Assembly: GCA_903813345.2 (NCBI GenBank)
Contig: CAIIXF020000011.1
Span: 4,614,571-4,678,570, forward strand
DNA from: Owenia fusiformis
Taxonomy: Eukaryota > Annelida > Polychaeta > Sabellida > Oweniidae
Direction: 5' to 3'
DNA: 64,000 nt
Each line of letters begins with the position of its first letter. Position 1 is the first letter of the stretch. The translations under genes were made by a program, and so were the position numbers. The notes under the pieces are model-generated. The model did no database searches, was not told the DNA's origin, and saw only the letters and a program-made list of their open reading frames with translations. Shown one piece after another: positions 1-64,000 of this stretch.

Positions 1-297
1 GACTTCAACCTGGGGAGCAATTACCCTAAAGAGAGTAAAAGGTTACAGGAAATACACGGACAAGTATACGATGAATATGTCAATAAAAGAAAAGAAGGAA
101 AGAAATGCATTGACTATGCTGTAGCTTGGCCTAGGGAGAATTTCGAACAAAAGGCAAAAGGAATTGTGAAGAATCAAAATCCAGAGGAAAAAATAATTTT
201 TGACCATGACATAATCAAACTTACATTTAAACATTATAGCATGTTTGACTATCTGACTGCAAATTTGTCAACATCCTTCGCACAATTGGAACTTTGA
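1..297 (+). CDS. C-terminal part of an unrecognised protein (partial, runs off the window start)
   Basis: Frame 1 is open from the first base to a TGA at 295-297, giving 98 residues. The start lies outside the window. The residues look like real protein: mixed charged and aromatic, with segments such as WPRENFEQKAKGIVK and IIFDHDIIKLTFKHYSMFDY, and no low complexity. No signal peptide, membrane segment or family motif is visible in this part. The reverse-strand frame over the same bases is hydrophobic and is probably a shadow. I do not recognise the family. It could be the last exon of a longer gene or a fragment of one. No splice acceptor is needed within the window. Confidence 0.55.
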   Translation, partial: DFNLGSNYPKESKRLQEIHGQVYDEYVNKRKEGKKCIDYAVAWPRENFEQKAKGIVKNQNPEEKIIFDHDIIKLTFKHYSMFDYLTANLSTSFAQLEL

Positions 298-1790
298 GAC
301 ATAAAGAGGTTATGCTGGTCCTTGCTTTGATTGATGCATTTCGAGGGATAAGGTTGTTTCAGTTTAAACTCATTGCTTATACTTTCGAATTTAAGTCTTG
401 AATATTCAAGTGGATTTCTGTCAGGCTCTGTAAGGAATATCCTCTGTTATTTGGCTCAGATATCAGTGTGGTTCAGTGTATTTCCATGAATTTCTGCTTT
501 TGAGTGTTCCATTATTTTAAGGTGCTCGTGGTCATTGTAGTGTTGATTAGTTCAGGTCATGCATATACCTAGAGAACTTTTGTCATGTAAGTGGAGTTAA
601 ATGTTGGGAATGAGATAGTGAGATTGGTGAGATTCTTAATCAAGAGTAAGTTCAATAATAAGATCGTTCCTGTTGAGAGTTAACAGTTTCTTATTCGTTC
701 GAACTTCGTGACTCTGATTATATAAATATTCCTTTGTAAATATACCATTTTATACAGTATATTCTATATATTCAGAATTTTATCATTATTAAAATTATAT
801 AATCTTAATTTCTTTGTTGTTTTGCATAAAGAGTGGTCAATTTGATCTAAGGTTTATTTCAACAGATTGTTTCAACCTCATTTGAAGCCCATGTATATAT
901 AAAGGGTCATATCAAGCTCACATTTGAGATCTGTTGAGAATACTTAGGTGCAAGTTGTGTTAGAGATTCCATTTATATACATTGCAATCACCCCCTCCCA
1001 CAGTTTGCACTATTTCAGTCCATTCTGTCATTAAAGGTGTCAGCACCTTCCAGTATTATATTATTCCAAATTTCCCATTAATGACCAAGCAAATAATTTG
1101 ATTAACTCAATTCAAGACCAAGTCAAAATTTAGTTTCATAATATTCCCGGCCCAAGCCACGCTACCACATATCTATTCAGAGAGAGCCCGGGTTTTATTT
1201 CAGTATTTGTTAGATATGCCCAACATTCTTTAGATAATTTTAGATCCACACATTGTCACAGTTGCCTCATTAGTTAGACCATTCTGATTGTAGTCAATGT
1301 ACATTAATAGTTACTGAACATAGCTGGCTCAAAATCCAGCTGAGGGTAAATATACCGTTCTTTTGTAGTGGTTTTCTCCACCTTCCAGCCCGCGCGCTGG
1401 GATAAGTAACGGTATTTAAGAAGATAATTGAATGTAACTTTCCTTTTTCATGACGCATGATGGCAATAAGTTATACTTGTTGTGTAATTTGCAGTTAAAG
1501 TGGAGAAATGTCAAATTTCACATGCACCATTTGTATTTCTTGCGCATGAAAATGAGATTGCATTTGAGGCCTTCTGAGAGGTTTTAAAATACAAAATTCT
1601 GACTACTATATTTTTTTTAGTACAATTGTAATTTATTTTATTTATTTGATGTACATAATAAATTTGTAAAGCCGTATTATAGCTTCTACCAATTGAGATT
1701 ATTTGTTCGTTATTTCTATTGATCACCATAATTAATCAATTATTTTATGAACCTACAGACATTTAGGCTTCAATATGTATCAGTACTGTC
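298..1790. other. AT-rich non-coding stretch
   Basis: Apart from the presumed 3' UTR of the upstream gene I see no coding frame with splice signals, no clear repeat and no element ends here. Around 720-800 the sequence is very AT-rich. Confidence 0.5.
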
Positions 1791-1794
1791 AACC

Positions 1795-4725
1795 CCTAAA
1801 GATTTTCTCGCGGGACAGATTTTTTAGACCAAGTGCCCAAAATTGCGGGATTTTGCGGGACATCTACTAAATTCGCAGGGATTTCGCGGGACATTTGAGG
1901 GATTTGCGTGATTGTGCTAATAGGCCAATTTTTTTTATCAAATTCGCGGGATTTCGCGGGACCATTCGAGGGACAAACACCCTTATTGCGGGACAGTTAA
2001 CAGGGGTACCACCAAAAACTTCATAGAGGGACAGATTTTTTAGACAAAGTGCCCTAAATTTGCGGGATTTCGCGGGACATCCACCTAAATTTGCAGGATG
2101 TCCCGGGACATTCAAGGGATTTGCGTGATTGGGACTAATGTAAAAGCGTGTAAAAGTACTTAAATCAAACTTTCAGATACTGATTAATCAAATATAATGC
2201 ACCGTTTATTGTAACTTAAATAAACTTCAACACAATTTCACAAAATACGCATAGGAATATTATTATACTTCATTGTAATTTATCAAAAACAAAAACCATG
2301 CTTCAGGTGTGGGTACCGTAATCTAACACGAAATTCAAAAATTCGGAACAATACTTTGCACTTCTGGCGTCGTGATCAACTATGAAACGCTTACCCCCAT
2401 AATGTTATATATTAAAATGTACCTATTCATATACTGTAGGCATGGGCTTTCAATTGAAAGCCCATGATATAGGGGTTCGATTAATCTACATCAAATTATA
2501 GGAAATGAGGGGTAGATAGGGTTTGTAGAAAAAACCGGGTACTGGGTAGTAAATCTTCCATGCTGGGTTCAAACTTGGTACCCGGTCGAAAAAAACGGGT
2601 ACCCAAAAAACGAAATATACGAATATACAACATAATTAGATCATTAGAAAACGTGTAAGTTTGTTTTGAATTATAAAAATGTATGTTACTTCCTTCAAAA
2701 ATTGAGCTAGAAGCTTCAAATAAAAAGCATTTTAAGACTCTTTTCTTCCTCTATCATAATGGTCATATTTCCATTGGTAATGAAGGGGGGGGGGGTGCGA
2801 TCGCACCCCCTCCTGGCTACGCCAATGACATTGTAAGACGATTTGAAAAACAAGACAAATCAATCTTACTCTATTTTCAATACTTCGTATGTTGGTACAT
2901 GAATTGTTTTGATTATGATTTAAACCTGTAGATAGCTATCGTTGCTTTAGCAGAGAGGTGACGTGTGTTAATTTAAATGATGCAACGTGTAAGATTTTGA
3001 TTATTAATCATAATTTAAGTTATCCCAATTTTCGACAAAATGTCCACTGAATTGTAAATTGTTATGTCTTACAATGTCATAGGCGTAGCCAGGAGAGGGT
3101 GCGATGGTGCGATCGCACCCCCCCCCCCCATAACCAATGAAAATATGGCCATGACGATAGAGGAAGAAAAGAGCCTTAAAATATGCTTTTTATTTGAAGC
3201 TTCTAGCTCAATTTTGAAGGATGTTACATACTTTTTTGTAAATTCAAAACAAATCTTACACGTTTTCTCATAATCTATTTACACGTCGCACGAAACTGGG
3301 GACAATTAGAGTAACATTATGGCGTCAAAATACCAAAACAATACAATGGCCAGTATAGGGCGCAATCAGCATTATAACGTCAAAAAACGACAAGCGTTAC
3401 ATTTTGTCAAGTTTAGTCAACCTAAAAATAAGATGCTTTATTCTTATTCAATCCTGGTGAAATTCACAGAGCAAGAAGATCTCGAGGACAATATTTCTAA
3501 AATGTTTTTGATTTTTAAAAAACGGTCAGGAAATCCACCCGGGGCGTCAGTAAAAATTGATATGTATGGGATTTGTGGTAAAAAATCGATGCGTTACATT
3601 TTTTCAAGTCTCTAAAAGCAACTCTTATTCTCTTATTATTTGAAAAATAAAGAAATCGGTTATTGTTTTGTAAATTTCGCCATGACAATATTGTGCAGTT
3701 AAATTTTTGGGGAAATCAGACCTAAATTAGAAGGTTAAATAAAGGTAAACTTATTGCTTGTCTCCCTCGCCTTCAAAACCTTACACAATTTTGAAAATCT
3801 TAAAAGCGTTCATATAAGACGATTTGAACTGTAGCCGCTAGGCAATTGTGACGTCATACAAGCACATGTTTCAATGAATAAAATGTGAAATTTTAGTAAA
3901 ATTCTGATCAGTATTTCAAAAGTTATCCTGATTTCAACGAACCGTGTAAGCGTGAAATGTTACGCCTTACAGCGTATTTGACGATGTCGGAGTACATTTA
4001 ACTTAAAAAATAGGGTAAATCCCATCACACTTTTCAAGGAAAAATAATTTCAGTGAAATGCGAATAAAAAATACTTCAAAATGATATATAATGCATATAG
4101 TTAGCTTTTTAAATAAGGCAGATATTAACGCTTAAAGCGGAGATTAGACCGTATTTCCCGAATTGTCCTCAGGTCCGTGCACGTCATAATTATGTTATAT
4201 ATTTGTATTTTTCGTTTTTTGGGTTCCCGTTTTTTTGACCGGGTACCGGGTACCAAGTTTGAACCCATCATGGAGGATTTACTACCCGGTACCTGTGTTT
4301 TTCTACAATCCCTTTCTAGATATCAGCGTTCATTTATTGTAACTCGCGTTTGCTAATATTTGCTCAGTTCTGAGATGAAGGCCACACGGGTAGTAAAAAG
4401 GCCAACGTTGGAACTATTTGTGACCTACATCCCTATTTTCGTAATTAAAATGAAAGTTGAACCTTTCCCCTTTATTTTGATACCAAACAACAGCATGCTA
4501 GGTACTTAAAATTAGGTAAACTTTACTCCTCAAAAGTGCAAAAACTTAGCTTCTTATAAAAGATACTTATCACAATATAGGGGATTGCAACAATTTCGGA
4601 AATTCGCGGAGGTCAAAGCCACATTTGCGGGACTTCGCGGGACATTGCGGGACACGCGAATTAGCATAATTTTTATCAAATTCGCGGGATAATCCCGCCA
4701 TTCGCGGGACACTTGACAGCTCTGA
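1795..4725. repeat. Compound repeat block with CGCGGGA-rich ends and nested inverted repeats
   Basis: The left edge (1800-2135) holds two direct copies of a ~120-bp segment rich in GCGGGATTTCGCGGGACAT. A related CGCGGGA-rich segment closes the block at 4575-4720. Between them are nested inverted repeats. One pair is about 2500-2640 against 4190-4325, with ACCGGGTACC-rich arms. A second is about 2643-2840 against 3068-3278, with the palindrome GGGTGCGATCGCACCC at its centre. The left arms are contiguous, but the right arms are separated by about 910 bp, which suggests an insertion or duplication. Segments near 2830-3070 and 3810-3990 also resemble each other. This looks like nested transposon remains. 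No transposase was seen. Confidence 0.6.
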
Positions 4726-4853
4726 TGTATGTACATGTATATATATATTTATTAGAGTCTCACGCTTATATGTAAAATACCTGTACAATTACATTGAAGA
4801 TAGTGAGTTCCATACATAAACAGATCAAAAATCTGTAAAATTCCGAGACTTAA

Positions 4854-5447
4854 AAGGGGTGTTCCTTACCAGACCATCTCTCTCCTAATATGGTAGCTAT
4901 AACCATATACATACTTTGCAAGTTTATCAAAAAACAGAAAAATGTTTTGAAATGGTCAATATTGATCACTTAATGTAGTGCTCAATTCCAGTAGGCTGCC
5001 ATCTTTTAAAATTTCACTCAGGAAGTGATGTCATCGACTCTCAACTTTGCATATAACATTAGGTGAGGAGCTATTAGAATTACTAAACCAGCTGAATATT
5101 TTTTTCAATTTGGTCTATGAATCCTTTTGATGATCTCTTCTTTAGTTCTAAGTTGACAACTCCTGAAAACATTTTTACACAGAAGATAAGGGCTTCTTGT
5201 TTAGAAGTGATTTTGTACTTCTTTCCTATACTGTAAGAGACAAGGTTATAACAGGTGAGAGTCGATGACATCACTTCCTGAAAGAAATCTGAAAAGATGG
5301 CAGCTTACTGGGAATGAGTACTACATTTTTAAATGATCAATATTGACCATAAGAAAACATTTTCCCATGTTTTGGTAAATATGTAAAGTATATATATGAT
5401 TGTAGCTACCATATCAGGAGAGAAATAGTCTGGCAAGGAATGTTCCT
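4854..5447. mobile_element. MITE with ~215-bp terminal inverted repeats and TTAA flanks
   Basis: The sequence from 4854 to about 5070 is the imperfect reverse complement of about 5240 to 5447, with matching ends such as GGTGTTCCTTACCAGACC. TTAA stands at both borders (4850-4853 and 5448-5451), as expected for a TTAA-targeting (piggyBac-type) element. The middle encodes nothing convincing. Confidence 0.7.
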
Positions 5448-5568
5448 TTAAGTACATCCAAATTCTCATACTTCTTTGAGTTTTGTCTGTTCTCAGTGAG
5501 CAAAAGATCATCACTATTTCTTACTTATTTTTACAAAAATTCTCATTTATATTTTGGGCGAGGATTAG

Positions 5569-5574
5569 TTTATT
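5569..5574 (-). terminator. Candidate poly(A) signal of the minus-strand tyrosine-rich gene
   Basis: AATAAA on the minus strand, about 455 bases past the stop codon at 6029. It is the first perfect hexamer I found downstream of the stop, so the 3' UTR may end near 5550. Confidence 0.35.
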
Positions 5575-5839
5575 GAGTTTCTTAAAATTTTAATGGCTAA
5601 GACCTCGTATTTCGGCCCTCCCCACCTCAAAATTCAGGGAAAAAGAGGCTCTTTTGACACCAAAAACCTCAGAACCTCCTTATGTCTAGATTTACATATA
5701 GACCAAGTTAGTGACATGTTTTTGACACTTAGAATTTCACATATAAATAAAATTTTGATTTAAATCTGGTGTTTTTGTGATAAGATAGAGAGGCCTACTC
5801 TGCCATATAACCCAATGTCTAGGAATATACTAAAACCCT

Positions 5840-6000
5840 TTACAGATGCCAAACGCCGATCGCCGCCACAAAAATGGAGACCATAACAATATGTCACCAC
5901 TTCTTGGTGGTTACATAAAAGCCAACCACCACCCATCGACCACAGTCACAAAACGTGGAGACCATAACAATATGACATCACTTTTAGGTGGTGACATAAA
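5840..6000. repeat. Two tandem copies of a dispersed ~85-bp repeat
   Basis: Two copies sharing GGAGACCATAACAATATG followed by a CACTT..GGTGGT..ACATAAAA stretch lie side by side. Related single copies occur at 7428-7575, 14050-14185 and, diverged, around 42900-42990. Here they fall in the presumed 3' UTR of the minus-strand gene. Confidence 0.55.
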
Positions 6001-6028
6001 AACTTATATTTGTGAGAATGTAGATGGC

Positions 6029-6107
6029 CTACTTGCAATGTCTCTGAGGTGCTGAGTCTGCACTTGTGTCTGATGTTGTAGGGGTGCCAAACATGTAAGA
6101 ATGGTCG
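6029..6107 (-). CDS. Tyrosine-rich tail gene, last coding exon
   Basis: On the minus strand an acceptor (TTCTAATTTTCAG) is followed by a frame that takes two bases from the previous exon (AC+C = Thr). It then reads 25 codons (DHSYMFGTPTTSD...APQRHCK) to a TAG at 6031-6029. The incoming phase (2) is exactly what the 28-base exon at 7323-7296 supplies. A Tyr-Met pair (SYMFG) is the only obvious motif. The product is rich in Ser, Thr, Asp and Pro, as in an unstructured cytoplasmic tail. The exon call rests on acceptor, phase and stop. It has not been checked against transcripts. Confidence 0.62.
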
Positions 6108-6149
6108 CTGAAAATTAGAACCACAAACAAATAAAATATTAGTTAATAA

Positions 6150-6870
6150 TATTAACAAAAGGAGTGGTATCGATATGGAGAACATTTTGAACACATGTTT
6201 CTCTTAAACCAGTTATAAAAAAAATCTAAAAATATAACACATCGTCAATTTAATTGTCATCTTTTGAATGGTAACAATATAATTTGAAAAATATATATAT
6301 ACCATCATCTATATTGTTTTAGGAAACACATCAGACACTTGTTTTGTTCTTGGTATCATGTTTCCAGGGTGAAATGAAACATCTTTCCGAACCTCATTGG
6401 AACAAAACAACATAAACACAACATGTTTAGGTCTCTCAATATTGTAATTGTACAAAGGAAATTTTGGTTGATTTTAAAAAAGTATCTTGTTTATGGTTTA
6501 TCTTGATTTTTATCTATTTTGGGGGGATTTTGTTTTAATTTTTTTAATACTTTTTTAAAATCAACCAAAAATTCCTTTGTATAACTATAATATTGAGAGG
6601 TCTAAAAACATGTTGTATATGCTATTTTGTTCCAACAAGGTTTGGAAAGACATTTTATTTCACTCTCAAGAATTGGTAGAAAAAACAAAAAATGTTAACA
6701 AAAACAGTTATATAAAATATTTCTAAATAATTTTCACATAAAATTGTTGTCAATCAGTCAACATTACATAAAATACCATGTTTTTTTTACAGAATGTTTT
6801 CAATGATTGGTTTAAGAGAAAAACATTGTTGAATTCAGTTCTCCATATCGATACCACTCCTTTCACCATA
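6150..6870. mobile_element. Foldback MITE, ~710 bp
   Basis: The ends are inverted: GGAGTGGTATCGATATGGAG near 6160-6180 pairs with CTCCATATCGATACCACTCC near 6841-6860. An inner pair (about 6375-6480 against 6555-6660) is also inverted. The arms are AT-rich and nearly the whole element would fold on itself. No coding frame was seen. It sits in the intron between the last two exons of the minus-strand gene. Confidence 0.65.
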
Positions 6871-7295
6871 TTGTATGGCCTAATTGTTTTGATTCACCAT
6901 ATTGAATGATCAATATTTATTGAAATTCAATCATAAAAATTAAGAAATGCTTAAATTAAATGAGAAACAATGTTCAAGAATGCATGAGGAGAGATATCCA
7001 TGAATGAACCATTTTCACATGAAAATTCACATCCCCAGACAGAGTCCTTGACACAGAATAGTCATTCAGATATCAAGAATTAGAGGACTGACTAGATGGG
7101 CAACGCAAATAACTTGTCTATATTCCAACGAAATGAACCAGCTAAACTTTATGCTCAACAAAGGACAATCCCTTCGTCCAATTTCCCTTGTCTCTATTTT
7201 TAACAATGTTGATTATATGTAAAAATTAACATATGTTGTATGATTTTCCAATTTAAGTTTATGTCATCTTATAAGGATTTCGAAAAACTACTCAC
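6871..7295. other. Intron sequence of the minus-strand gene
   Basis: AT-rich. I see no exon, element end or repeat here. Confidence 0.4.
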
Positions 7296-7323
7296 GTTTG
7301 TTGAGAATTTTGCCCACTTGAAC
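7296..7323 (-). CDS. Tyrosine-rich tail gene, 28-base micro-exon
   Basis: On the minus strand CTTAATTTTCAG precedes, and a perfect GTGAGT donor follows, a 28-base exon. Entered in phase 1 it reads Gly-Ser-Ser-Gly-Gln-Asn-Ser-Gln-Gln and leaves in phase 2. It is needed to join exon 11348-11297 (leaves in phase 1) to exon 6107-6029 (enters in phase 2), which cannot be joined directly in frame. It is short, so chance is a real risk. Both splice sites and both phases fit. Confidence 0.58.
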
Positions 7324-7427
7324 CTGAAAATTAAGTTAAGATGTAGTTAATCTTTGTCTATGATTCCTAGTCCTACACTATCAATAGATTTTGATATAAA
7401 ACTTCTCTGCAAATATTAGTTTAAAAC

Positions 7428-7575
7428 ATGCAAAATGTCACAACCTGCCATTTGTTACAGATGCTGAACATAGAATGTCGAACACCAACTGCTGAACACC
7501 AACCACCATTCACAAAAAAGATGGAAATGATAACAATATGTCACCAGTACTGGTGGTTACATATACAGATCTTTA
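7428..7575. repeat. Copy of the dispersed ACAATATGTCACCA repeat
   Basis: Contains ATGCAAAATGTCACAACCTG at its left, then CACCAACC..ATTCACAAAAAAG and ATGATAACAATATGTCACCA. It matches 14050-14185 and, in its second half, 5840-6000. No coding role was seen. Confidence 0.5.
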
Positions 7576-8231
7576 ATCTGAAAATAGTGCAATTATTTCA
7601 ATTACTTTTTATCATGTTGCTTTTCAAAAAATTAATATTAGAGAGGTTTCAATATAAATTTTTTGGAATAATACAGTATATGCAAACCTGTACTTGTAAA
7701 AGTCAGGTATAGCACTGAGGAGGAACTCAAATCACAACAAAATATTTGGCAAGTATGTAGTTTGTAAGTTCTGGTTTCAAAATATGATTACAACTTAGAA
7801 ATTCATTCTGCCATTCACAAATCAATTCCCTCGATTAGGAAATGAGGAAAATATTTCTAATGAAATGTAATTTCCTGATTTCTTTGACAATCCTTCCTCC
7901 CCAGTGGTGCTTCCGTCATTTAAAAGTTTAAGTTGCAGTATAAGTTTGACTGAAAACTTGTATCGATACCTCTCTATTTACAGAAAAAGGTTTGTATATA
8001 TGATGGCCATTTTGATTGTGAACATGTTTGAAAATGTAAGTGTGTCATTTAGACACAGACACATTAATGAGACACCCATCAATCAATATAGAAACCTTAA
8101 TAATCTAAAAATAATCTCAACAAATCGCTCACCCCTCCATCCAAGATTTCTATTTACTAACCCTGACCCTGTGTAAGAGCGAAGGAACATATAAGCACGT
8201 ATTCCACTTCAAAGGTGGCTACAACACCATA
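7576..8231. other. Intron sequence, nothing recognised
   Basis: AT-rich stretch in the intron between the exons at 11297 and 7323 of the minus-strand gene. No convincing exon or element. Confidence 0.4.
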
Positions 8232-8378
8232 TAATGCCCGGGTCACATTTGCTCCGATCCATCGGCCAGCGCCTGGCGGATTGAGTGTTTTGCTCAATAT
8301 TGTATTCAATTTTGAAGAAAATACTCAATCGGCCAGGCGCCAGCCGATGGATCGAAGCAAATGTGACCCGGCCATTAA
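8232..8378. mobile_element. Palindromic MITE, ~147 bp
   Basis: A near-perfect hairpin. The left arm, with GGGTCACATTTGCTCCGATC, pairs with the right arm, with GATCGAAGCAAATGTGACCC, and the loop is AT-rich. A second member of the family lies at 37168-37305 with the same GGTCAC..TTGCTCCGAT ends and an ATAATGCC / GGCATTAT border. Confidence 0.75.
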
Positions 8379-8770
8379 TGAAGTTGAAGCAAATTAAACC
8401 TTGTGAATCAAGATAACATAGGCATGCAAAGTTACACTACCTAGAACTCAAATATATAGAATATTACATAATCTTGCCTAAAGCACCCGTGAGCCCCTTC
8501 CCCTCATTCTACACACTCCACCAGGCTCCATCCTGGGTAAAGTATAGATAGGGGGGATCCAGACTCAAACCTTGATAAATGGCAAATAATATAAAGATCC
8601 AGATTAAAGCCATTCATTTGAATTAAAACCATGGGAAAATTCACAATGTTACATGTATAAACGTAATTAAACAAAATTTTAATTAAGCTAAATTAATATT
8701 TTGTCTTAATTACTTAAAGTCATGGAGTGGTAAGGGCTTGGTATTAAGCCTAGGGTACAATTACTTTGGA

Positions 8771-8778
8771 TATAAAAG
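8771..8778 (+). promoter_or_regulatory. TATA box of the Tyr/Gly-rich secreted protein gene
   Basis: TATAAAAG lies about 30 bases before the presumed first transcribed bases and 54 bases before a GTAAGT donor at 8832. The spacing fits a TATA promoter with a short non-coding first exon. Confidence 0.6.
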
Positions 8779-8799
8779 TTTGAAACTTGACTGAGAATT

Positions 8800-8831
8800 T
8801 ATTCACTTCATCAAGTCTAATTTGATACAAG
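8800..8831 (+). other. Non-coding first exon (5' UTR) of the Tyr/Gly-rich protein gene
   Basis: The start is estimated from the TATA box. The end is set by TACAAG followed by GTAAGTTAC. The intron runs 8832-9693 and ends in CATTTTATTTCAG, 13 bases before the ATG. Intron 1 holds no recognised element. Confidence 0.55.
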
Positions 8832-9706
8832 GTAAGTTACAAATAATTTTTTTTTTCATTGTTTTATTTCAATATTGCTCAGTTTTAGGCAAATTTGTTT
8901 GATGAATACATAATTTTAATACATAAAATAACTTTAGATGGAATATTTTACTAAATATTGGTCAAATCAGAATTATTTTTCATATTCTCATGTTTAATTA
9001 TTCTATCTCATATAAATTTTTCATGAAATAAAATCAGTTAAAATATTCCACCAACTGTTCAGATTTTTGTTGCATTTTTGAAAATTAGTTTAATATTGTT
9101 CATTGAATCCAGCTTTTTTCAACATTTTCTAGAATTTTTCTTTTCCCTGAGAATACACAAGTCGATAACTTTTGTAAAACTTTAATTGTGATAAATGATA
9201 AATCAGGGATTATGTATCTACATGTATATTAATAATTTACAAGAGGCGATCAAGCCTTTATAATGCCTTAAATAAAACTTGTGTATGTACAAAACACTCT
9301 CAATATTGTTCCTTGAAGACAGCACAGGTGTTCCATATATGGAGATGTAAGTCAATGGGACTTCGTTATTTTGAAATCTGTTCCATTTGGGAAGGTGTTC
9401 GAAAATTGAAAAGATGTTTTTTGACCCCTATGTCACACAATTGGTTATATTTCTATATGTGGTTGTTGAAAATGGTGCTATCATATATCATTTTGTTGCA
9501 AAATAAATTATCTTTAATATGATATATCATTGTTGGTGAGATTGTTAAAAAATAAATATTTATCAGGAATAATGGCTAGGGGGGTGGTTTTTTGGCCCAC
9601 CCTGTAGAGGGGTGCTCTATTGACTCTATCAGACATGTTTTTATGAAAATGTTATGTGGAAATGGAAACATACATAACAGCATTTTATTTCAGAATCTCT
9701 CTCAAA

Positions 9707-10087
9707 ATGCTTAAGTTTGTGTGCCTCTTCGCCCTTGTGGCCGTTGCCTGTGCCGCTCCCCGTAGCTATGGATACGGAGATGATGAGAACCGTGATGGCG
9801 TCCCAGATTCCCTTGATGCCAACCGTGATGGCAAAGTAGACTACGGATATGGATATCCCAGATATGGCTATGGATACAAAAGCTATGGATACCAGCCCTA
9901 TGGTTACGAATACGTTCCATATGGAGATGGATACCCATATGCCAATGTTGGACCCAACGGAGCTGTTGTCAAGTCCCCATCAGGTCTGATTGTTGGAGAC
10001 AATGGTGGTTACATCAATGCCCAGACTGGAAAGGTTGTTGGACCCGATGGATACGTTGTCCCCGAGGGATACGGATATGGATATTAA
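9707..10087 (+). CDS. Secreted Tyr/Gly-rich protein with two calcium-loop motifs (shell-matrix-like)
   Basis: 126 residues, all in one exon (9694-10088). The ATG at 9707 is chosen over one 51 bases upstream because that lies before the 3' splice site at 9693 and because this start gives a clean signal peptide (residues 1-16, ...LFALVAVACA, cleaved before APR). Residues 26-34 and 37-45 each fit D-x-N-x-D-G-x-x-D, the calcium loop seen in EF-hand and thrombospondin type 3 repeats. Residues 46-78 are repeats of YGYG, YGYP and YGYK type. The middle has Gly/Pro-rich GPNG and GPDG turns, and the protein ends GYGYGY. Secreted Gly/Tyr-rich proteins of this size are common in mollusc shell and cuticle matrices, so a structural, mineral-associated role is inferred, not shown. 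A GTGAGT donor directly follows the stop codon, so the 3' UTR is spliced. The gene lies within an intron of the minus-strand gene. Confidence 0.88.
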   Translation: MLKFVCLFALVAVACAAPRSYGYGDDENRDGVPDSLDANRDGKVDYGYGYPRYGYGYKSYGYQPYGYEYVPYGDGYPYANVGPNGAVVKSPSGLIVGDNGGYINAQTGKVVGPDGYVVPEGYGYGY

Positions 10088-10628
10088 AGTGAGTGTTATA
10101 CATTTCTAATTTATCAAATTTTTACCAAAACTACCAATGTCAGTGGGTGTAGCTGGGGTACTAAGGCAGATGCCTTACCAAAATTACAAAATAAAATTTC
10201 AATAATATGGGTTAATTTGAGGAAATCAAACCATCTTATAGTATTACCCAGCCGATGAATACATTTGGATACTAAAATTTCAATATATTTTCAGAGAGAA
10301 AAAAACACAGAAATATTTTTGCTAAACTGTAAAAAATCATATTCTATAGTGGATCCTCTATTTGGATTTAGATTTAGCCTCACCTACAAATGTTTGCCTC
10401 GCCAACTTTTGAATTAGCATTCCTGATGTAACAATATGCCACCGCTTTTTCTTTTAAAATATTCAATAACTAAATAAAATTTATGTTCTAAAGACAAACA
10501 GACTGCATAACTTATTCTCTATGAAACTTGAAAAAAATGCTCAGAGAATAAGTCATAAAATCTGTTCTTGTAACACAAAAACTGGACAGCGAACATGCAC
10601 AAATTCATATTTCATATTTCTTTTTCAG

Positions 10629-10750
10629 TAGTTTGGTGACAATATAGCTTAAGAGGTCAAAATAGAGGATTCTTCAACTACATTCATACGTATCATAGGA
10701 ATCATTCTTATAATGTAAATTATTTTTGGAATAAAAAATTAAAAATATAT
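10629..10750 (+). other. 3' UTR exon and poly(A) signal of the Tyr/Gly-rich protein gene
   Basis: The acceptor ATTTCTTTTTCAG ends at 10628, the partner of the GTGAGT donor at 10089. AATAAA at 10730-10735 is followed by AT-rich sequence. The exact cleavage site is not visible. The intron 10089-10628 has no recognised element. Confidence 0.55.
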
Positions 10751-11007
10751 ATTTTGTGTGGTGTTACATGATTCATTAATTAAATTAATTTAACAGCCTG
10801 TTTTTTGTTTTGAGAATAGATCAAAAAGTTAGAATATGTGTATCCTACTTTTTTAGAATTAGATTTGAACAAAATTTTTGCCCAGCATTTTCAATTTTCA
10901 CAACTCACACCAATATTCAAGCATGTTCCAGTTTCCCCCTTTGGCATGCCATTCCCATTCCCAGTCCATTATAAGTCATGTAGTGAAGTGAAGTTGAATG
11001 ACTGAAC

Positions 11008-11290
11008 ACAACATTTGGGACACTATGTATTTGTTCTAATTGGATTAAACAACATTTGGGACACCATGTATTTATTCTAATTGTATTAGACAACATTTGG
11101 GACACCATGTATTTATTCTAGACAACATTTGGGACACCATGTATTTATTCTAATTCTATTAGACAACATTTGGGACACCATGTATTTATTCTAATTCTAT
11201 TAGACAACATTTGAGACACCATGTATTTATTCTAATTGTATTAGACAACATTTGGGACACCATGTATTTATTCTAATTGGATTAAACACT
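11008..11290. repeat. ~41-bp minisatellite beside a 5' splice site
   Basis: About seven units of ACAACATTTGGGACACCATG plus TATTTATTCTAATTGTATTAG, several nearly identical. One unit, near 11101-11120, is short. On the minus strand the array starts about 15 bases past the donor of exon 11348-11297, so it lies at the very beginning of that intron. Confidence 0.9.
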
Positions 11291-11296
11291 AATTAC

Positions 11297-11348
11297 CTGT
11301 TGTATTCTTATCATCTGAAGTATTCTCCAGGAATGTGATGTCTTCATC
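11297..11348 (-). CDS. Tyrosine-rich tail gene, 52-base exon
   Basis: On the minus strand the acceptor ATATTTTTAAG is followed by 17 open codons, DEDITFLENTSDDKNTT, and one base. The donor is GTAATT. The exon enters in phase 0, matching the phase-0 end of exon 12148-12015, and leaves in phase 1, matching the 28-base exon at 7323. The peptide is acidic and has an N-T-T sequon, which would be glycosylated only if it were extracellular. I infer a cytoplasmic tail from the neighbouring exons. The exon is short, so the call depends on the chain of phases. Confidence 0.62.
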
Positions 11349-11639
11349 CTTAAAAATATAAAATCATGTATTAACTCAATTAAACTATAAAGTATGACAT
11401 AATGTATTGTTCAACATTTCAAAATGTCAGGACATGCTGTGTTTAACATTTGAACAAACATATTCTACATCCCAAAACATATTGTTTTTAACATTTCTAC
11501 ATACACATACTTGCTATGTTCGTTTCCGTTTGTTTACTTGATTAAGAAAATGCTATGTTTAATACATGACATACAAACACAGGATATGTTCAACATTATA
11601 ACATCTCAAATCAAGCTGTATTCAACATTTTGATATATG

Positions 11640-12014
11640 AAAAAAAAATGTATTCAACATTTCTACATACCAAAACATGCTGTTCAACATTTCAACGTAC
11701 CAAAACATGCAGTTTAACATTTCTGCATACCAAATCATGCTGCATTCAACATTTCAAAATATAAAAACACAATGAATTCAACATTTCTACATACCAAAAC
11801 ATGATCTGTTCAACATTTCTACATACCAAAACATGCTGTGTCACGCATATCTACATACCAAAACATGTTATATTCAACATTTCTACATACCAAAACATGC
11901 TGTTCAACATTTCTACATACCAAAACAAGCTGTGTTCAACATATCTACATAACAAAACATGTTGTGTTCAACATTTCTACATACCAAAACATGCTGTTCA
12001 ACATTTCTACATAC
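11640..12014. repeat. 30-32-bp minisatellite made of copies of a 5' splice junction
   Basis: About 12 units reading, on the minus strand, ACAGCATGTTTTG then GTATGTAGAAATGTTGA. The first block is the last bases of exon 12148-12015 and the second is the start of its intron, so nearly every unit carries an exon-end plus GTATGT donor. Units farther from the exon are more diverged and some have lost the donor. Confidence 0.9.
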
Positions 12015-12148
12015 CAAAACATGCTGTGTTCCACTATCACTTGGCCTGATAAGTTGGTAAAGGTGTAGATTTCTCTCAGATAACAGATTGTGGAGAGCAG
12101 ATTGGAAGGCCTCAATCTCACCATTGATCTTCTCCCGAAGCACAGCAT
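12015..12148 (-). CDS. Tyrosine-rich tail gene, 134-base exon with a helical segment
   Basis: On the minus strand the acceptor TTCTGATTTCAG is followed by 44 codons (AVLREKINGEIEAFQSALHN... to ...SDSGTQHVL) and a GTATGT donor. It enters in phase 1: G from exon 30404-30254 plus AT makes Asp. It leaves in phase 0. Residues REKINGEIEAFQSALHNLLSE have the spacing of an amphipathic, possibly coiled-coil helix, followed by LYQLIRPSDSG. The codons look like ordinary coding sequence and no other frame is as good. Both flanks are minisatellites built from this exon's own splice junctions (11640-12014 and 12149-13880). The family is not recognised. Confidence 0.72.
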
Positions 12149-13880
12149 CTGAAATCAGAAGTACAGCACCTAAAATTAGAAGTACAGCATCTAAAATTAG
12201 AAGTACAGCATCTAAAATCAGAAGTACAGCATCTAAAATTAGAAGTACAGCATCTAAAATTAGAAGTACAACATCTTAAATTAGAAGTACAGCATCTAAA
12301 GTTAGAAGTACAGTGTCTAAATTTAGAAGTACAGTATCTAAAATTAGAAGTACAGCGTCTAAATTTAGAAGTACAGTATCTACAATTAGAAGTACAGCAT
12401 TTGAAATCAGAAGTGCAGCACCTAAAATTAGAAGTTCAGCATCTAAAATTAGAAGTACAGCATCAAAAATTAGAAGTACACCATCTAAAGTTAGAAGTAC
12501 AGCATCTAAAATTAGAAGAACAGCATCTAAAGTTAGAAGTACAGCATCCAAAGTTAGAAGTACAGCGTCTAAAACTAGAAGCACAACATCTAAAATTAGA
12601 AGTACAGCATCTAAAATTAGAAGCGCAGCATCTACAATTAGAAGTACAGTATCTAACATAAGAAGCACAGCATCTAAAATTAGAAGTACAGCATCTAAAA
12701 TCAGAAGTACAGCATCTAAAGTTAGAAGTACAGCATCTAAAATTAGAAGCGCAGCATCTACAATTAGAGGTACAGCATCTAAAATCAGAAGTACAGCATC
12801 TAAAATTAGAAGTACAGCATCTAAAATTAGAAGTACAGCATCTAAAATCAGAAGTACAGCATCTAAAATCAGAAGTACAGCATCTAAAATTAGAAGTACA
12901 GCATCTAAAGTTAGAAGTACAGTATCTAAAATCAGAAGTACAGCATCTAAAGTTAGAAGTACAGCATCTAAAATTAGAAGTACAGCATCTACAATTAGAG
13001 GTACAGCATCTAAAATCAGAAGTACAGCATCTAAAATTAGAAGTACAGCATCTAAAATTAGAAGTACAGCATCTAAAATCAGAAGTACAGCATCTAAAAT
13101 CAGAAGTACAGCATCTAAAATTAGAAGTACAGCATCTAAAGTTAGAAGTACAGCATCTAAAATTCGAAGCACAGAATCTGAAATTAGAAGCACAGCATCT
13201 AAAATTAGAAGTACAGCATCTAAAATCAGAAGTACAGCATCTAAAATTAGAAGTACAGCATCTAAAGTTAGAAGTACAGCATCTAAAATTAGAAGCGCAG
13301 CATCTACAATTAGAGGTACAGCATCTAAAATCAGAAGTACAGCATCTAAAATTCGAAGCACAGAATCTGAAATTAGAAGTACAGCATCTAAAATCAGAAG
13401 TACAGCATCTTAAATTAGAAGTACAGCATCTAAAGTTAGAAGTACAGCATCTAAAATTAGAAGCGCAGCATCTACAATTAGAAGTGCAGCATCTAAAATT
13501 AGAAGTACAGCATCTCAAATTAGAAGTACAGCATCCTAAATTAGAAGCACAGCATCTAAAATAAGAACTAAAGCATCTAAAATTAAAAGTACAGCATCTA
13601 AAATAAGAAGTACAGCATCTAAAATTAGAAGTACAGCATCTAAAATTCGAAGCACAGAATCTGAAATTAGAAGCACAGCATCTAAAATTAGAAGTACAGC
13701 ATCTAAAATCAGAAGTACAGCATCTAAAATTAGAAGAACAGCATCTAAAATTAGAAGCGCAGAATCTAAAATTAGAAGCACAGCATCTAAAATAAGAACT
13801 AAAGCATCTAAAATTAAAAGTACAGCATCTAAAATAAGAAGTACAGCATCTAAAATTAGAAGTACTGCATCTAAAATTGT
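12149..13880. repeat. 21-bp minisatellite made of copies of a 3' splice junction (~80 units)
   Basis: Plus-strand unit AGAAGTACAGCATCTAAAAT plus one T, about 80 times, with point variants (GCGCAGC, TACAATTAGAGG, AAAGTTAG) that recur together at multiples of 21 bp, showing higher-order blocks. On the minus strand each unit is TTCTAATTTTAG then ATGCTGTAC, which copies the last intron bases and first exon bases of exon 12148-12015. Because 21 is a multiple of three, long frames stay open on both strands. The 360-residue frames of LLILDAV or SKIRSTA type are products of the repeat and not called as genes. Confidence 0.95.
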
Positions 13881-14949
13881 CACAGTTGTCTTAAAGCATT
13901 TATCATGTTTGTTTCTTTTTACCATATTTCTATCTTAATGTAATGTCTGATGTTCACTTTTGTAATACAGAAACATAGAAGCACTTCACACATTTTGATA
14001 TATACATGTACAATGTACATGTATATAGCATAAACTAATAAAAGGTATCAAAATGCAAAATGTCACAACCTACCATTTGTTGCAGACACTGAACTCTGAA
14101 TGCTGAATCCGCACACTAAACATCCTTCACAAAAAGTTGGAAATTATAACAACATGTCAATACAATACTTGTGGTAGTTGTGATTTATAACAAAAGTCAA
14201 AGGTAGAGCCATTTTAGTGTGATATTGAGACTGATATATTCTATTACTCTGGGAATACAAGTGGTTAGAGTTATTACAAGAAAACTGTTACAGAATTCAG
14301 TATAAAATATTTGAAGGTTATTTAGGACGAGAATTACAGCTATTAGCCCTTTCTTTGCAATTACAATCAAACATCTGGGACTTTCATGACAATGGTGAAT
14401 GGTTAACAATGCCCTGGCCAAACGAGGATTGGTACATGTAGCTCCTTCATTCAAACTTAATCTTCCATTGCCTGGCATGAAACAATACGGTAACAATTTT
14501 TCCCAGATGCTGAAGACTAGCATTGCCAAAAAGTACAGTTTAGTTTGAATATTAGCATGATAGTTGTACACTTTATAATGTATATAGACTAGATACTTGG
14601 TCCCAAGATGTACTTGGAAGAAATGTTTAAAAAATATTATAATATAAAATAACATGTTACTAAATTGTTCAAAGCCAGGCAAGCAAGTTTGAAAAATGAC
14701 TACCAATCCTCCTTTACCCTGACCCAGCAAGATAATTGATTGAAAACGTTTTCAACAAGTGCAGTCAAGTGATTTTAATAAATGGCACTTTTGTCTGCCC
14801 ATTTATTAATTAGGCACACAAGCAGTCACGTTTATTTTACAAAAATAATATTTTCATATACCCCTTGCTCATAATCAAAATTTGATATTTATTCAAAATT
14901 AGGTCATTAAGGTAGATCTGTCCGACTTGAATTTTTTTACAATTTTCAT
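13881..14949. other. Intron sequence with one dispersed repeat copy
   Basis: 14050-14185 is a diverged copy of the repeat at 7428-7575 (ATGCAAAATGTCACAACCTA). The rest shows no exon with acceptable splice sites. A 177-codon reverse frame at 14197-14730 has no features of a gene. Confidence 0.4.
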
Positions 14950-16090
14950 GATTTTGCAGTAGTTACCAATGATTGATGAAATGGTTTATGATTCACATTT
15001 TTGTTAATACAGTAGTTACCAATGATTAATGAAATGGTTTATGATTCACATTTTTGTTTATACAGTAGTTACCAATGATTAATGAAATGGTTTATGATTC
15101 ACATTTTTGTTTATAAAGTAGTTACCAATGATTAATGAAATGGTTTATGATTTTATATTTTGATCTATACAGTAGTTACCAATGATTAATGAAATGGTTT
15201 ATGATTCACATTTTGATTTATAAAGTAGTTACCAATGATTAATGAAATGGTTTATGATTTTATATTTTGATCTATACAGTAGTGACCAATGATTAATGAA
15301 ATGGTTTATGATTCACATTTTGATTTATAAAGTAGTTACCAATGATTAATGAAATGGTTTATGATTTTATATTTTGATCTATACAGTAGTTACCAATGAT
15401 TAATGAAATGGTTTATGATTCACATTTTTGTTTATACAGTAGTTACCAAAGATTCATTAAATGGTTTATGATTCATATTTCGATTTATGAAGTAGTTACC
15501 AATGATTAATAAAATGGTTTATGATTACCAATGATTAATGAAATGGTTTATGATTCACATTTTGATTTATAAAGTAGTTACCAATGATTAATGAAATGGT
15601 TTATGATACATATTTTGATTTATAAAGTAGTTACCAATGATTAATGAAATGGTTTATGATTCACATTTTGATTTACAAAGTAGTTACCAATGATTAATGA
15701 AATGGTTTCTGTTTCATATTTTGATTTATAAAGTAGTTACCAATAATTAATGAAATGGTTTATGATTCACATTTTGATTTATAAAGTAGTTACCAATGAT
15801 TAATGAAATGGTTTCTGTTTCATATTTTGATTTATAAAGTAGTTACCAATAATTAATGAAATAGTTTATGATTCACATTTTGATTTATAAAGTAGTTACC
15901 AATGATTAATGAAATGGTTTATGATTCACATTTTGATTTATAAAGTAGTTACCAATGATTAATGAAATGGTTTCTGTTTCATGTTTTGATTTATACAGTA
16001 GTTACCAATGATTAATGAAATGGTTTATGATTCATTTTTGATTCATAAAGTAGTTACCAAAGATTAATAAAATGGTTAATGATTCACTTT
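14950..16090. repeat. 53-54-bp minisatellite, ~21 units
   Basis: Unit TAGTTACCAATGATTAATGA, AATGGTTTATGATTCACATT, TTGATTTATAAAG. Two main subtypes alternate (TTTATATTTTGATCTATACAG and TTCACATTTTGATTTATAAAG), so the array grew by two-unit as well as one-unit steps. No exon border is seen at either end. Confidence 0.93.
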
Positions 16091-16674
16091 CTTATTTACA
16101 AATTATGCTCAGTGTTTTCCATTCATTGTATTCCAAGATTTACATGTACCTCACACTGGGGTAGGCTGTTCCAAAATTCAGGAAGGTAGTTCTGACAGTC
16201 ATATTCAAAAAGTAAAAATGGTATAAGCTCAATTCTTTTTGTTGAAAAAAGCTTGTGATAGCGTGGTATGTACATGCACTACCTTAATGCACCTTAATTA
16301 TAGTGCAATGTCTTATTGACCTCAGCTCCTTAGTGCCAAATGTTCTTCCCAAGCACTCCCTTCAAGTTGAAGGCAATTTATTAGCATATACTATATAACA
16401 GCATATGTTGCTAGAGAATCAGAATAGTTACTAAGGTTTAGTATTCAACATTGCACATTTGTTCATAATTTTTTTATTTATATTTACACAATTAAGTATG
16501 ATTACATAAATGTATTACTTGTTTGTTCATACTATTTTCATTAATTGGATGAAGTTATAACTGGTTGAAATGCGATCAAAAAGTATTATTGATTTGTACA
16601 TCTTTTATGTATGATTGCTTAAAGTTATTTTTTATTTCTTGTTTTATAAATTCACTCAATATAATAATAATTTT
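16091..16674. other. AT-rich non-coding stretch
   Basis: No gene, repeat or element recognised. Confidence 0.4.
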
Positions 16675-17130
16675 TAATACCAAAACATTTTTATTTTTTG
16701 AACACCAGAGCATTTACTTTTTCTAAATACCAAAACATTTTTATTTTTGAACTCTAGCATTTTTATTTTTTAAAGTCAAGAACATTTTTTTTTTGAATAA
16801 GCATTTTTCATTTTTGAACACCAGAGCATTATCATTTTTTGAATACACAATTTTCATTTTTGAATACCAGAGCACTTTTTCATTTTATAAATATGCATTT
16901 TTCATTTTTGAATACCAGAGCATTTTTTCATTTTTTGAATATGCATTTTTCATTTTTTGAAAACCAGAACATTTTTTATTTTTTTTGAATAAGCATTTTT
17001 CATTTTTTGATTACCAAAACATTTTTCATTTTTTGAACACAATAATTTTCATTTTTGAATACCAGAACATTTTTAATTTTTTGAATAAGCATTTTTCATT
17101 TTTTGAATACCAGAGCATTTATTTATTGAA
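16675..17130. repeat. Degenerate T-rich minisatellite upstream of the secreted Cys protein
   Basis: Irregular units of GAATACCAGAGCATTTTTCA and GAATAAGCATTTTTCATTTT alternate for about 450 bp. The array ends about 100 bases before the ATG at 17235. It could lie in the promoter or in a 5' UTR intron, since GCATAATGCAG just before the ATG could be an acceptor. Confidence 0.8.
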
Positions 17131-17234
17131 AAGCAAGAGCCATTTCAGGGGAGAAAGTATGTGCCTGATATATCAGTCACTCTAGATATTAAACAGGTTG
17201 ATTAAGCAATTTATACTTTGCATAATGCAGCAAG

Positions 17235-17477
17235 ATGTGGAAGCTTCTTATCTCCGTGGCCCTGGTTGGCCTTTGCTCTGCCGAATGGTACTCCGACACA
17301 GACATCAAATTCACTGTGACAGACGCACCTGCTGAAGATCGTGTAGAAGGACAAGCTGCACGATTAGTTACAGATGCCATTCCTAAGACTTACATAATTG
17401 GAAGAGTCATTCCGATTATTGATGTCATTGAAGATGCTGTTGATATCATTCGTGTCATCACTACCAGAACAGGAAGG
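17235..17477 (+). CDS. Secreted Cys-containing protein, exon 1 (signal peptide and pro-region)
   Basis: The ATG at 17235 opens 81 codons: a signal peptide (MWKLLISVALVGLCSA, cleavage expected before EWY), then an acidic stretch (DTDIKFTVTDAPAEDRVEGQ) and a segment of Ile/Val/Asp pattern (IIGRVIPIIDVIEDAVDIIR) that could form an amphipathic helix. The exon ends ACAGGAAGG before GTAAGG in phase 0. Exons 2 (18484-18623) and 3 (27153-27240) join in frame to give 156 residues with Cys at 88, 105, 109, 131 and 156 in the mature part. The family is not recognised. A secreted defence or matrix protein is possible, but that is inference. The gene is on the opposite strand to, and inside an intron of, the tyrosine-rich tail gene. 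Confidence 0.78.
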
Positions 17478-17830
17478 GTAAGGTTATGTTCAATTCAAGG
17501 CTATCTTCAATTCAAGGCTATACTCAGTTCATAAGGCTAAACTCAATTCACGGCTATACTATACTCAGTTAAAGGCTATATTCAATTCAAGGCTATACTC
17601 AGTTCAGAAGGCTACACTCAATTCACGGCCATACTATACTCAGTTCAAGGCTATATTCAATTCAAGGCTATACTCAAGGCAAAGCTATATTCAATTCAAG
17701 GCTTTTCTAAATTCAAGGCTTTATTATTACTCAATTCAAGGCTATATTCAGCTCAACTCAAGGCTATACTCAATTCAAAGCTATACTCAAATTAAGGATA
17801 TATTCAATTCAAGGCTATACTAACACATGT
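17478..17830. repeat. 17-20-bp minisatellite starting exactly at a 5' splice site
   Basis: The intron opens GTAAGGTTATGTTCAATTC and continues as about 18 units of AAGGCTATACTCAATTC. The first unit is the donor sequence itself from its third base. Units diverge with distance. The rest of intron 1 (17831-18483) shows no element. Confidence 0.85.
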
Positions 17831-18483
17831 AACATGTAATAATACTCATTTCAAGAAGGATTTTAAAATCTTTTTACCAAGAAATAGATTCTACATTAAA
17901 TAGATCACCCTGATAGCAACTGAATGATAATGACCTCATTCAGGAACTTCCTATTCTAATAAAAACCTAGGGTTCTTGAAATTTATACCCAAAGGATTTG
18001 TAAAAAATATGTGACCATTAATGAAGCTAAAATAAGTTATTTTTTGTGGTAAAAGTGTAAAAATAGGTGGCGCCATTATTGTGAACTTCAAATTTTGACC
18101 TATTTTTCAGCCCAATCCACCTCAAATAAATTTTGCACATTCCTCTTTTTTTTGCCAATAGATATTATTGGTATTTTGCTTACATTTTCCCATTAACCTA
18201 CATTAAAAAAATGTTATACCCTACCCCCACGTTCGAAAATGAATAGGTGGCACCACTTTAACTGCCAAAAGCGAATTCATTTACCTCACATTTTTACTCC
18301 ACCCAAGATAAATTTACTCTGGAACAAAATAGTACCCTCGAACCTTTTTTCCATGAGCCAAGTACCGAAATCGGAGCTGGGGACAGCATTACTAGGAAGA
18401 ATTTTTACAATTTCAACAACCAGAGTTTTTAAACATGATTTCCCAAATTAAGTCTTTCATCTAAGTTAAGGGTTCTAACCAAG

Positions 18484-18623
18484 GACGGAAAGCTGATGGT
18501 GTGCCCCTGGAAGCAAGAAGGAGGTATCTCCGCCTGGAGGTGGAAGTGGTACTGTACGGTGAGATGCCCTGATGGAAGACGAGTTAAAGTGAGGACATCA
18601 GGACGAAACAGTGGTATCGCAAA
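18484..18623 (+). CDS. Secreted Cys-containing protein, exon 2
   Basis: The acceptor GGTTCTAACCAAG ends at 18483. Read in phase 0 the exon gives residues 82-127, beginning DGKLMVCPWKQEGG and containing the striking run SAWRWKWYCTVRCPDGRR with three Trp, two Cys and several Arg/Lys. It leaves in phase 2 at a GTATGT donor. The polypyrimidine tract before the acceptor is modest. The match of phases on both sides supports the model. The basic, Trp-rich Cys core is unlike the acidic first exon, as in prepropeptides whose C-terminal part is active, but no known family fits by eye. Confidence 0.75.
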
Positions 18624-18772
18624 GTATGTACAATCTTGGGTATTTATATGCCATGTCGGTTTGGGAGTTGATTGGGGGCGGGGGGGCAGGGGTGGGAGGG
18701 GTGTCAGTTAATAGGAAACACTTAAAGTGGCTCTTATGAATAAAGCATAAAGTAAGTACAATCTTGGATACT
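18624..18772. repeat. Start of a ~120-bp minisatellite at a 5' splice site (left part)
   Basis: One unit and the start of a second: GTATGTACAATCTTGGGTAT, then TATGCCATGTCGGTTTGGGA, ending CATAAAGTAAGTACAATCTT. The array resumes at 25794 after the 7-kb transposon. Each unit border carries AAAGTAAGTACAAT, resembling the exon 2 donor region GCAAAGTATGTACAAT. Confidence 0.85.
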
Positions 18773-19625
18773 CATATGTATGGCATGAATTCCGTATCAA
18801 AAGTAATACGTACCTAATTTAGTAGTTTTGGTGCACGCTTTTAAAATCCAGTGCCTAATTTGGATCCGTGACCCCTTTCACTTAAACCACCGTACATAGC
18901 TTGGAATTCCGTTACCTATTTCATTTAACGTGACCAATCTTAATTTTGCCTGACGATATTTGAAAAAAAAGCGTCACGGTTTTTTCGAAAAAGCGTCACG
19001 GATTTTGAAAAAAACCGTGACGCTATTTTCCAAAAACCGTGACGCTTTTTCTAAACTACCCGATCTGAATTTTCGTAATAGCGTTCGGTATTTCATGACC
19101 CAATCCAGTACGTACGGTATACTCATCTCCGTATACCCAACGCTTTTACTGATCGGTGCATTTTTACCGGACGCTTTTACCGATCGGTGAAATTCCCCCG
19201 TACGCTCTTACCGTTCCTTGCCGTGAATTCCGGACGGTATACCGTCGCGACATCTTTTAATGATGGCATGCATTAATACCGTTCGGTGTATTTTTAACGG
19301 ACGCTTTTAGTATCGCTTGTTTAGATAGACTTCGTGTAATCTGAACCAAACGACCGTGTATGTATTGGGTTCCACTACCCAATCGTCCAATGTGTCTCTT
19401 AGATACATTATGATTTCATTTCAAATTATGAAACTGATTTATACCGATCAAAGTCTTGAAGACCCCTTGTACTCGCATAAAGAAATGTTTACTTATTGCA
19501 CTGCACTGTGCTGCCATCTTTCAATGAGTGACATTTGAATAATTATTCTATACCTGTATACCTTTCATATTGAGGATATCCCTGTGGAATGATGTTCCAG
19601 TCTTTAATAATATTTTGTTTTATAC

Positions 19626-19710
19626 AGGCCCGTAGCCCCCCTGGCCAAAAGTTCTTTCAAAATCATGCAGTTTTTCACCATTTTGAGCACTTCTCAGGTG
19701 AATGATGCGT
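19626..19710 (+). repeat. Left end of a CAGGCCCGTAGCC element
   Basis: CAGGCCCGTAGCC followed by TTTCAAAATCATGCAGTTTTTCACCATTTTGA as in the complete element at 30037-30218 (motif quoted in part: AAAATCATGCAGTTTTTCAC). The right end is missing. Confidence 0.6.
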
Positions 19711-19729
19711 TTGTTGGTGTGATCTCGAC

Positions 19730-21540
19730 TAGTGTGGTGGTTATTGTTCCAGTAGTGTAGATATATCGTTGAGGGATTTCACTTTATTGTTTTTCAGAGT
19801 TGTTTGGTTGTTTCGAGTTGATATAATTATATTAGGTTCGGTGGCTTTCCTTTACCTGAGATGTTAATTTATTGCTTGGGGCTGTTTCCGTATTGCGTTT
19901 TTTATTTTGTAATGTTTTCTTAATATTTCGTGTTTTGTGAAATAAGTGTTGGTTTCGAGGAAAATTGTTCCATTCGGTCGGTGTTGGGGTTGTTTGGTTG
20001 TATAGTATATTGTCTCGGCTTCGTGAATTGGTAAGTGTTCTAGTCGGGAATCTCTTGTCGAGATGTTTACTGAAAGAGAGTGCTGTTTTTCGTACGTGTT
20101 CTGATATTTTTGTTTTTACTATGCGCGTTCGGTGGGATTGGCGCTGATGTGATTGAAGGATGTTGCTTTATTGGTTGGGTACGAGCGTTGTTTGGTTATT
20201 TAGTTGGTTGGTACATAGTTTGGGCTACGTGTTGGTGTTTATATTGTATGAGTGGCTTTTAATTTTGTTGAGATATTAATTTGTTAAGTGGGGCTGTTTT
20301 CCGTATTGCGGAATGTGATATTTTGCTATTTTGCAATTTGTTTTCTCGATATTTCGTATTTTGTGAAATAAGTGTTGGTTTTGTGGGGGAATGTTGTTAT
20401 ATCAGGTCAGTGTTTGAGTTGTTTGGTTGTTTGGTGGTTTAGTGTCTTGTCTTGGCTTCATGAAGTGGTAAGTGTTCTAGTAGGGGCATCTCTTGTTGTC
20501 GAGATGTTAACTCGAATGAGGGTGCTGGTTTTCGGTACGCGTTCTGATATTTTTGTGTTTAATATATAGGCGTTCGATGGGTTTGGCCCTCATGTAATGG
20601 AAGGCTGTTGCTTTATTGGTAGGGTACCAGCCGTGTTTGGTTGTTTGGTATGTTGTTTAGATTTTGTGTTGTCGTTTGAATAGTGTTGTGAGCTTGTCTT
20701 GTTGTTGAGATAGAACTTAAATTGTGTTGCTGTTTTTCGGTACGTGGTCTGATATTTTTGTTTTCTTGGCGCGTTCGGTGGAATTTGTGCTAGTATAGTG
20801 GAAGGCTGTTGTTTTGTTGGCTGTTTACTAGTGTTGTTTGGTTGTTTGGTGCATTGTCTGGGCTTCGCTTTGGGGTTGATGAAGTGTTGGTGGCTTTTCC
20901 TTTTGTTGAGATATTAACTTGTTTATCATAGCTAGTTTCTGTTTTGATTTTCTTTCATATTTTGCGATATGTGGAATTGGCGTTGGTTTGATTGAAAGAA
21001 TGTTGCTTTGTTGATTTGGTGTTGTTTTGTTGTTTAGCATGTTGTTTGGATTATGTTTGTATTTGTGTTTCATTGGTGGCATATGTTGTTAATGAGATGT
21101 GGAATTCATATTGGGAGTCGTTGACCCGCTATGTTTTTTTCTTAATATTTCGTGTTTTTGGATTGCGTGTTGATTTCGTGGAGAAACATTGTTTTATTCA
21201 GTCGGTGTTTGGGTAGTTTGGTTGTTTGGTTTTTTAATATATAGTCCCGCCTTCTTGAAGTAATGTTGCAATGGGGGTAATTCCTGTTGTTGAGATATTA
21301 ACTTGAATGCGGGTGCTGTTTTTCGGTGCGCGTTCTAATATCTTTTCTTGTTTTATTGCGCGTGATCGGAGAAATTTATGCTCATTTGGTTGTTTGAATG
21401 CGTGGTATATAGTTTCGGTTTCATGTTATGGTTTGTGTTTTGTGTCTGGGTTGTTTGATTGGTTTATAAAAGGAATATCTCTATTGAGTTTGTTAAAGGG
21501 GATAGAGTCGTTGTGTTATTGAGGTGGTTACGTGTGTCTT
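19730..21540 (+). repeat. Degenerate ~400-bp tandem repeat with extreme G+T on one strand
   Basis: About four to five units share, in order, GTTGTTTGGTTGTTTGG, GTAAGTGTTCTAGT, TTGTCGAGATGTT, TTCTGATATTTTTGTTTT, GCGCGTTCGGTGG, GAAGGCTGTTGCTTTATTGG and ATATTTCGT..TTTGTG. Most 60-base lines have well over 40 G+T. Short open frames occur, but none looks like a protein. It lies inside the 7-kb transposon. The other flank (24440-25010) has the opposite bias (A+C rich). Confidence 0.75.
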
Positions 21541-22965
21541 TATTGGAAACATGCGCGTTCATTCTTACATAAGTTTCAATCATTTAGCCATTTGTTTAAT
21601 CTTTAATCACTCATCCAATCATTCAGTTGGTTGGACATGAAGACAAGAGTTTGATTCATTAATTCAATTTCTCTTTTGGCAGAGATGGGTGGCCCTGAAA
21701 TGGCCGGGGTAGTTTGATGGTCTATGTTGATCTATGTGTTGATGAATAACATACAGGCCAAACTGCCCTAATACGTCACTTCCACTGAATAGAAAAAAGT
21801 AGTTTAAAAAATGAATGTAGTCCCAACACAATTGTGATCATGACGAGTCAGTAAGCTAGTATGTAGGTACAGTTGTCATCTTTTTGCAATGACAACATGT
21901 CATTTCTTCTGAAAATGCGTTTATTTGGGTTATCCTGAAGGAAAATTTCGAGTCAAGTGGCGTATTAATTTTGCCTTGATTTTTGTGAATTTCTGTCGGC
22001 ACTCGGCAGAGAGAGAGGGGGTAGTGTCACAATTGACCAATTATTTCAAAAAGTAGATGTTTGGCACCTATTGAGTTTAGTGTCAAAATGTAGCTTAGAC
22101 ATAGCTTTAGAACCTCAGATAGGCCAGTGAGGCCACATAAATCCATAACTCGAGATAAAAAGTCAGGTGGTCAGATAACATGGCGGGTATAGTAGAAAGT
22201 TACCTTTAACTATAAAATTGCATCTGTTTTAGTAGTTCCATTTTCATATAACCCTTACGTAGCTTATAGTTATGAACATTAAAATATGTCCAGTAAAGGA
22301 AAATGTTACCTGTCCAATACAAGAAAAGATATTTCACTTTTTGGGATTTTGTAACATGGGGTCTATGGGGAATCAACCCGGACTAGATGTCACATTTCAA
22401 AACAAATTTAATTTTCAAAGTTGATTACAATTTTCGATACCATATTTCTAGAAGTATGGTATGGTTTTGCTATCGCCATTAGGATCTGCCCGGCTGCCGT
22501 CGAGGTCCCCTGCGTACGAATCATACGCTATTTTGGAGGATTGGCATTCCACCATATCGTCTAAGTGTGGTTTCTATGTTTTAATATTCATGCTGATTAT
22601 TTTGTGTTTGTGTTGGTTTTTTATATGTGAATGATCTCTTTCTCGATCTCATCTTAGCTATATGGTGTGGACGTAAGAAAACACGCTTCCGGTTTGTTTA
22701 TCAGTTCGAAGATTTGTCTAATTGTCTTTTAATTTGTATTCTTGTTTGTCGGAACGTTAGTTGCTCAGTCTATGGTGTGTTGTATGCCGTTTGGTTGGCC
22801 TTGTTTTTTTCCGTCTAGGGTTGTATTTTAAAGGTATATTAGTTGGTATTACACCCCAAGCCGACCCGGCAACACAAACCGCACACACTCTACATTATTT
22901 TTTTGAAGATAAACATTTGATTGATAGTTTGCGGTCTTGTATGTTTTAAGGTAATGTACCTAGTA
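21541..22965. other. Interior of the 7-kb transposon, no gene recognised
   Basis: No coding frame with family motifs. A short segment at 22860-22920 (CGACCCGGCAACACAAACCG) has a diverged direct copy at 24480-24540 (TGACACGGCTACACAAACAG), so the interior has its own duplication. Confidence 0.4.
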
Positions 22966-24431
22966 CAGGCCCATAGCCAGAGGCGACCCCCTGATATCTC
23001 CCAAAAAATGTGCGTCTTCCCTACATAAACTGGGCAATTGAGAAAAATTTGGGCCAGATTGTTTTCTCCGCGTCAATTCGGACATTTTTGTGCAACTTCC
23101 CTTGTGGATTGTCAGGATCGCCCTTTGTGTTTTGTTTAACATACCCTTCAATAGCGGATCCAGGGGGCAATATCGGGTAATTTCGAAGGGCCTCATTGGT
23201 GGGCCTTTTGGACATCACTTGGTTTTATTAGGACCTTACTATTTAATCTTAGGTCAAATTAACAAAAATTGGTTTCGAATTTTGGCCCAATTTTGCGGTA
23301 GGTGTGGAGAAAAATTTGGCCCATATTTTTAAAAACAATGCACAAATCTAAAAAAAGCATGTAATGCCCAGTAATGCGCGTTTTTATCTCGATTGCCAAT
23401 AGAGGAGTTTCCAAATAGCTTTAAAATCTTGCTAAATTTCGTTTTTTCATGACATTTTTAGAGATTTGCACTTTTTACCTCTAATGACTTACTTTTCTTT
23501 ATTTTCGATAGCATATTTGAATTCAGTGACAAGTTTTCTCCAATAATAAGTTTGATTTACACAGTTATGTAATTTAAATCATTTTCCATGATATTTAAAA
23601 AAACTTGGGCCAAATCTCCATTGGTGAAATACTAAGATTCATTAAAACCTTGGCTTATTCGTATGACAACCAACATTTTCATGTTTAATCACAATATGTA
23701 CATTAACAGTGACATCCGACAGTATACCATTCGAGTTTCAGACAGATTCAACCAACACTTTTTGATAAATCATGAAATTAAGTGACTATTGCAAGTTTCT
23801 AGCATTGACGTGAATGGAGGTGTGGCCCAAGAAAATCAAAGACAAACAAAGGTGACATCTATTATGGCAGCATTATTCAGCTATTTAGAAACTATACAAT
23901 TGTATGTGGGGAAGAGCAGGTAGTTTATAACTAGACTCTGCTCGCAGGGTATTAACAAGCGGATCCAGGCCTAGTTCAACAAGTTAAACTCAATAACACG
24001 GCTTTCATTTATTAATCTGAGTGTTCTTGTTGTCGTGATTGGGTTTAAAGGCCCAGACGAGGTTTAACTTGTTGAACTAATCCAGGCCATGCCCGGGGCA
24101 GGGAAAAATTTCGCAGGGGTATTACTTAGCCTTAGGCCTTTATTATTTAATTTTTGCCAAATTATCGAAAAGCCGGCCTAAATTGTTCAGAACTGCGGCC
24201 CAATATTTAGTTAAAGCTGTCCAGATTCTTTTTCTCATGCAAGCGCGGATATTTCTTCAGACTTGAATCTAAGAATGGGTGCCCCCATTCTTGGCTTCCA
24301 GTGCAGCCCAAGCCCTTCTTATTACTACCCAGGAGGTTGGTTTAATATAGGAGAAATTATTTGACGTCAGGCGTTGGGGCACAAGGGGGGTCGACCTCTC
24401 CCCCCTTACAAAAAGCTGGCTACGGGCATGT
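22966..24431. mobile_element. 1.47-kb CAGGCCC-type element nested in the 7-kb transposon
   Basis: The left end CAGGCCCATAGCCAG pairs with a right end ..GCTGGCTACGGGCATG. TAGTA occurs on both sides (22961-22965 and 24432-24436), fitting the 5-bp duplication of the two clearer family members in this window, although the right end has one extra base. Inside are a palindrome (CTAGTTCAACAAGTTAAAC near 23970 against GTTTAACTTGTTGAACTA near 24060) and one end (ACTAGACTCTGCTCGCAGGG at 23932-23953) of the family seen at 37504-42487. No coding region was seen. Confidence 0.55.
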
Positions 24432-25258
24432 TAGTAGAAGTGTTTTCTGTATATGTTTGATTTGTCCTCGTTATTCAACTTGACACGGCTACACAAACAG
24501 CTCACATCCAACAGTACTTTGGAGATAAACACAATAACTCGTATTCCGAAACACAAACAACACAAATGATATAAACACATAAACAACAAATTAATTGCAT
24601 TCCCAAACCAGGAAACCTCATTCAAAATACATCACTAACCCGTACACATAATTCCAATCATAACACAAACATAAATATATAATACAAACTCACCAAACAT
24701 ATAAGTTAAACATCAGATAAGACCTGACCAAGCAAGAAAATATATTTTTCAAACCACCAAACGCTTGGTTCTTTTTTCATTCAACAACGATATAAATAAC
24801 TGTACTAAAAGATCAGACAATTTAAGGAAGGGAATTTCCGTGTAACGGTAGATACACCTTACACCTATTATATACAGTGACCTAGATACATAATTAGCGA
24901 TTAATATACACATAAAACCACTCTTAAACCAACAAAACTATTATCCAAAGGAACATATATCAACGCGCATTATAACCAATCTCAATCAAGCCGATCAGAA
25001 AAGCAACAATATATTTCTCATAAATTAACAAACAAAGATATATCGTGACTGTTTCGTTCAGATATTTTTTGTTTTAGTACAAGGGGTCTCAATAATTTAT
25101 TCGTGTTGTGGATGAATCGGGCATCTTGGGTATTGGATCCGAATGTTGCTTTAAATGTCGCATTGACTTCGACCGTGATGTATTCATTTTGGAAAATATG
25201 TAAATTGAACCTTAAGAGATGGCTTTTCGAACGTCCATTATTTACTTGCTCGGAAAGG
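24432..25258. other. A+C-rich right interior of the 7-kb transposon
   Basis: Strongly enriched in A and C on the plus strand (for example ACACAAACAACACAAATG), a mirror of the G+T-rich left interior. It is not a recognisable reverse copy of that array. No gene seen. Confidence 0.5.
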
Positions 25259-25793
25259 GAAAAGCGTCCGGTAAAAAACACCGAACGGTATTAATGCATG
25301 CCATCATTAAAAGATGTCGCGTCGGTATACCGTCCGGAATTCACGGCAAGGAACGGTAAGAGCGTACGGGGGAATTTCACCGATCGGTAAAAGCGTCCGG
25401 TAAAAATGCACCGATCGGTAAAAGCGTCGGGTATACGGAGATAGGTATACCGTACGTACTGGATTTGGTCATGAAATACCGAACGCTATTACGAGAATTC
25501 AGATCGGGTAGTTTAGTAAAAGCGTCACGGTTTTAGGAAAATAGCGTCACGGTTTTTTTCAAAATCCGTGACGCTTTTTCGAAAAAAACGTGACGCTTTT
25601 TTTCAAAAATTGTCAGGCAAAATTAAGATTGGTCACGTTAAATGAAATAGGTAACGGAATTCCAAGCTATGTACGGTGGTTTAAGTGAAAGGGGTCACGG
25701 ATCCAAATTAGGCACTGGATTTTAAAAGCGTGCACCAAAACTACTAAATTAGGTACGTATTACTTTTGATACGGAATTCATGCCATACATATG

Positions 25794-26405
25794 GGGGTAT
25801 GCCGTGTCGGTTTGGGAGTCGATGGGGGGAGGGGGTCAGTCAATAAGAAACACTTAAAGTGGCTCTTAATATTAATAAAGCATAAAGTAAGTACAATATG
25901 GGATACTCATATGGGGGTATGCCATGTCGGTTTGGGAGTCGATGGGGGGAGGGGGTCAGTCAATAGGAAACACTTAAAGTGGCTCTTAATCCCGGGCTCT
26001 TAATATTAATAAAGCATAAAGTAAGTACAATATGGGATACTCATATGGCATATGCCATGTCGGTTTGGGAGTTGATTGGGTGAGGGGGGTCAGTTAATAG
26101 GAAACACGTAAAGTGGCTCTTATGAATAAAGCATAAAGTAAGTACAATATGGGATACTCATATGGGGGTATGCCATGTCGGTTTGGGAGTTGATGGGGGT
26201 AGGGGGGTCAGTTAATAGGAAACACTTAAAGTGGCTCTTAATATTAATAAAGCATAAAGTAAGTACAATATGGGATACTCATATGGGGGTATGCCATGTC
26301 GGTTTGGGAGTTGATGGGGGTAGGGGGGTCAGTTAATAGGAAACACTTAAAGTGGCACTTATAAATAAAGCATAAAGTTAAGTACAATATGGGATACTCA
26401 ATATA
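25794..26405. repeat. ~120-bp minisatellite (right part), units carrying GTAAGT
   Basis: About five units of GTACAATATGGGATACTCAT, ATGGGGGTATGCCATGTCGG, TTTGGGAGTTGATGGGGG...CACTTAAAGTGGCTCTTA...AAAGCATAAAGTAA. Each unit border has the perfect donor-like AAAGTAAGTACAA. It continues the array at 18624-18772 across the transposon. Confidence 0.9.
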
Positions 26406-27152
26406 GGGTTAGTAGCTTTGAAATCTCTATGAAATCTTGGTTTATGAGACTTTAGGAGATCTCCTTTCCAGATCACAATTTAAACTTAAATTACAGTTCA
26501 CAAGTCAACAAGACCATCTACCTGCACACCGAGTTCTACATTCATCAAATAGCAATATTTTCATAAATCAAGAAATTAAGTGACTTTGCTAGTTATCTCT
26601 ATATCATAAATCTGGCCCTATACCAAAATGTCATCCGATTTAAATTTTTGTTTAACTGCAGAACTTAACACTATTTTTTATAACCAATCCTTAATCAAGA
26701 AACACAGATTGGGTCACAATGATATGTCTTTTGTTATGCTTTTTGCGATAAGAACAAAATTGTCCCCGTGGATTATTGAGCGAAATAACTAGCCTTAGGG
26801 ATTACTGTTAAAATAATATAGTGTTATCCCAAGGATTCTTTTCTCAGGTGGGTGCAAAATTGTCATTTTCACAACTCAGACCAATATTAGTCAAAATATG
26901 CCCATTTTTCATGATTTTTCAATTTTTAAGTGGGTGGAAATGGATTTCTCAGGTGGGTGCAAGCCTTTTCTTAAAATCTCAGGTGGGTGCTGCACCCACT
27001 TGCTTTAATGCTGGGGAGATCCCTGTAATTATTCCAAGAGATGTTGTCCTGCCTAGCCATGCAACATTTATGAAAATAATATATAGAATTAACTGCTATG
27101 ATGAAATAAATATATGTTGGACAGCTAAATGTTGAAATTCTTCCATTTGTAG
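26406..27152. other. End of intron 2, with a dispersed repeat
   Basis: 26840-27030 (CTCAGGTGGGTGCAA..., ...CACCCACTTGCTTTAATGCT) has a second copy at 34075-34225. Otherwise nothing is recognised. Confidence 0.5.
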
Positions 27153-27240
27153 GGCTGGTTGTCAGTTACAGAGGCAGATCATGGGGGCTGGGCCAACACC
27201 AATCACATTTGTATACAGGAGAAAGACGACAACTTGCTAA
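27153..27240 (+). CDS. Secreted Cys-containing protein, exon 3 (C-terminus)
   Basis: The acceptor GAAATTCTTCCATTTGTAG is a strong site. The first base G completes AA from exon 2 to Lys, then 28 codons (AGCQLQRQIMGAGPTPITF..., ending KTTTC) run to TAA at 27238-27240. Ending on Cys immediately before the stop fits a small disulphide-bonded secreted protein, although five mature Cys is an odd number, so one may be free or pair between chains. Seventeen bases after the stop a transposon (27257-29337) is inserted, so the native 3' UTR is split. Confidence 0.75.
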
Positions 27241-27256
27241 ACCTATCCATACATAT

Positions 27257-29337
27257 CAGGCCACCTAGACTTCCAACAACGCGAACATCAGTTCTAATAC
27301 CGCGAACTACGTTCCTTGCACTCGAACCACGAATCTTATATCGCGAACGTGAAATCTTATGTCGCGCACCACCATTTCCTTGTTTCCGAACACATTTCTT
27401 GTACCTCGCACAGAGATCCGTTACCGCGAACAATTTGTACATAATACATCCGGGTGTTTGGGATTCCAAGTTACATGTATATACCATGCAACGGAGTGAA
27501 ACAAGGAAACGAAATTCAGTTTCTCCTCCGCTTTCGTCGGACTTTCGTTCCTATGAAAAGCATGCACTTGCATGTTAGATGACCCATTCGTCACTGTATT
27601 TTGAAACGTAATCTTAAGATTAACATCCATGCTCCGAGTTGGCAGGGCTTTAAATGATGTGTCAAAGGAAAGCACTGCGTCCCACAGTCATTCATTTTTG
27701 GGATCAGAGAGTATCTGCGCACGGTGTGGTGTAATAGGAGATGTCATTTGTAAAAGTGATATTTTTTCCTTTTTATGACCGCCATTTTTTCAGACAAGTT
27801 TCTAAAATTTTAAAGATTGTATCATTTAGAGCAATATATTGGGCACATTTCTGAAAAACTCAAAAGACTCTGTTCATTGACCTTTCCTATGCTCCTACTT
27901 AAAGCTATTTACAGTGACCTTTTCAGAGGACTGAAAAAGTTATTTCATCATGTCTAGGGTCATTCTGACCATGGTCAGTGTGATCCTGGTCACACTGCAT
28001 CATGCGACCTTTAACTACAAGGTTTACTTTTATACAGTACACCTACATTGTAGTAATCAGTTATGGCTGTATTCTGTGTAGATGCACTGGCCCGCCCCTC
28101 CCTCTGAGATGGGCCCAGAAAAAAGGGTCCGACATTTTAGCGCTCCACATGTCTTGGGTCAGATATCGTCCTGGTTGCTGAAGTCAGGAATATTTTGGGA
28201 ACATGGGGCAAAACGGCCCTCATAATAGTTTGATCCGTGCAGAGGTTTTTCTAATCTCTCAATCATCGCGAACTTTCATGTTCCATCTTATGAAGGGATT
28301 ATATTTCACATTTTCTGTGATTTTTCAGAGTGTTCGAAAATAATGTTGAGAGTAGGGCAAAATGACCCATGGGTGGGGCAGAACAGCCCACAATGAAAGC
28401 TTCGGTTTTAAAACTAAGATTAATTAACTACAGGACTCGTCAACACACATTTATTTCAGACGGTCAAAGATTAGACAGATAAAGTATTCTTAGCCCTTAC
28501 CCTAAAATTATGATTTAGTAGTCATTTGATATGTTTTGAAACAAAAACCAAGTGTTAAAATCTTTATCAGGATGATAGATTGTTATTTTCCTGTATGTAA
28601 ACAGTTAATCCCACAAGCCGTAATGGGGGAGGGGGCAACATTTAAGTTAAGTTTTCATCTAAAACGTCGACAGGCCAAGGGTAGCATCTTCAAATTATCA
28701 GTAGCTGGAGCGACAGATATAGCATATCAAGTATTCTATAAAATCAGGAATATTGTACATAGGGTAACTCATTTCTTGATTATGATGCAATCATCGGCTC
28801 AAATGGACAAATTTGGAAAAAGCTGGTAAAGAGAGAGAAGATATTCTGGATTTTGAAGCCCTGTGATCGGAGGATGTCACTAATTTGGCCATACGTGTTG
28901 TTACTCATAAGTCAGGTTTTTGTTGTTATTACCCAGCCCTTTCACTGAAAATGTCAATGCGCGTGATTGCAAGGTAGTCCCAATATCTTGTGTTTCCTAG
29001 AGCTTGAAAATAATGTTATCGTCAATGATTGGATATTCATTCACATGCATGAAAAACTGGGAAAATATTTCCTCCGCATTCCACATGAAAACACCTCTTT
29101 GGAATTACACTTATGCGTAATAATACGAACAAAATTACGGACTTTTTTCGATCAGATGCGTGGTTCGCGGTAACGGATCTTTGTGCGCGGTACAAGAAAT
29201 ATGTTCGGAAACAAGGAAATGGTGGTGCGCGACATAAGATTTCACGTTCGCGATATGAGATTCGTGGTTCGAGTGCAAGGAACGTAGTTCGGGGTATCAG
29301 AACTGATGTTCGCGTTGTTGGAAGTCTAGGAGGCCTG
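27257..29337. mobile_element. 2.1-kb TIR transposon with CGCGAAC motifs, inserted in a 3' UTR
   Basis: 27257-27432 is the near reverse complement of about 29162-29337. The ends read CAGGCC(A/T)CCTAGACTTCC and CATAT flanks both sides (27252-27256 and 29338-29342), a 5-bp duplication. Inside each arm CGCGAAC or close variants recur roughly every 20-40 bases (ACGCGAACATC, ACCGCGAACTACG, ATCGCGAACGTG), likely binding sites. The interior contains a relic of the TTAA MITE family (27785-28010) and no transposase. The 5-bp duplication and CAGG ends resemble hAT-like groups, but the superfamily is uncertain. Confidence 0.82.
27785..28010. repeat. Relic of the long-TIR TTAA MITE family
   Basis: Shares TGTATCATTTAGAGCAATAT, ATTGGGCACATTTCTGA, TGACCTTTCCT and CATTCTGACCATGGTCA with the right arm of the intact element at 53908-54664. 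Only about one arm remains. Confidence 0.7.
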
Positions 29338-29380
29338 CATATGTATAAATTGTTTAGTCTATACATAGAAATGCCATATA

Positions 29381-29386
29381 AATAAA
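29381..29386 (+). terminator. Candidate poly(A) signal of the secreted Cys protein gene
   Basis: AATAAA about 40 bases past the right border of the transposon. If used, the mRNA would carry the whole 2.1-kb inverted-repeat element in its 3' UTR. In the empty site it would lie only about 60 bases past the stop codon. Confidence 0.4.
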
Positions 29387-29559
29387 CGTTGCTAAACTGT
29401 TTAAAACCAAGTATTATGAGTTAATTGGAAAAATGGTGAAAATTACTTCAAATAAATCGGATGAACCAAATAACAGACACACACACATACACAATCCATC
29501 CGGCGTTTGGAAGCTCTAATAATTTCTCAATGTTTTTGTACCAATTGGTAATGACTCAG

Positions 29560-29880
29560 TACTACTGAGTCAGTACCATGAAGAATATGAGTTAATACCG
29601 CAAAAGTTCTATTGAGTTAGTACCCGGTGTCAATAGAGTTAGTACCAAGAAGAGTTCTTTTTAGTTACAACAATGAAAAGTACTATCTAGTTAGTGCCTT
29701 AAAGAGTGTTATTAAGTACTATGAAGAGTCAGAGAACCATGAAGAGAACATATTATTGGGTTAATACCATTTTATTAAGTTAGTACCAAGAAGAGGTCTA
29801 TTAAGTTAGTACAATGAATAGTGGTATTGAGTTAGTACCATAAAGAGTACAGTGATTACTAAAGAGTACTAATATGTTCA
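29560..29880. repeat. Degenerate ~22-30-bp minisatellite
   Basis: Units built on ATTGAGTTAGTACCA and AAGAGT, diverged, about a dozen copies. No exon border is seen. Confidence 0.7.
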
Positions 29881-30036
29881 TTATTCTACTATTATATTCT
29901 AGTATTTTTATTTGGAACTTTATGCATACTTAGCTCTACTATAGTCAATACTACACTTCCATTCCAAGCAATATTGTAGCAGAAAATACAAAGCCGGACA
30001 GAAAGCTTCTAAAAAATGTTACATCCACTTCCCGCT

Positions 30037-30218
30037 CAGGCCCGTAGCCAGGGGGGGGGTTCGCAGGGTTCGAATTCTTTCAAAATCATGCAGTTTTTCA
30101 CCATTTTGAATACTTCTCAAGTGATTTTAGCCATATTTGGGCCAAAATTGTCAAATGTGAACCCCCCCTGGAAATTTTTGAAACTGAACCCCCTTGGCGA
30201 ATCCTGGCTATGGGCCTG
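30037..30218. mobile_element. 182-bp CAGGCCC-type MITE with 5-bp target duplication
   Basis: The ends CAGGCCCGTAGCCAGGGGG and CCTGGCTATGGGCCTG are inverted, and CCGCT flanks both sides (30032-30036, 30219-30223). Ends or fragments of this abundant family also occur at 19626, 22966, 24431, 33878, 34470-34720 and 63250-63275. Confidence 0.85.
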
Positions 30219-30253
30219 CCGCTGTTACTTATCCGATCATAATATTTTTTTAC

Positions 30254-30404
30254 CTGTATGTGCTATGGCATCACTGTTGGCATCGATGTTATCATAGGGG
30301 GCGCTATGCATAGTAAGATCATCTGCATTGGCATAATCCTGCATAGAATAATCAGCATTGGTGTACATCTCTTGGTCACTTTCTATAATATCATCAGCAT
30401 TCTC
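30254..30404 (-). CDS. Tyrosine-rich tail gene, 151-base exon with repeated Tyr motifs
   Basis: On the minus strand TATGTTTTTATAG precedes 50 codons starting ENADDIIESDQEMYTNADYS and ending NSDAIAHT plus one base. GTAAAA follows. It enters in phase 0, as exon 33328-33178 leaves, and exits in phase 1, as exon 12148 requires. It has four Tyr (EMYTN, ADYSM, QDYAN, APYDN) in an acidic context and no hydrophobic run, like the cytoplasmic tails of receptors that are tyrosine-phosphorylated. That role is inferred. Its own first ~73 bases are the source of the 87-bp array filling the preceding intron. Confidence 0.72.
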
Positions 30405-31536
30405 CTATAAAAACATACAATAATCAGCACTGGTATACATCTCTTGGTCACTTTCTATAGCATCATCAGTACATTCTCCAATAGCATTCTCCTATAAAAC
30501 ATACAAACATCAGCACTGTTGTACATCTTTTGGTCACATTCTATAACATCATCAGTACATTCTCCAATAGCATTCTTCTATAAAAACATACAATAATCAG
30601 CTTTGGTGTACATCTCTTGGTCACTTTCTATGACATCATCAGTACATTCTCCAATAGCATTCTTCTATAAAAACATACAATAATCAGCAGTGGTGTACAT
30701 CTCTTGGTCGCTTTCAATAACATCATCAGTACATTCTCGAATGGCATTCTCCTATAAAAACATACAATAATCAGCACTGATGTACATCTCTTGGTCACTT
30801 TCTCTAACATCATCAGTACATTCTCCAATAGCATTCTCCTATAAAAACATAGAACAATCAGCACTGGTGTACATCTCTTGGTCACTTTTTATAACATCAT
30901 CAGTACATTCTCCAATAGCATTCTCCTATAAAAACATAGAACAATCAGCACTGGTGTACATCTCTTGGTCACTTTCTATAACATTATCAGTACATTCTCC
31001 AATGGCATTCTCCTATAAAAACATAGAATAATCAGCATTGGTGTACATCTCTTGGTCACTTTCTCTAACATCATCAGTACATTCTCCAATAGCATTCTCC
31101 TATAAAAACATAGAACAATCAGCAGTGGTGTACATCTCTTGGTCACTTTCTATAACATCATCAGTACATTCTCCAATAGCATTCTCCTATAAAAACATAC
31201 AATAATCAGCAGTGGTGTACATCTCTTGGTCACTTTCTCTAACATCATCAGTACATTCTCCAATAGCATTCTCCTATAAAAACATACAATAATCAGCACT
31301 GGTGTACATCTCTTGGTCACTTTCTATAACATCATCAGTACATTCTCCAATAGCATTCTCCTATAAAAACATACAATAATCAGCACAGGCGTTCATCTGT
31401 TGGTCACTTTCTATGACATCATCAATACATTCTCGAATGGCATTCTCCTATAAAAACATACAATAATCAGCACTGGTGTAAATCTCTTGGTCACTTTCTA
31501 TAACATCATCAGTACATTCTCCAATAGCATTCTCCT
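30405..31536. repeat. 87-bp array copying the start of an exon and its 3' splice site (~13 units)
   Basis: On the minus strand each unit reads GAGAATGCTATTGGAGAATG...GATGTTATAGAAAGTGACC, AAGAGATGTACACCAGTGCT, GATTATTGTATGTTTTTATAG (last block quoted across the junction; 20 bases or fewer each on reading GATTATTGTATG and TTTTTATAG). The first ~73 bases copy exon 30404-30254 and the last ~14 copy its acceptor. The array abuts the real acceptor. After a hAT insertion a final partial unit (33124-33177) runs right into the donor of exon 33178. Confidence 0.93.
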
Positions 31537-31544
31537 ATAAAAAC

Positions 31545-33115
31545 TAGTGTTGTCGCGATTAATCGATACATTGCGATATACATCGCCAAAGCTGGTTCTG
31601 GCGATGCATCGTTGTCTGAAACAAAACATCGATGTTTTAAAAAAAATTAATTTGTTATAAAACGCCCTTTCTTATTTTATTTCAGAGGTGGCGTTAACGC
31701 AATTTTTTACGTTTTTTACTCACATTTTTGCAACTCTGACGCAAATATTCATTGTCTACCGAGTCTTTCTGACGCACGTTTGTTTCACATGCAAAATCCC
31801 CGCTTGGTACTTGGTTAAATTGATCCCTATACGTGAAAATACGTGATTGATCAAACTTATAATTTTGCTAATTCCGGAAATCTAACATTTCGTTCAGCGC
31901 AATCGAGCCTCCTTCCTACCGATCATTTTCTTATTTCGGTATTTCATATAATTTTTAAAGCCCTGTGATTCAGATTCAATGATAAACTTGAAAACATTGA
32001 TCGATCCCTCGATTTGTTTATCTCGTGTGCTAGGGGGCGTATCAAAAATGCAATACAACGAACATAACATTGAACAATAATTTATTAATTTCATACTCCC
32101 TTCTAAGGATTTTAGTGATCGTATATTTATCTAAATTACCGCATAAAATCTTTCCTTGAATGTTCACACGCTAGATTTACGAACCTTTAGTTTCCTTCGC
32201 AAGTTCGCAAAATTCCTTCGCTAAGTTAGCAAGTTTCCTTGAGCCGTCCCCTTCATCAGCATGCGCAGATGTAATGCGCAGTAGGTTTATCAATGGTGCT
32301 CACAGTGACCGATCTATCGTAAGTTTTCACCAAGTATTTTCAATTAACTCCCTCAAGTTAAGATCTTCGATTCACTAGATCTGAAGCTGATCCTATGAAG
32401 ATAGATAATGGGCACATGAAAATCCAGTCGATCGCACATTAAGGGGGGTAATGATGATAAATTAGGTATGAAAACAAATCTACTTTCGGTTTCATTTTAT
32501 AATTACAAGATTCTACCGTATTCAATTTAAATGATGCCCAGTATTGTGGTCGGACTTATATTGCCGTTTTAGACTTTGGAATGATTGCAAAAATGTTGAA
32601 TTTCAACATGAAACGCTTTGACCCCAATTTGTGTAACTCCACACAGGGAGAAACTCCTCTCCCACTCCATTCACACCCATGACTCGCTGGACCAGATAAT
32701 CAGATGATTAATAGTGACATTTTTCTTGCAATTGCCTAATTAATTAATTGTTAGTTGTTAATGTGCTATAAGAGTACAATAAAAGGTATGCACAAAATCA
32801 AAAAATAGATTTTGTATGTGGTTTCTACATTTTGTATGCATTTTTACTCAAGAAAAACACTTTTATAGCTTTGACTCAACTTTTTTTCTTGTGACTCACT
32901 TTTTTGAAACTACCTGAGTCATGATGACTCACAAAAATATATGCCTACCGCCACCGCTGATTTTGATGCAAATTGCTTACCTTTTTTCATGTCTTATTTC
33001 ATTTTCCAATGTTTTCTGATATTTTTTAGCTTTAAAATTGTTTTAGCTAGTCGAAATGAACCATAACCGATGCATCGATGTACGATTATGGCACATCGCG
33101 ACAACCATTATAATA
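31545..33115. mobile_element. 1.57-kb non-autonomous hAT-type element inside the 87-bp array
   Basis: The 8-bp direct repeat ATAAAAAC flanks it (31537-31544 and 33116-33123), and the array unit (CCTATAAAAACATAC) shows the empty site. Left end TAGTGTTGTCGCGAT, right end (reverse) with GGTTGTCGCGATG. Subterminal ATCGAT and ACATCGATG motifs recur near both ends. An 8-bp duplication and such ends are typical of hAT. No transposase frame was found. Confidence 0.85.
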
Positions 33116-33177
33116 ATAAAAACATACAATAATCAGCACTGGTGTACATCTCTTGGTCGCTTTCTATCAGTACATAC

Positions 33178-33328
33178 CTGCTGGTAATTCGAAGTTCCTT
33201 GAGAGAGGAAGGTATATTGATACGTCCCAGCTAGGTCTGGTTCCTGGAGCACACTATAGGTGGCACTTGGAGGCTTGGGCAAATTAGCTTCATGGTTATA
33301 GTGACCTTCACTAGCTGACTCACTCTCA
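33178..33328 (-). CDS. Tyrosine-rich tail gene, most 5' exon seen in the window
   Basis: On the minus strand CTTTTCCATTACAG precedes the exon and GTATGT follows it. One base completes a codon from an unseen upstream exon (phase 2), then 50 open codons: ESESASEGHYNHEANLPKPP, SATYSVLQEPDLAGTYQYTF, LSQGTSNYQQ. Both other frames have stops. It contains ATYSVL, close to the immunoreceptor-type consensus (hydrophobic or Ser)-x-Tyr-x-x-(Leu/Val/Ile), and TYQYTF. Together the six exons give about 197 residues of C-terminal protein. I found no convincing exon upstream within the window, so the N-terminal part (any membrane span or ectodomain) is not seen. The receptor-tail reading is inference. Confidence 0.72.
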
Positions 33329-33877
33329 CTGTAATGGAAAAGATTGACAAATAATATTAAAGGATCATTAAATTAAAAACTGAAGGAAAGGGAGTTTTTA
33401 AAGATGCATTATGCCATAGGTTTCTCCCCCAGACAATCAATGATGTCCTATTGTTATTGCTCGTATAATATCTCACATACCATGGATATATCCTGAGAAT
33501 AACTTTTGGGTATATTATTGCCAAAATATTGGAAATAATCAACAGAACAACCAAACTCCAGAATTAAACACAATCGATTCCTTGGCTAGCGAGGGGAATC
33601 CCCATTGAGTCACACAAGCACCCACAAGCGCCTTGAACCTGGCAGCCAATCAGGTTTATGATAAACAAATTCAACGACCAATCAAATAACAGGAGGACTT
33701 TCCCGGTATATTCAAACTTCAGATTGAATTAATTGCTTCGAAAATAATTAGATCGGCCAGCACAATCGCAAAATTAACACTGAAAGAGGGGGATTTGGGA
33801 CTTCTTCTTTGGTAAGTAGATGGGTATATATGTGGTGAAACTCAATGTGCAAAAAAAAAACAAAAATTAAAATAATC
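33329..33877. other. Intron or upstream sequence, nothing recognised
   Basis: No further exon with matching phase (must leave in phase 2 on the minus strand) and no element ends. Confidence 0.35.
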
Positions 33878-34720
33878 AGGCCCATAGCCAGCTTTTGCCA
33901 AGGGGATTCACTTTTCCAAAAATTCAAGGGGGTTCACATTTGGTACAAGTACATCAAATCATAAAATCACAATTCTCAATGACAGTATGTTATTTTCAAA
34001 CAATGACTATGAAAGAAGTTTAAATTGAGTGATTTATCTGTTCATTATATTCCAGTGATTTGCCAAATTCCCTATGTACAATTTGACCAAAATGTGCCCA
34101 TTTTTCATGATTTTCTATTTTTCAAGTGGGTGCAAATGGATTTTCAGGTGGGTGCAAGCTTATTTATCAAAATCTCAGATGGTTGCTGCGCCCACTTGCT
34201 TTAATGCTGGGAAGATCACTTAAATTCTATCACAAAAACAGTCATTACAGGCTGTACCTTGATACTGGCTGCTTCATTGATCTGGCATTTTGGCCTTGTT
34301 CAGTCATCATCCATGTGTTTGTAGATATTTGTCATTTATCAAGACTACCTTGTTGTTTCCTTGTTTGTTTGAAGAAAGTGCAGCAACAAGACCAGAAAAG
34401 TCTATAGCAGAGTCTGAAGTATAATTATGTATGACAGTCCATTGTTTGAACTCTGAAATGAACAAGGGTTTAGCTATATAGAAGCGGGGGGGTCACTTTT
34501 TATAAAATTCCAGCAGGGTTTACATTTGACAAATTTTGCCCAAAATTGGCCAAAATCACTTGAAAAGTGCTCAGAATGGTGAAAAACTGCATGATTTTGA
34601 AATATTTTTTTGCTAAGGGGGAGGGACCGCTCCCCGACTCCCTCTGGCTATGGACCATATATTAAATAGATGGAGTTCGATCCCCCTGAACCCCCTCTCC
34701 TGGCTATATGTGACCCGCCT
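33878..34720. repeat. Cluster of CAGGCCC-family fragments and a dispersed repeat
   Basis: 33878: left end CAGGCCCATAGCCAG. 34075-34225: second copy of the GTGGGTGCAA repeat of 26840-27030. 34470-34660: reversed family copy with CACTTGAAAAGTGCTCAGAA and AAAACTGCATGATTTTGAAA, ending CCCTCTGGCTATGGACC. 34690-34715: another CCTGGCTATATG end. Confidence 0.6.
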
Positions 34721-35329
34721 CACCAAAGTTTCACAGAAAATATTTCTGGATGTCTTTTTAGACTATAGATCTTTCATGTATTCGGAGTTGATATCCTCTT
34801 AGGCCTAAAGGAAGAATCTGATTAAAGGGGCAATAAGGACTGTAGAGAAAATAGGAAAGTTTTTTCATTTCTTCTGAGCTATCAAGGCAACATTTGGTTT
34901 AACATCTTCTTTGACATACCTATTTTCTTAAAATGTATGGATAAATTATCAATTTCAGCATTAAGAAGTGTAAATTCAGTTCAAAGCTTCAAAAAGGGGA
35001 CTTCCACTTTTATATTTTTAAGATCCACCATGTCTCAAGAGGAATATCAGCTATAATAATGTTTATCTAGGGGGTTTCTTTGTAGATAATAAAAATAGAT
35101 GTTAGTCTTGATGAAATATCCAAACTTAAATATATTTTGACACTGGTCCATGATCGTTGAATGACCCCTCTGCACTAATTATTGCACCTTTAAGCAAACA
35201 TTCTACATAATGTTCCAATTTTAAAATTTATTGTTTGACAAACTTCTTTTAAATAGATTTCGAAATTTCATATATATACCCCAAAAATTAACACTTTGCC
35301 CTGCCTTAGAGTTAATTTGGAATTGGAGC
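34721..35329. other. Non-coding, nothing recognised
   Basis: AT-rich, without a supported exon or element border. Confidence 0.35.
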
Positions 35330-35640
35330 CAATTTCATGTCCAATATATTGCTCTAAATGATACAACCTTTGAAATTTTTAAAAATTGTATCATTTAGAG
35401 CAATATATTGGGCACATTTTCTAAAAAAAGTCCTGAGCACCTAGTCTAAGCTATTTTTCAGTCACATTTTCAGAGGGCTGAAAAGGTTATTTCATCATGT
35501 TTATGGTCATTCTGACCATTTCCATTGTGTTCCTGGTCATGTAAATGATAAGTGGAACTAGTTTAACTGACTGGAGGTCCAAACAGAACTCTGTTATCTT
35601 GGTCCAAAAAATTTCATTGTCTACATCTTCAAGTTTTGCA
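35330..35640. mobile_element. One-armed copy of the long-TIR TTAA MITE family
   Basis: From TCCAATATATTGCTCTAAAT through GAGCAATATATTGGGCACAT, TCATTCTGACCATTTCCATT and GACTGGAGGTCCAAACAGAA it follows the right arm of the element at 53908-54664. The left arm and outer end are missing. Confidence 0.75.
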
Positions 35641-37167
35641 CAAATAGTACACTTGTGTACCTAGTAGAAAAGAATGGTGAGAAGGAGTGATTCCCGTTTC
35701 AAAAAATAACATGTGACCCTATTGAGGGTTGCAGCAAATTTCCGAATATGCACCCTGACCTAATGCCCAAAAAGGACTTGATAACTTCCTTTGAGAAATT
35801 GAAATGAAAAGACAACAGTTGAAAAAACATGGAAATATTCAATTTGCCCTGGCCACTCTACAGAATGAATTATCTCAATGACCACTAACTGTCCCTCTTT
35901 CTAATGAAGACCTTAGTGGCCTAACAACTTATGAAAACACAAATTGTGCTCAAAACTTGCCTGTTGTTTCCTATCTTTAAAAAATGCCGCCACATTATCA
36001 CCCAAAGTAGTAAAAGGTGGATTTATCAATGAAACGAAAACAAGATAGCAAATTAGTTGAGAGAAACGGAACCATTCTTTGGATCAGTGTTTATCAAGAG
36101 CAAGAGGGTGGGGGAGCAAAATTTTTTTTACTATGCTTTACAAGGGCTAATGACATACGACTGATCGTCCAAATAGTGTAGGCTGATCAGGGGTAGGTGC
36201 ATTCATGCACTCTCTGGGTCTCTGAGGATCGTGTTGGCCCTAGTCTATATCCAATAGACTGAATTTCCTGAGAATTCAGGTCTATTGATCATTATGTCCC
36301 TCCTGTGGGAAAAAACAGGAGATTTCCTGCAAACTATTATCAATTTTAGGAAACTTCACTTCCCAAAAAGCATTATAACAATTCAATTAAGTAGTAAGGT
36401 ACAATTTAATTAAATGCTATAAAAAGTAACACAGCATATTGTCAAATGGAAATAAAGCTAGGGGAAGTAACAAATATGCAAATTAATTCACCCAGTCGGC
36501 CATTTTGAATGGCACTTCCTATGGTAAACAAATAATTTTCAATCCCAATTTTCATTCCAAATTTAAAAAAATGTCAGACTAGAGGATATAGTCTAGTGTT
36601 GGCCCCAGGATGAAAGTCCATACGATAATCCAACGCATTAGAGGCGATGTTCACCGTCTAATCAGGGGCGGATCTGGGAACCAACAAGGGGGCCGAAATT
36701 TTCAGGTCAGAGAAAAAAATGTGGGCCCCTAAAACCCAAAAGTGGGCCCAAATTTTGACATTTTGAGGCCTATTTTCTTCAAAATTTGGCCTGAAATTTC
36801 AAAATAAAGCCTTAAAAAGCCCAGTAATGACCAAAAAGGCCTACTCTTTGAGGCCTTAAGGCCGAACCAGGAGTCATAGGCGTTTTCTGTATTGATGTTG
36901 AACAAAAATAGCTTAAAACGGGAATCCTATCGACAGAGTTTAAAACGTGCCACTATTGTTGACGGACGGACGCACGGACGGAGAGACAGACGGACAAGTG
37001 TGAGTGATTGCAAAAGCTCACCATGTGAGCTAATACTGAAGGGTGCATTTTATTATCCTTGAATATTTTCAGTTGATCCTTAGTCATCACAATAATTTAA
37101 CTGGAATTGAGAAGTTGTTAATATCATTCCTTATAAGTATGCAGAGTTTCAATGATCTGTCATTAAT
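35641..37167. other. Non-coding with a short ACGG-type microsatellite
   Basis: 36960-36996 is GACGGACGGACGCACGGACG and onward, a simple repeat. 36660-36690 (ATCAGGGGCGGATCTGGG) looks like a transposon end with no partner found. No gene seen. Confidence 0.45.
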
Positions 37168-37305
37168 GCCGTGGTCACCTTTGCTCCGATTTCAGCACCG
37201 GCGCCCGGCCGATGAGTATTTTGAACACAATTTTGAATACACTTTTGAACAAAATACTCATTCGGCCGGGCACCGTCATCGGAGCAAGTGTGACCACGGC
37301 ATTAT
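37168..37305. mobile_element. Palindromic MITE, second copy of the 8232 family
   Basis: Arms GTGGTCACCTTTGCTCCGAT and ATCGGAGCAAGTGTGACCAC pair, with an AT-rich loop. Borders AATGCCG and CGGCATTA. Confidence 0.78.
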
Positions 37306-37734
37306 GGTTGTCGTGGAAACCAAGATCTTTCTTGAAAAGTCCATAGTTTCTTGGTAAAACCTGTACCTGTACCATCAAATAGAATGTGCATTATTTTTCA
37401 AATCAACATATCAGAACATGTTAGTACTCTAAAAATTATCAGGACAATTCATTTGTTTAGATATAATGGATATTGTTATTCACATGATTGGCCATGGTTA
37501 GTGTACCCTGCGTGCAGAGTCTAGTTAAACTACACTCTGCCTAGTAGAGACCATATTACAGTTTAGTAGCCCCGCCCCCATGACGGGTACCCGTGACAGT
37601 TTGGGTAAAAATCACTTTTGAAGACGAAGCTCTCTTTTAAGAAGTGAAGTCAAACGAATGCAAAGGGTATGGTTAGTGTCAAAGACCTTACAATTATTAG
37701 GTGATCAAAAGTAATCGCCATGAATACATAGAGG

Positions 37735-37905
37735 TTATTTAATGGGAGGGATGGAATATGGATTTTATTCCGAGGGAAAATATGATATTGGCCAAGGAAA
37801 ATATCATATTGACCGAGGGCGATAGCCCGAGTGTCAATATGATATTTTCTGAGGCCAATATCATATTTTCTCAAGGAATAAATCCATATTCCATCACGAC
37901 CATCA
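37735..37905. repeat. Palindromic repeat with CGAGGGCGATAGCCCGAG loop
   Basis: GGAATATGGATTTATTCC-type arms and GAAAATATGATATTGGCC / GGCCAATATCATATTTTC pair around the central CGAGGGCGATAGCCCGAG. A similar design (different arms) occurs at 59925-60072. Confidence 0.75.
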
Positions 37906-37944
37906 ATAACCTATTTATTTCATAATATTTTTTTTTCAATTTTT

Positions 37945-38042
37945 CTGATACGGGATCTGATACGGGATTTTTGCTGATACGGGATCCAATACGGGATCTG
38001 ATACGGGATTTTGGCTGATACGGGATCTGATACGGGATTTTT
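37945..38042. repeat. Short GATACGGGATC tandem array
   Basis: Seven copies of GATACGGGAT(C/T) or close variants separated by CT or TTTTGGCT. Confidence 0.85.
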
Positions 38043-38834
38043 CAAATAACACTTTTATTCCCTGTTATTTTCCCAGGGAAAACATGTTATTATGGAATAA
38101 TGTACAGTATAACTCTTGTTATCAAATTGGGCAAAATTCCACGTCATCATCAAATCACCATTCTAATAAAAATCTCTTCATTGTAAAAAACAAAAGAAAA
38201 AAGAAAATATGACGTAACAGTGAAGTCGGATTTGTGCCCTTGGTAATAAATAAAGTCAGTAAAAGTAAATGATCATGAATGAAAAGAAATCTGGTTAATT
38301 TAAGATCTACTCGCGGCAACATTATTGGCCGATTATTGGCGTGTTTGGCCCAACGTCTCATTAATTACCACATAGTCATTGGTGTAGTATCACAACTTAA
38401 CAAGTCTATGTGTTTTCAAGACCGACGAATTAATATCTCAATAAACTATGTACGCGATTATTCTAAAAAGTTTCGCGTTGTGCTGACTATCAATTAGACT
38501 CAACTTTTTTCTGAGTTCTTAAGTACAAATCTCTGATTGAAATTATTTAAAGTATATTAGTCCCAGTGCTAATGAACAGTTATGAAAATCGATTGATTCA
38601 AAAGAACAATGTTTTAATAATCGAATTCGCTCTTTTTCTGTTGCAAATGACATCTCCTGATCTCAGAAGGTGCAATGACGAAGTAGCCAATTACACGTTT
38701 GTGCGCGGTGATTGTCGTTATGTAATTAGTAATTCAAAACAGTTTGTTTAGAAAATATGATTATCATAGGCACGTTTGTGTTCATTCAAGCAAAATAGTT
38801 GAACAAATATTACATTTTTTAGCAGTTTAGACAC

Positions 38835-39215
38835 CTGAGCAGTTTGGCCGAGTGGGTTAGACTGTAGTCGAATGTACCGGGGGATACGGAGATCCCGCGT
38901 TCGAGCCGCAGGTACGGAGTTGTTGATCATTGTCACTACGGACACCCGGTCCGAAGGTCCAACCGTTTACCGGCCCTTGGCATGGGTTGGTTCTCTGACC
39001 GCTTTTGTCGGAGACAGATTGTGAGACTGTGGTTGGTTCCTCCACTAACGTGCTTTAGTAAACTCCGGGAGTCATATAGTATGGTAGCGGGCCCCCACAA
39101 AGGGCAGTAGTGGAACGACGCGAATCGGTCCCAGTATGGTTGCCATGCAACTGAAGAGACTCGAGGAAATCATGCCATTCGCAGTGACCCAGAAAAGACT
39201 TTTGCTTCTCAATGT
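38835..39215 (+). mobile_element. tRNA-headed SINE
   Basis: The head has an A-box-like TGGCCGAGTGGGTTAG and a B-box GTTCGAGCC (about 38899-38907), spaced as in a tRNA with a long variable arm (Leu/Ser type). It lacks a clean cloverleaf and continues into ~300 bp of body containing CCCAGTATGGTTGCCATGCA and GAGGAAATCATGCCATTC, ending near an AAAAGACTTTT. The polymerase III boxes plus a non-tRNA body point to a SINE, not a tRNA gene. Confidence 0.7.
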
Positions 39216-39336
39216 AACGTTTTAATACATTTATTAACATACTTTATTCATATTACTTTTCTTGCGGTTATGATTTTATTGGTCAAATGAATGAACGAGA
39301 CATCTAGATATCAAAACCATATTGATGCAATCTCCG

Positions 39337-39480
39337 TCCGGGAGTCATACAGTATGGTAGCGAGCCCCCACCGAGGGCAGTAGTGGAACGACACGAATCG
39401 CTCCCAGTATGGTCGCCCTGCAACTGAAGCGACTCGAGGAAATCATGCCATTCGCAGTAGCCCAGAAAAGACTTTGATAA
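39337..39480 (+). repeat. Partial SINE copy (body and tail only)
   Basis: Repeats the last ~145 bp of the SINE at 38835-39215 (GGGAGTCATACAGTATGGTA, AGTAGTGGAACGACACGAAT, GAGGAAATCATGCCATTCGC), about 120 bp after it. The head is absent. Confidence 0.75.
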
Positions 39481-39949
39481 TTTTTTTTAATTCAAATTTA
39501 AACCATGATGGCTGTAGCCAGGACATCCCTTGAGAATTATCCCTCGATGATGAGTTGCAAATTAAAATTGCATAACTTTTATCAATTTTTTATTCATCAT
39601 CGTATTTTTCGAACTGCGTTACATTATAGCCGCCAATAATGGAAATCGTTTTTTTGTAGCGTGATGAAGCAGACAAGGCACTTGCCTCATCGCTTGGAAA
39701 TATTTTTCGCATCGTCGGTTTTTTCCTGGCTACGTCACTACTTAGTAATATATTAATAAATTCATTCCAGAAATATACCCGCATGAACTTAGCCCTTTCA
39801 GCACAAGCAAATTCCATTTCTCGATGGCAGTCGTATAAAAAAGGGTATATATGCAGAGCGGTATAATGTCAACAGAGAAAATATGGGTATTAAATAGATT
39901 TTCAACATTTTCTTCTATCTATGGTCGGAACCTCGCAGGTACGATTTTT

Positions 39950-40260
39950 TTCATTATTTCGCGAGTTGTAGGCAGAATCCCAATGCCATTTTTATCTTGG
40001 ACATGTGTTAGTGTCATATGTTTAAGAAAATATACACAACCAGCCTATTTCATGCGAAATCACTTGGATTTCCAGAAACATAATATAATGCGTATACATG
40101 TTTGTGCCCAAAACATGTGATGTTTCATGCTATATATCGGGAAATCAGGGATAAAGAAAAATCTTACCGAACTTTCCAACCGGAACTGTAGCCATCTTGT
40201 TACCAAAACGGAGCTTTGTTTCGACGAGTTGTGCTTCGGTAACAGCGTGATGGAGTGAGG
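39950..40260. repeat. Dispersed hairpin repeat, also at 47130-47340
   Basis: 39950-40040 matches 47220-47300 directly (AGAATC, TGTGTTAGTGTCATATGTTT against CGTGTGTCAGAGTGTTATGT), while 40040-40250 matches 47150-47335 in reverse. So this locus holds two facing copies. The reverse copy contains ACAAG ATGGCTACAGTTCC before GTAAGA (40195-40168, minus), a possible first coding exon, discussed in the findings. Confidence 0.55.
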
Positions 40261-40274
40261 TACCCAAGGGTACT

Positions 40275-41670
40275 AGTGGGGTCAGTTAGCTGTTCAATTG
40301 CACTTGCTATATATAAAGCAACATTTTCCTGAAATAAGTATCATTAATACATATATTTTTGATATCTAACGAAGTGGTGTTGAAAAGTGGCCCCAGTTGA
40401 AAATAGCAGGCCTCGAAAATTTTGCTCATTTACATTGAGCTCTATGTTCATTTATCAATCTTCAAAAGACCCCCTGCAGAACAGTTTTTGAAAAATAATG
40501 CCAATTGTCCTATTATGTTACAATAACATGATTATCTACAAAATAAGAAGGGTTAAATTTTTTCTTTTACCTAGTTCCAAAGATATTGACGTTTGAATTT
40601 TGGAAATTCCCCATTGGCTGCCATTATAAACGGCTATCAATATGGCTTTGCTAAAGTGTCCTTTTCTCAAAAAGTCCACTGTGATTTTTTTTAATATTGC
40701 AGATTTCTATAGGTGATATATTGATTTAAAAAAAATCAAACAGGTACATTTCTAAAAATTTCTTATTTTTTGATATATTTAGCCGTTAAAAACTATAAAA
40801 ACCTATATTGAGCCCCATGTTAATTTATCAATCTTCAAAAGACCCCCTGCAGAACAGTTTTAGAGTAATAATGCTCATTCTCCTAGTATGTTACAATAAC
40901 ATGATTATCTTCAAAATAAGAGGGGTTGATTTTTTTCTTTTACCTAATTCCAAAGATATTGACATTTGAATTTTGGAAATTCCCCATTGGCTGCCATTAT
41001 AAACGGCTATCAATATGGCTTTGCTAAAGTGTCCTTTTCTCAAAAAGTCCACTGTGAAATTTTCTAATATTGCAGATATTAACATAGGGCTCAAATTAAC
41101 ATAACAAATTAACAAATTAACATAGGGCTCAATATAGGTTTTTATAGTTTTTAATGACTAAATATATCAAAAATAAGAAATTTTTAGAAATGTACCTGTT
41201 TGATTTTATTAAAATCAATATATCAACTATAGAAATCTGCGATATTAGAAAATTTCACAATGGACTTTTTGAGAAAAGGACACTTTAGCAAAGCCACATT
41301 GATAGCCGTTTATAATGGCAGCCAATGGGGAATTTCCAAAATTCAAACGCCAATATCTTTGGAAATAGGAAAAAGAAAAAATTTAACCCTTCTTATTTTG
41401 AAGATAATCAGGATATTGTAACATCCTGGGAATATGGGCTTTATTTCTATAGAACTGTACTGCAGGGGGTCTTTTGAAGATTGATAAATTAACATGGGGC
41501 TCAATGTAAATATGCAAATTTTTCGAAGACTGCTATTTTCAACCGGGGCCAATTTTCAACACCACTTTGTTAGATATCAAAAATATAAGCATTAATGATA
41601 CTTAGGTCAAAAAATTGTGCTTTATATATAGCAAGTGCAATTCAAGGGTTTTATTGTCATAACTGACTGC
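40275..41670. mobile_element. 1.4-kb foldback element with a duplicated left arm
   Basis: The left arm (40275-40790) reads GTTCAATTGCACTTGC, ATTTACATTGAGCTC, CTTCAAAAGACCCCCTGCAG, CCATTGGCTGCCATTATAAA. Most of it is repeated directly at 40800-41085, and the whole is inverted at 41090-41670 (TTTATAATGGCAGCCAATGG, CTGCAGGGGGTCTTTTGAAG, GCAAGTGCAATTC). No gene is inside. Confidence 0.8.
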
Positions 41671-42487
41671 ACTATACCGTATATTAAATATCATGGACGG
41701 TTTCAAGGAATTCCATAACGAATACCGTGTAAAATCGTAAATCGTTTTTTATGTGGAGCTGGGACTATTCAAACAAATTCGCCTTTTGTATCTACTTCAT
41801 TTTAACTACTCAATCTGTCAATATTAGAAATAACCCTCATAATTACATAGTTCCAAGGTGTGCTACAATGCCACAGTTGCTCAAAGGCGTCCGTACGGCG
41901 GCCGTAGCTTCAAAAATCGATATAGAAAATCTACATCGCACTGGGTTTCCTTTTATTTTATACTGAATATTTGTCGCGATTTTGGGAAGCTGTTTCATTT
42001 GTGACCGAGGCATTAGTAAATGATATTATTTCTATTCTATTTCTAAGTTACATACCACATTATAAGACCGAAAAAATAAGTGTCTATATATAAATAAATG
42101 TTACCCTTTGCATTCGTTTGACTTCACTTCTTAAGAGAGCTTCGTCTTCACTCTTTCAAACTAAAATAAACCTGTGAACTCACCGCGCCAATCAGGGTTC
42201 GTCGGCCAAATTTGACCGACGTTCTATATATGGTCATTCCTTCTGACGTCATCGTTGAGCCAGGAATTGACCAATGACATGCGCATATTTAATTAGAACG
42301 CATTTGGCGTATGTTTCTTCAAGCTCCCTGAATGGTGGAAGAAAGGCCAGCGCATAGGTCAGAAGTGATTTATTACCCAAACTGTCACCGGTACCCGTCG
42401 TGGGGGGGGGGGGGGGCGGGGCTACTAAACTGTAATATGGTCTCTACTAGGCAGAGTGTAGTTTAACTAGACTCTGCATGCAGGGTA

Positions 42488-43235
42488 AATAAATGTACAC
42501 GTATTATTGCAGAAGGTACTTTGATTAAAGCATCTCTGAAACTGAAACTTAGTATAAACTATCAATTTATGTTGTATTATTTTGAGGCGGAAGAATTGAA
42601 GTCAGAATATATGTTGTTATTTTTACACTAAATATTGTGTCTCTTTATTCTCACACGTGCGTTTGACGTGCACCAAATATCCCCAAAGTGACCTTGTCTA
42701 GAAATAACAACACCCACACGATCCAAACTAGGCTAGGCGCTACATTAGATTAGCTGAAATCGGAAGTTTAACGAAAATGAATGGTTACCATCTTGAATGA
42801 TACTAACTGCAGTTAGAGTTAGAGTCATGCAGCTGTGGAACAGTGAAGCTATAAATGACATAATTGGCTGCAAGGCTATTGTTAATGTGTGTTATGTTGC
42901 AAATGCAAAAACAGAGACATTATGCCGGAGACTATAATAATATAACAATATACGTATGTCCAACTGTGGTGGTGACATAAAAACTCCACCTGCCTAATGC
43001 TATAAATTAACAGCAACTCCACAAAGTAGCAAATCTCAACGAATAAACATATTTTCATAAATCATCCAATTTTGAATATTTCTTCTTAGCAGAGCGTTGA
43101 CTCAGCATATAAAATCTGAACCAAATAGTTCATCAACTGGTATTTGAAGAAATTCTTGAGCAGAGCCCCCTTATCTTTAAGCAGTGGTATTTGATTTGTA
43201 TACGATTTCGAAATTCAGCTGTCATATTAAATGTA
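42488..43235. other. Non-coding with diverged dispersed repeats
   Basis: 42900-42990 resembles the 5840/7428 repeat family (TATAACAATATACGTATGTCC). 43090-43145 (CAGCATATAAAATCTGAACC) belongs to the ~115-bp family at 44425-44870. No gene seen. Confidence 0.45.
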
Positions 43236-43730
43236 CAGGGTGTCCAATAAAGAAGGTGAAAGATATTGTAACTTTCTTAATATTGCACCAATCTTGATAT
43301 AGTTTTCAGAGTTTGTAGCCAAAACCTTTTTACCTTTATTCTGTGACTTTAACACGTCTTCTATTTGATTGGCCAGAGTTGTGGTTGCTATAGTAACCGA
43401 AACAACAAAAAGGCGGGCAAGTTTGTTTACGTCACAACTTTCCAAAACATATCTATTCTCTCTGAAAATGTTCTATTACTACCACAAATACAATATAAAA
43501 ACAGTCCTAAAGTCCCATTGTTATGAAGCTATTCAACATAATGTCCATCTCTAGCTATACACTTCTTATGCCTATTCACCCACTCTCTAAACACACTTTC
43601 AAACCCATTCTTGCCCATTTCCTGAAGTCTTGCTAAAAAGGTTTGGGCTACAAACTCTGAAAATTTCATCAAGATTGGTGCAATATTAAGAAAGTGACAA
43701 TGTCTTTCACCTTATTTAGTGGACACCTTG
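43236..43730. mobile_element. 495-bp mariner-like MITE with 85-bp TIRs
   Basis: The ends CAGGGTGTCCAATAAAGAAG and (reversed) CAAGGTGTCCACTAAATAAG lie between TA dinucleotides (43234-43235, 43731-43732), as in Tc1/mariner elements. The TIRs extend to about 43320 and from about 43646. Confidence 0.82.
43529..43649 (-). pseudogene. C-terminal remnant of a mariner-type transposase
   Basis: Minus-strand frame AQTFLARLQEMGKNGFESVF, REWVNRHKKCIARDGHYVE then TAG. The pattern G-x-x-x-F-x-x-x-W-x-x-R-x-x-x-C-I-x-x-x-G-x-Y is that of the end of mariner transposases. The catalytic domain is gone, so this is an internally deleted copy that kept the last ~40 codons and both TIRs. Confidence 0.7.
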
Positions 43731-43739
43731 TATATGGCA

Positions 43740-44870
43740 TCAGCATATAAAATGTGCCCATTCGATCTTCAAATAGATTCTCTACCTCAGCAATACCTAC
43801 TGCAGTTTCAGATTGGATCAATCTACCATCTGCTATCAAATCTAAGAATACTTTCCAAAATTTAAAAGACACCAAAGATTTTATTTCCAAAAACGCCCTC
43901 ACTTTTGTCGACAAGCCAGCTTAATTTAGCAAGAAATAGTAAGGGCTGACCTATATGTTAAAGCCCAATTTTACGCTCACAACTTTAAGTCTATTGGCAA
44001 CCTTAACTGATCTTGTGAAAAACCACAAATCCTGAAGCATTTTATATTTCATATTGACTTACTCACCTTACAAAGACAGAAATTTAAAGACAAACTTTGT
44101 GAACTGGAAACTAAGATCTTCAGCCATACTCTTTCTCAAACTGATTTCATAGCTATGTTAAAAATAGGAATTCGGCTAAACCTTGACGTAAATTCCAAAA
44201 TATCACTTCTTATTGTTAATTTTATCAAAGACAATAGCTAATTCCCTCCTTCTTGTTCATCTCTAGTATCCTATAGTCCCGTCACACTTGCCTTAGTTCA
44301 AGACCCTGATTGCTCTGCCACCTCTACTTCCACCTGCCCCCTTTGTTCTGAAATAATGCCATTCTGGCGATTTAAGAATTTAGGCATTTTTATATTGTTT
44401 GTGTATTCAATTGAAATAAATAATTAATAATAATATAAAATTTGAACCAAATCCTTCAACTGGATTTGAGATATCAAAGATTACGTTCTTTTACGATAAA
44501 TGGTGGCCATTGTGAAATTCAGAGACCATCTGTATCCCCAGGCATCAGCATATGAAATTTCTGTTTACTGGTATTTTGGTTTATCAAAGATAACATTTTT
44601 TACAAAAATTGTGGCCATCTCGAAAATCTCTTTTTGAGCAAAACTCATTTGCAACGAGACACCAGCATATAAAATTTGAGCCAAACCCTTCAACTTGTAT
44701 TTGAATTTTCAAAGGTTACATATTTTTACGAAAAATGGTGGCCATTTTAAATTGAGTGGCCATATTGAAAATTCCTTCTTGGGCGGAGGTCCCACACCTA
44801 TGAGGCATAAGCCTATAAAATTTAATCAAATTTGTCAATTGGTATTTGACTTATTAACCGGACAAACGGA
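43740..44870. repeat. Degenerate ~115-bp repeat family
   Basis: At 44425-44870 three to four diverged units share CAGCATATAAAATTTGAACC, AAATCCTTCAACTGGTATTT, ATCAAAGATTACGTTCTTTT and ACGATAAATGGTGGCCATT. Further members lie at 43090, 43736 and 47760-47900. 43780-44400 is AT-rich with no clear assignment. Confidence 0.6.
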
Positions 44871-45053
44871 TGGATAAATGGCCGGCTTCTCTATGTCCCC
44901 CTCAACTTCGTTCGGTGGGATAATTAATCATCAATTATAATAGTTGTTTATGAAAAAGTATATATCACTGAGATGGAAATTATAATTCTACAAATTCCAA
45001 GCATTCTCAAATGGTCAATAAAACATGTCTTTGTCGTACAACTGTTTATCTCT

Positions 45054-46082
45054 CTAGACATTTAATCCAAGGCTTCTAATAGTCAAATAGAACTTTTGTT
45101 TAACGAAATTGTATATCTCATAAGAGTTCTTGTATCTGTTTTTAATAAACTGAATGATTTCATTAGATGGTCTTTTCTTTCTTGATGATGGTGTAGCATT
45201 TTGTTTCTTTTTTGACTGAATGTAAAATTGTACCATGCCTTTAAAGTATGATGGCAGAAGCATTTCCAAGGCATGTACAGTGTGTGTATACTCCTCAGTC
45301 AACCCTATCAACATGTAGTATTTCTCAATGTTATATTTTGCTTTTGCAAGGCCATAGTCCACATTGGCGCACTCATTTTCATGCCCGCAAAACCATCGAA
45401 CATAATCGTCGTAGTCAACTAACATACATTTTGTAACTAAGGAAGAACTGTTGAGATTATCTCTTATACATTTTTCAAATGTTTCATTCTTTGAATGAGT
45501 TTTATAGAATTCAATTCTTTTATTTTTCCTAGAGTTAAGCCTTGTAAATTGATAATAAAAACGTGACAAAGTTCTCTCAAAGGGATCCCTTATGATATTA
45601 AAATATATTGGCTGCCTGTACCCAAACTTTTCAAAATCCATGAAATATATATGTCGCTCAAATATAACTTTATTTGTAGTAAGATTTTGAAATGATTTTA
45701 CATATTCACCAAGCCCCTCCTTATCTAATTGGTGGTTTTTCTCACCATATAATGTTGATCGTATCAAGTTGAACTTGGCCCTTATTCTCAATTGGCCCAG
45801 AAGGTAAAGCATCGTTGATGATCCACATTTCGACATTCTGTTGTATATAACAAGTTTTTTAGTTGCTTTTGGATAAACTCCAAATGGTAACATGTTGTCA
45901 TTTAGATGTTGATCGTATCCGTATTTCGCCTCCTCAGATTTCTTGACTGGCACTGGAACTCCTTCTTTCATGTCTCTATACGTAGTTTGATACTTTAAAT
46001 TCACCATGAGTATAATCATCCCGAGGCATAAAATGAAGTACACCTTTGCAAATGATGTTTTGTTTTTTAACATTTTGAGCAA
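45054..46082 (-). CDS. UST: Uronyl 2-sulfotransferase-like Golgi enzyme
   Basis: 342 residues in one exon. A type II membrane layout: short basic N-terminus, a hydrophobic span at about 12-30 (AKVYFILCLGMIILMVNL), a stem, then the catalytic domain. The 5'-PAPS-binding loop is YNRMSKCGSSTMLYLL (80-95), the 3'-phosphate motif is IIRDPFERTLSRFYY (163-177), and H144 in FERHIYF sits where the family has its catalytic base. The C-terminal LPSYFKGM..FY and the (S)NEII..IKNRYKNSYEIYNFVKQKF stretch follow the uronyl/heparan sulfate 2-O-sulfotransferase family, whose members move sulfate from PAPS to the 2-position of uronic acid in glycosaminoglycans. The CGSST loop is closer to the uronyl enzymes (dermatan/chondroitin) than to heparan sulfate 2-O-sulfotransferase. 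Four N-glycosylation sequons (133, 199, 211, 295) fit a Golgi lumenal domain. Length is normal. Exact substrate is uncertain. Confidence 0.85.
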   Translation of the reverse strand: MLKMLKNKTSFAKVYFILCLGMIILMVNLKYQTTYRDMKEGVPVPVKKSEEAKYGYDQHLNDNMLPFGVYPKATKKLVIYNRMSKCGSSTMLYLLGQLRIRAKFNLIRSTLYGEKNHQLDKEGLGEYVKSFQNLTTNKVIFERHIYFMDFEKFGYRQPIYFNIIRDPFERTLSRFYYQFTRLNSRKNKRIEFYKTHSKNETFEKCIRDNLNSSSLVTKCMLVDYDDYVRWFCGHENECANVDYGLAKAKYNIEKYYMLIGLTEEYTHTVHALEMLLPSYFKGMVQFYIQSKKKQNATPSSRKKRPSNEIIQFIKNRYKNSYEIYNFVKQKFYLTIRSLGLNV

Positions 46083-46104
46083 TGCTTTTCACCTATGATC
46101 CAGA
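46083..46104 (-). promoter_or_regulatory. 3' splice site and 5' UTR start of the sulfotransferase coding exon
   Basis: On the minus strand GCAGCTATTTACAG precedes TCTGGATCATAGG, 22 bases before the ATG. Partner of the donor at 48193. Confidence 0.5.
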
Positions 46105-48193
46105 CTGTAAATAGCTGCTTACAGTCTATGTCCTTTTGAAATCTTAAGTGTTTAGCTATAGTTCAATAGGAGTGAGCTATTTATTGAATTCTAAAGTTTT
46201 CAATACTACTACACTACAGTCCTGGATTTATTTTTAAAAATAAAGCCAAATCACTTGGAATTTTATGAAGTTAAAATGGACTTAAACAGGGGTCATTTTT
46301 ATGACTAGAACTCTTCAAAAAATCAAATTATTAAATTCATTGAGATATACTCTCTATTAAGTAACTACACAATTTACCACTTGGAAACAAAAATATGGTC
46401 ATTTTGACTATAATCAACAAGGATCTATTTTTCATTTTAAGCTTTTTTTAATATATAATTACTTTTCCAATACAAATTGGCTTTAAATCTACCCATGAAA
46501 CAAGTAAATAGTTCTCGGATTTGTCCAGTTAATTCGGGGAGTCAAAAATTTAGCAGAGCTTAAAAATGTAGTTTCTGGCTGATTTCTACAAATATACCAA
46601 AATTCTCATCAATATCCAAAAAGATGAAGCATCCACCAAACTGCCGAATACAGGACTTTTAAGAACAAAAAAGTAGCACTGTGGTTAAAAAATGACCTGC
46701 TAAGATGACCTAATTACTTACCAGGAACCTATCTGCTCTATGATACGAAGTAACCTCCAGCAGACGTGGTTCTGTAAGGTACAGGTAACAACTAGTGTTC
46801 CCTCTCGCCAGGCTAGCCATGCTCTATCTAATGAATGCCTGGTAGGGTGTATAGTAGGCATTATTAAACTTTAATAACGGCATGGTCCAGATGTGAAAGT
46901 CATTTTGTCAGTAAGATAATTATTAACCTTGTTGTACCTGAAAATAATTTGAATGCTCTAGATTTTCAGTTGAACATGTTTAGATCTAATTGGACCAAAA
47001 GAAAATAAATATATGAATATACACCTCATGAGACTAATCAAAATCTATATAATAAGGCTTGAGATTTATAAACCTGTCCAACAATTTAATTGCATGGTTG
47101 TTTTGAACATCTTTGAAACACCCACTGTCATGCCATCTACACTGTGGAGGAACTCGTGAAGCGAAAAAACGGATCCGTTTTCGTAACAAAATGGCGCAAA
47201 CGATTTCGATACATTTTTGTTTTTCCATTGTTTCACGAGATAAAAGCAGAATCAACACTATATTTTTTGCACAAACGTGTGTCAGAGTGTTATGTTTCAG
47301 AAAATCCAAGCTTTTGCGCACGTATTTCATTGTAAGACTGCAAAATCATCAATATACTTCCTCACTTAGTTACGTGAATAAATGGGCTAAAAAGTGCAGC
47401 AATTACGAAAATGATGAAAATTATGTTATGTTAACGGGATTTCAGCATGATGAGTTAATAAGGTTGGCAACATAAATGTTAATTGATATGATATAGAATT
47501 TGTTATAACGTTCACTTGCAGTCCACAATCGTTAAATAGAGCCGAGTGCTACAATTAGTTTCGAAAGTGCAAACAGTGCAATATTCAACTTTGACCTACC
47601 CGGGCCTCCTAATGTTAAACTAGAAAAATAGTAACTGCACAGAGTAGCCAATCCAACCGCAGCGAAGAGGCAAATCCAACCGAACAAAACATATTTTGAT
47701 GTGATGCGATGCCATTAGTAAATTCTGTTTTGAGCAGAGGTCTTATGACGATAAATCATTACCACATAAATTTTGCACCAAATCCTATTACTTGTAAAAA
47801 TTACATTTTTCATGAACAATGGAAGCCAATTTTGATTTTAAGTTATCTTGCACAACAGAGTCCTATGTCATTAGCATGTGGAATTTAAACCAAATTCTGA
47901 TATTTCAGATTTTGAAGATAACATGACTTCCGTTGAATATCACTTGATATTATATCATTGCTTTAAATCATGTGATTTAATTGGCTGATGCTGAACCATG
48001 TGATTAAAATACCATAGCGTACAGTATTTCAAAGCTCCTTCAATAATGGTGACCTAAAATGATACAATATAATTCATCATATAAGATTTTCAAATTGTAT
48101 TAAGTTTTAAAATAGAATGTCATAATAACACATTAGTTCTGATTCGGGATTTTGGCATCTTGATTCACAAGGTTTCCATTGTTCCTATCTCAC
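46105..48193. other. Presumed 5' UTR intron of the sulfotransferase gene
   Basis: Contains the dispersed repeat 47110-47340 (partner of 39950-40260) and members of the ~115-bp family at 47760-47900. No exon was found inside. Confidence 0.4.
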
Positions 48194-48290
48194 CTTGATA
48201 AATCTGCCCGATTTAAGCGACTACTGTGTAAATAAACCCCAGCTGAGTTCACTCTCAATATTGCTCCTCCTGGCAGCTGCCGCAGCAACT
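48194..48290 (-). other. Candidate non-coding first exon of the sulfotransferase gene
   Basis: On the minus strand this GC-richer stretch ends TTATCAAG before GTGAGATAG, a strong donor. Just upstream (48295-48390) are CCAAT boxes in both directions (GATTGGCCGATTGG) and CACGTG (E-box), as in a TATA-less promoter. The start at 48290 is approximate. Confidence 0.45.
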
Positions 48291-48294
48291 GTAA

Positions 48295-48390
48295 GACGCC
48301 ACAAAACCAATCGGCCAATCAACGATGAAATATTTATTCAGATATTTTCAATATTTTGTCACGTGGCGAAGCAGATCGTTCTGATTGGGT
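48295..48390 (-). promoter_or_regulatory. CCAAT/E-box promoter candidate
   Basis: Two ATTGG motifs 8 bases apart, a third CCAATC around 48380 and TCACGTGG at 48359-48366 cluster in about 90 bp upstream of the candidate first exon. A 182-codon plus-strand frame overlaps but is not called. Confidence 0.4.
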
Positions 48391-49058
48391 TCGTGGACTT
48401 AACATCGGGCCATGAACCACCACATATGAATGGGAAAAATAAATTGGGTTTCGGTAGAACTCTCCTTACTTTTTGTACCATTAGGATGCGTGTTAAATTG
48501 ACAAAGTTCAAATTAGAATTTGTCAAATCGCAGCCCATCGATTTTCAAAGAATTTCAGAGAAAATATATCCCACGAAAATCAAAATTTCTGCTCTTTTAC
48601 GTGTACATAGTTGGAGTACCAAAATGTCATCAAAATTATGTACATTGACCAATTCACCACTACCAAGGTCATCCATCCACAAAAGTAATCCCGAAGATTT
48701 AATCGTTCACTGTTTATGCTCATATGTTTCCCAGTTATTCTGAGCATTATATGCCTGTAAATTAGAGTATTTTATCTTAAGATGGTGCCGCTGTGTAGTA
48801 TACCATTGAAGTCCCCAAACAGGTTTTTAATAGAACTACTTTCGAAACTACCACGAAGTAAACAAACGAGTAAGGATAGTAAGCTTACACTCTTCGATTC
48901 GTTGGACACTTTGCCAACTCATTGAGTAGTGCACATGTTTATGACTGCACTTTGAAAAATTTAATGTATGTTAAAGACACCAGTCAGCTAACTAAAAGTA
49001 AACGGGTAAGTCATATTTTTATATCTATCAACTGACTATGACGATATCAATGTATTAG
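48391..49058. other. Non-coding, nothing recognised
   Basis: No supported gene or element border. Confidence 0.35.
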
Positions 49059-50383
49059 ATACGACGTCAGATACTGTACATCGCGGCATTTTACTGCATT
49101 TTTACATGCGTACTTACTTTTAAAACCGCGATATTGACAGCAAAATCATATTTTTCTACAATTTTTCGTCATCAGTTGAACACGTATGTCCATGATATAT
49201 TGTGCCTATCAGCATTCCAAATAACTGATTTGGGACTTTTTAAAAGAGAATCACGCAAGCCGTATTATGTGACTTTCTATGCTAAAACCGGTTGTGGACT
49301 GTAACATTTTGAAGAAAAATGATTTTAATTTTAAACGAAAAATGAAGATAACTTTTTCATTTCTTAACGGATCTTTCTCAAATTTTCACAATATTTAAAT
49401 TCACCATTTTGAAAAATACAAACAGATTCTGTGTGATGACGTCATAATATAACAATGCTAACTTAACGCTTATATTTATGCAAAAAAAGTGTGGACAGGC
49501 AGAAGTTCGTACCAACAAGATATATATTTTGATCAATTAAACATTAAATTGTATGAGAGGTGAATTATTATTTTTTGATTCCTGAAAGGCATATCATATT
49601 CTATATTTTCATCAAAAAAATATATCATTTCGATTAAAATTCAGTCTGTAAGAAGTATAAATTGAAAGAAATATGAAGTGAAGCCATGTGAAAAATTCAC
49701 AAAATTACGTTTCATTTTTTGAGTTCAAATATTTCTAATTAATGGAATAACATTCAAAACTTTCCAATGTTTCAGCATATTCTTTTAAATATACCCCTTA
49801 CTACATACAATTAATTTCATTTAATTTGAACCAGTATATATTGAGATAGACATCATTTTATCACCGCAACCCCAAGTGAAGCCTTTACAAAATAAGACGT
49901 TGCGCCGTTAGCGTATTATATGTTTTCCTTTATTATTCATTGCTTTAAATAAATAAAACTAAATATTCGAGTTAAAATAAATTACAAATAATGCATTTAA
50001 CAATCTTTAATATCTTCCCGTCTGTGTATATCAGTTGAATATGACGAGGGGCACTGTGAAAAAGTCTAGAAAGACGGTGCGACAAAGAGAGTGCAGGGCC
50101 GAAAAGCGCGACAAAGAAGAAAACGGGTAGAGTTTGAAATGTCTACTTTCTGGTGATTCTAATTCTGTATATCGTGACAAAACATTTGTGAATATAGAAT
50201 TATATTGAAGCGCACATTAATCTGAACAAAACTTGAAGTTTTTAAGAAGATTCCACGAATATTAAAACTTTTGCAATTACTTGGAGGAGCATTGCTCATA
50301 TTTATCGCGTAAATCTTTGCATTTTGTCGGTAAAATGAACAATTACAATGTTACGCCGTGATGTACAGTATCTGACGTCGTAT
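49059..50383 (+). mobile_element. 1.33-kb TIR element, copy 1
   Basis: Ends ATACGACGTCAGATACTGTA and TACAGTATCTGACGTCGTAT give a 28-bp TIR (continuing CATCGCGG / CCGTGATG). A second copy in the same orientation lies at 61087-62398, mostly over 90% alike by eye. Both keep a short basic frame (copy 1 at 50041-50130). No clear target duplication was found. Confidence 0.75.
50041..50130 (+). CDS. Short basic reading frame kept in both copies of the 1.33-kb element
   Basis: ATG to TAG, 29 codons, MTRGTVKKSRKTVRQRECRA then EKRDKEENG. The frame is also open upstream to an acceptor-like TGTATATCAG at 50024-50033, so it could be an exon. Copy 2 (62068-62157) differs at about eight bases and keeps the length and stop. 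The peptide is very basic, like a DNA- or RNA-binding segment, but no family is recognised. Conservation is not clearly above that of the flanks, so it may not be coding. Confidence 0.25.
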   Translation: MTRGTVKKSRKTVRQRECRAEKRDKEENG

Positions 50384-50544
50384 CATTAACTGTTAATATA
50401 TTGCTATAGCAAGTTATTCGAACAAACATTGCCAATATGGATAAACTATCTTATTTAGATTCTCACCACAATCCCACTAGCAAAGGATGAGCAGACGGCG
50501 CTTGACAACTAGAACCCAAAATCGATCTTATATGTAGACACGTT

Positions 50545-50598
50545 ATGAAACCTGCGGCGCTGTCAAAAAGGTTTGAACTGCCACAGCCGTATGAGAAG
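50545..50598 (+). CDS. Candidate first coding exon of an unknown gene
   Basis: ATG at 50545 opens 18 codons, MKPAALSKRFELPQPYEK, directly followed by GTAAAC. An acceptor-like TTATATGTAG precedes it by ten bases. The local base composition is less AT-rich than its surroundings. No downstream exon in the right phase was found (a Pro-rich frame at 51140-51175 before GTAACG has the wrong phase). Weak support, not certain. Confidence 0.25.
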
Positions 50599-50599
50599 G

Positions 50600-52231
50600 T
50601 AAACCCTATGTTTTGTTGCAGTAAAACACCCCTTACGATATCTATATATATACTAATCCCTATTCCGATATTTAGCGAAATGGTTTGAACGATGATATTC
50701 ATATTTATTATGAACATATTTTAATAATTGCCATTATTTTATATAAGTACAGGTACTGACCCAGTCGACAATTAATGGAATCATGAATGCCCATTCATAC
50801 TGGAATTATTATTATGTATATCAGTTGGTACATAATTTGTTGACTAAGTTCTTTAAACGTAAGGTATAGTTTTCTATGACCGTTTAAAAGAAATTATGGT
50901 CCCCTGGGGATTATGGTCCCCTTTCCTTACGGCCCTTTCTGGCCCTGACTGTGTATAAATAATAAGGAAAATAATTGTAATTAGGTCACCATATAAATCA
51001 ATAGAGAGTAGGACCACCTACCCTTTTACACCAGGTCTATTACTATGACTTTACTATGTGCGATTCTTTTCTCAAATGGACGGCGAGAGGATATTTAAAT
51101 CTCACTCCTAGACAGTTCTGTCAAAAAACTCCATTGTAAAAACTTGTTGGTTCCAACACCACCGGCACACAACCCGGTAACGTCAAAAAATGTCCGAATA
51201 ATATATTTTGCAATAATTGTAAATATATTTAGATACCTCAATTACATCACATCCCTTCTAAATATAATGTTTTCCACGGTAATTTTACCTAATCATTTCA
51301 TTTGCTTATTACCTAATTTTTGCTAGGTTCGGAAAATTAAATGTCGGAAACATTATTCTCATAATGTTATCCAGCGGGAGGTTTCTTGTCATTAGGAAAA
51401 TTATAATTAGGAATCAAAAATGATAAAAATTCGACCATTCGGAAAATTAACCACCAAGATTAAATACCACTTCTACAATCCTTTGTACTTTTTTATTTCT
51501 GTAATGCTTTAGGTTAACAATTTGAACTGTTTTGTGCATTATTGCAATTTGAACATATTTTAAATAATGTTCCAATCGCGCGAGTGTTTTGATCATTCGC
51601 TGTTGTGTATGATTTAGCATTACTTAATACTAAATTTTGGCATATTTTGGTGGATTTAGATCTATTTTTGGATTTATAATTATAAAATAATTATAAATCC
51701 GTTAAATAATCAATCTGCTTAACAGCAGAATCCGAAATTTAAAAAAATCCTATACTAAAATAACCACAGATATTTCAGTTCTAAATTGCAAAAACGAACA
51801 GGTGAATTATAAATTAAACGGTATCCAGAATTTTTTATTTGATATCTTATTAAAACCAACAGAATCCGATATCAGCAATCATCTAAAAATCATTTTCGCA
51901 ATTATAATGAAGCTACACATTGAGGTTTTGCATGATTCTTAGGAAAGATGCATATTTTAATCCTTATTGCTGTATACATTTTTACTGTTTCTATCTTTTT
52001 CAAAAAGTGTATTTTCCAAAGTCTCTAACTTCCATGCTGTTAAATATTTGTGTGGCATTTTCTCCATGCTTCTTATGATATAATAGAATCACCGGAAAAA
52101 TGCAAACATTAGAATCCTTGAAGAGAAGCTTTCATTTTCTAATATCAATATCAGGTTGCCTCTTATTGCAATAAGATTTTATATTATAAAAATATAAAAT
52201 AAATATAAAAAATAAATAAATGATAAATTAT
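50600..52231. other. Non-coding, nothing recognised
   Basis: AT-rich with short open frames only. No element ends seen. Confidence 0.35.
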
Positions 52232-52500
52232 TGTCTCCTACACTTAGTGTACTAAATGTATAATAACATTAAAAAATAAATTTGATATTTATTGGCAAAA
52301 TGAATATCCGGAGGATATCGTGACGATATACTCCGGGCGGAGGATATCGTGACGATATGCTCCGGAAAACCCAATATGCGGAGGATATTGTGACGATATA
52401 CTCCGCTTGTTGATTTCCCGCCAAATTGACTCTATTTGGCATGGAATTCATTTTGCAATGATATTATACATTTAGTACACTCCTTGTAAGTGTAGGATAA
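52232..52500. mobile_element. ~270-bp MITE with three internal hairpins
   Basis: Ends TCCTACACTTAGTGTACTAA and (reverse) GTAGTGTACTAAATGTATAATA-like sequence pair: 52235-52264 against 52463-52497. Between them three near-identical imperfect palindromes of the form CGGAGGATAT..CGTGACG..ATACTCCG stand in tandem (52308-52405). Confidence 0.72.
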
Positions 52501-53100
52501 TAAGAACATCCTATGATTTTTTCAGAATATCATTTTAATCTACTCGGTGATATTGATATATTAGCAGTCTGTATGAGTTTTCATTATCTATAACCTAAGT
52601 AAGCTTATTGACCGGCAGGGTTTAATATTAAAAGGCAACAGTAAAATACAGTATTCTATTTGGAATTTCTATAATTCATGTTTACCCTTATTACATGAAC
52701 CATGGACCCTTAAAGTCCGTGCATGAACATTCATTCATTCATGTATTTCTATTGAAAGCATTACCTTGTTTCGTTTTTCCATTCCGTCAAAACAAATACC
52801 ATCAAACATGTCAAACAAGCCATTGAAACCTTTGTTCAATTTATATTATTATTCTATATTTTTTTATAATTAAAGTTACCAGTTAAAAATATTTTCCCAG
52901 TGAGTATTAACGACCATGATCGAACATGCCGGACACAATGCGAAAAACGTCCGTAGCCGTTCACAAAAAGACATTGATTGTGTACTACATGCAGTAGACG
53001 TATCTTGCTCAAATCTGACCGCTTTACATAAGTGGGGACCTCGGGGTGAGGAATACACAGGGAATGTACAACCCCACCCGAAAATCATCAAAAAGCACGC
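52501..53100. other. Non-coding, nothing certain
   Basis: Open frames of 71 and 75 codons on opposite strands at 52876-53143 may be further LINE sequence, but neither shows reverse-transcriptase motifs. Confidence 0.3.
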
Positions 53101-53247
53101 ATGCTATATATCACGAGTGAAATCATTCATGCCTGGACTGTAAGGTTATACTTGTGAAGGCGGTTCATTAAGACAGGACATGTTAAATATTCACAATTGT
53201 TATCCTCAAATGTAACGTTATCCTTTCCCGAAAAATGAACAGAAATA

Positions 53248-53903
53248 TTAACATGGTATATTCCGCGTATCGTGTTTGTGAAATGCACTGCTTGAGTTTG
53301 AATAGCTCACTGATTGGTCAATTGAGCTAAGCTGAACTCCTTGACAATTTGCCACATTATTTCTTATTCTAAACTCCCAATACAAAAGTGAGTGGTCAGG
53401 CAATTGGATGTCAGGTACAATACCCATTGAATTACATAAGCTTGACATGGTAAAAACATTGAACTTAGTAAACAAAGGCAGTGACATATGGGGTACAATA
53501 CAATAGTAAACGACAGAGTGACCCTGAGTTGAAACAAATGTAAAGTCGTTGTGTTCATGATTTCTACCATTAAGGATACAACAGTTTACATATTGTAAAA
53601 ATTCAAGCAATTTGGCACCATAAGCATTTTGTTTAAAATCTAATACATTTCTATCACATAGATTGTCAACTCCTGCAATAAAATCTTCACCATCGCCAGT
53701 TCTGGCGTTACAATCGGTACATATAAAGTATTCACCTATATCTTGGTACAAATAAATATGTGTCAAAAGATTGTCAAAAAATACATCTGGGTTACTTCTC
53801 ACACACCCTTCGGGTGGCAGATAAGCCACACTGGCACTGAATAATGACAAGTTAACTGATTTAGCACAGAATTTAAGCCACAATATACCTTCAGTATCGT
53901 CAT
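53248..53903 (-). pseudogene. LINE endonuclease, C-terminal part
   Basis: Frame from DDTEGILWLKFCAKSVNLSL through VAYLPPEG, FICTDCNARTGDGEDF, LLEFLQYVNCCILNGR and VPDIQLPDHSLLYWEF. These match the order of AP-endonuclease-type LINE domains: a Y-x-P-P strand, G/D-x-N-A-R-x-G-D, L-x-N-G-R, and a final D-H active-site His. After the stop at 53248 a shifted frame (FSGKDNVTFEDNNCEYLTC) continues, so the copy has at least one frameshift. Confidence 0.8.
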
Positions 53904-53907
53904 TTAA

Positions 53908-54664
53908 GGTCTCATGGAAGTTAACAGGAAATGACAAAACAAAAAATGACAAAGCCATGCTGGATTTTGAAAATTTTTTGAACCAAGATAACAGAGTTCT
54001 GTTTGGACCTCCAGTCAGTTTAACTAGTTCCAAATATCATTTACATGACCAGGAACACAATTGAAATGGTCAGAATGACCATAAACATGATAAAATAACC
54101 TTTTTAGCCCTCTGAAAATGTGACTGAAAAATAGCTAAAAGTAGGTGCTCAGGAAAGGTCAATGAACAGAATCTTTTGATTTTTTCAGAATATGTGTCCA
54201 ATATATTGTTCTAAATGACACAATCTTTGAAATTTTCAAAAATTGTCTGAAACAATAATGGCTGTAGTAAAAAGGAAAATAGATCGATTTTCAATTCAGT
54301 TTTTTTCAATTTTTTCTTTTTCTAAGAATGATATCAAATTTTTTTGAATTGTATCATTTAGAGCAATATATTGGGCACATTTTCTGAAAAGGTCAAAATA
54401 TTCTGTTCAGTGACCTTTCCTGAGCACCTACTCTTAGCTATTTTTTAGTCACATTTTCAGAGGGCTGAAAAGGTTATTCTATCATGTTTATGGTCATTCT
54501 GACCATTTCAACTGTGTTCCTGGTCATGTAAATGATATGTGGAACTAGTTAAACTGACTGGAGGTCCAAACAGAACTCTGTTATCTTGGTTCAAAAAATT
54601 TTCAAAATCCAGCATGGCTTTGTCATTTTTTGTTTTGTCACTTCCTGTTAACTTCCATGAGACC
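53908..54664. mobile_element. 757-bp MITE with ~330-bp TIRs at a TTAA site
   Basis: GGTCTCATGGAAGTTAACAG at the left pairs with CTGTTAACTTCCATGAGACC at the right, and the arms stay complementary for about 330 bp. TTAA flanks both sides (53904-53907, 54665-54668). Insertion is in LINE coding sequence, and the frame is restored without it, proving the 4-bp TTAA duplication. Relatives: 27785-28010 and 35330-35640. Confidence 0.9.
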
Positions 54665-54668
54665 TTAA

Positions 54669-54874
54669 TACGCTAACATCGTACGTTTTTAAAAGGGACC
54701 TACTGACAAGGAATCCTACACCTCCAGAGCCAAAACGAACTCTCACATGTTTAGATCTATTGTTTCCAAACCAAACCATGTTGTCTACTGTAACTACGTC
54801 ACTACCTATGAGATGAGTTTCGGCAATGCCTAGTATATCAAACCTTTTACATTTAATCATTTCACACAGTGTAA
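54669..54874 (-). pseudogene. LINE endonuclease, N-terminal part
   Basis: CEMIKCKRFDILGIAETHLI then VWFGNNRSKHVRVRFGSGGVG and SLLKTYDVSVL. D-I-L-G-I-A-E-T-H-L is the typical second block with the catalytic Glu. The first block (WNVRGLPNICNDKYN) lies on the far side of the Harbinger insertion at 56709-56753. Confidence 0.8.
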
Positions 54875-54876
54875 TA

Positions 54877-56706
54877 GGGATGTTTCAGCTATTCGGAATC
54901 TGAAAGTGAGCTTTACAGGGAAAGTGAAAGTCAGATTTCAGGGGTCATGTCATAAGGGTTTAGAAAGAAACAACAATTTATTTCCAAAATTTATTTCAGA
55001 ATTTTATCCGTGTGTACACTCCACTAGTTACTCTCAAACTCAGATGAAGATAACTCAATACCTAATATTAGACTCAATTATTATCAAGAGAATCATAAAC
55101 AATAATGAATACATACCTTTCTGTTCCGACATTTTACAGTCAATTCCTGTGAAGAGTGAACATCAATGAAGAAGGCAATAAGTGTTTGATTTATATGAAT
55201 AGTATTAAATACTTCAATGAATGTATTGTATACATACAAATACTATATATAGTCTACTCTCATACTATATACCCATTGAAGCTTTTGAAATAGATCCTGA
55301 GTTGTTTAGGCAATTTGTTCGGGGAGAATGTCAAAAATAGTGAAGTATTTTTATGATTGTATTTTCAGTAGAATGCGCACTTTGAACCTAAGAGAGAAGC
55401 ATGCACTAGTTGCATTGCTTATGTTTCTAGCTGCACCACCACCAGAAGGCCTTCAAAGTGAGATAATTCCAACCCTATTGTTTTTATTGGCGCCTCCTCC
55501 AGATCCGTTGTTAAATTTTCGTAACAGATTGGGCGCAGATAACAACAATTGGCAAGGATGAGATGTCCTTGGATTATTTGAAAAACACCCATATGAGTCT
55601 TTTGAAACTGTTGGTGAAACAGTTAATACGTTTCATGAGATGGTTGGTAATTTTCTGCCTAGAACTTTTGATATGCGACATAACATGTCACCTCACAATA
55701 GACTACTCCTCACATTGATCTGGCTGAGATCGTACCCTTGTTATCCTCTACTCTCCTTGATGTTCGGTGTTAACATTACAACTGTGTCACGAGTCATTAA
55801 TGACGTTTGGCCAATATTATGGGAACTATATGCATCCAATGTACGCTGGCCATCTCTTGAAGAATGGAATGCAATGAGGAATAATTGGAATGATCTCCCA
55901 TTTGCAATTGGCTCTATTGATGGAACATCCCATGAAATTAACAGGCCAGAAAATGAACCCCAAGCACTTTTTTACTCTGGAAATAGAGGATACCATTGTA
56001 TGCATACCCAAGTAATAGTAGATAATAACAATGACCTTCATTATGTCCATAGTGGCTTTTTAGGTCATATGAATGATGCACAAACATTTGGCTATATGGC
56101 AAATATTGGGCCCGGGGGACCTTTAGTATTCCCTGAAGACTGTAGACTTTTAGCTGATAAAATATATCCATGTCGATACCCACTCCTTAGGAAGTATAAA
56201 AGTTTTGAAATACGCAGAAAACCCCTAAATTTACGTAAAAAATGTAAGCGGCTAAACAGAAAAATTGGGAGTAGGCGGAGTTATGTAGAGCATGTGATTG
56301 GTCACATCAAGGTTTTTAAGGTTATAGGTACACTTTTTCGCCACCCACGACAACATCTGGCAAAGCTCTCAGAATTGCCGGTCTTAGTATAAGGAGGGTT
56401 AATCTCTGAGACTACTTAAACTGCTCAATCAACTGTTCTATCAATACATGTAATATTCAGTACAAGAGAATATACTTTGTGTCATATTTCTAATAAATGT
56501 AATCCACAGCGAATAACAAATAAAAGCATCTTGAAATTATTTTAATGTTGCTATATTCTCTAAAAAGCACATTTAGCTTTGAAACTATTGATTTATCAGT
56601 TATAATAAACGTTTAATGCAACTGAACTTATGACATGACCCCTGAAATCTGACTTTCACTTTCCCTGTAAAGCTTACTTTCAGATTCCGAATAGCTGAAA
56701 CATCCC
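54877..56706 (+). mobile_element. 1.83-kb Harbinger/ISL2EU-type DNA transposon
   Basis: TIRs of about 80 bp begin GGGATGTTTCAGCTATTCGG and pair with CCGAATAGCTGAAACATCCC. TA stands at both borders (54875-54876, 56707-56708). The LINE frame is only restored with a 2-bp TA duplication, not the 3-bp TWA usual for Harbinger; this points towards ISL2EU-like relatives. It encodes one DDE transposase and no Myb/SANT second protein. Confidence 0.85.
55328..56392 (+). pseudogene. DDE (DDE_Tnp_4 / HARBI1-like) transposase with one in-frame stop
   Basis: The frame runs from the ATG at 55328 through one TGA (55559-55561, in GGA TGA GAT) to TAA at 56390-56392, about 354 codons. A helix-turn-helix-like region (NRLLLTLIWLRSYPCYPLLS, then FGVNITTVSRVI) precedes the catalytic core. 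D in AIGSIDGTSHEI, D in GHMNDAQTFG and E in SYVEHVIGHIK form the expected DDE triad, all present. The Q-x-x-x-x-F-Y-S-G-x-R-G-Y-H block (about 30 residues after the first D) is typical of this group. The stop would cut off the catalytic domain, or translation could start at ATG 55640. Confidence 0.88.
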
Positions 56707-56742
56707 TATTATACTTATCATTACATATATTGGGGAGACCTC

Positions 56743-57768
56743 TTACGTTCCAAAAGCCTGTGACCAATTTATCCTATTGTTGACTATTATTGGCATTAAC
56801 GGGGAGCTTTTTGAGGCCCCTTTACGGTTGGGTTGTGTGGCCTTGGGATTGGGTTTGGATCTAGAATTGGGCTTGGGTTCTTGAGAAGCATTCATACGTA
56901 ACGATGCTGGGGTTGGCGAAGAGCGTTGTTGACTCGGGATCTCAATCACACTCGGTGTTGTTGTATTCTGCTGTGCCGAATTCAAGACATGTTGAGTTTC
57001 ATTTCCCTGTAGTGATTTAACGTGAGATTGCACAGACTGATTAATCATTCTGCGCATTAAGCGCTCCTGACTCAGAGTTTCAGGAGATTTTGCAACATTG
57101 ATATACACTGAGTTAAACTTGGCAGTGTTTTTTAACACACGCTTCTGCTTTAAAATTTTGTGGAGGTCATTGTTGTTTTTTACTGGTAGTATGGTGACTC
57201 TAGGTCTCGTTGCTCCAACTCGAACGCTTCCTACGCGCCTTGCAGGGCCTATTTGTAACTCATCCGTTTTAAAACCAAGGCCATTGGATAAAAGATCGTT
57301 CACGCTAGTTGACTCGGGAAGATTAAAGATCGCTAATTCAGGTTTTTGTTGAGGGGTTATTGAAGCACTCCTGTTGTAGACTTGGGGATTTCGGTTTTGA
57401 TTTGGTCCAATCGAGAGAGGGACGACGTGACCTGTTGTTCAATTTTATCCATACGTTCGTTCACTTCATTCGATACCCTTGAAATATTCCGCCCAAGTTC
57501 GTTTCGGATTGATATTTCTGAAGTAGACACCACGTCAGTAGCAATTGCCCTAATGCGATCATCCTGTTTATCCAGAGTCCAAAACACGGTTTAACATGTT
57601 AAAAATCGTATTTAATGTTACTGTTTGCGATGGATCATTGACAGTAGAGCTACCAGAAGTCTGCTTTAGTCGTTTATTTACCTGGTCGCCATCTTGGATG
57701 TCCTCGTCATCAGGGCGTGACCGTTTCAAGAACGGATTATTCGATGAAATATCCATATTTGACGCCAT
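56743..57768 (-). pseudogene. LINE ORF1 (coiled coil and RRM-like domain) with two frameshifts
   Basis: ATG at 57768 begins MASNMDISSNNPFLKRSRPD. A frameshift near 57590 leads to LDKQDDRIRAIATDVV...EVNERMDKIEQQVTSSLSRL, a coiled coil. A second near 57370 leads to PELAIFNLPESTSVNDLLSN and RPRVTILPVKNNNDLHKILK, an RRM-like fold as in LINE ORF1 RNA-binding proteins, followed by a basic Ser/Pro/Asn-rich tail (SRSKPNPKATQPNRKGASKS). It stops just before the endonuclease start (WNVRGLPN), as in LINEs with adjacent ORFs. Confidence 0.75.
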
Positions 57769-57960
57769 AATCCGTTTAGGTATCACAATAAGTAGCTTAT
57801 ACACTTTCTCGAGCCTTCAAATACTAAAATATATTACTAGTCCACTAGAAATTGTACAAAAAAGTTTCACTAAAATGTCCACGTCTCTTGCTTTTGGCGC
57901 ATGCGCATGGTTTGAGCCTCCTATCTCAATATCAACATAACTAATGCACATTTTCACAGT

Positions 57961-58542
57961 TGTTTGGTGTTCCCTGGTAAGGAAAGATGATTTACCGAAA
58001 TTTTCAAATTTTTCAAATGTGTTCCCGTGCTAGAAGTATTCTTTGAAGTTTACCAGAATCACTCTCACTTTATGGTATAATGCTGTCTCTAGGGACCATA
58101 ACACTCAAAATGTATGGTTCCGTAATACACGTTTACATATGGTGCTCGTTTTGATATATGTATTAACTCATGGAGTACATTCGTCGCCAAGAAAAACAGC
58201 TTGAAATATCATGGTACTTTTTCCAGTAATTTTTTTGCTAATTTATTAACTCCAGTTCCACCTTAATTTGATTACGACTTTGATTTCAATCTGACTGGTC
58301 ACGCCTTGTCTCAAATGTGGCTGTACGTATTTATATAGCAGACTGATTTGAACTTTCAGAATTTTGTTTCTAATTAAACCCTCATGAGCATTGAGTGAGT
58401 TGCGTTTACATTCTTGTGAGAAGCATTTCTGATTCATTTGAAATTTACAGATTGACCTACATATAGATTTAAGATTCAATCGCCAACTTGATATTTCTGA
58501 TCATATATTATATAATTTGAGGGTAATATTTGCTTGCCAGTG
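57961..58542. other. Non-coding, nothing recognised
   Basis: No supported exon or element border. Confidence 0.35.
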
Positions 58543-59924
58543 TTCACGCCTAACCATCGACAAGGTACAGTCACGTGACAGTGACAAAATATACCGTAGT
58601 ATACTTTTGATGTACGATGTCACTATTATCTGATTTTGAGCAAAGACTACGATGTAGGTTTGATGCAGGTTTTCAAAAATAAATTTGAGGAATACATAAA
58701 GGATTTCATGTTTGATTTCGCGTGTATTCGATTTCAAAGACATTTATTTTTCTAATTACGTTAAAAGATCTTGGAGCAGTGCTCGATTTTTTTCGTTGTA
58801 AGTCTACCCATACTAATGTTCGGTTGGAAAAATGTTGTTTTTTACACATTTCCTTTGATAATTTTCTCCCCTGACGTCTCAGAGTGTCGAATATTTTTAT
58901 GAGAATGTGTTTCTCTAAACTACACAGTTTAAGACGGGTGAAGATTTAATAAGTATTCATGCATTTGGTATAATTTAAAAAATCAGACATGTAAGTTGTC
59001 AACTCACAGTGTATGTTGTCCCTGTAATTGAAATACATTCGAGTTATACATCAAACATTGCAATATGATTTAATTTCAAAATGCTTTTATGCGTAACAAG
59101 TAATGTTCAACGAAAATGCTCCTTTATTCCCGTACAGATAAACAGGTAAAAGTGATTTTTTCGTTGAATGCTATTTTATTTTATGAAAGTGTTAATATGG
59201 TGATTAATATGTGACCGTGGCGTGTTATCTTCCGACCTCTTTGACCACTCGGCGTCGGTACGTTTCGTTATGTTTAGTTGCACTTATATGAATTTTTAAT
59301 AATCTTAAGGAGTTCATGGAGAGATCTATACTAGCTAATCCAAGATGACTTTCAAAATTCATGCTACAGGGTGTCCCGAAAGTATGGGCCCCCTAGGCAG
59401 ACATATAACAATGTCTCCATAGTATGTGTCATAAATCATTTTAAAGCTCATTCAAAGTTACATTAATTTGCCGAGTATCATGGTTCAACTCACAAATGGG
59501 AAAAAGTTACAGGAATTTAAAAAGTTAGTGTTTGGCCAAATTTAAAGTCAGTTTTACACCAAAACAATAGTCGGTGTGTCTCCTTAGCCGCCATGTTAAC
59601 AGCAGCAATACTTTCCATATATGACCTTAAACAGGCTTCAAATAGGGATATGGCGTTTTGTAATCCTCATAAAACCTTTTTAAGGCATAAGAAGAGTTTC
59701 CTTGGAATATATACCCTAAACGTCATCTTTTTAGAACTCAATATCCATCCTATCTTCCAGAATAGCATCCACATTTTCTGTCACATTCAGGTCAGGGCTG
59801 TTTCCGGGATACTGAAATGAATGTTTTTGGCAAAACGCTAATTTTTGAAATGCCTGTTACTTTTTACCATTTGAACCATCATATTTGGCAAAAATGGCTT
59901 AAAAATGATATATGACACATACAT

Positions 59925-60072
59925 AGAGGATATCCTATGATTTATGAGTGATATGATTTTTATCCACGAATGGATATGATATCTGCACGAGCGAGCGTAG
60001 CGAGAGAGTGCAGATATCAATATCCATGAGTGGATTAAAATCATATCACGAGTAAATCATAGGATGTTCTTT
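59925..60072. repeat. Palindromic repeat with GAGCGAGCGTAGCGAGAGAG loop
   Basis: ATCCTATGATTTATGAGTGA pairs with TCACGAGTAAATCATAGGAT, and TGATATCTGCAC with GTGCAGATATCA, around the loop. Nested inside the mariner-like element. Confidence 0.8.
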
Positions 60073-60200
60073 TTATTCCATAGTTAAAGTCATCATCAGA
60101 ATCGTCGGAAATTAAGTTATTTAATTCGAATTTCCAAACGATCCGGCGATGTTGACACTTAGCCTCGTTTTGAGTCTGAAGTAGCAAAAATCCATAAACC

Positions 60201-60220
60201 ATCGCATACGACGTCGTATG
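60201..60220. repeat. Perfect palindrome CATACGACGTCGTATG
   Basis: 16-bp perfect palindrome whose half CGACGTCGTAT equals the terminus of the 1.33-kb elements (ATACGACGTC). It could be two abutting ends left by an excision, or coincidence. Confidence 0.5.
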
Positions 60221-61086
60221 TCATGGCTAAAAAACCGTATGTTATGGTTAAGTGAAAATTTGTCAAAAATATCATATTTTACCACTGATTACAAAAATAC
60301 CGTTTTAATGTTCACATGTTATCCTATGAATATCATGCTAACTATGGAATAATATGGAGAAACTGGTATATGTCTGCCTGGGGGGGGGGGTACTTTGGGA
60401 CACTCTGTATATCTGGAAAGTGCAGAAGTTCAAAAGCCAGGTTATGGAACACAAAAAAAGAATTAGTAACATTGAAATTTAATCATATCAATGACAATTT
60501 CATGGATTAACGGAGAAAACATTAGTCTAAGAGTAAATATATCTGATATGCCTATTATTGTTATTATTACTTTATTATCAAATATGTTCCTTCTGTTACA
60601 CGTGCATCATAGCATTTCATTCACTGTAAAATTAACTGTGAATCGAGATCTGTAAGGCCAATGTGACAACATACATTCAAGTTGACAACATACATTATCT
60701 ATTTTTCGTAGTAGCATCCAAAGTAAAAAGCATTTTGCATTAACTCTGGATGTATATTTTTATACTTATCTTAAGTTGTGTTAGTCGTAGTTTGGCTGTT
60801 ATTTGCATAGCAAAACAAAAATTAGAGAGAATTTTGCGAAATTCAGTCAAGATTTAGAGATCCCTGACGTACTGGGTAGATCTATAACAAGATATTGAAG
60901 TTGCTGAGGATCATTTGAAGTAGATATGCATATTTGCGACTTAATTATAAATCGAATACAACAACTACCTGATGATGAACTGATACAATATTGATCAAAT
61001 CAATGCTAGTTCTTTCCTTGCTTCCTCATTCTAGAAAATGGCGATCTAAAATGGCGGAAATGACATTGTACATCAAAAGTGTACTG

Positions 61087-62398
61087 ATACGACGTCAGAT
61101 ACTGTACATCGCGGCATTTTACTGCATTTTTAATGCGTACTTACTTTTAAAACCGCAATATCTCGACAGCAACATCATATTTTTCTACAATTTTTCGTCA
61201 TCAGTTGAACACGTATGTCCATGAAATATTTTGCCTATCAGAATTACAAATAATTGATTTGGGACTTTTTAAATGAGAATCACGCAAGCCGTATTATGCG
61301 ACTTTCTATGCTAAAACCGGGTGTCGACTGTAACATTTTGAAGAAAAGTGATTTTAATTTTAAACGAAAAAGGAAGATAACTTTTTCATTTCCCAACCGA
61401 TCTTTCTCAAATTTTCGCAATATTTAAATTCACTATTTTAGAAAAGACAAACAGATTCTGTGTGATGACGTCATAATATAACAATGCTAACTTAACGCTT
61501 ATATTTATGCAAAAAAAGTGTCGACAGGCAGAATTTCGTACCAACAAGATATATATTTTGATCAATTAAACATTAAATCGTTTGAAAGGTGAATTATTCT
61601 TTTTTGATTCCTGAAAGGCATATCATATTCTATATTTTTATCAAAAAACTATATCATTTCGATTAGAATTCAGTCTGTAAGAAGTATAAATTGAAAGAAA
61701 TATGAAGTGAAGCCATGTGAAAAATTCACAAAATTACGTTTCATTTTTTGAGTTCAAATATTTCTAATTAAGGGATAAACATTCAAAACGTTCCAATGTT
61801 TCAGCATGTTCTTTTAAATATACCCCTTACTACATACAATTAATTTCATTTAATTTGAACCAGTATACGAGATAGACATCGTTTTATCACCGCAACCCCA
61901 AGTGAAGCCTTTACAAAATAAGACGTTACGCCGTTAGCGTATTATATGTTCTCCTTTATTATTCATTGCTTTAAATAAATAAAACTAAATATTCGAGTTA
62001 AAATAAATAACAAATAATGCATTTAACAATCCTTAATATCTTCCCGTCTGTGTTTATCAGTTGAATATGACAATGGGCATTGTGAGAGAGTCTAGAAAGA
62101 CGGTGCGACAACGAGAGCGCAGGGCCGAAAAGCGCGACAAAGAAGAAAACGGGTAGGGTTTGAAATGTCTACTTTCTGGTGATTTTAATTCTATATATCG
62201 TGACACAACCTTTTTGGATATAGAATTGTATTGAAGCGCACACTAATCTGAACAAAACTTGAAGTTTTTAAGAAGATTCCACGAATATTAAAACGTTTGC
62301 AATTACTTGGAGGAGCATTGCGCATATTTATGGCGTAAATCTTTGCATTTTGTCGGTAAAATGAACAATTACACTGTTACGCCGTGATGTACAGTATC
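61087..62398 (+). mobile_element. 1.33-kb TIR element, copy 2 (right end truncated)
   Basis: Starts ATACGACGTCAGATACTGTA like copy 1 (49059) and follows it to ...CCGTGATGTACAGTAT, where the last ~13 bp of the TIR are missing and the sequence passes into the arm at 62398-62456. Contains the basic short frame at 62068-62157. Confidence 0.75.
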
Positions 62399-62456
62399 AT
62401 TACGGTATATTTTGTCACTGTCACGTGACTGTACCTTGTCGATGGTCAGGCGTGAC

Positions 62457-63302
62457 ATTGGTACATTGAACATTTGAAACTACACGAGGAGTTGCCAAAA
62501 AACTAAGACAAAACGGAAGTAACTTGAAAATGACAACACATACTTAAATAATACTCGAATTCTTGAAAGGAACATTAATCAACCCCCCCCCCTTCCAATA
62601 GTTTAATTTTGCCACCTTAAAAGAGAGCTTCACCTGTAATATACTTAGCACTCGCGATATTAATTTAATACACGTGTACAAAGATAATACTGTTTTGCGT
62701 GTTCTATAATTGTTAATGTAACTGCTTTCAAATGTTTTTCTTTCAAATGTTTTTCTATGAATAAAAAAGGAATAAAAAAATATAATAAAATAAAAAGAAA
62801 AGCTGTATTGTAAACAACATCAGATGGCAGTATCCTTAATATTAAAAACACCAAACAAACAGTTCGAGGAGTACTGAAGCATCATGAATTATTTATCGTA
62901 TTTCCTTTAAATACAGTAAGTTGTAGGTAAATTCGACCTGTATATCATTTTACTCTGGGTAGCTGAAGGCGTTTATAGCTACTTCAAGATATAAAGTACA
63001 CACTTTGTTTTTATTTCACAATTTAGCCTCATGTAAAACATTGTTTTAAAATCAAATTAAGTGTTATTCGTTATTCTAAATATTGCAATCAGTTTGAGGT
63101 GTTCAAATACATATTTTCAGGTGTTTAAGTATTCCCATAAGTTTCAGCAGGTGTTTGTACCAGACTGTTTCAAGTCATTTACAAGTAGTAAGGAGTAAGT
63201 TATGTTATCAGACCCCTTTCCAGCTTTTCCCGAGAGGGGCTCAGTTTTTTAAAAAAATCCTGGCTACAGGCCTAGGTATGGCCAACAAGACAATAGTCTT
63301 AC
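62457..63302. other. Presumed intron of the PLAC8 gene, nothing recognised
   Basis: AT-rich. 63252-63275 has a CCTGGCTACAGGCC end of the CAGGCCC family. No next PLAC8 exon (entering in phase 2) was found. Confidence 0.4.
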
Positions 63303-63441
63303 CTGGATCCCAAGAGAGACCTGAGTCGTACTCTAAGGGCAATGATGCCACCAGGGACGCAGCATCCAACACACATGTTCTCCCCGATACGCTTGCTAAC
63401 CATGCATAACAGACATGGTCCGCAGAAGATTCCACACAGAC
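63303..63441 (-). CDS. PLAC8-domain protein, one internal exon
   Basis: On the minus strand TTTACATATGTTCATAG precedes, and GTAAGA follows, a 139-base exon. It enters in phase 1 and leaves in phase 2, reading LCGIFCGPCLLCMVSKRIGE, NMCVGCCVPGGIIALRVRLR, SLLGS. The pattern F-C-x-P-C-x-x-C...(R/K)-x-G-E-x-x-C-x-G-C-C-x-P-G...L-R...R is the core of PLAC8 (cornifelin-like) proteins, small Cys-rich proteins linked with membranes. The N-terminal exon and the C-terminal exon (usually with a second Cys cluster) are not seen, so the call is a fragment. Whether the gene is functional cannot be told. Confidence 0.82.
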
Positions 63442-64000
63442 CTATGAACATATGTAAAGAGCTTTGCATTGAACATGATTAATAGGTGAAATATTAAATT
63501 GGCACAATTTTATAAGGGCTTTCCTTATGCATGAAACGGATTTTGAATAAGTTTTTTTCGAGGTGAATTTTGACCTCAATGAATCGGTTTTTGAACTCAA
63601 TACACTTTTTCCGCAAACGCGAACTACGTGTTATCGGTGAATTGGATCAAAAGGGGTTACATAGATTTTATTATCACAAAAATACAACAATTTTTATGGC
63701 CAGTTTTTTTAATGGGGTCATCCTGTCTGGATAAGAACTGAACATCTCGCACATAATATAGTCTTGCTTTCATGGACCCTTATCTATACAACAAAAGGGC
63801 TTGGAGCTAGACTACACATAATACTGTAGGTCTGGGTCAAGTTACATCACGAATGAATAATTAACGTTTAAATCAAATGATCCTACGGCTAGGTCATGTT
63901 ATATTGTATTACTTTTCATATTGTTTTATTGTCAGTTTGAATAGTTCTACAACTTTTATTAGTTTAAACGTCGAATTGTTCATCGTGGCAAGCCACGCCC
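63442..64000. other. Non-coding, nothing recognised
   Basis: Upstream side of the PLAC8 exon. No first exon in a fitting phase was seen. Confidence 0.35.

Follow-up and report, generated by a model that had tools for sequence, protein, structure and literature searches.

A probable coding exon in the Owenia fusiformis genome with a minisatellite-like array of its own splice junction at each border

How does an exon keep its borders when copies of its own acceptor and of its own donor stand in tandem beside it, and what are such arrays? The question is raised by a locus in a stretch of 64,000 nucleotides of Owenia fusiformis DNA (contig CAIIXF020000011.1; hereafter the window). On the minus strand, reading of the sequence places ATGCTGTGCTTC directly after ttctgatttcag and ACAGCATGTTTTG directly before gtatgtagaaatg, which bears out the borders of the exon, 12148–12015, that a preliminary description had proposed here. 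We refer to it as exon A. The features on which the analysis turns are the following:

12015–12148, minus strand: exon A, 134 nt, with a G/AT phase at its start and phase 0 at its end, DAVLREKINGEIEAFQSALHNLLSERNLHLYQLIRPSDSGTQHVL
12149–12160, minus strand: the acceptor next to the exon, ttctgatttcag, a CAG site like 3 others among the 79 with AG
12137–13882, minus strand: the acceptor-side array, 83 units of 21 bp, (TTCTAATTTTAG/ATGCTGTAC)n, reaching 12 nt into exon A
11620–12027, minus strand: the donor-side array, 12 main units of 30–32 bp, (ACAGCATGTTTTG/GTATGTAGAAATGTTGA)n, with degenerate copies to ~11411

On the acceptor side, TRF reports a 21-bp array at 12137–13878 (83.0 copies, 88% matches, 0% indels), the units of which are ~6% off their consensus. 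The first 12 nt of exon A differ from this unit at a single position (11/12), and a genome pattern search with 33 nt of the upstream unit, allowing ≤3 mismatches, gave 68 matches, all of them inside the exon A array. The AG at the junction is retained in 79 of the 83 units in register (72 TAG, 4 CAG, 2 AAG and 1 GAG) and lost in 4, in agreement with the ~80 acceptor copies first counted. It is not specially preserved: for each of three other adjacent pairs, the count of intact units is 80. Mismatches per unit average 1.5 at the array ends versus 1.0 mid-array, a difference in keeping with unequal exchange that does not reach significance (Spearman rho 0.21, p = 0.052). Indels are absent across the 83 units, as against 1–17% in 13 other TRF rows (≥10 copies, <90% identity, from the window and the first 60 loci of the survey described below); several 4–5-copy arrays at 85–89% identity likewise show 0% indels in TRF. 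In most 21-bp units, CTAAT or CTGAT stands ~7 nt ahead of the AG of the unit and ~28 nt ahead of the AG that follows; we take this motif to be branch-point-like, and many of the acceptors could therefore be competent.

On the donor side, TRF reports a 32-bp family at 11620–12021 (12.8 copies). The first 13 nt of the unit and the end of exon A are identical (13/13). A donor-like GT is kept in 10 of the 12 main copies (12035–11654) and lost in 2, which agrees with the ~12 donor copies of the earlier count; a degenerate copy holds one further site, at 11504, which brings the total of donor-like sites from 12014 to 11504 to 11. The units of the two arrays are unrelated, and each has 12–13 nt in common with one exon end, which supports the independent duplication of the two borders that the preliminary description had suggested.

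Its statement that it knew of no described case is not supported. In amphioxus, minisatellite-like tandem duplications of exon/intron boundaries, termed mirages, have been reported in globin, Adh, TnC and PGBD5 genes (PMC3087553, PMC3902484), the second of these reports adding PGBD5 and citing Adh and TnC. In the parts of these reports drawn on here, unit lengths are 10–72 bp (Adh3), 150–160 and 157 bp (globins) and 60 and 108 bp (PGBD5), the hosts are cephalochordates, array length is unstable between haplotypes or somatic cells, and regular splicing is left undisturbed (PMC3087553, PMC3902484). Like these mirages, whose units span the exon/intron border, carry exon bases together with AG or GT and can affect either border, the units at exon A combine exon and intron (the arrays take in 12 and 13 nt of the exon), retain many but not all signals (AG in 79/83 units, GT in 10/12 main copies) and fall within 10–160 bp (21 and 30–32 bp). 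Two features are new relative to the mirage cases in the portions of that literature consulted, namely the involvement of both borders of one exon, which we did not find in the amphioxus mirage descriptions (PMC3087553, PMC3902484) or other open-licence literature seen, and the copy number, 83 as against 6 and 3 in the BflGb6 haplotypes. The host differs as well, since exon A, known from genomic sequence alone, apparently belongs to an annelid, and mirages thus probably extend to annelids. PF16915, the erythrocruorin-linker family of annelids, has three matches above the cut-off on contig C6, one of them interrupted by a stop. Searches for the GFP family and for mollusc haemocyanin returned no match, but neither did their controls, and COX1 had no match. 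A host in amphioxus, considered in view of the mirage reports, was set aside. As the structural definition applies, we file the arrays of exon A as mirages.

Turri et al. in 1995 reportedly described a minisatellite in human IFI6 (6-16) that provides splice donors. This is a second relevant precedent: as described in the part of the source used here, a tandem repeat lies at an exon end with donor sites in its units, as at exon A, but on the donor side only, and two downstream repeat units are used, giving three mRNAs (PMC4526556). At exon A, one extra donor (11984) would keep the frame. Human paralogues with internal tandem repeats, in which minisatellite expansion activates splice sites, are a more distant likeness, as the repeats described in the source text available to us lie within exons turned introns rather than forming arrays of an existing border (PMC2812944). 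Among annelids, the earthworm metallothionein gene has intronic minisatellites and a duplicated exon 4 whose copies are missing from transcripts; boundary arrays are not described in the portion of that report consulted (PMC12783039).

We consider it likely that each border of exon A underwent a separate tandem duplication that was amplified into a mirage, that the extra sites are decoys while the proximal copies are spliced, and that the whole arrangement is near-neutral. Exon A itself would then be a normal coding exon in an uncharacterised gene. Each duplication would have taken in a few coding bases and the adjacent intron, and slippage or unequal exchange would have grown the duplicates into minisatellites. 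Normally, splicing would join the copies directly next to the exon body, the nearest pair being favoured by exon definition, in which the sites flanking a short exon are recognised together. Competition among acceptors may be settled by exon proximity together with CAG versus TAG, the nearest acceptor being among the few CAG. Of the 5 acceptors that a simple filter retained at 60 conserved-domain loci, a small sample, 4 are CAG as well. Amplification of the junctions would be tolerated because splicing uses the exon-proximal copy, and the arrays may persist because they are intronic and mostly harmless. The donor GTATGT of exon A counts against this explanation, being absent among 21 donors picked from conserved exons, and so does the use of downstream repeat donors reported for human IFI6 (PMC4526556).

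The consequences of using other copies can be read from the frames, for which the next candidate exon is needed:

11297–11348, minus strand: candidate exon B, DEDITFLENTSDDKNTT/G, whose phase 0 start fits the end of exon A

According to the preliminary description, every upstream acceptor is in frame. The unit length of 21 bp does preserve the frame by itself, but the array contains stops in the exon A frame at 12278 (TAA), 13412 (TAA), 13517 (TGA) and 13538 (TAG), and most site pairs give no open exon in phase. Assuming a phase-1 exon before exon A and candidate exon B after it, the 79 acceptors and 11 donors form 869 pairs, of which 553 are frame-shifted, 302 are in phase with a stop and 14 are open. 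The open pairs combine the 7 nearest acceptors with the first 2 donors (12014 and 11984). At the one stop-prone position in the 21-bp unit there are 9 changes, and 4 of them create stops. Frame selection on the 21-bp array was considered and is not supported, because stops are not avoided.

These counts bear on the proposal that the arrays are a working alternative-splicing device, which would add LLILDAV-like heptads on the N-terminal side and VCRNVEQHVL on the C-terminal side, or lead to decay, with array length tuning the product. The 7 open acceptors, in 21-nt steps, and 2 open donors would provide 14 isoforms, the 21-bp array is free of indels, and human IFI6 offers a precedent in which repeat donors are used, as far as the consulted part of the source goes (PMC4526556). 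We nevertheless regard such a device as unlikely, given that an open in-phase exon is out of reach for 72 of the 79 acceptors and for 9 of the 11 donors, that changes at the stop-prone position create stops as stated, and that amphioxus mirages, in the passages cited, are regularly spliced (PMC3087553, PMC3902484). A more specific form, which we judge slightly less likely again, would be a splice rheostat in an annelid: the six extra acceptors and donor 11984 would give graded proteins, the remaining sites would lead to stop codons and decay, and array length, changing quickly between individuals, would set the output. If so, the absence of indels from 83 units and the multiple-of-3 periods described below would be traces of selection.

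The likely reading, mirages at the borders of an ordinary exon, also depends on 12148–12015 being an exon at all. We scored coding potential from codon usage, in bits per codon, training on 60 kinase and myosin matches from the same genome and taking stop-free non-coding windows as the null set; in a second run, a secreted-protein ORF on the plus strand (~9707–10087) was masked as well. Exon A scores 0.252. While the plus-strand ORF is left unmasked, 0.8% of 8,886 non-coding windows score as high; once it is masked, none of 8,601 do. Without its array-homologous part it scores 0.244, matched by 0.09% of 13,684 windows. The other two sense frames score −0.087 and 0.002, with a stop in one of the two, and the antisense frames score 0.142, −0.105 and 0.094, with stops in all three. 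Candidate exon B scores 0.299 (reached by 0.7% of 42,920 windows). Together these results suggest a coding exon at 12148–12015, a conclusion that we regard as well supported but short of proof. That no exon exists here, the frame and splice motifs being coincidences beside two minisatellites, appears improbable: the array-free part keeps its score, the phases fit candidate exon B, and donor and acceptor motifs occur at both array edges. Such a coincidence would account for the proportion of unmasked windows that score as high, for the antisense frame at 0.142 and for the failure to find a homologue. With exon A and the exons after it, a Pfam search returned no family, a PDB search returned a single match at chance level (E = 2), and a genome similarity search recovered only the locus itself, and of the query only the exon A part. 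The lack of a homologue in Pfam and PDB, with one genomic copy, is counted against our preferred explanation too.

Two other elements lie close to these exons. A further array begins at most 10 nt from the donor of candidate exon B:

11008–11288, minus strand: 41-bp intronic array, its units without a junction as judged by eye

In addition, the small plus-strand ORF at 9707–10087, between minus-strand candidate exons, encodes 126 aa with a signal-peptide-like start and a YGYG-rich body; it had no Pfam match above the cut-off.

The 21-bp array might instead be translated, as a coiled-coil-like heptad repeat exon that ends in 12148–12015. The LLILDAV frame has an uninterrupted run of 377 aa, and the unit is an indel-free multiple of 3. 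Open frames also exist on the opposite strand, as expected for a repeated stop-free unit, and four in-frame stops interrupt the array, the nearest at 12278. The last six units score 0.031, which 13% of non-coding windows reach, and read-through on the donor side scores −0.124, and we hold translation of the array to be very improbable. Weaker still is the idea of an assembly artefact, in copy number or in one of the arrays, for while the locus is known from one assembly and tandem arrays are often mis-sized, the units are diverged (88% alike upstream, 75–85% downstream), the array edges within the exon are sharp and the same architecture occurs at other loci.

At least four further exons have junction arrays: a second exon of the window, exon Z, and exons of a KIF4-like kinesin, a kinesin-2-like gene and, at its donor, a LATS-like kinase. 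Their features are as follows:

30254–30404, minus strand: exon Z, ENADDIIESDQEMYTNADYSMQDYANADDLTMHSAPYDNIDANSDAIAHT/G, the second junction-arrayed exon of the window
30396–31544, minus strand: acceptor-side array of exon Z, 87-bp period, 14 junction copies of ttttatag/(G or A)AGAATGC, the last being its own acceptor
G000:C2:23266150-23269850, minus strand: KIF4-like kinesin (L087), acceptor and most of the exon in 18 copies, ccatag/ATTCACTAGGAG
L066, 1835–2114, plus strand: kinesin-2/OSM-3-like gene, ttttgtag/GTATGCTAACAG in 4 copies at 93 bp, adjoining the matched exon
L018, 667–1472, minus strand: LATS-like kinase, donor AAAAAG/gtaagtaatgat at the head of a 23-bp array of 35 copies

Exon Z scores 0.271, which none of 6,714 windows reach, and 0.242 outside the array homology (reached by 0.3% of 20,177 windows). 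All 13 of its upstream acceptor copies run into a stop, 12 of them after 28 codons and one after 40. The phase at its end is the phase required upstream of exon A; we do not claim that the two belong to one gene, because 18 kb and plus-strand ORFs lie between them.

The two kinesins offer a comparison with conserved proteins. In the KIF4-like gene, which was first noticed as regularly spaced repeats in the list of kinesin matches, apart from the listing of arrays by proximity, the copies are spaced at 159 bp (16 times) and 158 bp (once). All 17 upstream copies end in KNKPVAL or KNKPVVL followed by a stop, and VVNRDPQ continues from the last copy only. The alignment with KIF4 in PDB extends ~3 residues past the point at which the copies diverge (VNR), and alignments with other kinesins (KIF1A, KIF14) extend to residue 97 of 99. 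The three upstream copies in the kinesin-2-like gene all end in NEDPMLM and a stop, and from the last copy the OSM-3 alignment crosses the junction and continues ~20 residues past the divergence of the copies. Since kinesin homology runs on from the last copy only, the conserved protein apparently needs the exon-proximal acceptor in both genes, and choice of an upstream acceptor would be predicted to truncate the protein just after the motor domain. Over exon Z and the two kinesins, every one of the 33 extra acceptors runs into a stop. In the kinase array, the 12-mer gtaagtaatgat has 11 exact occurrences including the gene's own donor; the name LATS-like is our presumption from the sequence of the DFG region.

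The periods of the four acceptor-side arrays (21, 87, 93 and 159) are all divisible by 3, which would happen by chance in 1 of 81 cases, a figure to be read as post hoc; the exceptions inside these arrays are single units of 86 and 158 bp. Donor-side periods (30–32 and 23) are mostly not multiples of 3. Plain neutrality predicts neither these acceptor periods nor the indel-free 21-bp array, and both weigh against our preferred explanation of near-neutral mirages.

The wider distribution of arrays was surveyed at 85 loci with conserved domains, 60 kinase or myosin and 25 kinesin, some of which overlap. Arrays were near the matched segment at 7 of the 60 kinase/myosin loci (within 150 nt) and at 4 of the 25 kinesin loci (within 100 nt or overlapping). 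Six of these 11 loci were examined, that is, all except L008, L026, L054, L065 and L075. The junction is shared in L018 and L066, the kinase and the kinesin-2-like gene given above; L051, where the donor shows no more than a 2-copy match, is a doubtful case, and reading of the sequence at L038, L059 and L085 found an array near a conserved exon with the border not shared. Around matched segments, array coverage is 0–5% within 100 nt and 5–11% at 100–600 nt, and therefore no general pull of arrays toward exon edges is seen. Among the Ras matches listed, there was no run of regularly spaced copies like that of the KIF4-like kinesin, and the 19 of 194 ABC candidates that were scored were without a run of the kinesin type.

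Several other loci came to light along the way. At G000:C9:37986009-37994334 (minus strand), 12 matches, all to roughly one part of the myosin head (positions 18–84), are spaced 0.3–1.9 kb apart; they lie upstream of other myosin-gene matches and look like alternative exons of a heavy-chain gene. At G000:C10:2256896-2257205 (plus strand), two kinase matches (positions 101–149 and 101–143), 178 bp apart, possibly represent a tandem copy of part of an exon. Within the window, a first exon that appears signal-peptide-like by eye (17200–17821, plus strand) has a 17–22-bp array starting within ~12 nt of its donor, with the junction not shared. The window also contains two long ORFs, which by eye resemble a Harbinger-type transposase (55562–56392, plus strand) and a sulfotransferase (45054–46088, minus strand).

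Where near-identical splice sites stand in tandem next to a real exon, they amount to a natural experiment on site choice by the spliceosome. Of the arrays found here, those of the conserved kinesins are clean test cases: 3 and 17 acceptors are spare, and the protein outcome is known. Annotation pipelines may mis-model exons whose junctions are arrayed in this way. If the host is indeed an annelid, boundary-spanning minisatellites are no peculiarity of cephalochordates, and such arrays may generally give rise to splice-site turnover, truncated isoforms and intron gain.
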